Shown: positions 1-33,138 of the stretch, in pieces
Position numbering within the stretch: the stretch's first letter is position 1
Layout: the number at the start of each line of letters is the position of its first letter
Source: an uncultured Synergistales bacterium
GTDB taxonomy: Bacteria; Synergistota; Synergistia; Synergistales; Aminobacteriaceae
Reading direction: 5' to 3'
Length of the DNA: 33,138 nucleotides
Assembly (NCBI GenBank): GCA_905233215.1
Contig: CAJODC010000011.1
Span: 1 to 33,138 of the forward strand
Made by a program: the position numbers and the translations under genes
The notes under the pieces: model-generated
Seen by the model: the letters and a program-made list of their open reading frames with translations, nothing else
Told to the model about the DNA's origin: nothing
Databases searched by the model: none

Positions 1-1
1 A

Positions 2-121
2 CTGATTGCGAGGCCAGATTACAGGAGCCTGCTTAATGAGGCCGTGAGGCTTGGGGTCAGTGAGGGGGATATCGGGATTCTGTTCGGTGTTCTCGGAGTC
101 GAGAGGCCGAAGGAATTATAG
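2..121 (+). CDS. C-terminal end of an unidentified protein (partial)
   Basis: An open frame enters from the left edge and ends at TAG (119-121), giving 39 residues ending in VERPKEL. Its codon use resembles the neighbouring genes, and it stops 24 nt before the TTG start of the next gene, whose ribosome binding site lies in the gap. It is therefore probably the 3' end of a real gene in the same transcription unit. The visible part has no recognisable motif, so no function is assigned. Confidence 0.55.
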   Translation: MIARPDYRSLLNEAVRLGVSEGDIGILFGVLGVERPKEL

Positions 122-145
122 ATTTTGTGAAAGGAGGTGAGCGGT

Positions 146-907
146 TTGAGTTACTGGAGGAATCGTCTTTATTTCGTGAAAAACACATACAGTACAATTT
201 TAGGGCTAGTATTCTTACTAATTGGAATACCTATACTTTATAGTATTTACAATAACAGCACTTTTATGCTTATATATGGCAGCAATTCTAGAACGAGTGA
301 TGATTTGTTTTTTGATTCTGTTTTGGCTTTGTCGTTGACGATTTTAGGTTTATATTTTCTCATTACAGCGTTTTTAGCTCCCACTGATGCTGGGTATGAC
401 GCTGCTGTAGAGAATCACATACCAGCATACGAGCTTTTTGATTACGCTCTTGAGAAGCTCGGCCTCGATGAAACTGAAGTGCAGGAAATCGACCCTGTAG
501 TACTCGGCGGATATGAGTTTATCGGGGCGGACAAGTTCAAGCAGGGCAGGGACGGCAAATGGCGGAGCAACGTCTACGAAATCGTCATGCTTTTGTTCAC
601 ACAAAACGAACTTCACGCCTACACAGTAAGATTCATGACGACTGAGGATTTATTTTTGGGTGAAGGAACTGATACATACTTCTACAAAGACATAGTATCA
701 GTGTCAACTGCTTCGACCAGCGAGAAAGTCGTTACCAGTAACGGTTTCTTCGGTTTCTTCAGGCGGGAACGATACGTAAACTCGGAGGCTTTCAAGCTCA
801 CGACTAAAGGCGGTACGTCAATTACCGTACACATCAGGGACACGTCATACGCCGAACAGTCAGTTAAGGCAATGCGCGCACTTCTCCGCGAAAAGAAACA
901 GGCATAG
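146..907 (+). CDS. Hypothetical membrane protein with two N-terminal helices
   Basis: This gene encodes about 253 residues of unknown function. Two hydrophobic segments are visible at roughly residues 14-36 and 56-79 (counted from MSYWRN), followed by a soluble domain of about 170 residues rich in beta-type sequence, with a basic stretch (FFRRERY) near residue 209. The soluble part is probably cytoplasmic, an inference from the short basic N-terminus. I chose the TTG at 146 because AAGGAGG at 131-137 is 8 nt upstream. The in-frame GTG at 137 overlaps that Shine-Dalgarno sequence and is unlikely. A hairpin terminator follows the gene, separating it from smc. The first ~250 nt are distinctly more AT-rich, with ATA and TTA codons, than the rest. 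I do not recognise a family. Confidence 0.7.
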   Translation: MSYWRNRLYFVKNTYSTILGLVFLLIGIPILYSIYNNSTFMLIYGSNSRTSDDLFFDSVLALSLTILGLYFLITAFLAPTDAGYDAAVENHIPAYELFDYALEKLGLDETEVQEIDPVVLGGYEFIGADKFKQGRDGKWRSNVYEIVMLLFTQNELHAYTVRFMTTEDLFLGEGTDTYFYKDIVSVSTASTSEKVVTSNGFFGFFRRERYVNSEAFKLTTKGGTSITVHIRDTSYAEQSVKAMRALLREKKQA

Positions 908-927
908 CGTTTAACCGTCATCACAAA

Positions 928-964
928 GGCAGGGCGAAGGAAAAATTTTCGTCCTGTCTTTTTT
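928..964 (+). terminator. Rho-independent terminator after the 146-907 gene
   Basis: The arms GGCAGG (928-933) and CCTGTC (953-958) pair with one G-T, an inner GCGAA/TTTCG-like pairing extends the stem, and a run of six T follows (959-964). It sits 20 nt after the stop codon and upstream of the smc ribosome binding site. Confidence 0.75.
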
Positions 965-1000
965 GTTGCTGTATACTAACCGTGAAAGGAGGTTCAAATT

Positions 1001-4000
1001 TTGTCAATCTCATCACTAAAGCTGAAGGGCTTCAAGAGCTTCGGAGGCCAGTATGATTTTACGTTCTCAAGGAATTTCACGGCCATTGTCGGCCCAAACG
1101 GTTCAGGAAAAAGCAACATACTCGATGCCCTAAAATGGATTTTCGGAGAGGCTTCAGCTTCAGGTCTCAGAATAACAAGACAGAGCGATTTACTCTTTCA
1201 GGGCAGCAGCTCATCGCCTCCAGCGGAAACTACAGAAGTTTCAGTGAAGTTACAGAACGAAAATGACAGGGCTAACCTTCGCAGAATCTTCACGAAGGAA
1301 AACGGTTCAGCACTCTATCTTGACGGCAAAAAAATTCTGCTTCAGGACATTGACGGAGTGAAACAGCGTTTTAACCTTGAAGGCGAGGGCTTCGCTCTCA
1401 TCGGTCAGGGCGAAATCGCTCAGACAATACATCAGCGTCCAAGAGAAAGGCGAAGACAGTTCGACTCACTCTTCGGCATAGAACGCTACAGGGAAAAACG
1501 TGATGACAGCCTCAAAAAGTTACAGGACTCACAGTCAGAAGCTCAAAGAATACAAACTCTCATTGACGAACTCAAAGAAAGACGCTCCGTCATCGCTGAT
1601 GAGGTTGACATTGCCGTTCAAGCTCAGGGAATCATTGACAGTCTTGACGTTTTGAGACATGATTATTACTTCGTCAGGCGTTTCGCAAACGAAAAAGAAC
1701 AGGCCGATAATGATCTCAAAAAACATATCGCTGAAGTCAGGCTCGACTCTCTTGAGAAATGGCATCGTCTTTGGTCGAATGGTCTCGCTCATTATGAGGC
1801 TCTCTTGAAAAGTGATGACGATTACGACACAATGACATCAAAACTGAAGGAGATTAACGCAAAATTAGAGTCCTTCCAGCGCAGAGCCTTTCAGCTTTCA
1901 ACAGGTGTTAAGGCGATAATCTCAAGGCGTAAATCACTTGACGACGAAATATCATCGCTGAAAGTTCAGCAGTCTTCACTGTCAGATGAACTCAATGACT
2001 CACAAAATGAACAGTCGAAAATTCAGAACGAACTTGACGAAAAACAGCGTGAATTTTCCGAACGTGAAAAAAAGTTCCAGCAGTCTCAGGAAGAATATAG
2101 ATTAGTCAGCAAGAAACGATCAAATATTCTCGAAACTCTCGCCGATTTGAGGCTCAATCTCTCTCGCAACACTGCCGAATTGAACGCAGCGAAATCATCT
2201 TTTGAGTCTCTTTCAGCCGAAATAGATTCACATGAGCAGGATTTATCACGGCACAATGAACAGTTAAACAAGTTCAACGAACGCAAAAATATTCTTGAGG
2301 AAAGTTTCACGAAACTCACAACGGATTATCAGAGGAAGTCAGCGGAAATTCAAACGCTGAGGCGCGAACTTACTCACAATCAGTCGCAGTACTCGCAGAT
2401 TTCCGGCACTTACCCCGAAGCGGTCAGAATAATTCTCTCAGCCTCACAGAAGAATCTCATCGCCTCAAAGCCTAAAGCAGCAGCCGATGTCTTCACCTGT
2501 TCGAGTCCTGACGCTGCCGAAGCAATCGAGGCGTTTCTCGGAGGCCGTCAATACTGGCTCTTAGTCCGCTCAATCGAAGAGGCTCAAGAAGGTATCGACT
2601 TCCTCAAAGCCAACAAGGCAGGGCGTGTAACCTATTTGCCCCTCGAACGCTGCAGGCCTAGAGAACGAGATCACAGACTCTCCTTCGGCAACGGTGTCAT
2701 AGGCTGGGCGATGGATATTGTTGAAGTTGACGAACAGTGGAGGGACGCTGTGTCTCACTTGATGGGCGACTTGCTCATTGTCAGGGATTACAGGACAGGC
2801 GCAGAAATCGTCAGGAGCGGTGCGAAATTCCCTATCGCTACGGCAGAAGGCGACATCTTCTCTCCGTCCGGAACTGTTGCAGGCGGTGCTGTCCGTCAAA
2901 AATCAGGAGCGGTTACGGCACATCAGAAATCGGACGAGCTGAACAGGAAAATCGCTGACCTCACCGGGAAGATTGAGGACGGAGAAGTTTTGCGTCTGTC
3001 GTTACGTGGGAGGGCTGAAGAAGCTGAGTCGGAACTCGAAAACTTGAGGGACGAAATCAAAGCATTGCAGAGGAATATTAACAGTGTCAACAAAAATATT
3101 GACCGTCTCAAAAACGAAATGGCAAAAGCCCAAAACTATTCACGGAATTTGACGGCAAAAATCGAAGAAGCCTCCGTGAAAATTCAAAGCCTCGAAAATG
3201 AATTGTCAACTCTCCCAAGTTTACAAAGCAATGAGACTGACAGTTTTATTTCAGCGATGAGGAACGAGATTCATCTTTTGACCGAAAGACTAAGTGTATC
3301 ACGTTCGCATTGCGAGAGAATCATAGTTGAGGCCGGGAAAATTTCGGCCATGATTGAGCGTTCAGAGAAAGAAATTTCTGACGGTCTCGAAAATGAAAGG
3401 GCTGGACGCTCCGAACTCTTCAAAATCGGACAGGATAAGGCAGCATCTTACCGTGAAGGCGAAAAGCTGAAGCATGAAATCTCACGCCGTCAAAACGAAA
3501 ACGCACGAGTCATAAATTCAGTCAACAAAATTAGAGCGAAACTCTCACGTTCAAGCGAAAACGTTTCAGCCGTCAAAGGCAACATCGAAAATCTTTCGTC
3601 AAAGTCAGAACATTTAGAGTCGGAATGCTCGCAGATGATTGAACTTTGGGAGGAAAAATACCCTTACGACAGGGAAGAGGCCAGAACAACCGAAGGAGGC
3701 CGTGAGCTTACGTCATCATTGCGGAAACTTGAGAGAGAATTGAAATCTCTCGGTGCTTACAATCTCGGCGCAATCTCGGAGGATAATTCACTGTCTGAAC
3801 GAATCGAATTTCTGACAGATCAGCTTGATGATGTCAACACTTCAGCCGATGAACTCACAGCGTTAATCGCCGAAACTGACTCGGAAGTCGAACGCTCTTT
3901 CACGTCATCGATGTCGAAAGTTGACGCTCGCTTCAACGAATTGTTCACGAGATTGTTCGGAGGAGGCGAGGCGAGATTGACGCTTCAGGAAGGCGGATCA

Positions 4001-4351
4001 GTTTGGGACAGAGGGGTCGAAATTTTCGCACGTCCTCCGGGAAAAAAGTTACAAAACATTTCACAGCTCTCAGGCGGTGAACAGTCCTTGACATCAATAG
4101 CTCTAATCTTCGCAACTCTTGAGGCCGCCGGAAGCTCTTTGGCTGTACTCGATGAGGTTGACGCAGCACTTGATGAATACAATCTCGTGAGGTTCGCCGA
4201 ACTTGCTCGGGAATATTCGAAAACGATTCAGATCATCGCAATGACTCACAGACGCGCAACAATGGAGCGTGCCGACCTGATTTACGGCGTAACGATGATT
4301 GAGGCTGGATTGTCGGCGGCTGTAGGGATTGACCCTGAGAATTATGCCTGA
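1001..4351 (+). CDS. smc: Chromosome segregation ATPase SMC
   Basis: This is the structural maintenance of chromosomes protein. It forms a coiled-coil dimer that, with ScpA/ScpB, loads on DNA and organises and segregates the chromosome. The Walker A motif GPNGSGKS lies at residues 31-38. Long coiled-coil arms flank a hinge domain at about residues 465-625. The C-terminal head has the signature LSGGEQS near residue 1023, Walker B with LAVLDEVDAALDE near 1046, and a switch histidine in MTHRR. At 1116 residues it is slightly shorter than the usual ~1170-1190, so the arms are a little short. The start is TTG at 1001 with AAAGGAGG about 7 nt upstream. A possible -10 (TATACT, 972-977) lies between the upstream terminator and the gene. 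The 3' end overlaps the next gene by 8 nt, indicating coupling. Confidence 0.97.
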   Translation: MSISSLKLKGFKSFGGQYDFTFSRNFTAIVGPNGSGKSNILDALKWIFGEASASGLRITRQSDLLFQGSSSSPPAETTEVSVKLQNENDRANLRRIFTKENGSALYLDGKKILLQDIDGVKQRFNLEGEGFALIGQGEIAQTIHQRPRERRRQFDSLFGIERYREKRDDSLKKLQDSQSEAQRIQTLIDELKERRSVIADEVDIAVQAQGIIDSLDVLRHDYYFVRRFANEKEQADNDLKKHIAEVRLDSLEKWHRLWSNGLAHYEALLKSDDDYDTMTSKLKEINAKLESFQRRAFQLSTGVKAIISRRKSLDDEISSLKVQQSSLSDELNDSQNEQSKIQNELDEKQREFSEREKKFQQSQEEYRLVSKKRSNILETLADLRLNLSRNTAELNAAKSSFESLSAEIDSHEQDLSRHNEQLNKFNERKNILEESFTKLTTDYQRKSAEIQTLRRELTHNQSQYSQISGTYPEAVRIILSASQKNLIASKPKAAADVFTCSSPDAAEAIEAFLGGRQYWLLVRSIEEAQEGIDFLKANKAGRVTYLPLERCRPRERDHRLSFGNGVIGWAMDIVEVDEQWRDAVSHLMGDLLIVRDYRTGAEIVRSGAKFPIATAEGDIFSPSGTVAGGAVRQKSGAVTAHQKSDELNRKIADLTGKIEDGEVLRLSLRGRAEEAESELENLRDEIKALQRNINSVNKNIDRLKNEMAKAQNYSRNLTAKIEEASVKIQSLENELSTLPSLQSNETDSFISAMRNEIHLLTERLSVSRSHCERIIVEAGKISAMIERSEKEISDGLENERAGRSELFKIGQDKAASYREGEKLKHEISRRQNENARVINSVNKIRAKLSRSSENVSAVKGNIENLSSKSEHLESECSQMIELWEEKYPYDREEARTTEGGRELTSSLRKLERELKSLGAYNLGAISEDNSLSERIEFLTDQLDDVNTSADELTALIAETDSEVERSFTSSMSKVDARFNELFTRLFGGGEARLTLQEGGSVWDRGVEIFARPPGKKLQNISQLSGGEQSLTSIALIFATLEAAGSSLAVLDEVDAALDEYNLVRFAELAREYSKTIQIIAMTHRRATMERADLIYGVTMIEAGLSAAVGIDPENYA

Positions 4352-5066
4352 CATAACGTTTGATGATATTCTTTTCGGAAAGGTGAGACTGTTACAGCCT
4401 TCTCACGGTCCGCGAGTCAACATGGACACTGTGCTTCTTGCCGACTGGGTGAAAGTCCGTTCCGACACGAAGAGAATACTTGAGGCCGGTTGTGCTTCGG
4501 GGGCAATATCGCTCCTTCTCGCCCAGCGTTACGGGAATGTTCATGTTACAGGCGTTGAGATTCAGAGCGGACTCGCCGACATGGCCAAAGCCAACGCAGA
4601 GAATAACGGACTGTCAGAGCGTGTTACTTTCATCGCCGGAGACTTGCGGGACAAAAATTTACTCCCTCGTGAAAGTTTTGACGCTCTCGTAATAAATCCT
4701 CCTTACGAGTCACTCAGTGCCAGCCGTCAAAGCCCTGACCCTTCGAGATCGTCAGCAAGACTCGAAATCACATGTACTCCCGATGATGTAGCCGAACTCG
4801 CCTTCAGAACGCTCAAGTCAAACGGAAGATTATTCGCCGTGTTCAAGAGCGCAAGACTTGACACTTTCATGACAGCGATGAGGGAGAAAAGAATGATTCC
4901 GAAAAGATTGCGCCCAGTTTACCCTAAGAGGGGCTATAATTCTGCGGTGTTCCTGATTGAGTGCGTGAAAAACGCCGGAGAAGGATTGACGTTGATGGCT
5001 CCGTTGTACGTGAGGGGCGATGACGATAATTACACAGATGAGATCATGACGATCTACAAGAAATGA
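4344..5066 (+). CDS. TrmN6-like N6-adenine methyltransferase
   Basis: This is a SAM-dependent Rossmann methyltransferase of the TrmN6/YfiC group (COG4123 type), which methylates N6 of A37 in tRNA1(Val) in Enterobacteria. The exact substrate here is inferred. The N-terminal signature LLQPSHGPRVNMDTVLLADW matches the family pattern, the SAM-binding motif I is LEAGCASGAISLLLA, and the catalytic NPPY (N6-amine methyltransferase motif) occurs in LVINPPYES. The length of 240 residues is normal. I chose the ATG at 4344, which overlaps the end of smc by 8 nt, over the TTG at 4329. The domain begins right at MPDITFDDILFG. It is followed 10 nt later by the metallophosphoesterase gene, so it is very likely cotranscribed with smc. 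Confidence 0.88.
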   Translation: MPDITFDDILFGKVRLLQPSHGPRVNMDTVLLADWVKVRSDTKRILEAGCASGAISLLLAQRYGNVHVTGVEIQSGLADMAKANAENNGLSERVTFIAGDLRDKNLLPRESFDALVINPPYESLSASRQSPDPSRSSARLEITCTPDDVAELAFRTLKSNGRLFAVFKSARLDTFMTAMREKRMIPKRLRPVYPKRGYNSAVFLIECVKNAGEGLTLMAPLYVRGDDDNYTDEIMTIYKK

Positions 5067-5076
5067 GGTTGATAAT

Positions 5077-6144
5077 TTGTATGAGATTTTAGCACTTGGC
5101 GCATTGTGGTTTATTTGCAAAAAACTCAAAGAGACAGGCATTCCTGAATTTTTGCTGAGAATTTTTGCGCTGTTGATGTGTTTATGGCTGATACTGGGAT
5201 TCGTTGCAGGCTTTGATTTTTCTTACGCTGAATATGACTTGATGCCCTTCCACACTGCCGAGATTATCCGGGCCGTGAACATAAATGTCGTAATAATCAC
5301 TCTGTTTGCGTTCCTGTCATTCTTGGGAGTGAGTATTCTCACGAAGTTCAAGCCCTTCACGAAAACTAAAACGCTTCTTGCTTTGCTGTTGACTGTCTGT
5401 CTTGTCGCTTACAGCATGTTCGAGGCGTATAACGTTCAGGCGAGACATGTTACAGTGTCAACAAAAAAATTACCTCAAGGAACGGACAGACTCAGGGTCG
5501 TATTCATGACCGACATGCACATTGGAGGAGTGAACACTCTCACACACTTTGAGCATGTCATGAAGATAGTTGACGAAGCGGAACCCGACTTGATTTTACT
5601 TGGCGGAGATACTTTTGACGGCGATTTGGATTACAGAAAGAGCGAACTCGAAATGTTAAAGGCCGCTGGCGAGAAAGCACGTTACGGAGCTTTTGCGGTC
5701 AACGGCAATCACGAACACTACATCATTCTTGACGTTGACCACGAGAGAATAATCCGTGAATGCGGTTACGATCTTCTCATCAACGAACGCCGTGAGACTG
5801 CCGGAATAACGATAATCGGCCTTGATGATGTCAAATACGGCTGGATCACTCCCTACCTCGAAGCGAAGGACAGAGAACGCTTTGTACTCGTACTGAAACA
5901 CAGACCCGGAATCCCCAACGATGCAGAGGGAAATTTTGACCTTCAGTTATCGGGACATACTCACGGCGGACAGTTTTGGCCGTTAGGTTACTTCAAGGAC
6001 AGGGCGTTAAACAGCGTTCAGGGACTCTCACGGAAAGCAGGAGGCTATGTCTACGTCAGCAACGGTGTCGGCTTCAACGCAGCGATGATGAGATTGTTTG
6101 TTCCGCCTGAAGTTACAGTCATCGACATTGTACGTGAGGAATAA
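5077..6144 (+). CDS. Membrane-anchored metallophosphoesterase (YkuE/YaeI-like)
   Basis: This is a calcineurin-like phosphoesterase with an N-terminal membrane region. About four hydrophobic segments fall within the first ~125 residues, followed by a catalytic domain with all metal-binding motifs: MTDMHIGG (D-x-H), LGGDTFDG (GD-x-x), NGNHEHY (GNHE), LKHRPG (H) and SGHTHGGQ (GH-x-H). Relatives such as YkuE/YaeI act on phospholipid-linked substrates (for example UDP-diacylglucosamine-like), but the substrate cannot be read from the sequence. The start is TTG at 5077, with GAGG 8 nt upstream. The stop overlaps the rsmI start as TAATG, so the two genes are translationally coupled. The length of 355 residues is in the normal range. 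Confidence 0.88.
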   Translation: MYEILALGALWFICKKLKETGIPEFLLRIFALLMCLWLILGFVAGFDFSYAEYDLMPFHTAEIIRAVNINVVIITLFAFLSFLGVSILTKFKPFTKTKTLLALLLTVCLVAYSMFEAYNVQARHVTVSTKKLPQGTDRLRVVFMTDMHIGGVNTLTHFEHVMKIVDEAEPDLILLGGDTFDGDLDYRKSELEMLKAAGEKARYGAFAVNGNHEHYIILDVDHERIIRECGYDLLINERRETAGITIIGLDDVKYGWITPYLEAKDRERFVLVLKHRPGIPNDAEGNFDLQLSGHTHGGQFWPLGYFKDRALNSVQGLSRKAGGYVYVSNGVGFNAAMMRLFVPPEVTVIDIVREE

Positions 6145-6956
6145 TGCCGCTGACTCTCGTACCGACACCAATCGGAAATCTTGAGGACATAACGCTTCGT
6201 GCGCTTCGTGTTCTTCGTGAGGCCGATGTTATTGCCTGCGAGGACACGAGGACTTCAAGCGTATTGCTGAAGCGTTACAACATTCACAAGCCCCTGACAT
6301 CGTTCCATGTTCACAACGAGAATGACAAGCTCCCAGCGTTGATGGCGAAACTGAAAGAGGGCGTGAAAGTCGCTGTGATTTCGGACGCTGGAACGCCGGG
6401 AATTTCCGATCCGGGCTGGATATTGTTGAAGCGTGCCGCCGATGAGGGAATTGACGTTGATGTTCTTCCCGGAGCAAGTGCCGTTATTCCTGCGGTGCTG
6501 TTGTCGGGATTGAGGCCACAGCCGTTTTTGTTCGCCGGATTTCCGCCGGAGAAAAATTCCGAGAGGCTGAAATTTTTTGAGACCGTCAAGAATCTCAAGT
6601 GTTCACTATGCTTTTATGTTTCACCGCACAAGGCAGTTAAAGACATTTCGGACATGATAGAAATTTTCGGAGACAGGGAGTCCTCGCTTGTTCGTGAAAT
6701 CAGCAAACTTCATCAGGAAACTATCAGAGGCCGACTCAGCGTGATACTTGAGAAAGTTGCGACAGGCGTTAAAGGCGAATTGGTGCTGATTGTTGACGGA
6801 GCGGACGAGAGAGTTAATGATGACTGGAAGGAGAAAGCATCAGCCATGATTGACGAGGGAATGAGCGTCAGGGATATTGCCGAAGAAATCACATCATCTT
6901 ATTCAGTCCCAAAGAACGAAATCAGAAAGTATATCATCAGCGTGAAGGAACAATAA
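6144..6956 (+). CDS. rsmI: 16S rRNA (cytidine1402-2'-O)-methyltransferase RsmI
   Basis: RsmI uses SAM to 2'-O-methylate C1402 in the 16S rRNA decoding centre. It belongs to the tetrapyrrole methylase superfamily. Visible motifs are the N-terminal LVPTPIGNLEDITLRAL, the CEDTRTSSVLLKRY segment, the SAM site SDAGTPGISDPG, PGASAVIPAVLLSGL and FAGFPPEK. The C-terminal tail carries the short helical domain usual in the family. Its length of 270 residues is typical. It begins at an ATG overlapping the phosphoesterase stop codon by one base and appears to be the last gene of the smc-to-rsmI unit. A 90-nt gap with a new promoter follows. Confidence 0.96.
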   Translation: MPLTLVPTPIGNLEDITLRALRVLREADVIACEDTRTSSVLLKRYNIHKPLTSFHVHNENDKLPALMAKLKEGVKVAVISDAGTPGISDPGWILLKRAADEGIDVDVLPGASAVIPAVLLSGLRPQPFLFAGFPPEKNSERLKFFETVKNLKCSLCFYVSPHKAVKDISDMIEIFGDRESSLVREISKLHQETIRGRLSVILEKVATGVKGELVLIVDGADERVNDDWKEKASAMIDEGMSVRDIAEEITSSYSVPKNEIRKYIISVKEQ

Positions 6957-6984
6957 ATTTCTTAATCAATACAAACTTTCACTA

Positions 6985-7013
6985 TTTCAGGCTTTATCGT
7001 CAATGTGTATAAT
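6985..7013 (+). promoter_or_regulatory. Candidate promoter of the pst operon
   Basis: A perfect -10 TATAAT lies at 7008-7013, with a weak -35 (TTTCAG, 6985-6990) at 17 bp. The region just upstream contains TCAC/TCAG/GTCA-like words that could be a Pho-type operator, but they do not form a clear direct repeat, so control by phosphate starvation is only inferred from the genes downstream. Confidence 0.45.
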
Positions 7014-7046
7014 CAGTATATTCTAAACAAAAAGGAGTCTTTCACG

Positions 7047-7877
7047 ATGAAAGCAATTAAAGCGTTACTGTGTGTGTTGTTTTTGTTCATTGCGTCAGTA
7101 TCATTTGCTGACCCTCTTGAACCGTTCAAAAATCTCGAAGGCACTATCGATATTGCTGGCGGTACCGCTCACATTCCAGTGATGACACAGGCAGCTAAGG
7201 ACATAATGACGTTCAACCCGAAAATCCGAATCACTGTCGCAGGAGGCGGAAGCGGAGTCGGAGTTAAGCAGGTCGGCGAAGGTCTCGCTGCTATCGGCAA
7301 CACAGGCCGTCCCCTGAAAGAGTCAGAGATCGAAAAATACGGCCTCAAGTCATGGCCATTCGCTATTGACGGAGTAGCTCTCGCCGTTCACCCTGACAAC
7401 CCCGTTAAAGCCCTCACAACGGAACAGGTCAGAGACATCTATTCAGGGAAAGTCCGAAACTGGAAAGAACTTGGCGGAATTGACGGAACGATTGACCTCT
7501 ACGGACGTGAAGACGGAAGCGGAACACGTGAGACATTCACCGATAAACTTTTCGGAAAAGGCGAGCTTTCACCCGAAGTCAACACAGTGAACTCAAACGG
7601 AGCAATGAAAACAGCAATCGCTCAGGATAAACGAGCTATCGGTTACGTTGGAATAGGCCATCTCGATTCGTCAATCTCAGGCGTTGCCATTGACGGCCAT
7701 GTACCCTCACAGGCAAACGCAGCGTCAGGCGAATATCCTGTTGTCCGCAATCTTTACATGAACACTAAGGGCGAACCTACAGGACTCACGGCGGCGTTCA
7801 TCGGTTACATTTACAGCGAACCGGGAGCGAAGATCATCGAGAAGAGCGGTTACATTCCGATTCCGAGAGCTGAATAA
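7047..7877 (+). CDS. pstS: Phosphate ABC transporter, substrate-binding protein PstS
   Basis: PstS is the periplasmic phosphate-binding protein of the high-affinity PstSCAB importer. A signal peptide spans about residues 1-21 (basic MKAIK, a hydrophobic core, cleavage after SFA); there is no lipobox cysteine. Phosphate-contact motifs are present: IAGGTAHIP near the N-terminus, GGGSGVGVKQ, and GREDGSGTRETF, which is the classic PstS anion-binding loop. The mature length of about 255 residues is on the short side but complete. I chose ATG at 7047, preceded by AAAGGAG, over an upstream in-frame codon at 7005, because the signal peptide starts there. The stop overlaps the pstC start as TAATG. Confidence 0.93.
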   Translation: MKAIKALLCVLFLFIASVSFADPLEPFKNLEGTIDIAGGTAHIPVMTQAAKDIMTFNPKIRITVAGGGSGVGVKQVGEGLAAIGNTGRPLKESEIEKYGLKSWPFAIDGVALAVHPDNPVKALTTEQVRDIYSGKVRNWKELGGIDGTIDLYGREDGSGTRETFTDKLFGKGELSPEVNTVNSNGAMKTAIAQDKRAIGYVGIGHLDSSISGVAIDGHVPSQANAASGEYPVVRNLYMNTKGEPTGLTAAFIGYIYSEPGAKIIEKSGYIPIPRAE

Positions 7878-8725
7878 TGAACGCTGGCAAAAGTCCCCTT
7901 TTCCTGAAGGCACTGGCTCTCTCAGTGTCTGGAATTTTGGGAACTGTAACAGCTTTCATCATAGTCTCAGGAATCGAGGCAGTAATAGGGGGTCAAGGCT
8001 TTTCGTTCTTCAGCAGTGTGTGGAATCCTAACGCCGGTCATTTCGGAATACTCCCGATGATTCACGCAAGCGTTCTTTTAGCGGTGTCATCGCTTTGTGT
8101 AGGCTGGCTGTTGTCGCTCGGCTGCTGCTGCGTGATGAATGGTCTTGCTCCGAAGTATATCGCTGACGCTATGATGATGATTTTGACGGTAATGACGGCG
8201 ATGCCTACGGTGGTTTACGGTTTCGCCGCCGTTTTTCTTCTTGTTCCAGTCATACGCGAGGCGTTCGGCGGAAGCGGTTTCTGCTGGCTTTCGGCCGGAA
8301 TGATACTGGCTCTTCAGAGTGTACCGACAATGACGCTGGTGATGGACGCTTCAGTACGTTCGCTCTCATCGCAGACCAGAATCACCGCCGAGACTCTCGG
8401 AATGACTCCGGCACAGCATCTTTGCAGGGTAGTTCTTCCGTCATCGTCAAAAGCTCTTTTGTCGTCGGCAATTCTAGGACTCGGACGCTGTGCTGGCGAT
8501 GCGTTGCTTCCCGTCATGCTGGCCGGAAACGCTGTGAGATTCGCATCGTCTCCGCTGGACTCGATGAGGACATTGACGGCTCACATCTCGCTTGTTCTTT
8601 CGTCCGACATCGGAGGAGGCGAACACTTATCGCTGTTACTGTCGGGGGCATTGCTTCTGGCTTTCTGCGGAACTGTGAGCATCATATCAGGTTCAATCAT
8701 CAGGAGACGCAAGCATGAAGCGTGA
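7877..8725 (+). CDS. pstC: Phosphate ABC transporter permease PstC
   Basis: PstC is one of two inner-membrane permease subunits of the phosphate importer. Six hydrophobic segments are seen, beginning with ALALSVSGILGTVTAFII. The cytoplasmic EAA loop that docks the ATPase reads AETLGMTPAQHLCRVVLPSS, and is followed by the PstC-like ILGLGRCAGDALLPVMLAGN segment. The length of 282 residues is normal. The start codon overlaps the pstS stop by one base, and the 3' end overlaps pstA by 11 nt. The order S-C-A-B supports assignment as PstC rather than PstA. Confidence 0.9.
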   Translation: MNAGKSPLFLKALALSVSGILGTVTAFIIVSGIEAVIGGQGFSFFSSVWNPNAGHFGILPMIHASVLLAVSSLCVGWLLSLGCCCVMNGLAPKYIADAMMMILTVMTAMPTVVYGFAAVFLLVPVIREAFGGSGFCWLSAGMILALQSVPTMTLVMDASVRSLSSQTRITAETLGMTPAQHLCRVVLPSSSKALLSSAILGLGRCAGDALLPVMLAGNAVRFASSPLDSMRTLTAHISLVLSSDIGGGEHLSLLLSGALLLAFCGTVSIISGSIIRRRKHEA

Positions 8726-9584
8726 AACATTCATCAAAATTTTGTCGTGGCTTTCCTTCTTCACCGTGTCATTCGGTATATTGTCGCTGGTAATCTTTCT
8801 GATAATTCGTGGAATTTCATCGCTGAATTTGAGACTCATTTTCGGTACTGTTCCGATTCTTGAGGCTGTTACGGGGGCGCGTCCTGTGTGGGACGGAATA
8901 TGGCCAGCGATGGCCGGGACATTGCTTCTGCTTTTCGTGACAATGGCGATCGTCATCGTTCCGGGAATATCATGCGGATTGTGGCTGTCATGCTTTGCGA
9001 GTGAGAGAGGCCGTTCTGTTGTCGGCGAATGCGTGAACGTTCTAGCCGGTATTCCTTCAATCGTTATGGGCTTGTTCGGTCTCGAAGTAATCATACTGCT
9101 TCGTCGTACATTCTTGCCAAACGGGAAAACCTGCCTTCTTCTTTCGGCATTCTGTCTGGCTGTACTTGTCATGCCCGCTCTTGTTACTGCAGTACGTTCG
9201 GCGGCTGATTCAGTTCCTCACGGCCTCAAAGTTACGGCTTACGCTCTCGGAATGTCGGAGGCTCAGACCGTCCGTCACATAATCATTCCTTCCGCTGCAC
9301 CGGGAATTTTGGGAGGAGTCATTCTCGCAATGGGCCGGGCTATGGAAGACACTGCCGTTATCATGCTGACAGGAGCTGTCGCCAACGCTGGACTGCCTAC
9401 AGGGCTGACGGGGAAATTCGAGGCTCTTCCGTTCAGAATATATTACACGTCAGCACAGTACACGGGAGCGGAAGAACTTGCGCAAGGTTTCGGGACGGCA
9501 TTGCTTCTTCTGCTGATGTCTGAGACTCTGCTGATTACGGCGAGGATTTTACAGCGTCGTCTTCTGCGTAAATGGAGGGGTTAA
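8715..9584 (+). CDS. pstA: Phosphate ABC transporter permease PstA
   Basis: PstA is the second permease subunit of the phosphate importer. It has about six membrane segments, a periplasmic loop after the first helix, and an EAA loop reading AYALGMSEAQTVRHIIIPSA. This is followed by the family-typical GGVILAMGRAMEDTAVIMLT, where GR-x-x-xDTA is a conserved Pst permease feature. The length is 289 residues. The ATG at 8715 lies inside the 3' end of pstC (11-nt overlap), and pstB begins 2 nt after the pstA stop if its TTG start is right. This tight packing implies coordinated translation. Confidence 0.9.
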   Translation: MKRETFIKILSWLSFFTVSFGILSLVIFLIIRGISSLNLRLIFGTVPILEAVTGARPVWDGIWPAMAGTLLLLFVTMAIVIVPGISCGLWLSCFASERGRSVVGECVNVLAGIPSIVMGLFGLEVIILLRRTFLPNGKTCLLLSAFCLAVLVMPALVTAVRSAADSVPHGLKVTAYALGMSEAQTVRHIIIPSAAPGILGGVILAMGRAMEDTAVIMLTGAVANAGLPTGLTGKFEALPFRIYYTSAQYTGAEELAQGFGTALLLLLMSETLLITARILQRRLLRKWRG

Positions 9585-9586
9585 TC

Positions 9587-10333
9587 TTGAATTGCGTTAA
9601 GATGTCAGGACTTTGCGTATCATTCGGAAATCGTGAGATTCTTCACAGTATTGATGCTGAATTTCCAGCGAAAAAAGTGAGCGTCGTTCTTGGCCGGTCC
9701 GGGTGTGGAAAATCGACTTTGTTGCGTTCTGTAAACAGACTCAACGAATGTTTTGACGGCTGTAAAGTTTCGGGCAATGTTCAGATTTTACTCGGCGGAA
9801 TTATGTCTGACGTGTCAAAATATCCATTGCCTGAACTGAGACGGCGTGCCGGAATGGTCTTTCAGTCGCCAAATCCTTTACCGTTAAGCGTAAGGAAAAA
9901 CATCACTCTTCCTTCAGAGCTAGCATTCGGTCTGAAGGGGCGAGAAAGTGATGAACTGATGCGTGAAGTTTTGGAGCTTTCCGGCTTATGGGAGGAAGTG
10001 AAAGACAGGTTAGACGCACCGGCGGCGAGTCTTTCTGGCGGTCAGCAGCAGAGGCTGTGTATATCAAGAGCACTTGCATTGAGGCCGGAAGTTTTGCTGC
10101 TTGATGAGCCAACAGCATCGCTTGACAGTTCAGCGTCAGGAAAAATTGAGGAGATGATCTCGGCAGTGAAGGAGAATGTTTCAGTGATAATGGTATCTCA
10201 CAGTTTGCAACAGGCTGTGAGGCTTGCGGATTACGCTGTTGTTCTTGAGGACGGGAAAGTACTTTGTGATTTTGACGGTGATGGATTGGCCAGAGCGGTT
10301 GATGACGGCTCATTGATTCGGCGTGCGTTTTGA
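9587..10333 (+). CDS. pstB: Phosphate ABC transporter ATP-binding protein PstB
   Basis: PstB is the cytoplasmic ATPase that powers PstSCA. The Walker A motif LGRSGCGKSTLL is followed by the PstB-specific SVNRLNE. The other ATPase motifs are a Q-loop in MVFQSPNPLPLSVRKNI, the signature LSGGQQQRL, Walker B with LLLDEPTASLD, and an H-loop in VSHSLQQA. I chose the TTG at 9587 because GGAGGGG (9574-9580) lies 6 nt upstream. An in-frame ATG at 9572 overlaps that site and the pstA stop. With this start it has 248 residues, typical of PstB. No phoU, phoR or phoB is next to the operon. Glycosyltransferase genes follow after 17 nt. Confidence 0.92.
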   Translation: MNCVKMSGLCVSFGNREILHSIDAEFPAKKVSVVLGRSGCGKSTLLRSVNRLNECFDGCKVSGNVQILLGGIMSDVSKYPLPELRRRAGMVFQSPNPLPLSVRKNITLPSELAFGLKGRESDELMREVLELSGLWEEVKDRLDAPAASLSGGQQQRLCISRALALRPEVLLLDEPTASLDSSASGKIEEMISAVKENVSVIMVSHSLQQAVRLADYAVVLEDGKVLCDFDGDGLARAVDDGSLIRRAF

Positions 10334-10350
10334 TTAAGAAAGGACACACA

Positions 10351-11136
10351 ATGTACATCGAAAAGTTATCGCTCTACGTCATCGCAATGAACGAAGAGGA
10401 ACGCCTGCCTCGAACGCTTGAGTCAGCGAAAAATCTCGTTGATGAGATTGTTGTTGTCGACTCAGGAAGCACTGACAGAACGGAAGAGATCGCAAAATCT
10501 TACGGAGCGAGATTCATTTTCCACGAATGGGAGTCTGTCGGACATCAGGTTAAATTCGCTGAGGAACAGTGCGAATATGACTGGGTGCTGAGGCTTGACG
10601 CTGACGAGGTGATACCCGAAGCGTTAGCCGAAGAGATTTCACGCATCAGACTCAACGGCGATAAAGACGGCTACATTCTTCCGATAGGCGAAGTATACCC
10701 GGGAATGAGGCACGCCAACAGATGGGTGAAGCACTACAAGCAGATAAGGCTCTACAACCGCAGGGCGTGGACGATGAGCGGTCTTGTCGGCCATGACGCT
10801 GTTGTCAAAGCGAAGGACAACGCTACAAAGGGAAAGTGCAGAAACCTGATAGACCATTATTCTTTTATGTCTCTTCATAAGGCTGTCGACAAATACAATC
10901 TTGAGTCGGACAGGCTTGCTTCTCGTTCAGTTGAACAGGGCAAAAATTATTCCGCTTGGAGATTATTGGGCTGTTCAACGCTTGAGTTCTTGAAATTCTA
11001 CGTGCTTGACAGATTTTTTTTACTGGGCTGGTGGGGCTTCATTCACAGCGTAAATGTCTCGTACTTGAGATTTTTGAAGTTTGCTAAATTTTACGAACAT
11101 GAACAATTTAATCAGCGTGATAATCCCGGCCTATAA
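10351..11136 (+). CDS. Family 2 glycosyltransferase, WaaE-like
   Basis: This is a GT-A fold glycosyltransferase of the LPS-core WaaE/KdtX type (often annotated as lipopolysaccharide core beta-glucosyltransferase), acting on the cytoplasmic face of the inner membrane. The N-terminal motif LYVIAMNEEERLPRTLESA is followed by IVVVDSGSTDRTEEIA (nucleotide-sugar binding), then the metal-binding DxD in LRLDADEVIP. The region with RHANRWVKHYKQIRLYNRRAW matches the WaaE acceptor side. The length is 261 residues. I start it at ATG 10351 (AAGAAAGGA upstream) rather than the earlier in-frame ATT. The actual acceptor, core oligosaccharide or another surface glycan, is not determinable. It overlaps the next glycosyltransferase by 38 nt. 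Confidence 0.85.
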   Translation: MYIEKLSLYVIAMNEEERLPRTLESAKNLVDEIVVVDSGSTDRTEEIAKSYGARFIFHEWESVGHQVKFAEEQCEYDWVLRLDADEVIPEALAEEISRIRLNGDKDGYILPIGEVYPGMRHANRWVKHYKQIRLYNRRAWTMSGLVGHDAVVKAKDNATKGKCRNLIDHYSFMSLHKAVDKYNLESDRLASRSVEQGKNYSAWRLLGCSTLEFLKFYVLDRFFLLGWWGFIHSVNVSYLRFLKFAKFYEHEQFNQRDNPGL

Positions 11137-12100
11137 TGCCGCTTCAAGGTTAAGGCCGTGTCTTGAGAGCGTGATTGCTCAAGATTACGACAACATTGAG
11201 ATAATTTTTGTCGATGATTTTTCGAGTGATGACACGTTGAGAATTGCCAGCGAAATTCTACAGTCATCAAAACGAAACTTCACTATCCTGACCAACGAAC
11301 GCAATAAGGGCGTAAGTGCTTCGAGGAACAGAGGTATTCTTTCGGCAAAAGGAAAATATATCTGCTTCGTTGATGCTGATGATTTTGTGCGTGAAAATTT
11401 CGTGTCATCTCTTCATGAGACTGTAACACAAAACGATTGTCAGGTTTCATTCTGCGGTTATGTTGACAATTTTTGCGACGGAAGGCCCGATGTTGAAATA
11501 ATTTCGGCTGACTGTGAACCCCGTGTGCTTAACGGTGAAGATATTATCCTGAGAAAATATTTACTGCCGTTATGGTGCTGTATGTATGACGCTGACTTTC
11601 TGAGGAAGTTCGGCATCAAGTTTCTTGAGGGCTGCAATTCCGGCGAAGATGTCGACTTCGTAACAAGAGTCATGTGCAGGGCTGAACGTGTCAGCTTTAC
11701 CGATGAATTTCTTTACGTTTACGTTCATCATGCCGAGATGGGATCTCTGCGAGGCAATGACACGAGGGACAAGAAGATTTCACGCTACGAACACAACACG
11801 AACGCTCAACGCTCAACGGCTGAATATCTTGCCGAACACGCTAAGTCAAAAGCCCTCAAAGACATGGCCGGAAGAGTGTTAATGCCTTATGCTTCAATCA
11901 GAGAAATCACGCTTTCTGTGATGAAAGATGACAGAGCAAGCTACAAGACTCTCACTCACAATGAAAAGAACGTGAAAATTTTACGCAGGGCATTAAGTTT
12001 TTTCACACTGAAGGAAGCTCCAGAAATTTTTGTGAAAGCACTTTTGATTTTGTTCTTTCCGGGAATTTATTTCATCATCAGGAAAATTCAAGGCATCTGA
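11099..12100 (+). CDS. Family 2 glycosyltransferase
   Basis: This is a GT-A glycosyltransferase, probably in surface polysaccharide or LPS synthesis. The N-terminus has ISVIIPAYNAASRLRPCLES and IIFVDDFSSDDTL for nucleotide-sugar binding. The metal-binding motif is in CFVDADDFV, and the later GEDVDFVTRVM matches the catalytic ED of GT2 enzymes. A hydrophobic C-terminal segment (ALLILFFPGIYFII) could peripherally anchor it in the membrane. I chose ATG at 11099, inside the 3' end of the preceding glycosyltransferase, over a TTG at 11081. The length is 333 residues. It is the last gene of the + strand block and converges on the SRP RNA gene, whose 3' end lies about 10 nt away. Confidence 0.87.
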   Translation: MNNLISVIIPAYNAASRLRPCLESVIAQDYDNIEIIFVDDFSSDDTLRIASEILQSSKRNFTILTNERNKGVSASRNRGILSAKGKYICFVDADDFVRENFVSSLHETVTQNDCQVSFCGYVDNFCDGRPDVEIISADCEPRVLNGEDIILRKYLLPLWCCMYDADFLRKFGIKFLEGCNSGEDVDFVTRVMCRAERVSFTDEFLYVYVHHAEMGSLRGNDTRDKKISRYEHNTNAQRSTAEYLAEHAKSKALKDMAGRVLMPYASIREITLSVMKDDRASYKTLTHNEKNVKILRRALSFFTLKEAPEIFVKALLILFFPGIYFIIRKIQGI

Positions 12101-12110
12101 GCAGTAAAGT

Positions 12111-12204
12111 GTCCGGTGTTCAATGGCACCCGGAAAATTCTGCTTAGTGCTGCCTCGTTCCCGATCTGACACGGTTCGCAGGTTTCCGCCGCACTGAGCC
12201 GGAC
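12111..12204 (-). ncRNA. ffs: Signal recognition particle RNA (4.5S-like, ffs)
   Basis: Read on the minus strand, the sequence carries the universally conserved SRP RNA apical domain. GTCAGATCGGGAACGAGGCAGC corresponds to the canonical GTCAGGTCCGGAAGGAAGCAGC: a GGAA tetraloop closed by UCG/CGA, with the Ffh-binding symmetric loop next to it. The flanking GCGAACC and CACTAAGC match the usual context. The termini GTCCGG (12204-12199) and CCGGAC (12116-12111) pair to close a single ~94-nt hairpin. This is the small bacterial form that lacks the Alu domain. It lies 18 nt downstream of zapA on the same strand and may be cotranscribed, or may use a weak promoter inside the end of zapA (TAGAAT at about 12220-12215). 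Exact ends are estimated from the pairing. Confidence 0.9.
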
Positions 12205-12221
12205 AGGGATATTCTATCACA

Positions 12222-12461
12222 TTATCCGTCAATCTTCTCAAGAATTTTTTTGAGTTTACCGTTGACCGAGTCAAGACTGTAAGCGAGTCTCAGACAGGTA
12301 ACAAGCAATAAATCTTCCTGTCTAGCTCCCTTGACTATTTCACCGCAGGCATCGTTGATGATAGCTTTTACCCTGTCAAGTTCATCGTTATCAAGAGGCG
12401 TATTCACCGTGTAGCTTTCCTTGCCTATTGTCAGAAAAACATTTCGTGCGTTTCTCATCAT
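12222..12461 (-). CDS. zapA: ZapA-like cell division protein
   Basis: ZapA is a small cytoplasmic protein that binds and crosslinks FtsZ filaments at the division ring. The 79 residues show the family pattern: an N-terminal beta hairpin (VFLTIGKESYTV), the helix with DNDELDRVKAIINDA, then the long C-terminal helix with RQEDLLLVTCLRLAYSLDSV and a charged end. This corresponds to the ZapA section usually containing the conserved L-x-x-x-A-L-x-x-A-x-x pattern. Placement downstream of pheST is a recurring location for zapA in bacteria. Two consecutive ATG codons (12461 and 12458) are possible starts; AAGGTGAT lies just upstream. It starts 6 nt after the stop of the preceding small coiled-coil gene. 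Confidence 0.8.
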   Translation of the reverse strand: MMRNARNVFLTIGKESYTVNTPLDNDELDRVKAIINDACGEIVKGARQEDLLLVTCLRLAYSLDSVNGKLKKILEKIDG

Positions 12462-12467
12462 TTCCTA

Positions 12468-12695
12468 TCACCTTATCATTAACATGTGTTCAAGCCTTGC
12501 TATTTTCTCGGAAGCTGCTGCGTTATCGGCTATGCTGTTCTGAAAGGCTCTGACAAAAGCCTTGTCATGTTCAAGAGTTCCTGTTGAAGTCCTGGAAAGT
12601 TCCCTGCGCAAAATATCGCGTTCATTCACGAGCTGTTCAACACGCTTCAAAATAGTGTCGGCAAAAAATTCTGTGTCGTTAAAACTGGCGGCCAT
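12468..12695 (-). CDS. Small coiled-coil protein upstream of zapA
   Basis: This is a 75-residue protein that I cannot assign to a family. It is almost entirely predicted helix, with heptad-like spacing of hydrophobics (ILKRVEQLVNERDILRREL and IARLEHMLMI) separated by a polar segment. It has no signal peptide and no membrane segment. Its position immediately before zapA (6-nt gap) suggests a cell-division partner, by analogy with coiled-coil division proteins, but that is inference only. Its ATG is unusual: the Shine-Dalgarno GAGAGGTGA is the 3' arm of the pheT terminator hairpin, and the T-run of that terminator is the spacer up to the start codon. Confidence 0.65.
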   Translation of the reverse strand: MAASFNDTEFFADTILKRVEQLVNERDILRRELSRTSTGTLEHDKAFVRAFQNSIADNAAASEKIARLEHMLMIR

Positions 12696-12734
12696 AAAAA
12701 AATCACCTCTCCGTTAATTGTAGCAGAGAGGTGA
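12696..12734 (-). terminator. pheT terminator overlapping the next gene's RBS
   Basis: On the minus strand the 9-nt arms TCACCTCTC (12734-12726) and GAGAGGTGA (12711-12703) pair perfectly around a 14-nt loop and are followed by seven T (12702-12696). This is a canonical intrinsic terminator 6 nt after the pheT stop. The last T is directly followed by the ATG (12695-12693) of the coiled-coil gene, and the 3' arm is its only plausible Shine-Dalgarno sequence. Confidence 0.85.
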
Positions 12735-12740
12735 AATTCT

Positions 12741-15146
12741 CTATCGTATTATGCAGCCTTTCCGCTTGAGATTTTCACGGACTGCGTTATGAACTGTCTC
12801 GACTTCCTCAACCGTGAGCGTTCTTTCGTTTGAACGGTAAGTCAAAGTGTAGGCAAGACTCCTGAAACCTTCCGGGATTCCCTTTCCTGTGTAAACGTCA
12901 AAGAGCCTCAAGCCCTCAAGAACGATCCCGTCAGAGGCAGACTCTTTCACGCATTCCCTGATGTCGTTCATTACGCTGTCGTTGCTCTTGTCGATTGAGA
13001 CCAAAAGCGAAATGTCCCTGAATGACGCTGGGAACGAACTTGAAGGAGTGAACGCAGGTTTTTTCCATTCAGAAAGCCCGGTAACGTCAATCTCGAAGAC
13101 ATACACGCCCGATACATCAAGTTCCTGCTCAATGGCGGGCTTCAATCTTCCAACAAAACCGACTTTCACTCCGTCAACAAAAATATCAGCCGTCTGTCCT
13201 GAGTGCATGAAATTTTCATGGCCTGAGACAAATTCAGCGTTATAGCCCCGTGAAGTGATGAGCGACTCGACATCGGCCTTGACGCTGTAGAAGTCATCGC
13301 TTCTGCTTCCGTTTGACGAGCGAGGGTCAGTACCATTGAAGACGAGTCCGGCAGCGTGTTCGGGTTCATTGTCGCCGATGAAAACACGCCCCTGCTCAAA
13401 GATTCTCACAGGTTCACGCCAGCCTGATGTTACGCTGACATTGAGTCCCGAAAGCAGGCCGGGCAATAACATCGTTCTCATTGCCATTTGATCACGGCTT
13501 ATAGGATTGGCGAGAGTGAGAGGTTTTGCGCGAACGTCATCGGGATTGAGCCGTAACTTTTCGGGGAAGTCCTCCGGCAAAAAGCTGTAAGTCAAAACTT
13601 CAGTGTATCCTCTCGGTATCAATGTGTTACGGACGAAACCGGCGAGTCTCATCGACTGTCCTACATCGGCACGCTTCGGCATCTCTCCGGGCAGTTTCTC
13701 CTCAGTGTCGTTGTAACCCCTGTAACGCCCGATCTCCTCGATCAAGTCTTCCTCAATCGTTATGTCAGGTCTCGAAGTAGGAGGCATGAATGAGCGTGAG
13801 TCTCCGTTGTCTTTGACCTGAGAAATTCCGAAGCCCTCAAGGATTTTGGCGGCCTCGTTCATGTTGTCCCAAGAGAGATAGACCGAGAGCTTTTTACGTG
13901 TCAACGTTACGGGACTCGGCTGCTTGATTTCGTTTTCTGCCGACAGGGGCTTATAGTCGACAACAGCTCCGCACCAGTCGCGCATCAGAGCAGTAGCGGC
14001 CATGAGAGCCGATTTGCTCAACGAAGGATCTACAGTCCTTGAGAATCTGAACGCCGCTTCAGAGTTTATGCCGAGTCTCCTTGAAGTGTGGCCGACTCTT
14101 ATCGGTGAGAAACTTGCGCTCTCAATAACGATAGTGCTTGTGTCATCGTGTATTCCTGTCTGTTCACCGCCCATTACGCCAGCCAAAGCGATGGCCTCTC
14201 CTCCGCTTGTGATGAGCATGTCGCGTTCGGTCAAAATTCTGTCCTTGCCGTCAAGAGTCATCATGTGTTCGCCTTCATGGGCTGACCTGACTATTATCTC
14301 TCTTGCCGGTAAAGTGTTGAGGTCGAAAGCGTGAAGGGGCTGACCCAGCATGAGCATGACATAATTCGTAACGTCAACGGCGTTGTTGATGGGTCTCATT
14401 CCGAGATGAGCGAGATCAATTTTCGCTGTCAACGGTGAGTCACCGATAGTCGCTCCCGTAGCGAGTCCGAGTCTGTAGGCGTAACAGTCTTTGTCGGGAA
14501 GCGAAATTTTCCCGAAGTCCTCCGTCCATTCTTTATCCTGTTTCAGGGGGCGTAACCATTCGGGAGTCTTGAGGGTTGATTTAGGGTACAAGCCTTTAAT
14601 CTCTCTTGCCATTCCGAGAAGGCTCAAAGTGTCGCCCCTGTTAGGAGTAATCGAAACGTCAAGTATAACGTCTCCGATGTGATAGAGACTCTCGGCCATG
14701 TCTCCCGGCCTTGCGTTGTTCGGGAGTATCAAGAGTCCTGAAGGGTCGTCAACGTCATGAAGTCCAAGCTCTTCGGCACTGAGCATCATTCCGTAACTGA
14801 GAACGCCGTGAAAGTCTCTCGTTCCCATAACAGTACCGTCAGGAAGCGTTGAGCCTTCACCGGCGTAGAAGACCATATCGCCCTTCTTCATGTTGTGTGC
14901 GCTGGTAACACAGACATGTTCGCCCGTTCCTGTGTTGAGATGAGCGACTGAATATTTCTGTTCTGACGGGTGAGTTTCGAGAGCGTCAATTCTTGCTGCC
15001 ACGACTCCGCGCATCTTCCCGGCTGTGTAGGTTATGCCTTCGACTTCTGAGCCTGAGAAAGTGAGTCTCTCTGCTAATTCTTCGGGAGTCAGTCCCAAAG
15101 GTTCAATGTCGATAAAATTCTTGAGAAGTTCAAGCGAAACTAACAT
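12741..15146 (-). CDS. pheT: Phenylalanyl-tRNA synthetase beta subunit
   Basis: This is the beta chain of the alpha2beta2 enzyme that charges tRNA-Phe; it contributes tRNA binding and the B3/B4 editing domain. The 801 residues run in the usual order: an N-terminal MLVSLELLKNFIDI segment, an EMAP/tRNA-binding OB domain at about 40-150 (with THPSEQKYSVAHLNTG), B3/B4 at about 210-390 (PINNAVDVTNYVMLMLGQPLHAFD), B5 at about 400-480 (FMPPTSRPDITIEEDLIEEI), the catalytic-like domain, and a C-terminal ferredoxin-fold anticodon-binding domain (PASFRDISLLVSID). The length is normal. Its ATG overlaps the end of pheS by 7 nt, so translation is probably coupled. A terminator follows directly. Confidence 0.97.
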   Translation of the reverse strand: MLVSLELLKNFIDIEPLGLTPEELAERLTFSGSEVEGITYTAGKMRGVVAARIDALETHPSEQKYSVAHLNTGTGEHVCVTSAHNMKKGDMVFYAGEGSTLPDGTVMGTRDFHGVLSYGMMLSAEELGLHDVDDPSGLLILPNNARPGDMAESLYHIGDVILDVSITPNRGDTLSLLGMAREIKGLYPKSTLKTPEWLRPLKQDKEWTEDFGKISLPDKDCYAYRLGLATGATIGDSPLTAKIDLAHLGMRPINNAVDVTNYVMLMLGQPLHAFDLNTLPAREIIVRSAHEGEHMMTLDGKDRILTERDMLITSGGEAIALAGVMGGEQTGIHDDTSTIVIESASFSPIRVGHTSRRLGINSEAAFRFSRTVDPSLSKSALMAATALMRDWCGAVVDYKPLSAENEIKQPSPVTLTRKKLSVYLSWDNMNEAAKILEGFGISQVKDNGDSRSFMPPTSRPDITIEEDLIEEIGRYRGYNDTEEKLPGEMPKRADVGQSMRLAGFVRNTLIPRGYTEVLTYSFLPEDFPEKLRLNPDDVRAKPLTLANPISRDQMAMRTMLLPGLLSGLNVSVTSGWREPVRIFEQGRVFIGDNEPEHAAGLVFNGTDPRSSNGSRSDDFYSVKADVESLITSRGYNAEFVSGHENFMHSGQTADIFVDGVKVGFVGRLKPAIEQELDVSGVYVFEIDVTGLSEWKKPAFTPSSSFPASFRDISLLVSIDKSNDSVMNDIRECVKESASDGIVLEGLRLFDVYTGKGIPEGFRSLAYTLTYRSNERTLTVEEVETVHNAVRENLKRKGCIIR

Positions 15147-16189
15147 TTCTCAGCACCTCCGAATCCTGACATGAAGTAAGAAACATTCCCGTCAAAGAGC
15201 AGTCTCAAATCACCGATGCCGTATTTCAGCATTGCCATTCTATCGAGACCGATACCGAAAGCGAAGCCGTTATACTTGTCGGGATCAATTTTGCCTGCCC
15301 TGATGACATTCGGGTGAACCATGCCCATTCCGACGACTTCGAGCCAGCCTGTACCGTGACAGACACGGCAGTGTTCATCATGGCCGGAACATTCGACACA
15401 CTCGATGTCAAGTTCCATTGAAGGCTCAGTGAATGGGAAGTAACTTGCTCTGAAACGATAGCGCAAAGTCTTTCCGAAAAATGCGTTCAACATTTCCGAC
15501 ATTGTGCCTTTCATTTCGCTGAACGGTACGTCTTTGTCGATTAACAGTCCTTCCATCTGGTTGAACATCGGCGAGTGAGTCGTGTCATTGTCGCGCCTGT
15601 AGACTTTTCCGGGACAAACGATCCTGAGCGGTGCGCCGTACTTTAACATTGATCTGACTTGGACGGGTGAAGTGTGAGTGCGTAAGAGTCTGCCGTCAGG
15701 AAGATAGAAAGTGTCCTGCATGTCTCTAGCCGGGTGCCACTTGGGAACATTGAGACACTCGAAGTTGTAGAAGTCCTCTTCGATTTCAGGGCCTGACGCT
15801 ACCGAATAGCCGAGTCCCTGCATGATGTCGGCGATCTCGTGCATTGTCTGCAATACCGGGTGAAAAGCTCCTGACGTTCTTCCTCTTGCGGGTAAAGTTA
15901 CGTCGATTCGTTCTGAGACTTCATGCTTTTCGTTCTCAGCGTCTCTGATTTTCCTGCCGGTAACTTCTAAATCCCGTTCGATTTCATCACGAAGGGTATT
16001 GACTTCTTGACCTGCTGATTTTCTCTGTTCGGGCGGTAATTTTCCGAGTGAACGAAGTAATTGTGTGAGTGTGCCTTTTTTGCCTGTGAATTTTACGCGG
16101 ATTTCGTCTAATTCCTGAAGAGTTGAAGCTGAAGCGAGGGACTCGGCGAAAGAATCCCTCACGGTTTTAACGTTAATATCTTCCGGCAT
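15140..16189 (-). CDS. pheS: Phenylalanyl-tRNA synthetase alpha subunit
   Basis: This is the catalytic subunit of phenylalanyl-tRNA synthetase, a class II enzyme. The N-terminal coiled coil (about residues 15-85) binds tRNA. The catalytic core then shows the class II motifs: GYSVASGPEIEEDFYNFECL, motif 2 with VYRRDNDTTHSPMFNQMEGL, and motif 3 with AFGIGLDRMAMLKYGI. The PFTEPSMELDI strand is typical of PheS. The length of 349 residues is as expected. The start codon shares one base with the rplT stop (TAATG), tying it to the ribosomal protein genes. The cysteines in ECVECSGHDEHCRVCHGTGW form a zinc-ribbon-like insertion seen in many PheS proteins. Confidence 0.98.
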   Translation of the reverse strand: MPEDINVKTVRDSFAESLASASTLQELDEIRVKFTGKKGTLTQLLRSLGKLPPEQRKSAGQEVNTLRDEIERDLEVTGRKIRDAENEKHEVSERIDVTLPARGRTSGAFHPVLQTMHEIADIMQGLGYSVASGPEIEEDFYNFECLNVPKWHPARDMQDTFYLPDGRLLRTHTSPVQVRSMLKYGAPLRIVCPGKVYRRDNDTTHSPMFNQMEGLLIDKDVPFSEMKGTMSEMLNAFFGKTLRYRFRASYFPFTEPSMELDIECVECSGHDEHCRVCHGTGWLEVVGMGMVHPNVIRAGKIDPDKYNGFAFGIGLDRMAMLKYGIGDLRLLFDGNVSYFMSGFGGAEKC

Positions 16190-16539
16190 TACTTAGCGGC
16201 CTTTACCTTTGCGACTAAATCACTGAAAGCTTTTGCGTCATTGATTGCCAGTTCGGAGAGCATTTTGCGGTTGAGAGTGATACCGGCTTTTTTGAGACCG
16301 TTCATGAAAACGCTGTAGCTCATTCCTTCGGCTCTGACTGCTGCGCTGATTCTGGTGATCCAGAGTTTTCGGAAATCTCTTTTCTTGCGCTTTCTGTCGC
16401 CATAAGCGCGTGAGAGTGCTGCCAGATATGCTTCTCTTGCTCTGCGGTAAACATTTTTGCGCTGACCCCAGTAACCTTTTGTGATGCTGAATAATTTTTT
16501 GCGCTTGTTATTGCTCTGTGATGCGCCTTTAACTCTCAT
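16189..16539 (-). CDS. rplT: 50S ribosomal protein L20
   Basis: L20 is a 23S rRNA-binding protein needed early in large-subunit assembly. In B. subtilis and E. coli it also represses its own operon by binding the leader mRNA. The 116 residues match the family throughout: a basic N-terminal tail, [39 protein letters not shown] (the most conserved segment) and [17 protein letters not shown]. The start ATG 16539 lies 18 nt after the rpmI stop with GGAG upstream. The 3' end overlaps pheS by one base. Confidence 0.98.
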
Positions 16540-16557
16540 GGTCCCTCATTCTCCTTT

Positions 16558-16761
16558 CTAGTCGTAGGGGAGCAGATGCCTCATCTGCTCTGTGAGTGTC
16601 TCAGTTACGTAGCCAGTCTCTTTGAGTCTGCGCATACGTGAAGGCTTTTTGTGAACGAGAATGTGAGACCTGCTGCATTTTCTGTAGGCGAATTTGCCTG
16701 AAGCTGTTTTGAAGAAACGTTTTTTTGCGCCTGAATGTGATTTCAATTTCTGTTTGGCCAT
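16558..16761 (-). CDS. rpmI: 50S ribosomal protein L35
   Basis: L35 is a small basic protein of the large ribosomal subunit. The 67 residues carry the family pattern KLKSHSGAKKRFFKTASGKF, then HILVHKKPSRMRRLKETGYV and a C-terminal LLPY end. The length and the position between infC and rplT are the standard arrangement. It starts 3 nt after the infC stop, and its ribosome binding site lies inside the end of infC (GAAGAA/GGGGAAGAA region). Confidence 0.98.
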   Translation of the reverse strand: MAKQKLKSHSGAKKRFFKTASGKFAYRKCSRSHILVHKKPSRMRRLKETGYVTETLTEQMRHLLPYD

Positions 16762-16764
16762 TTT

Positions 16765-17334
16765 TTATTGTTCTTCCCCTTTCGTTTTTGATGACTGCTT
16801 AGGGCTTGAGGTGCCTGTCTGAGGCGTGAGAAGGAGTCTCATGTAACGGCCTTCCATGACGGGCTTCGACTCGCATTTCCCAACGTCCTCGCATTCGGCC
16901 ATGACTCGGTTCAAAACTTCCTCGCCCCTGTCCAAGAAAGACATCTCTCTCCCTCTGAAGAACACCGAGACTTTCACCCTGTGCCCTTTCTCAAGGAACT
17001 GTCTGACGGCCTTAGTCTTGAAGTCAAAATCGTGATCATCAATTTTCGGCCTCATTTTGATTTCCTTGAGTTCTTGAACTTTCTGTTTCTTTCTTGCGTC
17101 CTTTTCCTTTTTCTGTAACTGGTAGCGGTACTTCCCATAGTCCATTATTCGACAGACTGGGGGCTGAGCCAGCGGAGCTACTTCAACAAGGTCTAAGGAC
17201 TGTTCCTGCGCCATACGAATGGCATCAATAGTGCTAGTGATTCCAACTTTCACACCATTTTCGTCAACCAAGAGAACCTGTGATGAAGTTATCTCCTGAT
17301 TTATGCGCGGTGTATTTTCTTCGTTGCCGGGCAA
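16765..17334 (-). CDS. infC: Translation initiation factor IF-3
   Basis: IF-3 binds the 30S subunit, prevents premature 50S joining and checks start-codon pairing. Both domains are present: the N-domain from RINQEITSSQVLLVDENGVKVG through PPVCRIMDYGKYRYQLQKKEK, a basic linker helix, then the C-domain from KEIKMRPKIDDHDFDFKTK through FRGREMSF and GRYMRLLLTP. I place the start at TTG 17334 (MPGNEENTPRINQ, 189 residues) because AAAGGAGGAGG (17350-17340) lies just upstream; a longer frame from 17382 would run through this Shine-Dalgarno sequence. Non-ATG starts are a known infC trait that lets IF-3 control its own translation. A leader of about 165 nt with a terminator-like hairpin precedes it. 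Confidence 0.97.
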   Translation of the reverse strand: MPGNEENTPRINQEITSSQVLLVDENGVKVGITSTIDAIRMAQEQSLDLVEVAPLAQPPVCRIMDYGKYRYQLQKKEKDARKKQKVQELKEIKMRPKIDDHDFDFKTKAVRQFLEKGHRVKVSVFFRGREMSFLDRGEEVLNRVMAECEDVGKCESKPVMEGRYMRLLLTPQTGTSSPKQSSKTKGEEQ

Positions 17335-17381
17335 AAATTCCTCCTCCTTTCGAGATATGCCGCAGCTTTTGGTGAGTCGCA

Positions 17382-17423
17382 TAAAAAATCAGGGCGGCTC
17401 ATTTTGTTGCAAGCCTGACCCTG
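17382..17423 (-). terminator. Attenuator-like hairpin in the infC leader
   Basis: On the minus strand CAGGG (17423-17419) and CCCTG (17394-17390), plus inner GGCT (17415-17412) and AGCC (17399-17396), form a strong interrupted stem. It is followed by ATTTTTTAT, a good U-tract. It lies between the infC promoter and the infC start, about 50 nt before the TTG, the position expected for transcription attenuation of an infC-rpmI-rplT operon (in B. subtilis this is controlled by L20). Confidence 0.7.
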
Positions 17424-17508
17424 ATTGTTGTATGCAAATAGATTCAGAGTATTGGCTTCTTAGTTCCCCGTCAGCATTAAGGCCGAACAGGAGAGCCTGT
17501 GCGAAAGA

Positions 17509-17537
17509 AATATATCACAGATTGTGTTACAGTGCAA
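17509..17537 (-). promoter_or_regulatory. infC: Promoter of the infC operon
   Basis: On the minus strand the -35 TTGCAC (17537-17532) is separated by exactly 17 nt from the -10 TATATT (17514-17509). Transcription would start near 17502 and give a leader of about 165 nt before the infC TTG codon. It is divergent from, and close to, the tRNA-Ala promoter. Confidence 0.7.
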
Positions 17538-17554
17538 AATTTTCCGTGATTGCC

Positions 17555-17584
17555 TTGACATTTAGCGGGGTAATTGCGTATAAT
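17555..17584 (+). promoter_or_regulatory. Near-consensus promoter of tRNA-Ala
   Basis: A perfect -35 TTGACA (17555-17560) and a perfect -10 TATAAT (17579-17584) are 18 bp apart, with predicted initiation about 17591, ten bases before the tRNA. The strength fits a stable RNA gene. Confidence 0.9.
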
Positions 17585-17600
17585 TCTTGCCGTTGTTCAA

Positions 17601-17673
<73 letters not shown>

Positions 17674-17693
17674 TTCAGAAGGAATACGAAAAT

Positions 17694-17715
17694 CCGCTCA
17701 CAAGGCGGTTTTTTT
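17694..17715 (+). terminator. Terminator of tRNA-Ala
   Basis: CCGC (17694-17697) pairs with GCGG (17705-17708), followed by seven T (17709-17715). It lies 20 nt after the tRNA 3' end. Confidence 0.75.
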
Positions 17716-18030
17716 GTTATCATCGTCAGAACACCGCAGCTTGTGTTTCACGCAAATCCTCCTTACCGTATTTTTCCGTCAAAATCAATGCAGAAGTCAA
17801 AACAGAATGAGGCTGTTCGGCACTGTTAAATTTCGAGTCGTTAAAACTGTATAATAGCCATACAATTTGTGAAATTATATAGTAAAAAGAGTAATCTCTA
17901 TGGCGCAGAATCAGGGGAATTGATTCTGTTGCGTATATTTTTGATAATTCGCAGGGCGATGGTAAAAAACGATCAGGCTAGGAAGATTTCAGTGATATAT
18001 ACGTGGAGAAACTAATGAGGTTTTTATGGT
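17716..18030 (+). promoter_or_regulatory. Structured 5' region of the NitT/TauT importer operon
   Basis: No gene is seen in this ~315-nt stretch. A -10 TATAAT is present at 17850-17855, with a weak -35 (TTAAAT) at 18 bp, predicting a leader of about 165 nt. Within the leader, AGAG/CTCT (17888-17899) forms a small hairpin. CAGAATCA (17906-17913) and TGATTCTG (17921-17928) then form a perfect 8-bp stem with a 7-nt GGGGAAT loop, extended by GCG pairing outside. A T-rich stretch and the GGCGATGG/CGATCAGG region follow before the start codon. I could not match it to TPP, fluoride or guanidine riboswitch consensus by eye. Confidence 0.45.
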
Positions 18031-18822
18031 ATGTCGATAGTTGAAGATGGTATAAGAATTGCTGATTTATCTTTCAGATATTCCGATGACAGTATCATGA
18101 TACTGAAGGATATAAACGCTCAAGTCAAAGCAGGTGAGTTCGTCTGTATATTAGGTCAGTCAGGCTGCGGAAAAAGCACTCTTTTACGTTTAATTGCCGG
18201 ACTTGAGAAACCTGTTACCGGCGAAATTTTACTCAATTCTAAGCCGATAAAAGGCGCAAGTCTTGACAGAGGCGTTGTGTTTCAAGATTACGGGCTTTTC
18301 CCTTGGATGACAGCAGGAGAAAATATCAGGCTTGCGTTGGAACAAAAATTCAAAGACTGGCCCAAAAATCAATACAAAGAAAAAACATTGCAGGCTCTTC
18401 AACAAGTCGGGCTAAACTCGTCAATCTACAAAAAACTGCCGAAAGCTCTTTCAGGAGGAATGAAGCAGCGGTGCGCAATAGCTCAGGCATTTGCGATAGA
18501 ACCTTCAATTTTATTGATGGACGAACCTTTTGGAGCCTTAGATGCCGTAACACGAGCGAGGCTTCAAGATATGCTGATGGATTTATGGACAAAACAAAAC
18601 CCAAAGAAAACAATAATTTTTGTTACTCATGATGTTGATGAAGCAATACTTTTGGCGAACAGAATAATTGTTTTGGGACAGTCTCCGGGAAGAATAATTT
18701 ATGAATGTTCAGTCCCTGAAACTACACGTGAAAAACAATTTGAGGACATCGAGATTCTGAGGTTGCGCAACGAGTTAATACGGCAGATCAATAAAGACGT
18801 TGCCTCTCACGCTTTATCATGA
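18031..18822 (+). CDS. ABC transporter ATP-binding protein, NitT/TauT family
   Basis: This is the cytoplasmic ATPase of a nitrate/sulfonate/taurine-type importer. Motifs are Walker A in LGQSGCGKSTLLRLIAG, Q-loop VFQDYGLFPWMTAGENI (typical of the TauB/SsuB/NrtD subfamily), signature LSGGMKQRCAIAQAF, Walker B in ILLMDEPFGALDA, and H-loop FVTHDVDEA. The length is 263 residues. The start at ATG 18031 has GAGG 10 nt upstream; an ATG five bases earlier is out of frame. Binding protein and permease genes follow on the same strand, making a full importer. The substrate is not evident; family members carry sulfonates, nitrate, bicarbonate, pyrimidines or purines. Confidence 0.9.
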   Translation: MSIVEDGIRIADLSFRYSDDSIMILKDINAQVKAGEFVCILGQSGCGKSTLLRLIAGLEKPVTGEILLNSKPIKGASLDRGVVFQDYGLFPWMTAGENIRLALEQKFKDWPKNQYKEKTLQALQQVGLNSSIYKKLPKALSGGMKQRCAIAQAFAIEPSILLMDEPFGALDAVTRARLQDMLMDLWTKQNPKKTIIFVTHDVDEAILLANRIIVLGQSPGRIIYECSVPETTREKQFEDIEILRLRNELIRQINKDVASHALS

Positions 18823-18877
18823 TGCTAACCGAATTTTTCGGATAAGCATAAATTCACGGAAGGAGAAGTACAATAAT

Positions 18878-19933
18878 ATGAAGAAGTTTTTATCGGCGTT
18901 ATTCATTTTTGCAGTCCTCTTGAGTTTCTCAAGTGCTGTCATGGCAAAAGAAGTCCCAGAGACTTCAACTGTACGTTGGAACAGCGGAGCGAGCGGAAAT
19001 GTCCTGCTCACCATCGCTGAAAAGAAAGGCTACTTCGATGAAGTCGGCATTAAACTTGTCGAAGTTCCCGCAACTGCTGTCATGTCGGCTATGGGTCTGT
19101 TGTCGGCAGGAATGGTTGATGTTGTTTCAAACGCAGGCACCAGCAATCCTTTACAGCAGATCGCAGCCGGAGTTGATATAACGATCTTCGGCGGACACAT
19201 GATGACAGGAGCAATGCCTATCATAGCCAAAAAGGGCGTGAAATGGAACGGCGTTAAAGACCTTGTCGGAAAAAAATTCGCCTGCAATCCGAGTTATTTC
19301 GCTTTAACAGGTGCAGTTATGGACGCTGGCTATGAGAAACCTCTTGAGGCTCTCGAATGGATCGTTATACCCAGCTATAACGATGCTCTCGCTGCTGTGC
19401 TTAAAGGCGAAGTTGATTACGCTTTGCAGGGCACTGAGCAGAATTACGCAATCAAGAACGTGAACAAGGATACTCTTGATATTATGTGCTACATGAGCGA
19501 CATTATGCCTGCTTATTCGTGCTGCCGCATGGAAGCGAAGACGGAATTTATCAAGAACAATCCCATCACGATCAAATTGATCTTGAAGGCATTGCTCAGA
19601 GCGCAGAGTTACTACGAGACTCACAAGGAAGAAGCCGTTGTGTGGCACGCTGAGAAGATTAGAGCCGAAAAAGAATTTGTCGAGGCTTATATGTTCGATG
19701 AGCATTACAGAGTGAGTGCTGATCCTCTGTTGAAGTCAATCGTCAGAGCATGGAAGATTCTTGACGCTACAGGATTTTTGAGCGAGACAGCGAAAGAGAT
19801 CAACATTCTCGATCATGTGAACACCGAAATCTATGAGACAGCCCTCAAGGAAGCAGCCGAAGAATATGGGAACGAAGCGCCTGAATTTTACGAGAAGATG
19901 AAAAAGTTCTTCGAGGAAAACGACAGGCTGTAA
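18878..19933 (+). CDS. ABC transporter substrate-binding protein, NMT1/SsuA-like
   Basis: This is the periplasmic binding protein of the adjacent importer. The N-terminal signal peptide is at about residues 1-25 (MKKF, hydrophobic core, cleavage near VMA-KE), without a lipobox cysteine. The mature part has the NMT1/SsuA-like pattern: VRWNSGASGNVLLTIAEKKGYFDEVGI at the first lobe, VDVVSNAGTSNPLQQIAAGVDITIFG, a lobe crossover at VKDLVGKKFACN, and LKGEVDYALQGTEQN. The ligand cannot be named. The length of 351 residues is normal. ATG 18878 is preceded by GGAAGGAGA; upstream in-frame codons are ignored because the signal peptide begins here. The gene starts 55 nt after the ATPase gene and 21 nt before the permease. 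Confidence 0.88.
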   Translation: MKKFLSALFIFAVLLSFSSAVMAKEVPETSTVRWNSGASGNVLLTIAEKKGYFDEVGIKLVEVPATAVMSAMGLLSAGMVDVVSNAGTSNPLQQIAAGVDITIFGGHMMTGAMPIIAKKGVKWNGVKDLVGKKFACNPSYFALTGAVMDAGYEKPLEALEWIVIPSYNDALAAVLKGEVDYALQGTEQNYAIKNVNKDTLDIMCYMSDIMPAYSCCRMEAKTEFIKNNPITIKLILKALLRAQSYYETHKEEAVVWHAEKIRAEKEFVEAYMFDEHYRVSADPLLKSIVRAWKILDATGFLSETAKEINILDHVNTEIYETALKEAAEEYGNEAPEFYEKMKKFFEENDRL

Positions 19934-19954
19934 CAATCCATAAAGGAATCAAAA

Positions 19955-20710
19955 TTGATGATGAAACGACTCATACTAAATTTGATCAGTGCGTTTCTGA
20001 TTATCGGGATAGGGATTTTGTATTATTACGCAACGGAGAACAATTTAGTCAACCCTTTTTTGTTCCCAAAAGTGAGCGCAATAACTAAAGCCTTTCACAA
20101 GAATCAAGACCTCATGCTCGTGAATCTTCTGTCATCTTTGGGAATGATGGTACCGTCAATTTTGATTTCGCTTACGTTAGCTCTTACGGTCGGGATTATT
20201 CTCGGCCGTAACGCTACACTAAGAGAAATTTTGCACCCAATTCTCTACATCTTCAGCGTTGTACCTTCGATTTTGCTTTCACCTTTTGTGCTTCTGCTTG
20301 CTCCGGATTTTTGGACAGCTTCTGTATTTCTAATCGTTTACGGTACGGTTTGGTCCACGCTTTTCGCCACTATAACGGGAATTATGACGATTGATAAACG
20401 TTACCTTGATAAAGCCGCAACTCTTGAGTTAAAAGGACTGAAGAAAATCACAAAAGTTATTCTGCCTGCCGCAAGTCCTTCAATTTTAGCCGGTTTCGTA
20501 AATTCACTGCGTAGTACTTTTGTCATGCTTGTATATGCTGAAATGTACGGCTCTCGTTATGGAATGGGTTTCTTTGTCAAAAAGTATACGGATTTCAGTT
20601 TGTATGATCATGCTTGGGGAGGATTTTTGTTTATGGTACTAATTCTCGTCATAGTCATGCAGATTTTTGACCGTCTGAAGGAATATTTGCTGCGCTGGAC
20701 GATTGATTAG
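19955..20710 (+). CDS. ABC transporter permease, NitT/TauT family
   Basis: This is the membrane subunit of the importer. About six hydrophobic segments are visible, starting with LISAFLIIGIGILYYY. The cytoplasmic EAA loop reads AATLELKGLKKITKVILPAASPS, matching the SsuC/TauC-type permeases. The length is 251 residues. The start is ambiguous: TTG 19955 and ATG codons at 19958 and 19961 are consecutive and in frame, with AAGGA 7-13 nt upstream; the product differs by only one or two residues. It is the last gene of the transporter operon. Confidence 0.88.
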   Translation: MMMKRLILNLISAFLIIGIGILYYYATENNLVNPFLFPKVSAITKAFHKNQDLMLVNLLSSLGMMVPSILISLTLALTVGIILGRNATLREILHPILYIFSVVPSILLSPFVLLLAPDFWTASVFLIVYGTVWSTLFATITGIMTIDKRYLDKAATLELKGLKKITKVILPAASPSILAGFVNSLRSTFVMLVYAEMYGSRYGMGFFVKKYTDFSLYDHAWGGFLFMVLILVIVMQIFDRLKEYLLRWTID

Positions 20711-20868
20711 AGCCCTTAGACCATCAACGTTCAGAACGGTAAATCCCCCCTGCTCTAAAAATTTCAGCGTAAACGTTATTTTTTTTGCGCGAATGTAGGC
20801 TTGAGCATCTTCAAAATAGATATGCTTCTTGAGATAATAGAGCAATCCGAAATCGGGAGGTTTTATAC
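20711..20868. other. Gap between the permease and aspartate kinase genes
   Basis: This gap of 158 nt has no convincing gene. A minus-strand open frame across it (about 20639-20845) has no good start or ribosome binding site and overlaps the permease. A weak + strand promoter for the downstream kinase pair is possible: TTCAAA (20810-20815), 17 bp, GATAAT (20833-20838). The GGGAGG at 20855-20860 is the ribosome binding site of the next gene. Confidence 0.4.
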
Positions 20869-22197
20869 GTGGTCATTGTCTCAAAATTCGGCGGAAGCAT
20901 CATGTCCTCAGCTGACAGAATCAGGCAGGCGGTGGAAATTTTACGTTCTGACACTTCACGGCGTTATGTCATCGCTTCGGCTCCGGCTGGAAGTCCGGGA
21001 GAGGCTGGAATTACTGACCTGCTGATGATGTGTCATTCAGCATTCGTCAGGCATGAGGATTACAGCGGCCCATTGTCGGCAGTCTCGGAACATTTCAGGC
21101 TCCTTTCTGACAAACTCGGAGCCCGGTTTGACATCGACTCGGAAATTTCCGCGCTTAAAGGTGATTTATTGTCAGGGAAAAATTCTGACTACATAGCCAG
21201 CCGGGGAGAGTTCATTATGGGAAAAATCATTGCGAACATTCTTGGCTGGGAATTTGTCGATGCTTCATCAATAGTATTCTTCAACAATGACGGAACTTTG
21301 AACGAGTCAAAAACATTCACCGAGTCAAAAGCAAAACTCTCACGCCTTGAACGGGCGGTAATTCCCAGCTTCTACGGCTCACTGCCTGACGGACAGACAA
21401 AGACATTCCCTCGCGGCGACGGCGACTCAACCGGTGCTATCGTGGCACGGGCGGTCAACGCTGACATGTTCGAGAAGTGGAGCGAAACGGTAAAGGCTTA
21501 CAGCACAGACACTTCAGTGATACCCAATCCCAAAATCATACGGAACATGACATACTCTGAGGCTTCAGAGCTGAATTACTGCGGAATATTCACCGTGAAT
21601 GACGGCGTTTTATTCATGCTGAAGGAAGCTGGAATACCTATAAGGATTCAGAGCCTCAATGACTCTGACGACGGCGGAATGACGATAAGCGCGAATCTCC
21701 CCGAAGGTGCTAAACGCAATTCTGCCGTGTGCATAGCTGGACGGCGTAATTTCTACATCATACACATCGAGAAATACAGCCTCAACAAGCAGCACGGATT
21801 CGGTGAGAAACTTTTCGGGATTTTCTCAAAGTATAACGTTCCTTGTGAGCATTGCTTGTCAGGAATACATAAAATCTCCGTTGTCGTGAAGTCTCAGATG
21901 TTCATTCTTCATTACAAACAGATCATTGATGAAATAAATCAGACGATTGAGCCTGATTCCGTAGCAGTGGAAAAAGATTTGTCTCTCATAACAGCCATAG
22001 GCGAGGGAATGCGTGAGGAAGCCGGAAGGTTTGAGCGTATATTCTCCCCGTTGTCTCGGGCGGGAATAAATGTTCGTATGATAGATCACGGTGCTGACGG
22101 CCTGAACATTATCATCGGCGTTCAGGATAAAGACTACGTTAGCGCAGTGAAAATACTGTATGATGATGTCATTGGAGCTGAGTATAGCAATAGTTGA
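20869..22197 (+). CDS. Aspartate kinase (divergent), ACT-domain type
   Basis: This is an amino acid kinase of the aspartokinase family, which phosphorylates aspartate in the first step of lysine/threonine/methionine synthesis. The N-terminal VSKFGGS gives the phosphate-binding KFGG motif. A mid-domain SRGEFIMGKIIANIL and the nucleotide/substrate region FPRGDGDSTGAIVARA follow, and the C-terminal ~150 residues look like two ACT regulatory domains (VAVEKDLSLITAIGEGM is a typical second-ACT start). The usual W(T/S)DVDGVxTADPR segment is degenerate here (EKWSETVKAYSTDTSVIPNPK), so activity or substrate may differ. GTG start 20869 has GGGAGG 8 nt upstream. It ends in TGATG overlap with a sensor kinase gene. 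The length is 442 residues. Confidence 0.85.
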   Translation: MVIVSKFGGSIMSSADRIRQAVEILRSDTSRRYVIASAPAGSPGEAGITDLLMMCHSAFVRHEDYSGPLSAVSEHFRLLSDKLGARFDIDSEISALKGDLLSGKNSDYIASRGEFIMGKIIANILGWEFVDASSIVFFNNDGTLNESKTFTESKAKLSRLERAVIPSFYGSLPDGQTKTFPRGDGDSTGAIVARAVNADMFEKWSETVKAYSTDTSVIPNPKIIRNMTYSEASELNYCGIFTVNDGVLFMLKEAGIPIRIQSLNDSDDGGMTISANLPEGAKRNSAVCIAGRRNFYIIHIEKYSLNKQHGFGEKLFGIFSKYNVPCEHCLSGIHKISVVVKSQMFILHYKQIIDEINQTIEPDSVAVEKDLSLITAIGEGMREEAGRFERIFSPLSRAGINVRMIDHGADGLNIIIGVQDKDYVSAVKILYDDVIGAEYSNS

Positions 22198-23534
22198 TGA
22201 TGGCTGAAAATTTGACGCTGAGATATATTCTTGAGTTTGCGATAATAATTCCTGCTGTAATTTTCGCGGTTCTGCCCGTTCTTAACGATCTGAGATTCAA
22301 ATCATGGCTGGCGTATGTCAGCGGTGGAATTTTGCTTGTGCTTTTCGTTACGTTTGGCGCGTATCTCAGGGCAAAATTCTTTTTTAACAGCGCGTTCATT
22401 ATGATACCGTATTCAATTCTCTTCTTCATAGTCTATATCATGATTATTGACGCTAGCACAGGGAGAAAATTATTCTGCTTCTTCAACTCCGTAATGCTCT
22501 GTGCGTTTTGTCCTCTTTATACCGTTTTCATAATGGCACCTCTTGAAGCTGAGAATGAAATCTGGCACACCGCCGGGCTTTTCACCCTTCAGTCAAGCGT
22601 AGTTAATACCGCTCTTGTGCTGTTAATCGGCGGAATATTCTTCAAGACTCTTTGTGTTAAGCTCCCTATGCTGATGAGACAGAAATATATTGATTCCGTG
22701 TGGGATTTCCTGTTTCTTGTGCCGCTGTTCATGACTGTGTTAATGCTGTGGTCGATACCTATTCACCCTGACTTGGCGATGGTAGGAAGATTACGGCCTG
22801 CTGCGCTGATATTCTTGTGGCTGATTCTGATGATGATATTGCTTCTGTATCATGTATTCTGGTGGACCGCACTCAAGCTCACAGAGGGAGCAAAACTTCA
22901 GCAGGAAAACACGCTTCTCATGATGGAGGGAAAACGCTACGAGGAACTGCGAGGCTACATGGAAGAGACCCGGGCATTGAGGCATGATTTTCGGCAGCAT
23001 ATATTAGTGATAACTCAGCTTTCAGTGGCCGGGAAATTCAATGAGCTTCAGAATTATCTTGAACAGTTCAGCGAAGGAACGGAGACGAATTACACTGGAT
23101 ACTGCGATAATTCAGCCGTTGACGCTGTAGCCTCACATTACACGGCGTTTGCTGAATCACAGTCGACAAAAATTGAATGGAATATGACTCTGCCTCACGA
23201 TCTGCCGATGAAGGAGTCTGATTATTGTGTGGTGCTGGGAAATCTTCTTGAGAACGCTCTGAGAGCTGTGAAAAAATTATCGCCTGAATGCCGGAACATA
23301 ACAGTAATATCATCGCTGCTTTCAGAAACAATAATAGGGCTTTCGGTTGATAACCCTTACATCGGAAAAATAAAGTTCAGGAAAAACGGCCTTCCCCGTC
23401 CAGACCGAGAAGGACACGGAATAGGCCTCACATCAGTGAGGAATACTGTGAGCCGTTATGACGGGTCAATGAATATCACTGCGGAGAAGAATGTATTTTC
23501 GGTTGATATAGTTTTTCACTGCAACGCTGAATGA
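22197..23534 (+). CDS. AgrC-like GHKL sensor histidine kinase
   Basis: This is a membrane sensor kinase of the GHKL (HATPase_c_5) type found in peptide and stationary-phase signalling. Six or seven hydrophobic segments fill roughly residues 5-220. The phosphoacceptor helix is TRALRHDFRQHILVITQLS, with H as likely site. The ATPase domain shows the N box LGNLLENALRAVKKL and a G box in GHGIGLTSVRNTVSRYDGS. About 445 residues are encoded. ATG 22197 shares a base with the aspartate kinase stop (TGATG), so translation is probably coupled; a TTG at 22194 is less likely and no strong ribosome binding site exists. No LytTR or other response regulator gene lies on either side, so its partner must be elsewhere. 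The sensed signal is unknown. Confidence 0.85.
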   Translation: MMAENLTLRYILEFAIIIPAVIFAVLPVLNDLRFKSWLAYVSGGILLVLFVTFGAYLRAKFFFNSAFIMIPYSILFFIVYIMIIDASTGRKLFCFFNSVMLCAFCPLYTVFIMAPLEAENEIWHTAGLFTLQSSVVNTALVLLIGGIFFKTLCVKLPMLMRQKYIDSVWDFLFLVPLFMTVLMLWSIPIHPDLAMVGRLRPAALIFLWLILMMILLLYHVFWWTALKLTEGAKLQQENTLLMMEGKRYEELRGYMEETRALRHDFRQHILVITQLSVAGKFNELQNYLEQFSEGTETNYTGYCDNSAVDAVASHYTAFAESQSTKIEWNMTLPHDLPMKESDYCVVLGNLLENALRAVKKLSPECRNITVISSLLSETIIGLSVDNPYIGKIKFRKNGLPRPDREGHGIGLTSVRNTVSRYDGSMNITAEKNVFSVDIVFHCNAE

Positions 23535-23539
23535 CTGTA

Positions 23540-23593
23540 CAAAAAAAGGCTCTCCCCGTTGAGCTGTGTGAAAGAAAATTACGGAGAGAGCCT
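23540..23593 (-). terminator. Terminator of the exported-protein operon
   Basis: On the minus strand AGGCTCTC (23593-23586) pairs with GAGAGCCT (23554-23547), followed by a run of T (23547-23541). It lies 11 nt after the stop of the LprI-like gene and also occupies the space after the convergent sensor kinase gene. Confidence 0.75.
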
Positions 23594-23604
23594 GCACAGG
23601 GCAA

Positions 23605-23952
23605 TTACCTTCCTTCTTTGACGATGTGCCGGGCCCTTTTCGGGAGATATTCAGCACGGTCATTTGTCGCCAATGTGTACGCCTCAGCTCGTGAATATCC
23701 CTGCTCCATGTACATTCGGGCATCTTCATCGCGCCAGCCGTCAATCCATTCACGCTGTTCATCACGCAAAATCCTAAACGCCCAGCCCGGCATACGATCC
23801 TGAAGGCGTTTCCAGACCTGAGTCAAATTCCTGTCAGCTCGTGCGAAATCGGCGTTTGATTTTTTCAGACGCAGATATTCAGAGTCGCTGAGTCCGAATG
23901 CCGAAGCGGCAAGAATGAGCGTCAACAATAGTGCTGAAAGTATACGTTTCAT
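23605..23952 (-). CDS. Exported LprI-like (DUF1311) protein
   Basis: This is a 115-residue exported protein. The signal peptide covers about residues 1-20 (MKR, hydrophobic LLLTLILAASAF). The mature part fits the LprI/DUF1311 pattern of a helix with FARADRNLTQVWKRLQDRM followed by LRDEQREWIDGWRDEDARMY, although the family's usual cysteines are absent. Some LprI proteins inhibit lysozyme; whether this one does is unknown. ATG 23952 is preceded by AGGTAGGA. It is the last of four consecutive genes for exported proteins, 16 nt after the preceding one, and is followed by a terminator. Confidence 0.7.
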   Translation of the reverse strand: MKRILSALLLTLILAASAFGLSDSEYLRLKKSNADFARADRNLTQVWKRLQDRMPGWAFRILRDEQREWIDGWRDEDARMYMEQGYSRAEAYTLATNDRAEYLPKRARHIVKEGR

Positions 23953-23968
23953 GATTGAGTCCTACCTG

Positions 23969-24781
23969 TTATTTCCGATTGATGAAGCCGCGAAGTTTAG
24001 CGATCTCATCAAATCCGGCTTTGTCTTTAGCGGTCTGAATGATGAGAACGTAGACTTTTCCGCTGATCCCGAGAGTAGCGACATTGATTTTTCCGTCTTC
24101 CTCGTAGGAGAATGAGTAGGTCCCGCCGTCATTTTTGAGGTCTTTAGCGTTGTGTTCCTTTGCGTAGAACTCAGCTAGTTCGTCAGGCTCCCAGTCTTCG
24201 AGGTCAGCAATCTCAACGTACATTGAAGCGGTTTCGTCATCATTCTCAACCTTCACGGAGGTTTCGTCAATCTCGAAGCCGTCCCAGCCTTTTGGCAAAG
24301 TGAACGTGAAGTATTTTGTGTTGAGTGTCTTCACTGTGCTGTCGGAAGATTTTTTCGGGGTAAGACTGTCGATTAACTGCGAGATTTCTTTACCGGCTGT
24401 TTCTGCTCCAGTTATCCCCCACTGCATGAACTTTTTTCCGCCCAGAGTTATTATTACGACATCAGTTTTTTGTCCGTTTGGGTTTTTGAATTGGAACTGG
24501 TAGCTTTTGCCGTCAAATTTGAAGCCTGAGCCGTTAAGCTGTTTCATAACGTCTTTTGTGTACTGCTCCAAATTAGCGTTGTCCGGAAGCTGACTGATCG
24601 TCATTGACCAAGAAGCGGAGTTATCATTCTTGACGAAGTAGACAGTCTCGCCCTTTGGTACGGCAGTCCAGCCGTCAATGACATCGACAGTGTATTCTCC
24701 GAAATCCTGAACTGCCGCTAATGCCGCTGAAGCCGTAATAATAACGGCAAGCCCTATGGCTATGAGTATCAAACGTTTCAT
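23969..24781 (-). CDS. Exported protein with two PsbP/DcrB-like repeats
   Basis: This is a 270-residue secreted protein of unknown function. The signal peptide is at residues 1-23 (MKRLILIAIGLAVIITASAALA). Two related domains follow: the first at about 24-150 begins VQDFGEYTVDVIDGWTAV, and the second at about 155-270 begins NTKYFTFTLPKGWDGFEI. The opening pattern, an F-x-x-TV/TL strand then a GW, followed by alternating strands and one amphipathic helix, resembles the Mog1/PsbP/DcrB fold; this is an inference from pattern. The 136-residue protein two genes upstream has one copy of the same domain. ATG 24781 has AGGAGGTG upstream. It belongs to a four-gene operon of exported proteins. Confidence 0.72.
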   Translation of the reverse strand: MKRLILIAIGLAVIITASAALAAVQDFGEYTVDVIDGWTAVPKGETVYFVKNDNSASWSMTISQLPDNANLEQYTKDVMKQLNGSGFKFDGKSYQFQFKNPNGQKTDVVIITLGGKKFMQWGITGAETAGKEISQLIDSLTPKKSSDSTVKTLNTKYFTFTLPKGWDGFEIDETSVKVENDDETASMYVEIADLEDWEPDELAEFYAKEHNAKDLKNDGGTYSFSYEEDGKINVATLGISGKVYVLIIQTAKDKAGFDEIAKLRGFINRK

Positions 24782-24802
24782 GACGAGAACACCTCCTAGA
24801 AA

Positions 24803-25021
24803 TTACCTGCTCAGGCTCTCAAACCTTCTGAGAACGTGAGTACCTTTGAGATGAGAATTTCTGCGGGCGTAATCAACCGCTCTCATGCTCTCATTGTTGC
24901 GGACTCTTACGAATACTTCATGGCTTCCTGCTGTGAATTTTCCGAATACCTGTTCCGCTCCTGACGCTGACATTGCCGAAAGAACGAGCAATAACACAGC
25001 CGCTGCCGTTAAACGTTTCAT
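24803..25021 (-). CDS. Small exported protein, possibly a truncated paralogue
   Basis: This 72-residue protein has a clear signal peptide (MKRLTAAAVLLLVLSAMSASGA) and a short basic mature part. The mature N-terminus EQVFGKFTAG resembles the start of the neighbouring exported proteins (RDFGKFTV, QDFGEYTV), after which similarity is lost, so it may be a shortened or eroded copy. ATG 25021 has only a modest Shine-Dalgarno (AAAGGGAAA). It sits 22 nt after the 136-residue gene and 21 nt before the 270-residue gene, on the same strand. Function is unknown. Confidence 0.55.
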   Translation of the reverse strand: MKRLTAAAVLLLVLSAMSASGAEQVFGKFTAGSHEVFVRVRNNESMRAVDYARRNSHLKGTHVLRRFESLSR

Positions 25022-25043
25022 AACGGATTTTCCCTTTCTGTGA

Positions 25044-25454
25044 TTACTTCACTTTGATTGACTCTTCAATGTCAAACATTGCGTCATTGTCATGGGGGCA
25101 CATCAGAACAAGCAGATAGCTTCCCTTTTTGGGATTGGAGAGTCGGCCGAAGCATTCTACGCCGTCCTCTGTGTATGTGAAGACGTAATAGTCCTCTATG
25201 TCTTCCATGTCATCTGAGCCGTATTGCTCTGCGATTTCTTTGGCGATGTTATCGAGTGATTTTCCGCCTTTTGACTCAACAACGATTTCCATGATCATAC
25301 GGCCTTTCATCAGTGTAACTCTTGAGCCTTCATGATCCACTTTCCAGCCTTTCGGAACATTGACGGTGAATTTTCCGAAGTCCCGAACTGCACCGAATGC
25401 CGCCGATGAAAGCAGCACTGCCAATACCAGCGATAAAGCTAATAAACGTTTCAT
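25044..25454 (-). CDS. Exported protein with one PsbP/DcrB-like domain
   Basis: This is a 136-residue secreted protein of unknown function and the first gene of a four-gene operon. The signal peptide covers about residues 1-21 (MKRLLALSLVLAVLLSSAAFG). The mature domain starts VRDFGKFTVNVPKGWKVD and continues with strands, a helix (SLDNIAKEIAEQYG) and strands, matching each repeat of the 270-residue protein downstream. ATG 25454 has AGGAGGC upstream. A candidate promoter with TTGACA lies ~70 nt upstream, with two direct repeats just beyond it. Confidence 0.7.
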   Translation of the reverse strand: MKRLLALSLVLAVLLSSAAFGAVRDFGKFTVNVPKGWKVDHEGSRVTLMKGRMIMEIVVESKGGKSLDNIAKEIAEQYGSDDMEDIEDYYVFTYTEDGVECFGRLSNPKKGSYLLVLMCPHDNDAMFDIEESIKVK

Positions 25455-25521
25455 GAAAATGCCTCCTGATTAAGAAATTACGCCGTCTATTATTACAACA
25501 GTTACAACAAAATCATAGAGA

Positions 25522-25527
25522 TGTCAA
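25522..25527 (-). promoter_or_regulatory. Candidate -35 of the exported-protein operon promoter
   Basis: On the minus strand a perfect TTGACA (25527-25522) is followed by an AT-rich stretch. Possible -10 words (TGTAAC at 15 bp, TAACTG at 17 bp) are poor, which would fit an activator-dependent promoter. It is the only promoter-like element before the four-gene operon. Confidence 0.4.
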
Positions 25528-25532
25528 CAAAT

Positions 25533-25564
25533 GTTTGCGCAGAAAAATTAACGTTTGCGCAGAA
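25533..25564 (-). repeat. Two 12-bp direct repeats upstream of the operon promoter
   Basis: GTTTGCGCAGAA occurs exactly twice on the + strand, at 25533-25544 and 25553-25564, spaced 20 bp start to start (about two helical turns). The copies lie directly upstream of the TTGACA of the minus-strand operon promoter, a classical activator position. Confidence 0.75.
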
Positions 25565-25640
25565 TAAAATTTGTCTTAATTGCAATCGGAATCGCTATCA
25601 CACTGAGCGAAAATGCGCGGTGCTAGTAATGATGAACTAG

Positions 25641-25680
25641 AAAGCCCCCACTTATTGAAGCGGGGGATAGTCCATTGAGG
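25641..25680 (+). mobile_element. Solo hairpin resembling an IS200/IS605 (tnpB-type) right end
   Basis: GAAAGCCCCCACTT at 25640-25653 pairs with AAGCGGGGG (25658-25666) around a 4-nt loop, with one mismatch. AAAGCCCCCAC...GTGGGGG-like hairpins with this exact left flank are characteristic of the right end/omega-RNA 3' region of IS605-family tnpB elements. No tnpB lies next to it, so it would be a remnant or a non-autonomous derivative. A tnpB gene begins 7 kb away at 32687. The outer boundaries are unknown. Confidence 0.5.
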
Positions 25681-25701
25681 GGGGTAAAACTATTCAACGA
25701 T

Positions 25702-25791
25702 CGAACAAGAACGAGGGGTAATTATCCTTCAGTGAAAAATCTTCTTGCAGGTGTAAGAATTTTCACGTTTAATGCGTTCTTCATTTGTTCG
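25702..25791. repeat. Nested imperfect inverted repeat
   Basis: The outer arms are CGAACAA-GAACG (25702-25713) and CGTTC-TTCA-TTTGTTCG (25775-25791). Inside them, GTGAAAAATCTT (25732-25743) and AAGAATTTTCAC (25755-25766) pair over 12 bp with one mismatch around an 11-nt loop. There is no T-run, so it is not a terminator. It could be a short palindromic mobile unit or a structured RNA. Confidence 0.6.
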
Positions 25792-25838
25792 TTACGTCAA
25801 ACATTATAGCCTTAATTTTGCCGGTGTCAATAGCAGTG

Positions 25839-25870
25839 AAAAAAAAATCCCCTGACATTGCGCCGGGGGA
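25839..25870 (-). terminator. Terminator of the solute-binding protein gene
   Basis: On the minus strand TCCCC (25870-25866) pairs with GGGGA (25852-25848), followed by nine T (25847-25839). It is 15 nt after the stop codon of the 25885-26685 gene. Confidence 0.8.
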
Positions 25871-25884
25871 GTTGTTGTTGAATG

Positions 25885-26685
25885 TTACTCGGCCTTGTAA
25901 TCTTTCGTGAGAACGAGTGCAACCTGCTTTGCATCCTCGTAGGGCTCTGAGAAGTCGGTGAACATTTTGCGCTCCTCGTTGACGGTGATACCGGCGCAAA
26001 TCATGTCTACTTTCCCTGAGTTCACGGCCATGAAGAGCGAGTCGAACGGGTAAGCGATGATCACGAGTTCCTTGTCGAGTTTGCCAGCGATGAGAGCGCA
26101 CATCTCAATGTCAATCCCTGTGTAACCATCGCCGACCTTGATGTCATAGGGAGGGAAGCCCGACTCTGTTCCGAGATACAACTTTCCGCCTTTTGCGCCG
26201 ACATGAAGGTCAATGTCTTCGGGTTTTGCCACTGTAGGATCTTCTTTGTACTTCAGCATTATCGCTTCAAGTGAGCCGTCAGCTTTGATTTCAGCGAGGG
26301 CTTTGTTGACCTGATCCAATAATTCCTTGTTGCCCTGCTTGAAACCGATTGCGTACTGTTCGACAGTGAGAGCATCAGGAAGTATCTTGAGGGTATCAGG
26401 ATTATTCTTCACGAACTGAATCGCTGGTGCCTCGTCCATTATTGCTCCCTGAATCTTTCCGACCTTCAATGCCTGTACAACGTCTGTTGCTTTCTCGTAG
26501 GTAGTGAGCTGTTCTTTGGCTTTTTCACCGAGCATATTCTTTGCGATGCCTTCAGCGATTGTTCCGCGCTGAGTTCCGATCTTGTAGTTCACGAACTGTT
26601 CGGGCTTCGAGATGTTGAGGCCGTCAGCGAATGCGATTCCGGCTGTGAGAGCGAGAACTGCGAGGACTGCTGCAAATTTCTTCAT
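25885..26685 (-). CDS. Amino-acid-type solute-binding protein with permuted lobes
   Basis: This is an exported binding protein of the polar amino acid (SBP_bac_3) family, 266 residues with a signal peptide at 1-20 (cleavage near FA-DG). The domain order is unusual. Residues 27-147 match the part that normally comes second (YKIGTQRGTIAEGIAK, KIQGAIMDEAPAIQFVK, NKALAEIKADGSLEAI). Residues 168-260 match the canonical N-terminal part (LYLGTESGFPPYDI, GYTGIDIEMCALIAGKL, FDSLFMAVNSGKVDMICAGIT, EERKMFTDFSEPY). Ligand-binding residues of the family (R239 of EERK, T42 of RGT, D84) are kept. ATG 26685 is preceded by GAAGGAG. No permease or ATPase gene adjoins it. A clear promoter and terminator make it a single-gene unit. 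The ligand is unknown. Confidence 0.85.
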   Translation of the reverse strand: MKKFAAVLAVLALTAGIAFADGLNISKPEQFVNYKIGTQRGTIAEGIAKNMLGEKAKEQLTTYEKATDVVQALKVGKIQGAIMDEAPAIQFVKNNPDTLKILPDALTVEQYAIGFKQGNKELLDQVNKALAEIKADGSLEAIMLKYKEDPTVAKPEDIDLHVGAKGGKLYLGTESGFPPYDIKVGDGYTGIDIEMCALIAGKLDKELVIIAYPFDSLFMAVNSGKVDMICAGITVNEERKMFTDFSEPYEDAKQVALVLTKDYKAE

Positions 26686-26726
26686 GATAAAAACTCCTTC
26701 GTAATCAAAATTTTTCAACGGAACGT

Positions 26727-26755
26727 ATTATAACCGTCAGCATTAAATTTGTAAA
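26727..26755 (-). promoter_or_regulatory. Promoter of the solute-binding protein gene
   Basis: On the minus strand the -35 TTTACA (26755-26750) and the -10 TATAAT (26732-26727) are exactly 17 bp apart. The predicted start of transcription is near 26720, about 35 nt upstream of the ATG. Confidence 0.8.
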
Positions 26756-26846
26756 TATAGTTTCGTTAAAAACTTAAAACTAAACTTTTGTTCATTTTTG
26801 TCAAGTGATAAAATGATACTTAATTTCGGAAATGAGGTGTTTCAGT

Positions 26847-27005
26847 GTGATTAAGATTAAGAGGATTTTAATTGCGGCATTGGCTGTATTGCTGATGTCT
26901 GGAATGTGTTTCGGCGCAGCGCAGAATGATGTTTCGGGCATACCTGAAGACATTGTGCTTGCGGTGAACGCGGCAGAAACAGTTCGCTATGCTCTGCATA
27001 ACTGA
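26847..27005 (+). pseudogene. 5' fragment (signal peptide) of a frameshifted phosphoesterase
   Basis: A GTG at 26847 with GAGGTG 7 nt upstream opens a 52-codon frame. It begins MIKIKRILIAALAVLLMSGM, a clear signal peptide, and runs to TGA at 27003-27005. The downstream phosphoesterase domain is in the +1 frame and overlaps its end. If one A of the AAA at 26977-26979 is dropped, the frames join as ...NAAEQFAMLCITDVHH..., giving a normal exported enzyme of about 387 residues. A weak -10 (TAAAAT, 26809-26814) precedes it. This may be a real frameshift mutation or an assembly/sequencing error. Confidence 0.7.
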
Positions 27006-28011
27006 TGTTCACCATCAAGCAGAAAGGATAGAAACGTGTATCAAGTACCTTAACGGACTGGAAGCTGTAGACTGCGGCTGTTGTCTTGGTGACATAAACA
27101 ACAATTTCACGCAGAATATAGCATGGTATGCGGACGCATTGAGGAGCAGCACTAAGCCGTTTTACACGGTGAAAGGGAATCACGAGCTGGGTAAAGGCAG
27201 TTCCAGACAAAAAGGAGCGACAACTGAAGCCATATTCAACAAGTATATAAAGCCTGTGTCTAACAAAATCGGCATTCCCAATCTCAAGAAAGCATATTAC
27301 CGTGTCGACTGGGAACAGTACGGCGTAACGCTGATTGCTCTTGATGGCTACCTTCCTCCGCAGAAGACAGACAAAAAAGGTGAGTTTATCTACACAGGAG
27401 TGCTACCGTACTTCGGACAGGAACAAATCTCGTGGCTGATAAACGAACTCGGAAAAATTCCTTCAGGCAACAGTCTGGTCATAATGCTTCATGATGTAGA
27501 TTTCAGAACAGCTTCTATCAAGAACACATTTACTCAGGGCAAAATCGGCGCTGGATACAGCACAGACAAGAACCCTTATGGACAGGACGGAGTAGTTCTG
27601 GACATAATCGAAGCATGGAGGCTGGGCAGCCGTTTCGAGAAAACATATGTCCCAAAGGAAAGCACTGGCCTTGCTGAGACAATACGTGTGAAATGTGATT
27701 ACACATCACGCGGAAAAGGTGATTTTGTCTGCTGGATTGCCGGACATCGCCACAGAGATTTGGTATCAAGAAGCAAAAAATATCCTGCTCAACTTGTACT
27801 ACGCTTTGCTTGCGCGGTACACGGAGCATTGAGCAGATATTCAGACTTGGTGAGAACACCCAACACAAGGGCTGTTGACGTTATGACCGTTCTTGTGGTC
27901 GACAAAGTGAGCAGGTCAATCAAGCTGGTACGTATCGGCGCGGATATAACATACGATCTCAAAGAACGCAAAATGGCCAGCATTAAGTGGGATTATTCGC
28001 CGGAAAAGTAG
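26989..28011 (+). CDS. Metallophosphoesterase domain, separated from its signal peptide
   Basis: This is a calcineurin-like phosphoesterase whose catalytic motifs are all intact: ITDVHH (residues 4-9), LGDINNN (33-39), VKGNHELG (61-68), MLHDVDF and a terminal GHRHRD. The ATG at 26989 is only the first available start in this frame. It lies inside the first conserved strand and has no ribosome binding site, so this 340-residue frame is probably not translated on its own. Most likely it is the body of a gene beginning at 26847, broken by a frameshift at about 26977. The substrate is unknown. The 3' end overlaps cbiET on the opposite strand by 29 nt. Confidence 0.7.
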   Translation: MLCITDVHHQAERIETCIKYLNGLEAVDCGCCLGDINNNFTQNIAWYADALRSSTKPFYTVKGNHELGKGSSRQKGATTEAIFNKYIKPVSNKIGIPNLKKAYYRVDWEQYGVTLIALDGYLPPQKTDKKGEFIYTGVLPYFGQEQISWLINELGKIPSGNSLVIMLHDVDFRTASIKNTFTQGKIGAGYSTDKNPYGQDGVVLDIIEAWRLGSRFEKTYVPKESTGLAETIRVKCDYTSRGKGDFVCWIAGHRHRDLVSRSKKYPAQLVLRFACAVHGALSRYSDLVRTPNTRAVDVMTVLVVDKVSRSIKLVRIGADITYDLKERKMASIKWDYSPEK

Positions 28012-29176
28012 ATTTTTCCGCACTGAGAATCATTACGGGGTTGTTGGCTTTCATCATTGTCAGTGAAGGAGTCAGATTTTTTGTTGACACTGCCGAAATC
28101 TGAACAGCCTCGAATTTTTCCCATCTCTTCATGATTTCGTAGGCTTCCGTGAAAGTCTCAATCGTTACGCACGCAATGACTACCCGGACAGGAGGCTTCA
28201 ATCGTTGAAGTATTCCAGAAAGTTCACCGTCAGTCCCTCCGATGAAAACATGAGTCGGAACTGGCAGTGTGTCGAAAACTTCAAGGGCTCGTGCGTTGTG
28301 TATCGTTACGTTGTGAAGATGAAATTTCATGGCGTTCCTTGCGGTCAACTCTGCTGCCGTTGGATTCATCTCGACTGCGTGAACGTCAGCAAACGGAAAC
28401 TCATTGCCTGCACTCACGCTTATACTTCCTGACCCTGAGCCTATGTCCCAAAAAACAGAGTCGGCTCTAAGCCCAAGCCTTGACATTATTACGGCTCTGA
28501 CTGACTCGTTCGTCATCACGATGTTTCCCTCACGATGAAAATCTTTGTCCCTCAAGTGCAGTCGTTCAGGGACATAAGGATTCTCGTTCCTCACAAGCAC
28601 TATCGACAGAGACGGAAACTCAGTGTCAGCAAAATCACGAGGACTCCCCTGAAAAATTCTCTCATTCTCTCCGCCCAAGCATGAGCCTATCACTACTTCA
28701 ACGTCAAGGCATAACAGCTTTTCACACGCCCACGAAGGAGAAATTTTACTGTCGCAGAAAAGAATTGTCAGCCTGTTTCTTTCAACTGTCGTCAAAAATG
28801 TCGACTCCTTCAACGCCCGGCCATGTCCTGAAAGAATTTTCGCGTCCTGCCACGTCTCTTTTGCCTTAGCACAGATGACTTGAAGCGAGCTTATTCCGGG
28901 AATGACTGTGATTTTTTTACCGGGAAACTTTCTTTTCACAACCGTCAAGAGACTGAAGCACCCTGCATCACCTGAAACAAGAAGCAAAATTTTTCCCGAT
29001 TCATTTTCTAGGTCAGCAAAATTCTTTATGTCAACAATCTTTTTGCCGACTGGAATCAATTCCGCCAACCTCCTGTCAGCAAACACAACATCAGCATCAT
29101 CGAGAGCGTTCTTCACTTCCTGAGTCAGTGTCATCTCTCCCGTACCTGCTCCGGCAATAACAATTTCATTCGTCAT
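27983..29176 (-). CDS. cbiET: Precorrin-6Y C5,15-methyltransferase, CbiE-CbiT fusion
   Basis: This is a bifunctional cobalamin biosynthesis enzyme (CobL type) that methylates C5 and C15 and decarboxylates the ring acetate side chain. The N-terminal ~190 residues are CbiE, a tetrapyrrole methylase (IVIAGAGTGEMTLTQEV, LLVSGDAGCFSLL). The C-terminal ~190 residues are CbiT, a Rossmann methyltransferase (MTNESVRAVIMSRLGL, FWDIGSGSGSISVSAG, VFIGGTDGELSGIL). The length is 397 residues. I chose ATG 29176 with GGGAG 6 nt upstream over an in-frame start at 29209. It overlaps the end of cbiD by 11 nt, and its 3' end overlaps the convergent phosphoesterase gene by 29 nt. Confidence 0.92.
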   Translation of the reverse strand: MTNEIVIAGAGTGEMTLTQEVKNALDDADVVFADRRLAELIPVGKKIVDIKNFADLENESGKILLLVSGDAGCFSLLTVVKRKFPGKKITVIPGISSLQVICAKAKETWQDAKILSGHGRALKESTFLTTVERNRLTILFCDSKISPSWACEKLLCLDVEVVIGSCLGGENERIFQGSPRDFADTEFPSLSIVLVRNENPYVPERLHLRDKDFHREGNIVMTNESVRAVIMSRLGLRADSVFWDIGSGSGSISVSAGNEFPFADVHAVEMNPTAAELTARNAMKFHLHNVTIHNARALEVFDTLPVPTHVFIGGTDGELSGILQRLKPPVRVVIACVTIETFTEAYEIMKRWEKFEAVQISAVSTKNLTPSLTMMKANNPVMILSAEKSTFPANNPT

Positions 29177-30233
29177 GGTATGCTCCCAAAATTTTCCCTT
29201 CAGTGTCAAAAAAAATCACGTCAATTTTCACAGCTTTGTTGACTCTTTCGGCGCATCTTTTCCATGTCGCCTCCGCTATATTATCCCAAACTTTTTCGAG
29301 ATGTCCGCTCTTTATGATTTCTATTGCCTCGCTCGTTGTGTTGCTGCGGTAGACACTGGCTATGACGTTCTGACATGCTCCCGTCAAGGCTAGATGAGTG
29401 CAGAGTGCTTCAAGTCTTCCGTCAGATGCTTTGCTGTGTGTGATGAAACTTCCTGCCGTTACTTTGAGCAGTTTTCCGGGCTGACCGCAGATTATCACAC
29501 GAGTGAAACCGAATCTCTCCGCCTCGTCAAGAACATGGCCGGGATAATTCACACACTGAATCACGTTGCGCCCTTCAATGTGAAAATTCCTGCGAGCAAT
29601 TTTCTCCCCTGTTCCGGCAAAAGTAACAAAAATTTCATCGTAACCGAGTGAACGTATCATGCTCATCTCAAGCGTCAGTGAATCCAAAATCGCACGCTCA
29701 TTCATGGGCTTCACGACTCCTGTTGTGCCTAAGATCGAAATTCCTCCAACGATGCCTAGTCGGGGGTTGAATGTGCGTTTGGCGAGTTCTTCACCGTTTT
29801 TGACTGACACTGTTACTTTGAGCGAACGTTTCGGGATAACTTCACGGACTGCGAGAGCGATCATCTTTCTTGGAACGGGATTGATTGCTGGCTGGCCGAC
29901 TGGGATTTTCAGACCGGGAAGAGTAACAGTCCCTACACCTTCACCGGCGATGAATGCGATCTCGTTCTCACCGTCAGCAAGTTCGACAAGTGCTGAAATT
30001 TCCGCTCCGTCAGTAACATCGCTCTTATCATCTCCGGCATCTTTTATCACCGTAAAACGATTGCCTTCACGAAAAGTTGACAGTGAAAATTCACGGCCTT
30101 CGAGATTTTTGACGGTTACTGAGTTCGGAGCTTCGCCGGAAACGAGAAATATAGCTGATGCTTTAGCCGCCGCTGCCGCACAGGTGCCTGTTGTTATCCC
30201 AGTCCGTAAAGTATCGCGTTGACGATTGCACAA
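29166..30233 (-). CDS. cbiD: Cobalt-precorrin-5B (C1)-methyltransferase CbiD
   Basis: CbiD methylates C1 of the corrin ring precursor in the anaerobic cobalamin pathway. Family hallmarks are the N-terminal LRTGITTGTCAAAAAKAS, DAGDDKSDVTDGAEI, PRLGIVGGISILGTTGVVKP and VIICGQPGKLLKVTAG. The length is 355 residues. The start is uncertain: TTG 30233 is the first in-frame candidate before LRTG and lacks a good ribosome binding site, but it lies inside cbiC (40-nt overlap), so translational coupling is likely. The presence of cbiD indicates the oxygen-independent (early cobalt insertion) route, fitting an anaerobe. Confidence 0.94.
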   Translation of the reverse strand: MCNRQRDTLRTGITTGTCAAAAAKASAIFLVSGEAPNSVTVKNLEGREFSLSTFREGNRFTVIKDAGDDKSDVTDGAEISALVELADGENEIAFIAGEGVGTVTLPGLKIPVGQPAINPVPRKMIALAVREVIPKRSLKVTVSVKNGEELAKRTFNPRLGIVGGISILGTTGVVKPMNERAILDSLTLEMSMIRSLGYDEIFVTFAGTGEKIARRNFHIEGRNVIQCVNYPGHVLDEAERFGFTRVIICGQPGKLLKVTAGSFITHSKASDGRLEALCTHLALTGACQNVIASVYRSNTTSEAIEIIKSGHLEKVWDNIAEATWKRCAERVNKAVKIDVIFFDTEGKILGAYHDE

Positions 30234-30799
30234 GCGACTGTTGTACCGCCTTTTCTGCCGTGAGCGATTATGCTTGGCGTTGATGTGAGTGAGGCTAACA
30301 TTTCTTTTGCCTCAATGACGTTGACGAAGCCGACAGGGACTCCGATGACAAGAGCCGGACTCGCTTTGCCGTCTCGTATCAGTTCACAGAGCCGTATCAA
30401 TGCTGTTGGAGCGTTGCCGATTGCGTAGACTGCTGACGGGTAATCACGGACGCAATGCTCTATGTTGATGACTGAGCGTGTGATTTTACGTGAGAGAGAT
30501 TCTTTTTTGACGCTTTCGTCTGAGACATGACAGATTATTTTTGTTCCGTAACGCTTCGTGATGCCTGACGCTAACATGAGCGTATCAGTGATTACGGGAG
30601 TGTTGACGGCTAAGGCTTTGCGTGCGAGATTGACGGCATTGGGCGTGAATGTCAATGTGTGAAGAAAATCAAAGTCCGCTGTTGCGTGAATGACACGTTT
30701 AATGACAGGGAGGTTTTCGGGGTGACAGGGAAAATCACCGATTGCCTCTTGAATTATGCGCATACTTTCACGTTCGATTTCTTCGGGCTGTAATATCAT
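30194..30799 (-). CDS. cbiC: Cobalt-precorrin-8 methylmutase CbiC
   Basis: CbiC (CobH) moves a methyl group from C11 to C12 to form (cobalt-)hydrogenobyrinic acid/cobyrinate. The active-site histidine is in VIKRVIHATADFDFLHTLTF. Other family segments are ITDTLMLASGITKR, AIGNAPTALIRLCELI, GVPVGFVNVIEAKE and HGRKGGTTVACAIVNAIL. I use ATG 30799 (MILQPEEIERES), giving 201 residues; a longer frame from 30832 would start inside the hairpin that ends pckA. No strong ribosome binding site is seen for either start. It is the first of three overlapping cobalamin genes (cbiC-cbiD-cbiET). Confidence 0.93.
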   Translation of the reverse strand: MILQPEEIERESMRIIQEAIGDFPCHPENLPVIKRVIHATADFDFLHTLTFTPNAVNLARKALAVNTPVITDTLMLASGITKRYGTKIICHVSDESVKKESLSRKITRSVINIEHCVRDYPSAVYAIGNAPTALIRLCELIRDGKASPALVIGVPVGFVNVIEAKEMLASLTSTPSIIAHGRKGGTTVACAIVNAILYGLG

Positions 30800-30808
30800 G
30801 ACTAATAC

Positions 30809-30840
30809 AATAAATTCCCCTCTGACTCTCATCAGGGGGG
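30809..30840 (-). terminator. Probable terminator of pckA
   Basis: On the minus strand GGGG/CCCC-type arms (CCCC at 30839-30836 and GGGG at 30820-30817) plus CTGA/TCAG form a stem with a 6-nt loop and a one-base bulge, followed by AATTTATT. The U-tract is weak, so some readthrough into the cbi genes is possible. Confidence 0.55.
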
Positions 30841-30870
30841 ATTATGTACAGGGGTTTCAGGCTTCAAACT

Positions 30871-32547
30871 CTAGCCAATCTCGGCAATGAGTTTCTCAAC
30901 AGCCTCGTGAGCATCGGCAGGAAGTTTATCAATTCCGCCTCTCTCGGTGTCTCTTGAGTTGATGAAGTTCAATCTGTCCTGGAAACGCTTTTTCAACTGC
31001 GTTCTGTAGCTCTCATCGTTCAGGTCAGCAACGAATCCCGGAATCTCCATCGTCTTGATGCCCGACAATTTCCCAAACGGTTTCCACTCCGCTTTACCTT
31101 CTACGATTCTCTCGATAATCATGAGAGTGTTCTCTTTGCCTACAGGCTTGCCCATGAAGTTGCCGGTGTTGAGAATGTAGCAGTCAACTCCGTCAGAAAT
31201 CAACGCCTTGAATCTCTCGTAGTCCATTCCAAGCGGATAAGTCCTGAACGGGTTAGCGTAAGGCTCGCATACAAGCGCGTCAGGGTCAACGCCTGGTGCT
31301 AAGTTCTCGGCACTCGTTCTCTTCGTAGCAAGAGTCGCTCCTAAAACTGAAGCGAGTGAAGGCCCTTCGAGTTTCAACACAGGCGGTAACGTCGGGTCTC
31401 TCATCAGCCAGAATATAGCGTTGAGAGGCTCTTCGATCTTGTCGACTCTGTTGGGCGACCATAAACGAGACTTGATTGCTCGTCCGTTGCCGTTCCTGAT
31501 GTCTTCGGTTACAGCGATTAACTTCCCGTCAGCCGTCTTGATGCAGCCACAGTTCTGAAGCGTCATGATGTACTTGTTGTCAGGGCAGCCGATAGGATAG
31601 TCGGCAACTTTGTCGAAGTATGTCGGCTCAAGAGCGATCGCGTACTTGTCCTTAACGTTGACGATGAATGCGTCATCATGAAGTACCATAACGTCATATT
31701 TTCCGTCATGCTTTGCGTGAGTGATTGTCGATTTCCCTGAACCTGACAGTCCGAACGCTGCCACAACGAATTTCTTTCCGCTCCCGTCCTTCAGTGTGTA
31801 ACGCTTCAATCCGCCGTGACATGATGCGTAACCGTTACGGGCAGCGATTCCCCACGCAAGAGTCAGCGTTCCCTTCTTGAGTTCGCCGAAGTAGCGGAGA
31901 CCGAGAACGATTGCGCAGTTCTCTTCAGGCGAGAAGAAAGCTATTCCGAGAGGGAACTGTTCCTGTAACTTCGCGTCACCGTGCGGCCAGTCAGGGTCGG
32001 CAACGAAGAATATATCTCCGTCATGGTCCGAGATTCTTCGTGATGCCTCGTAACGAGGTTTGTAGGCCTCGTTAGCGTACTGGAAGTTGATCATCCAGTT
32101 GTAGAGATTGTTCTCATAGCCCTCAGGGAGAATGATATGCGCTGAGGTCATGAAGTCCTCATCAAGTCCAACGTAAGCGTCAGCCTGATAGAGTTTCCTG
32201 TAACGCATGTTGTAGACCGCTTCACGGATAATCTTGCAGTACTTCGCAACATCAACGTCAGGATAACCGACAATGCGTCTTGCTGCTGCTGTGCGTCCGA
32301 AGATGCCTCCATCGTTGAAGAGAAGAACGTTAGCGTCCATAGGGAGACCCTGTTCTTCAGGCTTGTAGACGGGCATTCCTGTTAATTCGATTGTGCCGGG
32401 TGAGTTCTTCGCTAGGTTGTAGGCTTCGTGGAGATCTTTGACGTGATGAACGTTGTTGCCGTAGAAAAGTGTTTCAATAGTTGTGCGCGGCTGTGCGTGA
32501 TAGACTTTCTTGAAATTTTCGGGGTCGTAATATCCGATTGTCGACAT
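30871..32547 (-). CDS. pckA: Phosphoenolpyruvate carboxykinase (ATP type)
   Basis: PEP carboxykinase interconverts oxaloacetate + ATP and phosphoenolpyruvate + CO2 + ADP, in gluconeogenesis or, in fermenters, CO2 fixation toward C4 acids. The 558 residues have the kinase-1a P-loop FGLSGSGKSTITHA, preceded by YFGELKKGTLTLAWGIAARNG (substrate and metal lysine region) and followed by MVLHDDAF (kinase-2-like acidic motif). Further on are WLMRDPTLPPV and FRTYPLGMDYERF. It is more divergent than the E. coli enzyme and slightly longer, but the motif order is complete. ATG 32547 has AAAGGAG about 11 nt upstream. A -10 TATAAT (minus strand, 32597-32592) lies upstream with a weak -35. Confidence 0.88.
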   Translation of the reverse strand: MSTIGYYDPENFKKVYHAQPRTTIETLFYGNNVHHVKDLHEAYNLAKNSPGTIELTGMPVYKPEEQGLPMDANVLLFNDGGIFGRTAAARRIVGYPDVDVAKYCKIIREAVYNMRYRKLYQADAYVGLDEDFMTSAHIILPEGYENNLYNWMINFQYANEAYKPRYEASRRISDHDGDIFFVADPDWPHGDAKLQEQFPLGIAFFSPEENCAIVLGLRYFGELKKGTLTLAWGIAARNGYASCHGGLKRYTLKDGSGKKFVVAAFGLSGSGKSTITHAKHDGKYDVMVLHDDAFIVNVKDKYAIALEPTYFDKVADYPIGCPDNKYIMTLQNCGCIKTADGKLIAVTEDIRNGNGRAIKSRLWSPNRVDKIEEPLNAIFWLMRDPTLPPVLKLEGPSLASVLGATLATKRTSAENLAPGVDPDALVCEPYANPFRTYPLGMDYERFKALISDGVDCYILNTGNFMGKPVGKENTLMIIERIVEGKAEWKPFGKLSGIKTMEIPGFVADLNDESYRTQLKKRFQDRLNFINSRDTERGGIDKLPADAHEAVEKLIAEIG

Positions 32548-32591
32548 GTAAACTTTTGCTCCTTTCTTGATTTCTCCATAATATGCACAGA

Positions 32592-32597
32592 ATTATA
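32592..32597 (-). promoter_or_regulatory. Candidate -10 of the pckA promoter
   Basis: On the minus strand a perfect TATAAT (32597-32592) is preceded 17 bp upstream by a poor TTAAAA. Initiation would be near 32585, about 40 nt before the pckA ATG. Confidence 0.45.
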
Positions 32598-32686
32598 ACA
32601 CTGACATATTACAATTTTAATTGAAATATATTAACAGGAGATACAGCTAGATGTCAAAAGAGCGTAAGTTGATGTAATATTATACT

Positions 32687-33138
32687 ATGAATATTTTTAG
32701 ACATAAGGCATACAAAGTGGAATTGAAGCCGACCAGTGAGCAAATCAAAATCATTGAGCGCACTATGGGGGTGTGTCGTTATGTCTATAATCTTTTCATA
32801 GCGACTAATCTCGATAATTATCGCAATGGTACTCATGAATATATGTCGGGCTATGACTTCTCGAAGTGGCTGAACAATGATTACAAAAAGACCAATGCCG
32901 ATAAATTATGGATATGGGAAGTATCGTCTAAATCGGTGAAGAAAGCCATAATGAATGCGGACAAAGCCTACAAGGATTTCATGAAAGGACGCAAGGGATT
33001 TCCGAAATTCAAGAAGCGTAACGGACGGCCAGTCGGTATGTATCTACCACGCAACAATCAGAGCGATTTAACGGTAGAACGGTACAGGGCGAAAATCCCG
33101 ATGTTAGGCTGGGTACGTTTCAAGGAATGCGGCTATGT
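32687..33138 (+). CDS. tnpB: TnpB-family RNA-guided nuclease, IS200/IS605 type (5' part)
   Basis: The first 150 codons of a tnpB gene run off the right edge without a stop. The N-terminus MNIFRHKAYKVELKPTSEQ, the MGVCRYVYNLFI segment, KGRKGFPKFKKR and the strand GWVRFKECGY are typical of TnpB (OrfB) proteins, RNA-guided nucleases that help IS200/IS605 elements persist. The catalytic RuvC residues lie beyond the window. The ATG at 32687 has no good Shine-Dalgarno sequence, common for tnpB. The left end of the element must lie between about 32600 and 32687, but I cannot define it. No tnpA (Y1 transposase) is visible upstream. Confidence 0.9.
   Translation, partial: MNIFRHKAYKVELKPTSEQIKIIERTMGVCRYVYNLFIATNLDNYRNGTHEYMSGYDFSKWLNNDYKKTNADKLWIWEVSSKSVKKAIMNADKAYKDFMKGRKGFPKFKKRNGRPVGMYLPRNNQSDLTVERYRAKIPMLGWVRFKECGY

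What the first reader, a model, noticed from the sequence alone, without database searches (positions are those of the whole stretch)
25885..26685. Natural circular permutation in a periplasmic amino-acid-type binding protein
Seen directly: right after the signal peptide comes the segment YKIGTQRGTIAEG...GAIMDEAP...ALAEIKADGSLEAI, which in SBP_bac_3 proteins is the second half. Only then, from residue 168, comes LYLGTESGFPPYDI...AGIT..EERKMFTDFSEPY, which is normally the first half. The total length equals one normal protein, both halves are complete, and a ~20-residue linker (residues 147-167) joins the old C-terminus to the old N-terminus. The new termini fall at the hinge crossover. Ligand-contact residues are retained, so it may bind normally. 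Permuted binding proteins are well known as engineered sensors; a native one would be notable. Interpretation is inference.
Basis: partly seen in the sequence, partly recalled or inferred. Interest (0 to 1): 0.82.

Follow-up and report, generated by a model that had tools for sequence, protein, structure and literature searches.

The report
Naturally circularly permuted amino-acid-binding protein
A nutrient-capturing protein of a rumen bacterium has its two halves in swapped order, as protein engineers sometimes do on purpose, and it turns out to belong to large, previously unremarked groups of such rearranged proteins in gut bacteria, some strung into chains of up to twelve binding domains fused to a membrane transporter.

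Summary
The 266-aa protein at 25885-26685 (-) matches SBP_bac_3 (PF00497) in two pieces in reversed order, behind a signal peptide: second half, 21-aa linker, first half. It is not a misassembly or a dead gene: 14 of 18 other genomes of its genus (rumen Synergistota) carry an 81-92% identical orthologue in the same order, dN/dS is about 0.05, and AlphaFold2 gives a confident fold (pLDDT 92). The carboxylate- and amine-binding residues are kept. The genus also has a permuted paralogue in an SBP-permease-ATPase operon (47 of 49 loci have the permease) and permease fusions carrying tandem arrays of up to 12 permuted domains. The same permutation is common in Clostridia, which also use a second cut point beside the other hinge strand. 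In arrays the half2-half1 joint is fixed (13 +/- 0.9 aa) and half1-half2 variable (9.8 +/- 6.7), so permuted units are the folded beads. A tree of rotated sequences rejects a single origin of the first permutation (AU p = 0.024). Natural permutation is known in other SBP families (TpMglB-2; OpuAC versus ProX); I found no report for SBP_bac_3. No biochemistry exists yet.

The parts
25885..26685 (-). CDS of the permuted SBP_bac_3 protein, 266 aa (ATG at 26685, stop 25885-25887)
   Evidence: AAGGAG 8 nt before ATG; dN/dS about 0.05 against orthologues
26626..26685 (-). signal peptide, residues 1-20 (MKKFAAVLAVLALTAGIAFA)
   Evidence: read from sequence; present in the aligned orthologues
26245..26610 (-). 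canonical second half, residues 26-147: lobe 2 plus the C-terminal part of lobe 1
   Evidence: PF00497 97-129; canonical HMM 130-250; AF2 elements E36-39 to H138-148
26434..26436 (-). Asp84, equivalent of the alpha-amino-binding Asp161 of LAO/HisJ
   Evidence: Asp in 111 of 111 rows labelled as Synergistota permuted proteins; invariant in A4
26182..26244 (-). linker joining old C-terminus to old N-terminus, residues 148-168
   Evidence: pLDDT block means 90-98 across it
25906..26181 (-). canonical first half, residues 169-260: N-terminal part of lobe 1 and first hinge strand (250-259)
   Evidence: PF00497 3-94; canonical HMM 32-124; strand E250-259
25969..25971 (-). Arg239, equivalent of the alpha-carboxylate-binding Arg77 of LAO/HisJ
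   Evidence: Arg in 110 of 111 rows labelled as Synergistota permuted proteins
26694..26699 (-). ribosome-binding site AAGGAG
   Evidence: read from sequence
26727..26755 (-). promoter-like TTTACA-17-TATAAT (11 of 12)
   Evidence: consensus match only, 3 found against 1.7 expected in the region

Best explanation
It is a native circular permutant of the amino-acid type (SBP_bac_3) substrate-binding protein. It is exported to the periplasm, folds into the usual two-lobed clamp from a chain that starts in lobe 2 and ends with the first hinge strand, closes on an amino-acid-like ligand through the conserved Arg and Asp, and hands it to a His/Gln-type ABC importer. The window protein itself is an orphan; its likely partner is the permease and ATPase encoded with its 55% identical permuted paralogue on contig 38. 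Shown: reversed order, conservation across species, purifying selection, confident predicted fold, retained binding residues, operon context of the paralogue. Inferred: ligand class, closing motion, docking partner. More broadly, permuted SBP_bac_3 domains form large natural families in Synergistota and Clostridia, as single SBPs, permease fusions and tandem arrays.
For: Reversed PF00497 hits. Orthologues 81-92% identical in 14 of 18 other same-genus genomes and in many contigs. dN/dS about 0.05. AF2 pLDDT 92.4, pTM 0.83, with two 10-residue strands at 107-116 and 250-259 that look like the hinge strands. Arg and Asp kept together in 110 of 111 rows labelled Synergistota permuted. Paralogue B is followed by a permease gene in 47 of 49 loci; Clostridial permuted SBPs in 18, plus 5 fused, of 28. 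Arrays: strict half2-half1 alternation, fixed versus variable joints, Levene p 1e-7. AF2 of a two-unit piece puts the only flexible internal segment at half1|half2. A PDB profile search shows no permuted single domain among the 60 best matches, only tandem proteins (GlnP 6h30, BvgS 4q0c) that span the joint.
Against: No binding or transport experiment. The window gene has no permease beside it in any of 52 loci with enough flank, so its transporter is unknown. Nearly all Synergistota genomes are metagenome-assembled.
Confidence: 0.93

Rival explanations
1. Two halves of different tandem SBP genes were joined by misassembly or a recent frame fusion, so no permuted protein exists in the cell.
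For: Halves of neighbouring tandem SBPs would look like this; the genome is a draft in 80 contigs.
Against: Same order in many independent genomes, dN/dS about 0.05, permuted forms on contigs of 221 to 892 kb, second-type permutants on contigs of 3-5 Mb.
Confidence: 0.01
2. The halves fold by domain swapping: half 2 of one molecule pairs with half 1 of another, or, in arrays, half 1 pairs with the following half 2 in canonical fashion.
For: Canonical pairing half1-half2 is available inside arrays; AF2 of one chain cannot exclude oligomers.
Against: AF2 folds one chain into one confident body. In arrays the half1-half2 joint is variable and of pLDDT below 50, the half2-half1 joint short, conserved and confident. 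Single-unit proteins exist.
Confidence: 0.06
3. The window protein is a sensor or ligand buffer rather than a transport SBP, tied to the neighbouring cobalamin genes.
For: Orphan in 52 of 52 loci; directly downstream of cbiET on the same strand in 21 of 34 family loci.
Against: It keeps the full amino-acid site and its close paralogue B is a transport SBP. Synteny within one genus may be simple inheritance.
Confidence: 0.15

Closest known systems
SBP_bac_3 (PF00497) amino-acid-binding proteins: GlnH, HisJ/LAO, ArtJ, ArgBP, AncQR
   Same: Homologous over both halves; signal peptide; Arg77 and Asp161 equivalents; permease and ATPase partners
   Different: Chain order half2-linker-half1; new termini in lobe 2 beside the first hinge strand; old termini joined by a 21-aa linker
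TpMglB-2 (Tp0684), 'Type Ic / Cluster Bc' (PMC4990184)
   Same: A natural circular permutant of an ABC binding protein that still binds and closes; also with many gut Gram-positive homologues
   Different: Type I sugar-binding (MglB) fold, not the type II amino-acid family; different cut point and an extra crossover
Glycine betaine-binding proteins OpuAC versus ProX (PMC2395249)
   Same: Natural circular permutation inside type II binding proteins; OpuAC (2b4m, 5nxx) is the best fold hit to the model, TM 0.51-0.53
   Different: Different sequence family; no tandem arrays described there
GlnPQ (GlnP tandem SBD1-SBD2-permease, PMC8025302)
   Same: SBP_bac_3 domains in tandem fused to the permease, ATPase encoded separately
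   Different: GlnP is in canonical register with two SBDs; here arrays are in permuted register with 1 to 12 SBDs, sometimes also fused to the ATPase

Membership tests
SBP_bac_3 (PF00497) | significant match to the family model over the whole domain | tested here: met
   102.1 bits against a cut-off of 26.4, in two stretches
SBP_bac_3 (PF00497) | collinear order of lobe-1 N-terminal part, lobe 2, lobe-1 C-terminal part | tested here: not met
   order reversed; it is a permuted member of the superfamily, not a canonical one
SBP_bac_3 (PF00497) | alpha-amino-acid ligating Arg77 and Asp161 equivalents | tested here: met
   Arg239 and Asp84
SBP_bac_3 (PF00497) | two-lobed clamp with two hinge strands | tested here: inconclusive
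   AF2 confident, probable hinge strands 107-116 and 250-259; no order-independent superposition available
SBP_bac_3 (PF00497) | binds an amino acid and closes | not testable with these tools
   needs ITC, DSF or FRET
Natural circular permutant | both segments complete, once each, total length of one domain, orthologues under selection | tested here: met
TpMglB-2 type (Cluster Bc) | type I MglB-like fold | tested here: not met
   Pfam, NCBIfam and PDB matches are to type II amino-acid proteins
GlnP-type tandem SBD-permease fusion | SBDs in canonical register fused to the permease | tested here: not met
   the window protein is a single soluble SBP; the giant paralogues are fused but in permuted register

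The most novel reading that the evidence does not exclude
The amino-acid SBP domain has been circularly permuted repeatedly in nature, at loops beside both hinge strands (half2-half1 in Synergistota and Clostridia; a second form starting at the other hinge strand in Clostridia). In permuted register it has been multiplied into permease-fused arrays of up to 12 domains, 24 binding sites if the permease works as a dimer, tethered through lobe 2 instead of lobe 1. Permutation would then be a used evolutionary route for re-tethering binding domains to transporters.
Probability: 0.6. Interest if true: 0.78.

Novelty: new variant of a known kind. Interest (0 to 1): 0.72.

Why it matters
Binding proteins of this family are a standard scaffold for engineered permuted biosensors. 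Natural permutants, tuned by evolution and still coupled to transporters, show where the chain can be cut and give ready templates. They also make testable what the linkage between lobes and tether does for closing and docking, because canonical and permuted relatives serve the same kind of importer, sometimes in one genome. Because profile searches report such proteins as ordinary SBP_bac_3 hits, the rearrangement has been easy to miss. The arrays of up to 12 domains far exceed the two tandem domains of GlnPQ and raise the question of how one permease is served by so many sites.

Tried and rejected
Misassembly or pseudogene: rejected by orthologues and dN/dS. A feature confined to one gene or genus: rejected. 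Canonical pairing inside arrays: disfavoured by joint lengths and AF2. A single origin of all half2-half1 permutants: rejected by the AU test (p 0.024). A single origin of the non-array ones (p 0.138; two of the clades p 0.32) and of the second permutation (p 0.25) is not rejected, so the 6 and 2 changes on the best tree are not proven events. Trees of each half alone are too short to resolve. The plasmid search found nothing at 1e-20. Foldseek could not test the superposition because it keeps chain order. Literature searches found no report of permuted SBP_bac_3; subscription journals are mostly not covered.

Full report
What is there. The minus-strand ORF 25885-26685 encodes 266 aa with an AAGGAG ribosome site 8 nt before the ATG. 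Scanned with PF00497, the chain gives positions 97-129 first and 3-94 second; the best-matching TIGR01096, GlnH, ArtJ and HisJ models and PDB relatives show the same two reversed stretches. After a 20-aa signal peptide the chain runs: second half (about 26-147), 21-aa linker (148-168), first half (169-260).

It is real and selected. Fourteen of 18 other genomes of the genus hold an orthologue of 81-92% identity in the same order, and the genome collection adds many contigs, titled Synergistaceae, Synergistales or Fretibacterium, mostly rumen and other ruminant-gut MAGs. Between the window and three orthologues dN/dS is 0.05. AlphaFold2 with 49 natural permuted sequences gives mean pLDDT 92.4 and pTM 0.83. 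Two long strands, 107-116 and 250-259, look like the two hinge strands; the second is now the chain's last strand. So the cut lies in the lobe-2 loop just after the first hinge strand (my reading of the model, not a superposition).

What it does. The residues that hold the alpha-carboxylate and alpha-amino group in LAO/HisJ (Arg77, Asp161; established knowledge) are Arg239 and Asp84 here. They are kept together in 110 of 111 rows labelled Synergistota permuted; that label was assigned by locus number and may include a few misfiled rows. The paralogue on contig 38 (55% identical) is the first gene of an SBP-permease-ATPase operon, and members of that paralogue family are followed by a permease gene in 47 of 49 loci. 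The window family is an orphan in 52 of 52 loci with enough flank. These counts include some genomes twice, reached through two collections. I infer that the window protein is an alternative binding protein for the same kind of importer.

The wider family. The same genus has permease fusions in which half 2 and half 1 alternate strictly, starting with half 2 and ending with half 1 wherever the ends are in the contig: 787, 1054, 1787, 1804 and up to 3249 aa, the last with 12 units, followed by an ATPase gene in the cases read where the next gene was ABC-type. Joints half2-half1 measure 12.9 +/- 0.9 residues (n = 59) with a conserved D-(E/D)-S...DY...P..NG motif; joints half1-half2 measure 9.8 +/- 6.7 (n = 45, 1 to 40) and are rich in S, T, P and K. 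AlphaFold2 of two consecutive units gives pLDDT 91 with the only internal segment below 50 at residues 243-257, the half1-half2 joint, and pTM 0.51, as for two independent bodies. The folded bead is therefore most likely the permuted unit. Many array units lack the Arg and Asp pair (both kept in 15 of 58 and 10 of 18), so their ligands may differ. A further group of 17 short permuted proteins (family C), in clusters, one beside a permease and ATPase, has lost the pair altogether.

Beyond the genus. Permuted proteins occur in other genera of the family and, fused to a permease, in another family of the order (513 aa, L060), while another relative in the order has a canonical fusion (L046). In a sample of 295 genomes of the order of Ruminococcus sp. 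UBA3855, over twenty have a full-length half2-half1 protein, typically lipoproteins before permease and ATPase genes; there are also permease fusions, two- and three-unit arrays, and two chains with two permuted domains, permease and ATPase together (1154 and 1207 aa). In 391 genomes of the class, 23 rows have the full permuted profile at E <= 5e-83, and about 30 more match from near profile position 100 onward. Reading a dozen of these shows a different permutation: the last 50 or so residues of the canonical chain come first and the break lies next to the other hinge strand. It too keeps the Arg and Asp (13 of 13), precedes permease genes (11, with one more fused and one lacking flank, of 13) and occurs on contigs of 3-5 Mb.

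Evolution. Sequences rotated to canonical order gave a tree in which half2-half1 permutants need six changes of state and the second type two, none of 200 bootstrap trees having one origin. The AU test rejects one origin for all half2-half1 permutants (p 0.024) but not for the non-array ones together (p 0.138) nor for the second type (p 0.25). The safe statement is at least two origins of the first permutation plus one of the second. Gene conversion between halves is not excluded; trees of single halves are unresolved. The root is not inferred, so some changes could be returns to canonical order.

What is known. A natural permutant of a binding protein was solved in Treponema pallidum (TpMglB-2, PMC4990184), in the type I sugar family. 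Structural comparison also found permutation among glycine betaine-binding proteins (entries 2b4l, OpuAC, and 1r9l, ProX, among others; PMC2395249); OpuAC is the best fold match to the present model, at TM 0.51-0.53. GlnPQ is the standard tandem SBD fusion, with two SBDs (PMC8025302). I found no report of permuted SBP_bac_3 proteins or of permuted tandem arrays, within an open-access library.

Verdict. The finding is confirmed and larger than stated: a new variant of a known kind, with good sequence and model evidence and no biochemistry yet.

Noticed in passing
window 27983-29209 and 25885-26718; loci L063-L096: The orthologous permuted gene lies directly downstream of cbiET (anaerobic cobalamin synthesis), same strand, within about 220 bp, in 21 of 34 contigs; in the window a convergent metallophosphatase ORF (26989-28011), not found in the other loci searched, sits between them.
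   Followed up: partly
L193 (G323:C27), L201-L211, L220: A second circular permutation of SBP_bac_3, cut beside the other hinge strand, common in Clostridia and in operons with permease and ATPase; L193 is also fused to a permease.
   Followed up: partly
L048:3857-13606: A 3249-aa protein with 12 permuted SBDs fused to a His/Gln-type permease.
   Followed up: partly
L186, L187: Single chains of 1154 and 1207 aa with two permuted SBDs, permease and ATPase, i.e. half of an importer in one polypeptide.
   Followed up: no
L011, L012, L015, L016, L061: Clusters of divergent permuted SBPs (about 270-312 aa) that lack the Arg and Asp binding pair; ligand unknown.
   Followed up: partly
window 25640-25830, - strand: A perfect TTGACA-16-TATAAT followed about 140 nt later by a terminator-like stem, with no ORF of 90 aa or more lying wholly between them: possible small RNA; no Rfam match.
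   Followed up: partly
L139:3338-4720: A canonical Lachnospiraceae lipoprotein SBP carried on a long (AETEAEAAVV)n repeat stalk; nearest canonical relative of the window clade in the tree.
   Followed up: no
L034:1273-2229: A permuted family B SBP with an extra N-terminal heptad-like segment (AVKEGVKEAVTDAVKGAVKEA) between signal peptide and lobe 2.
   Followed up: no
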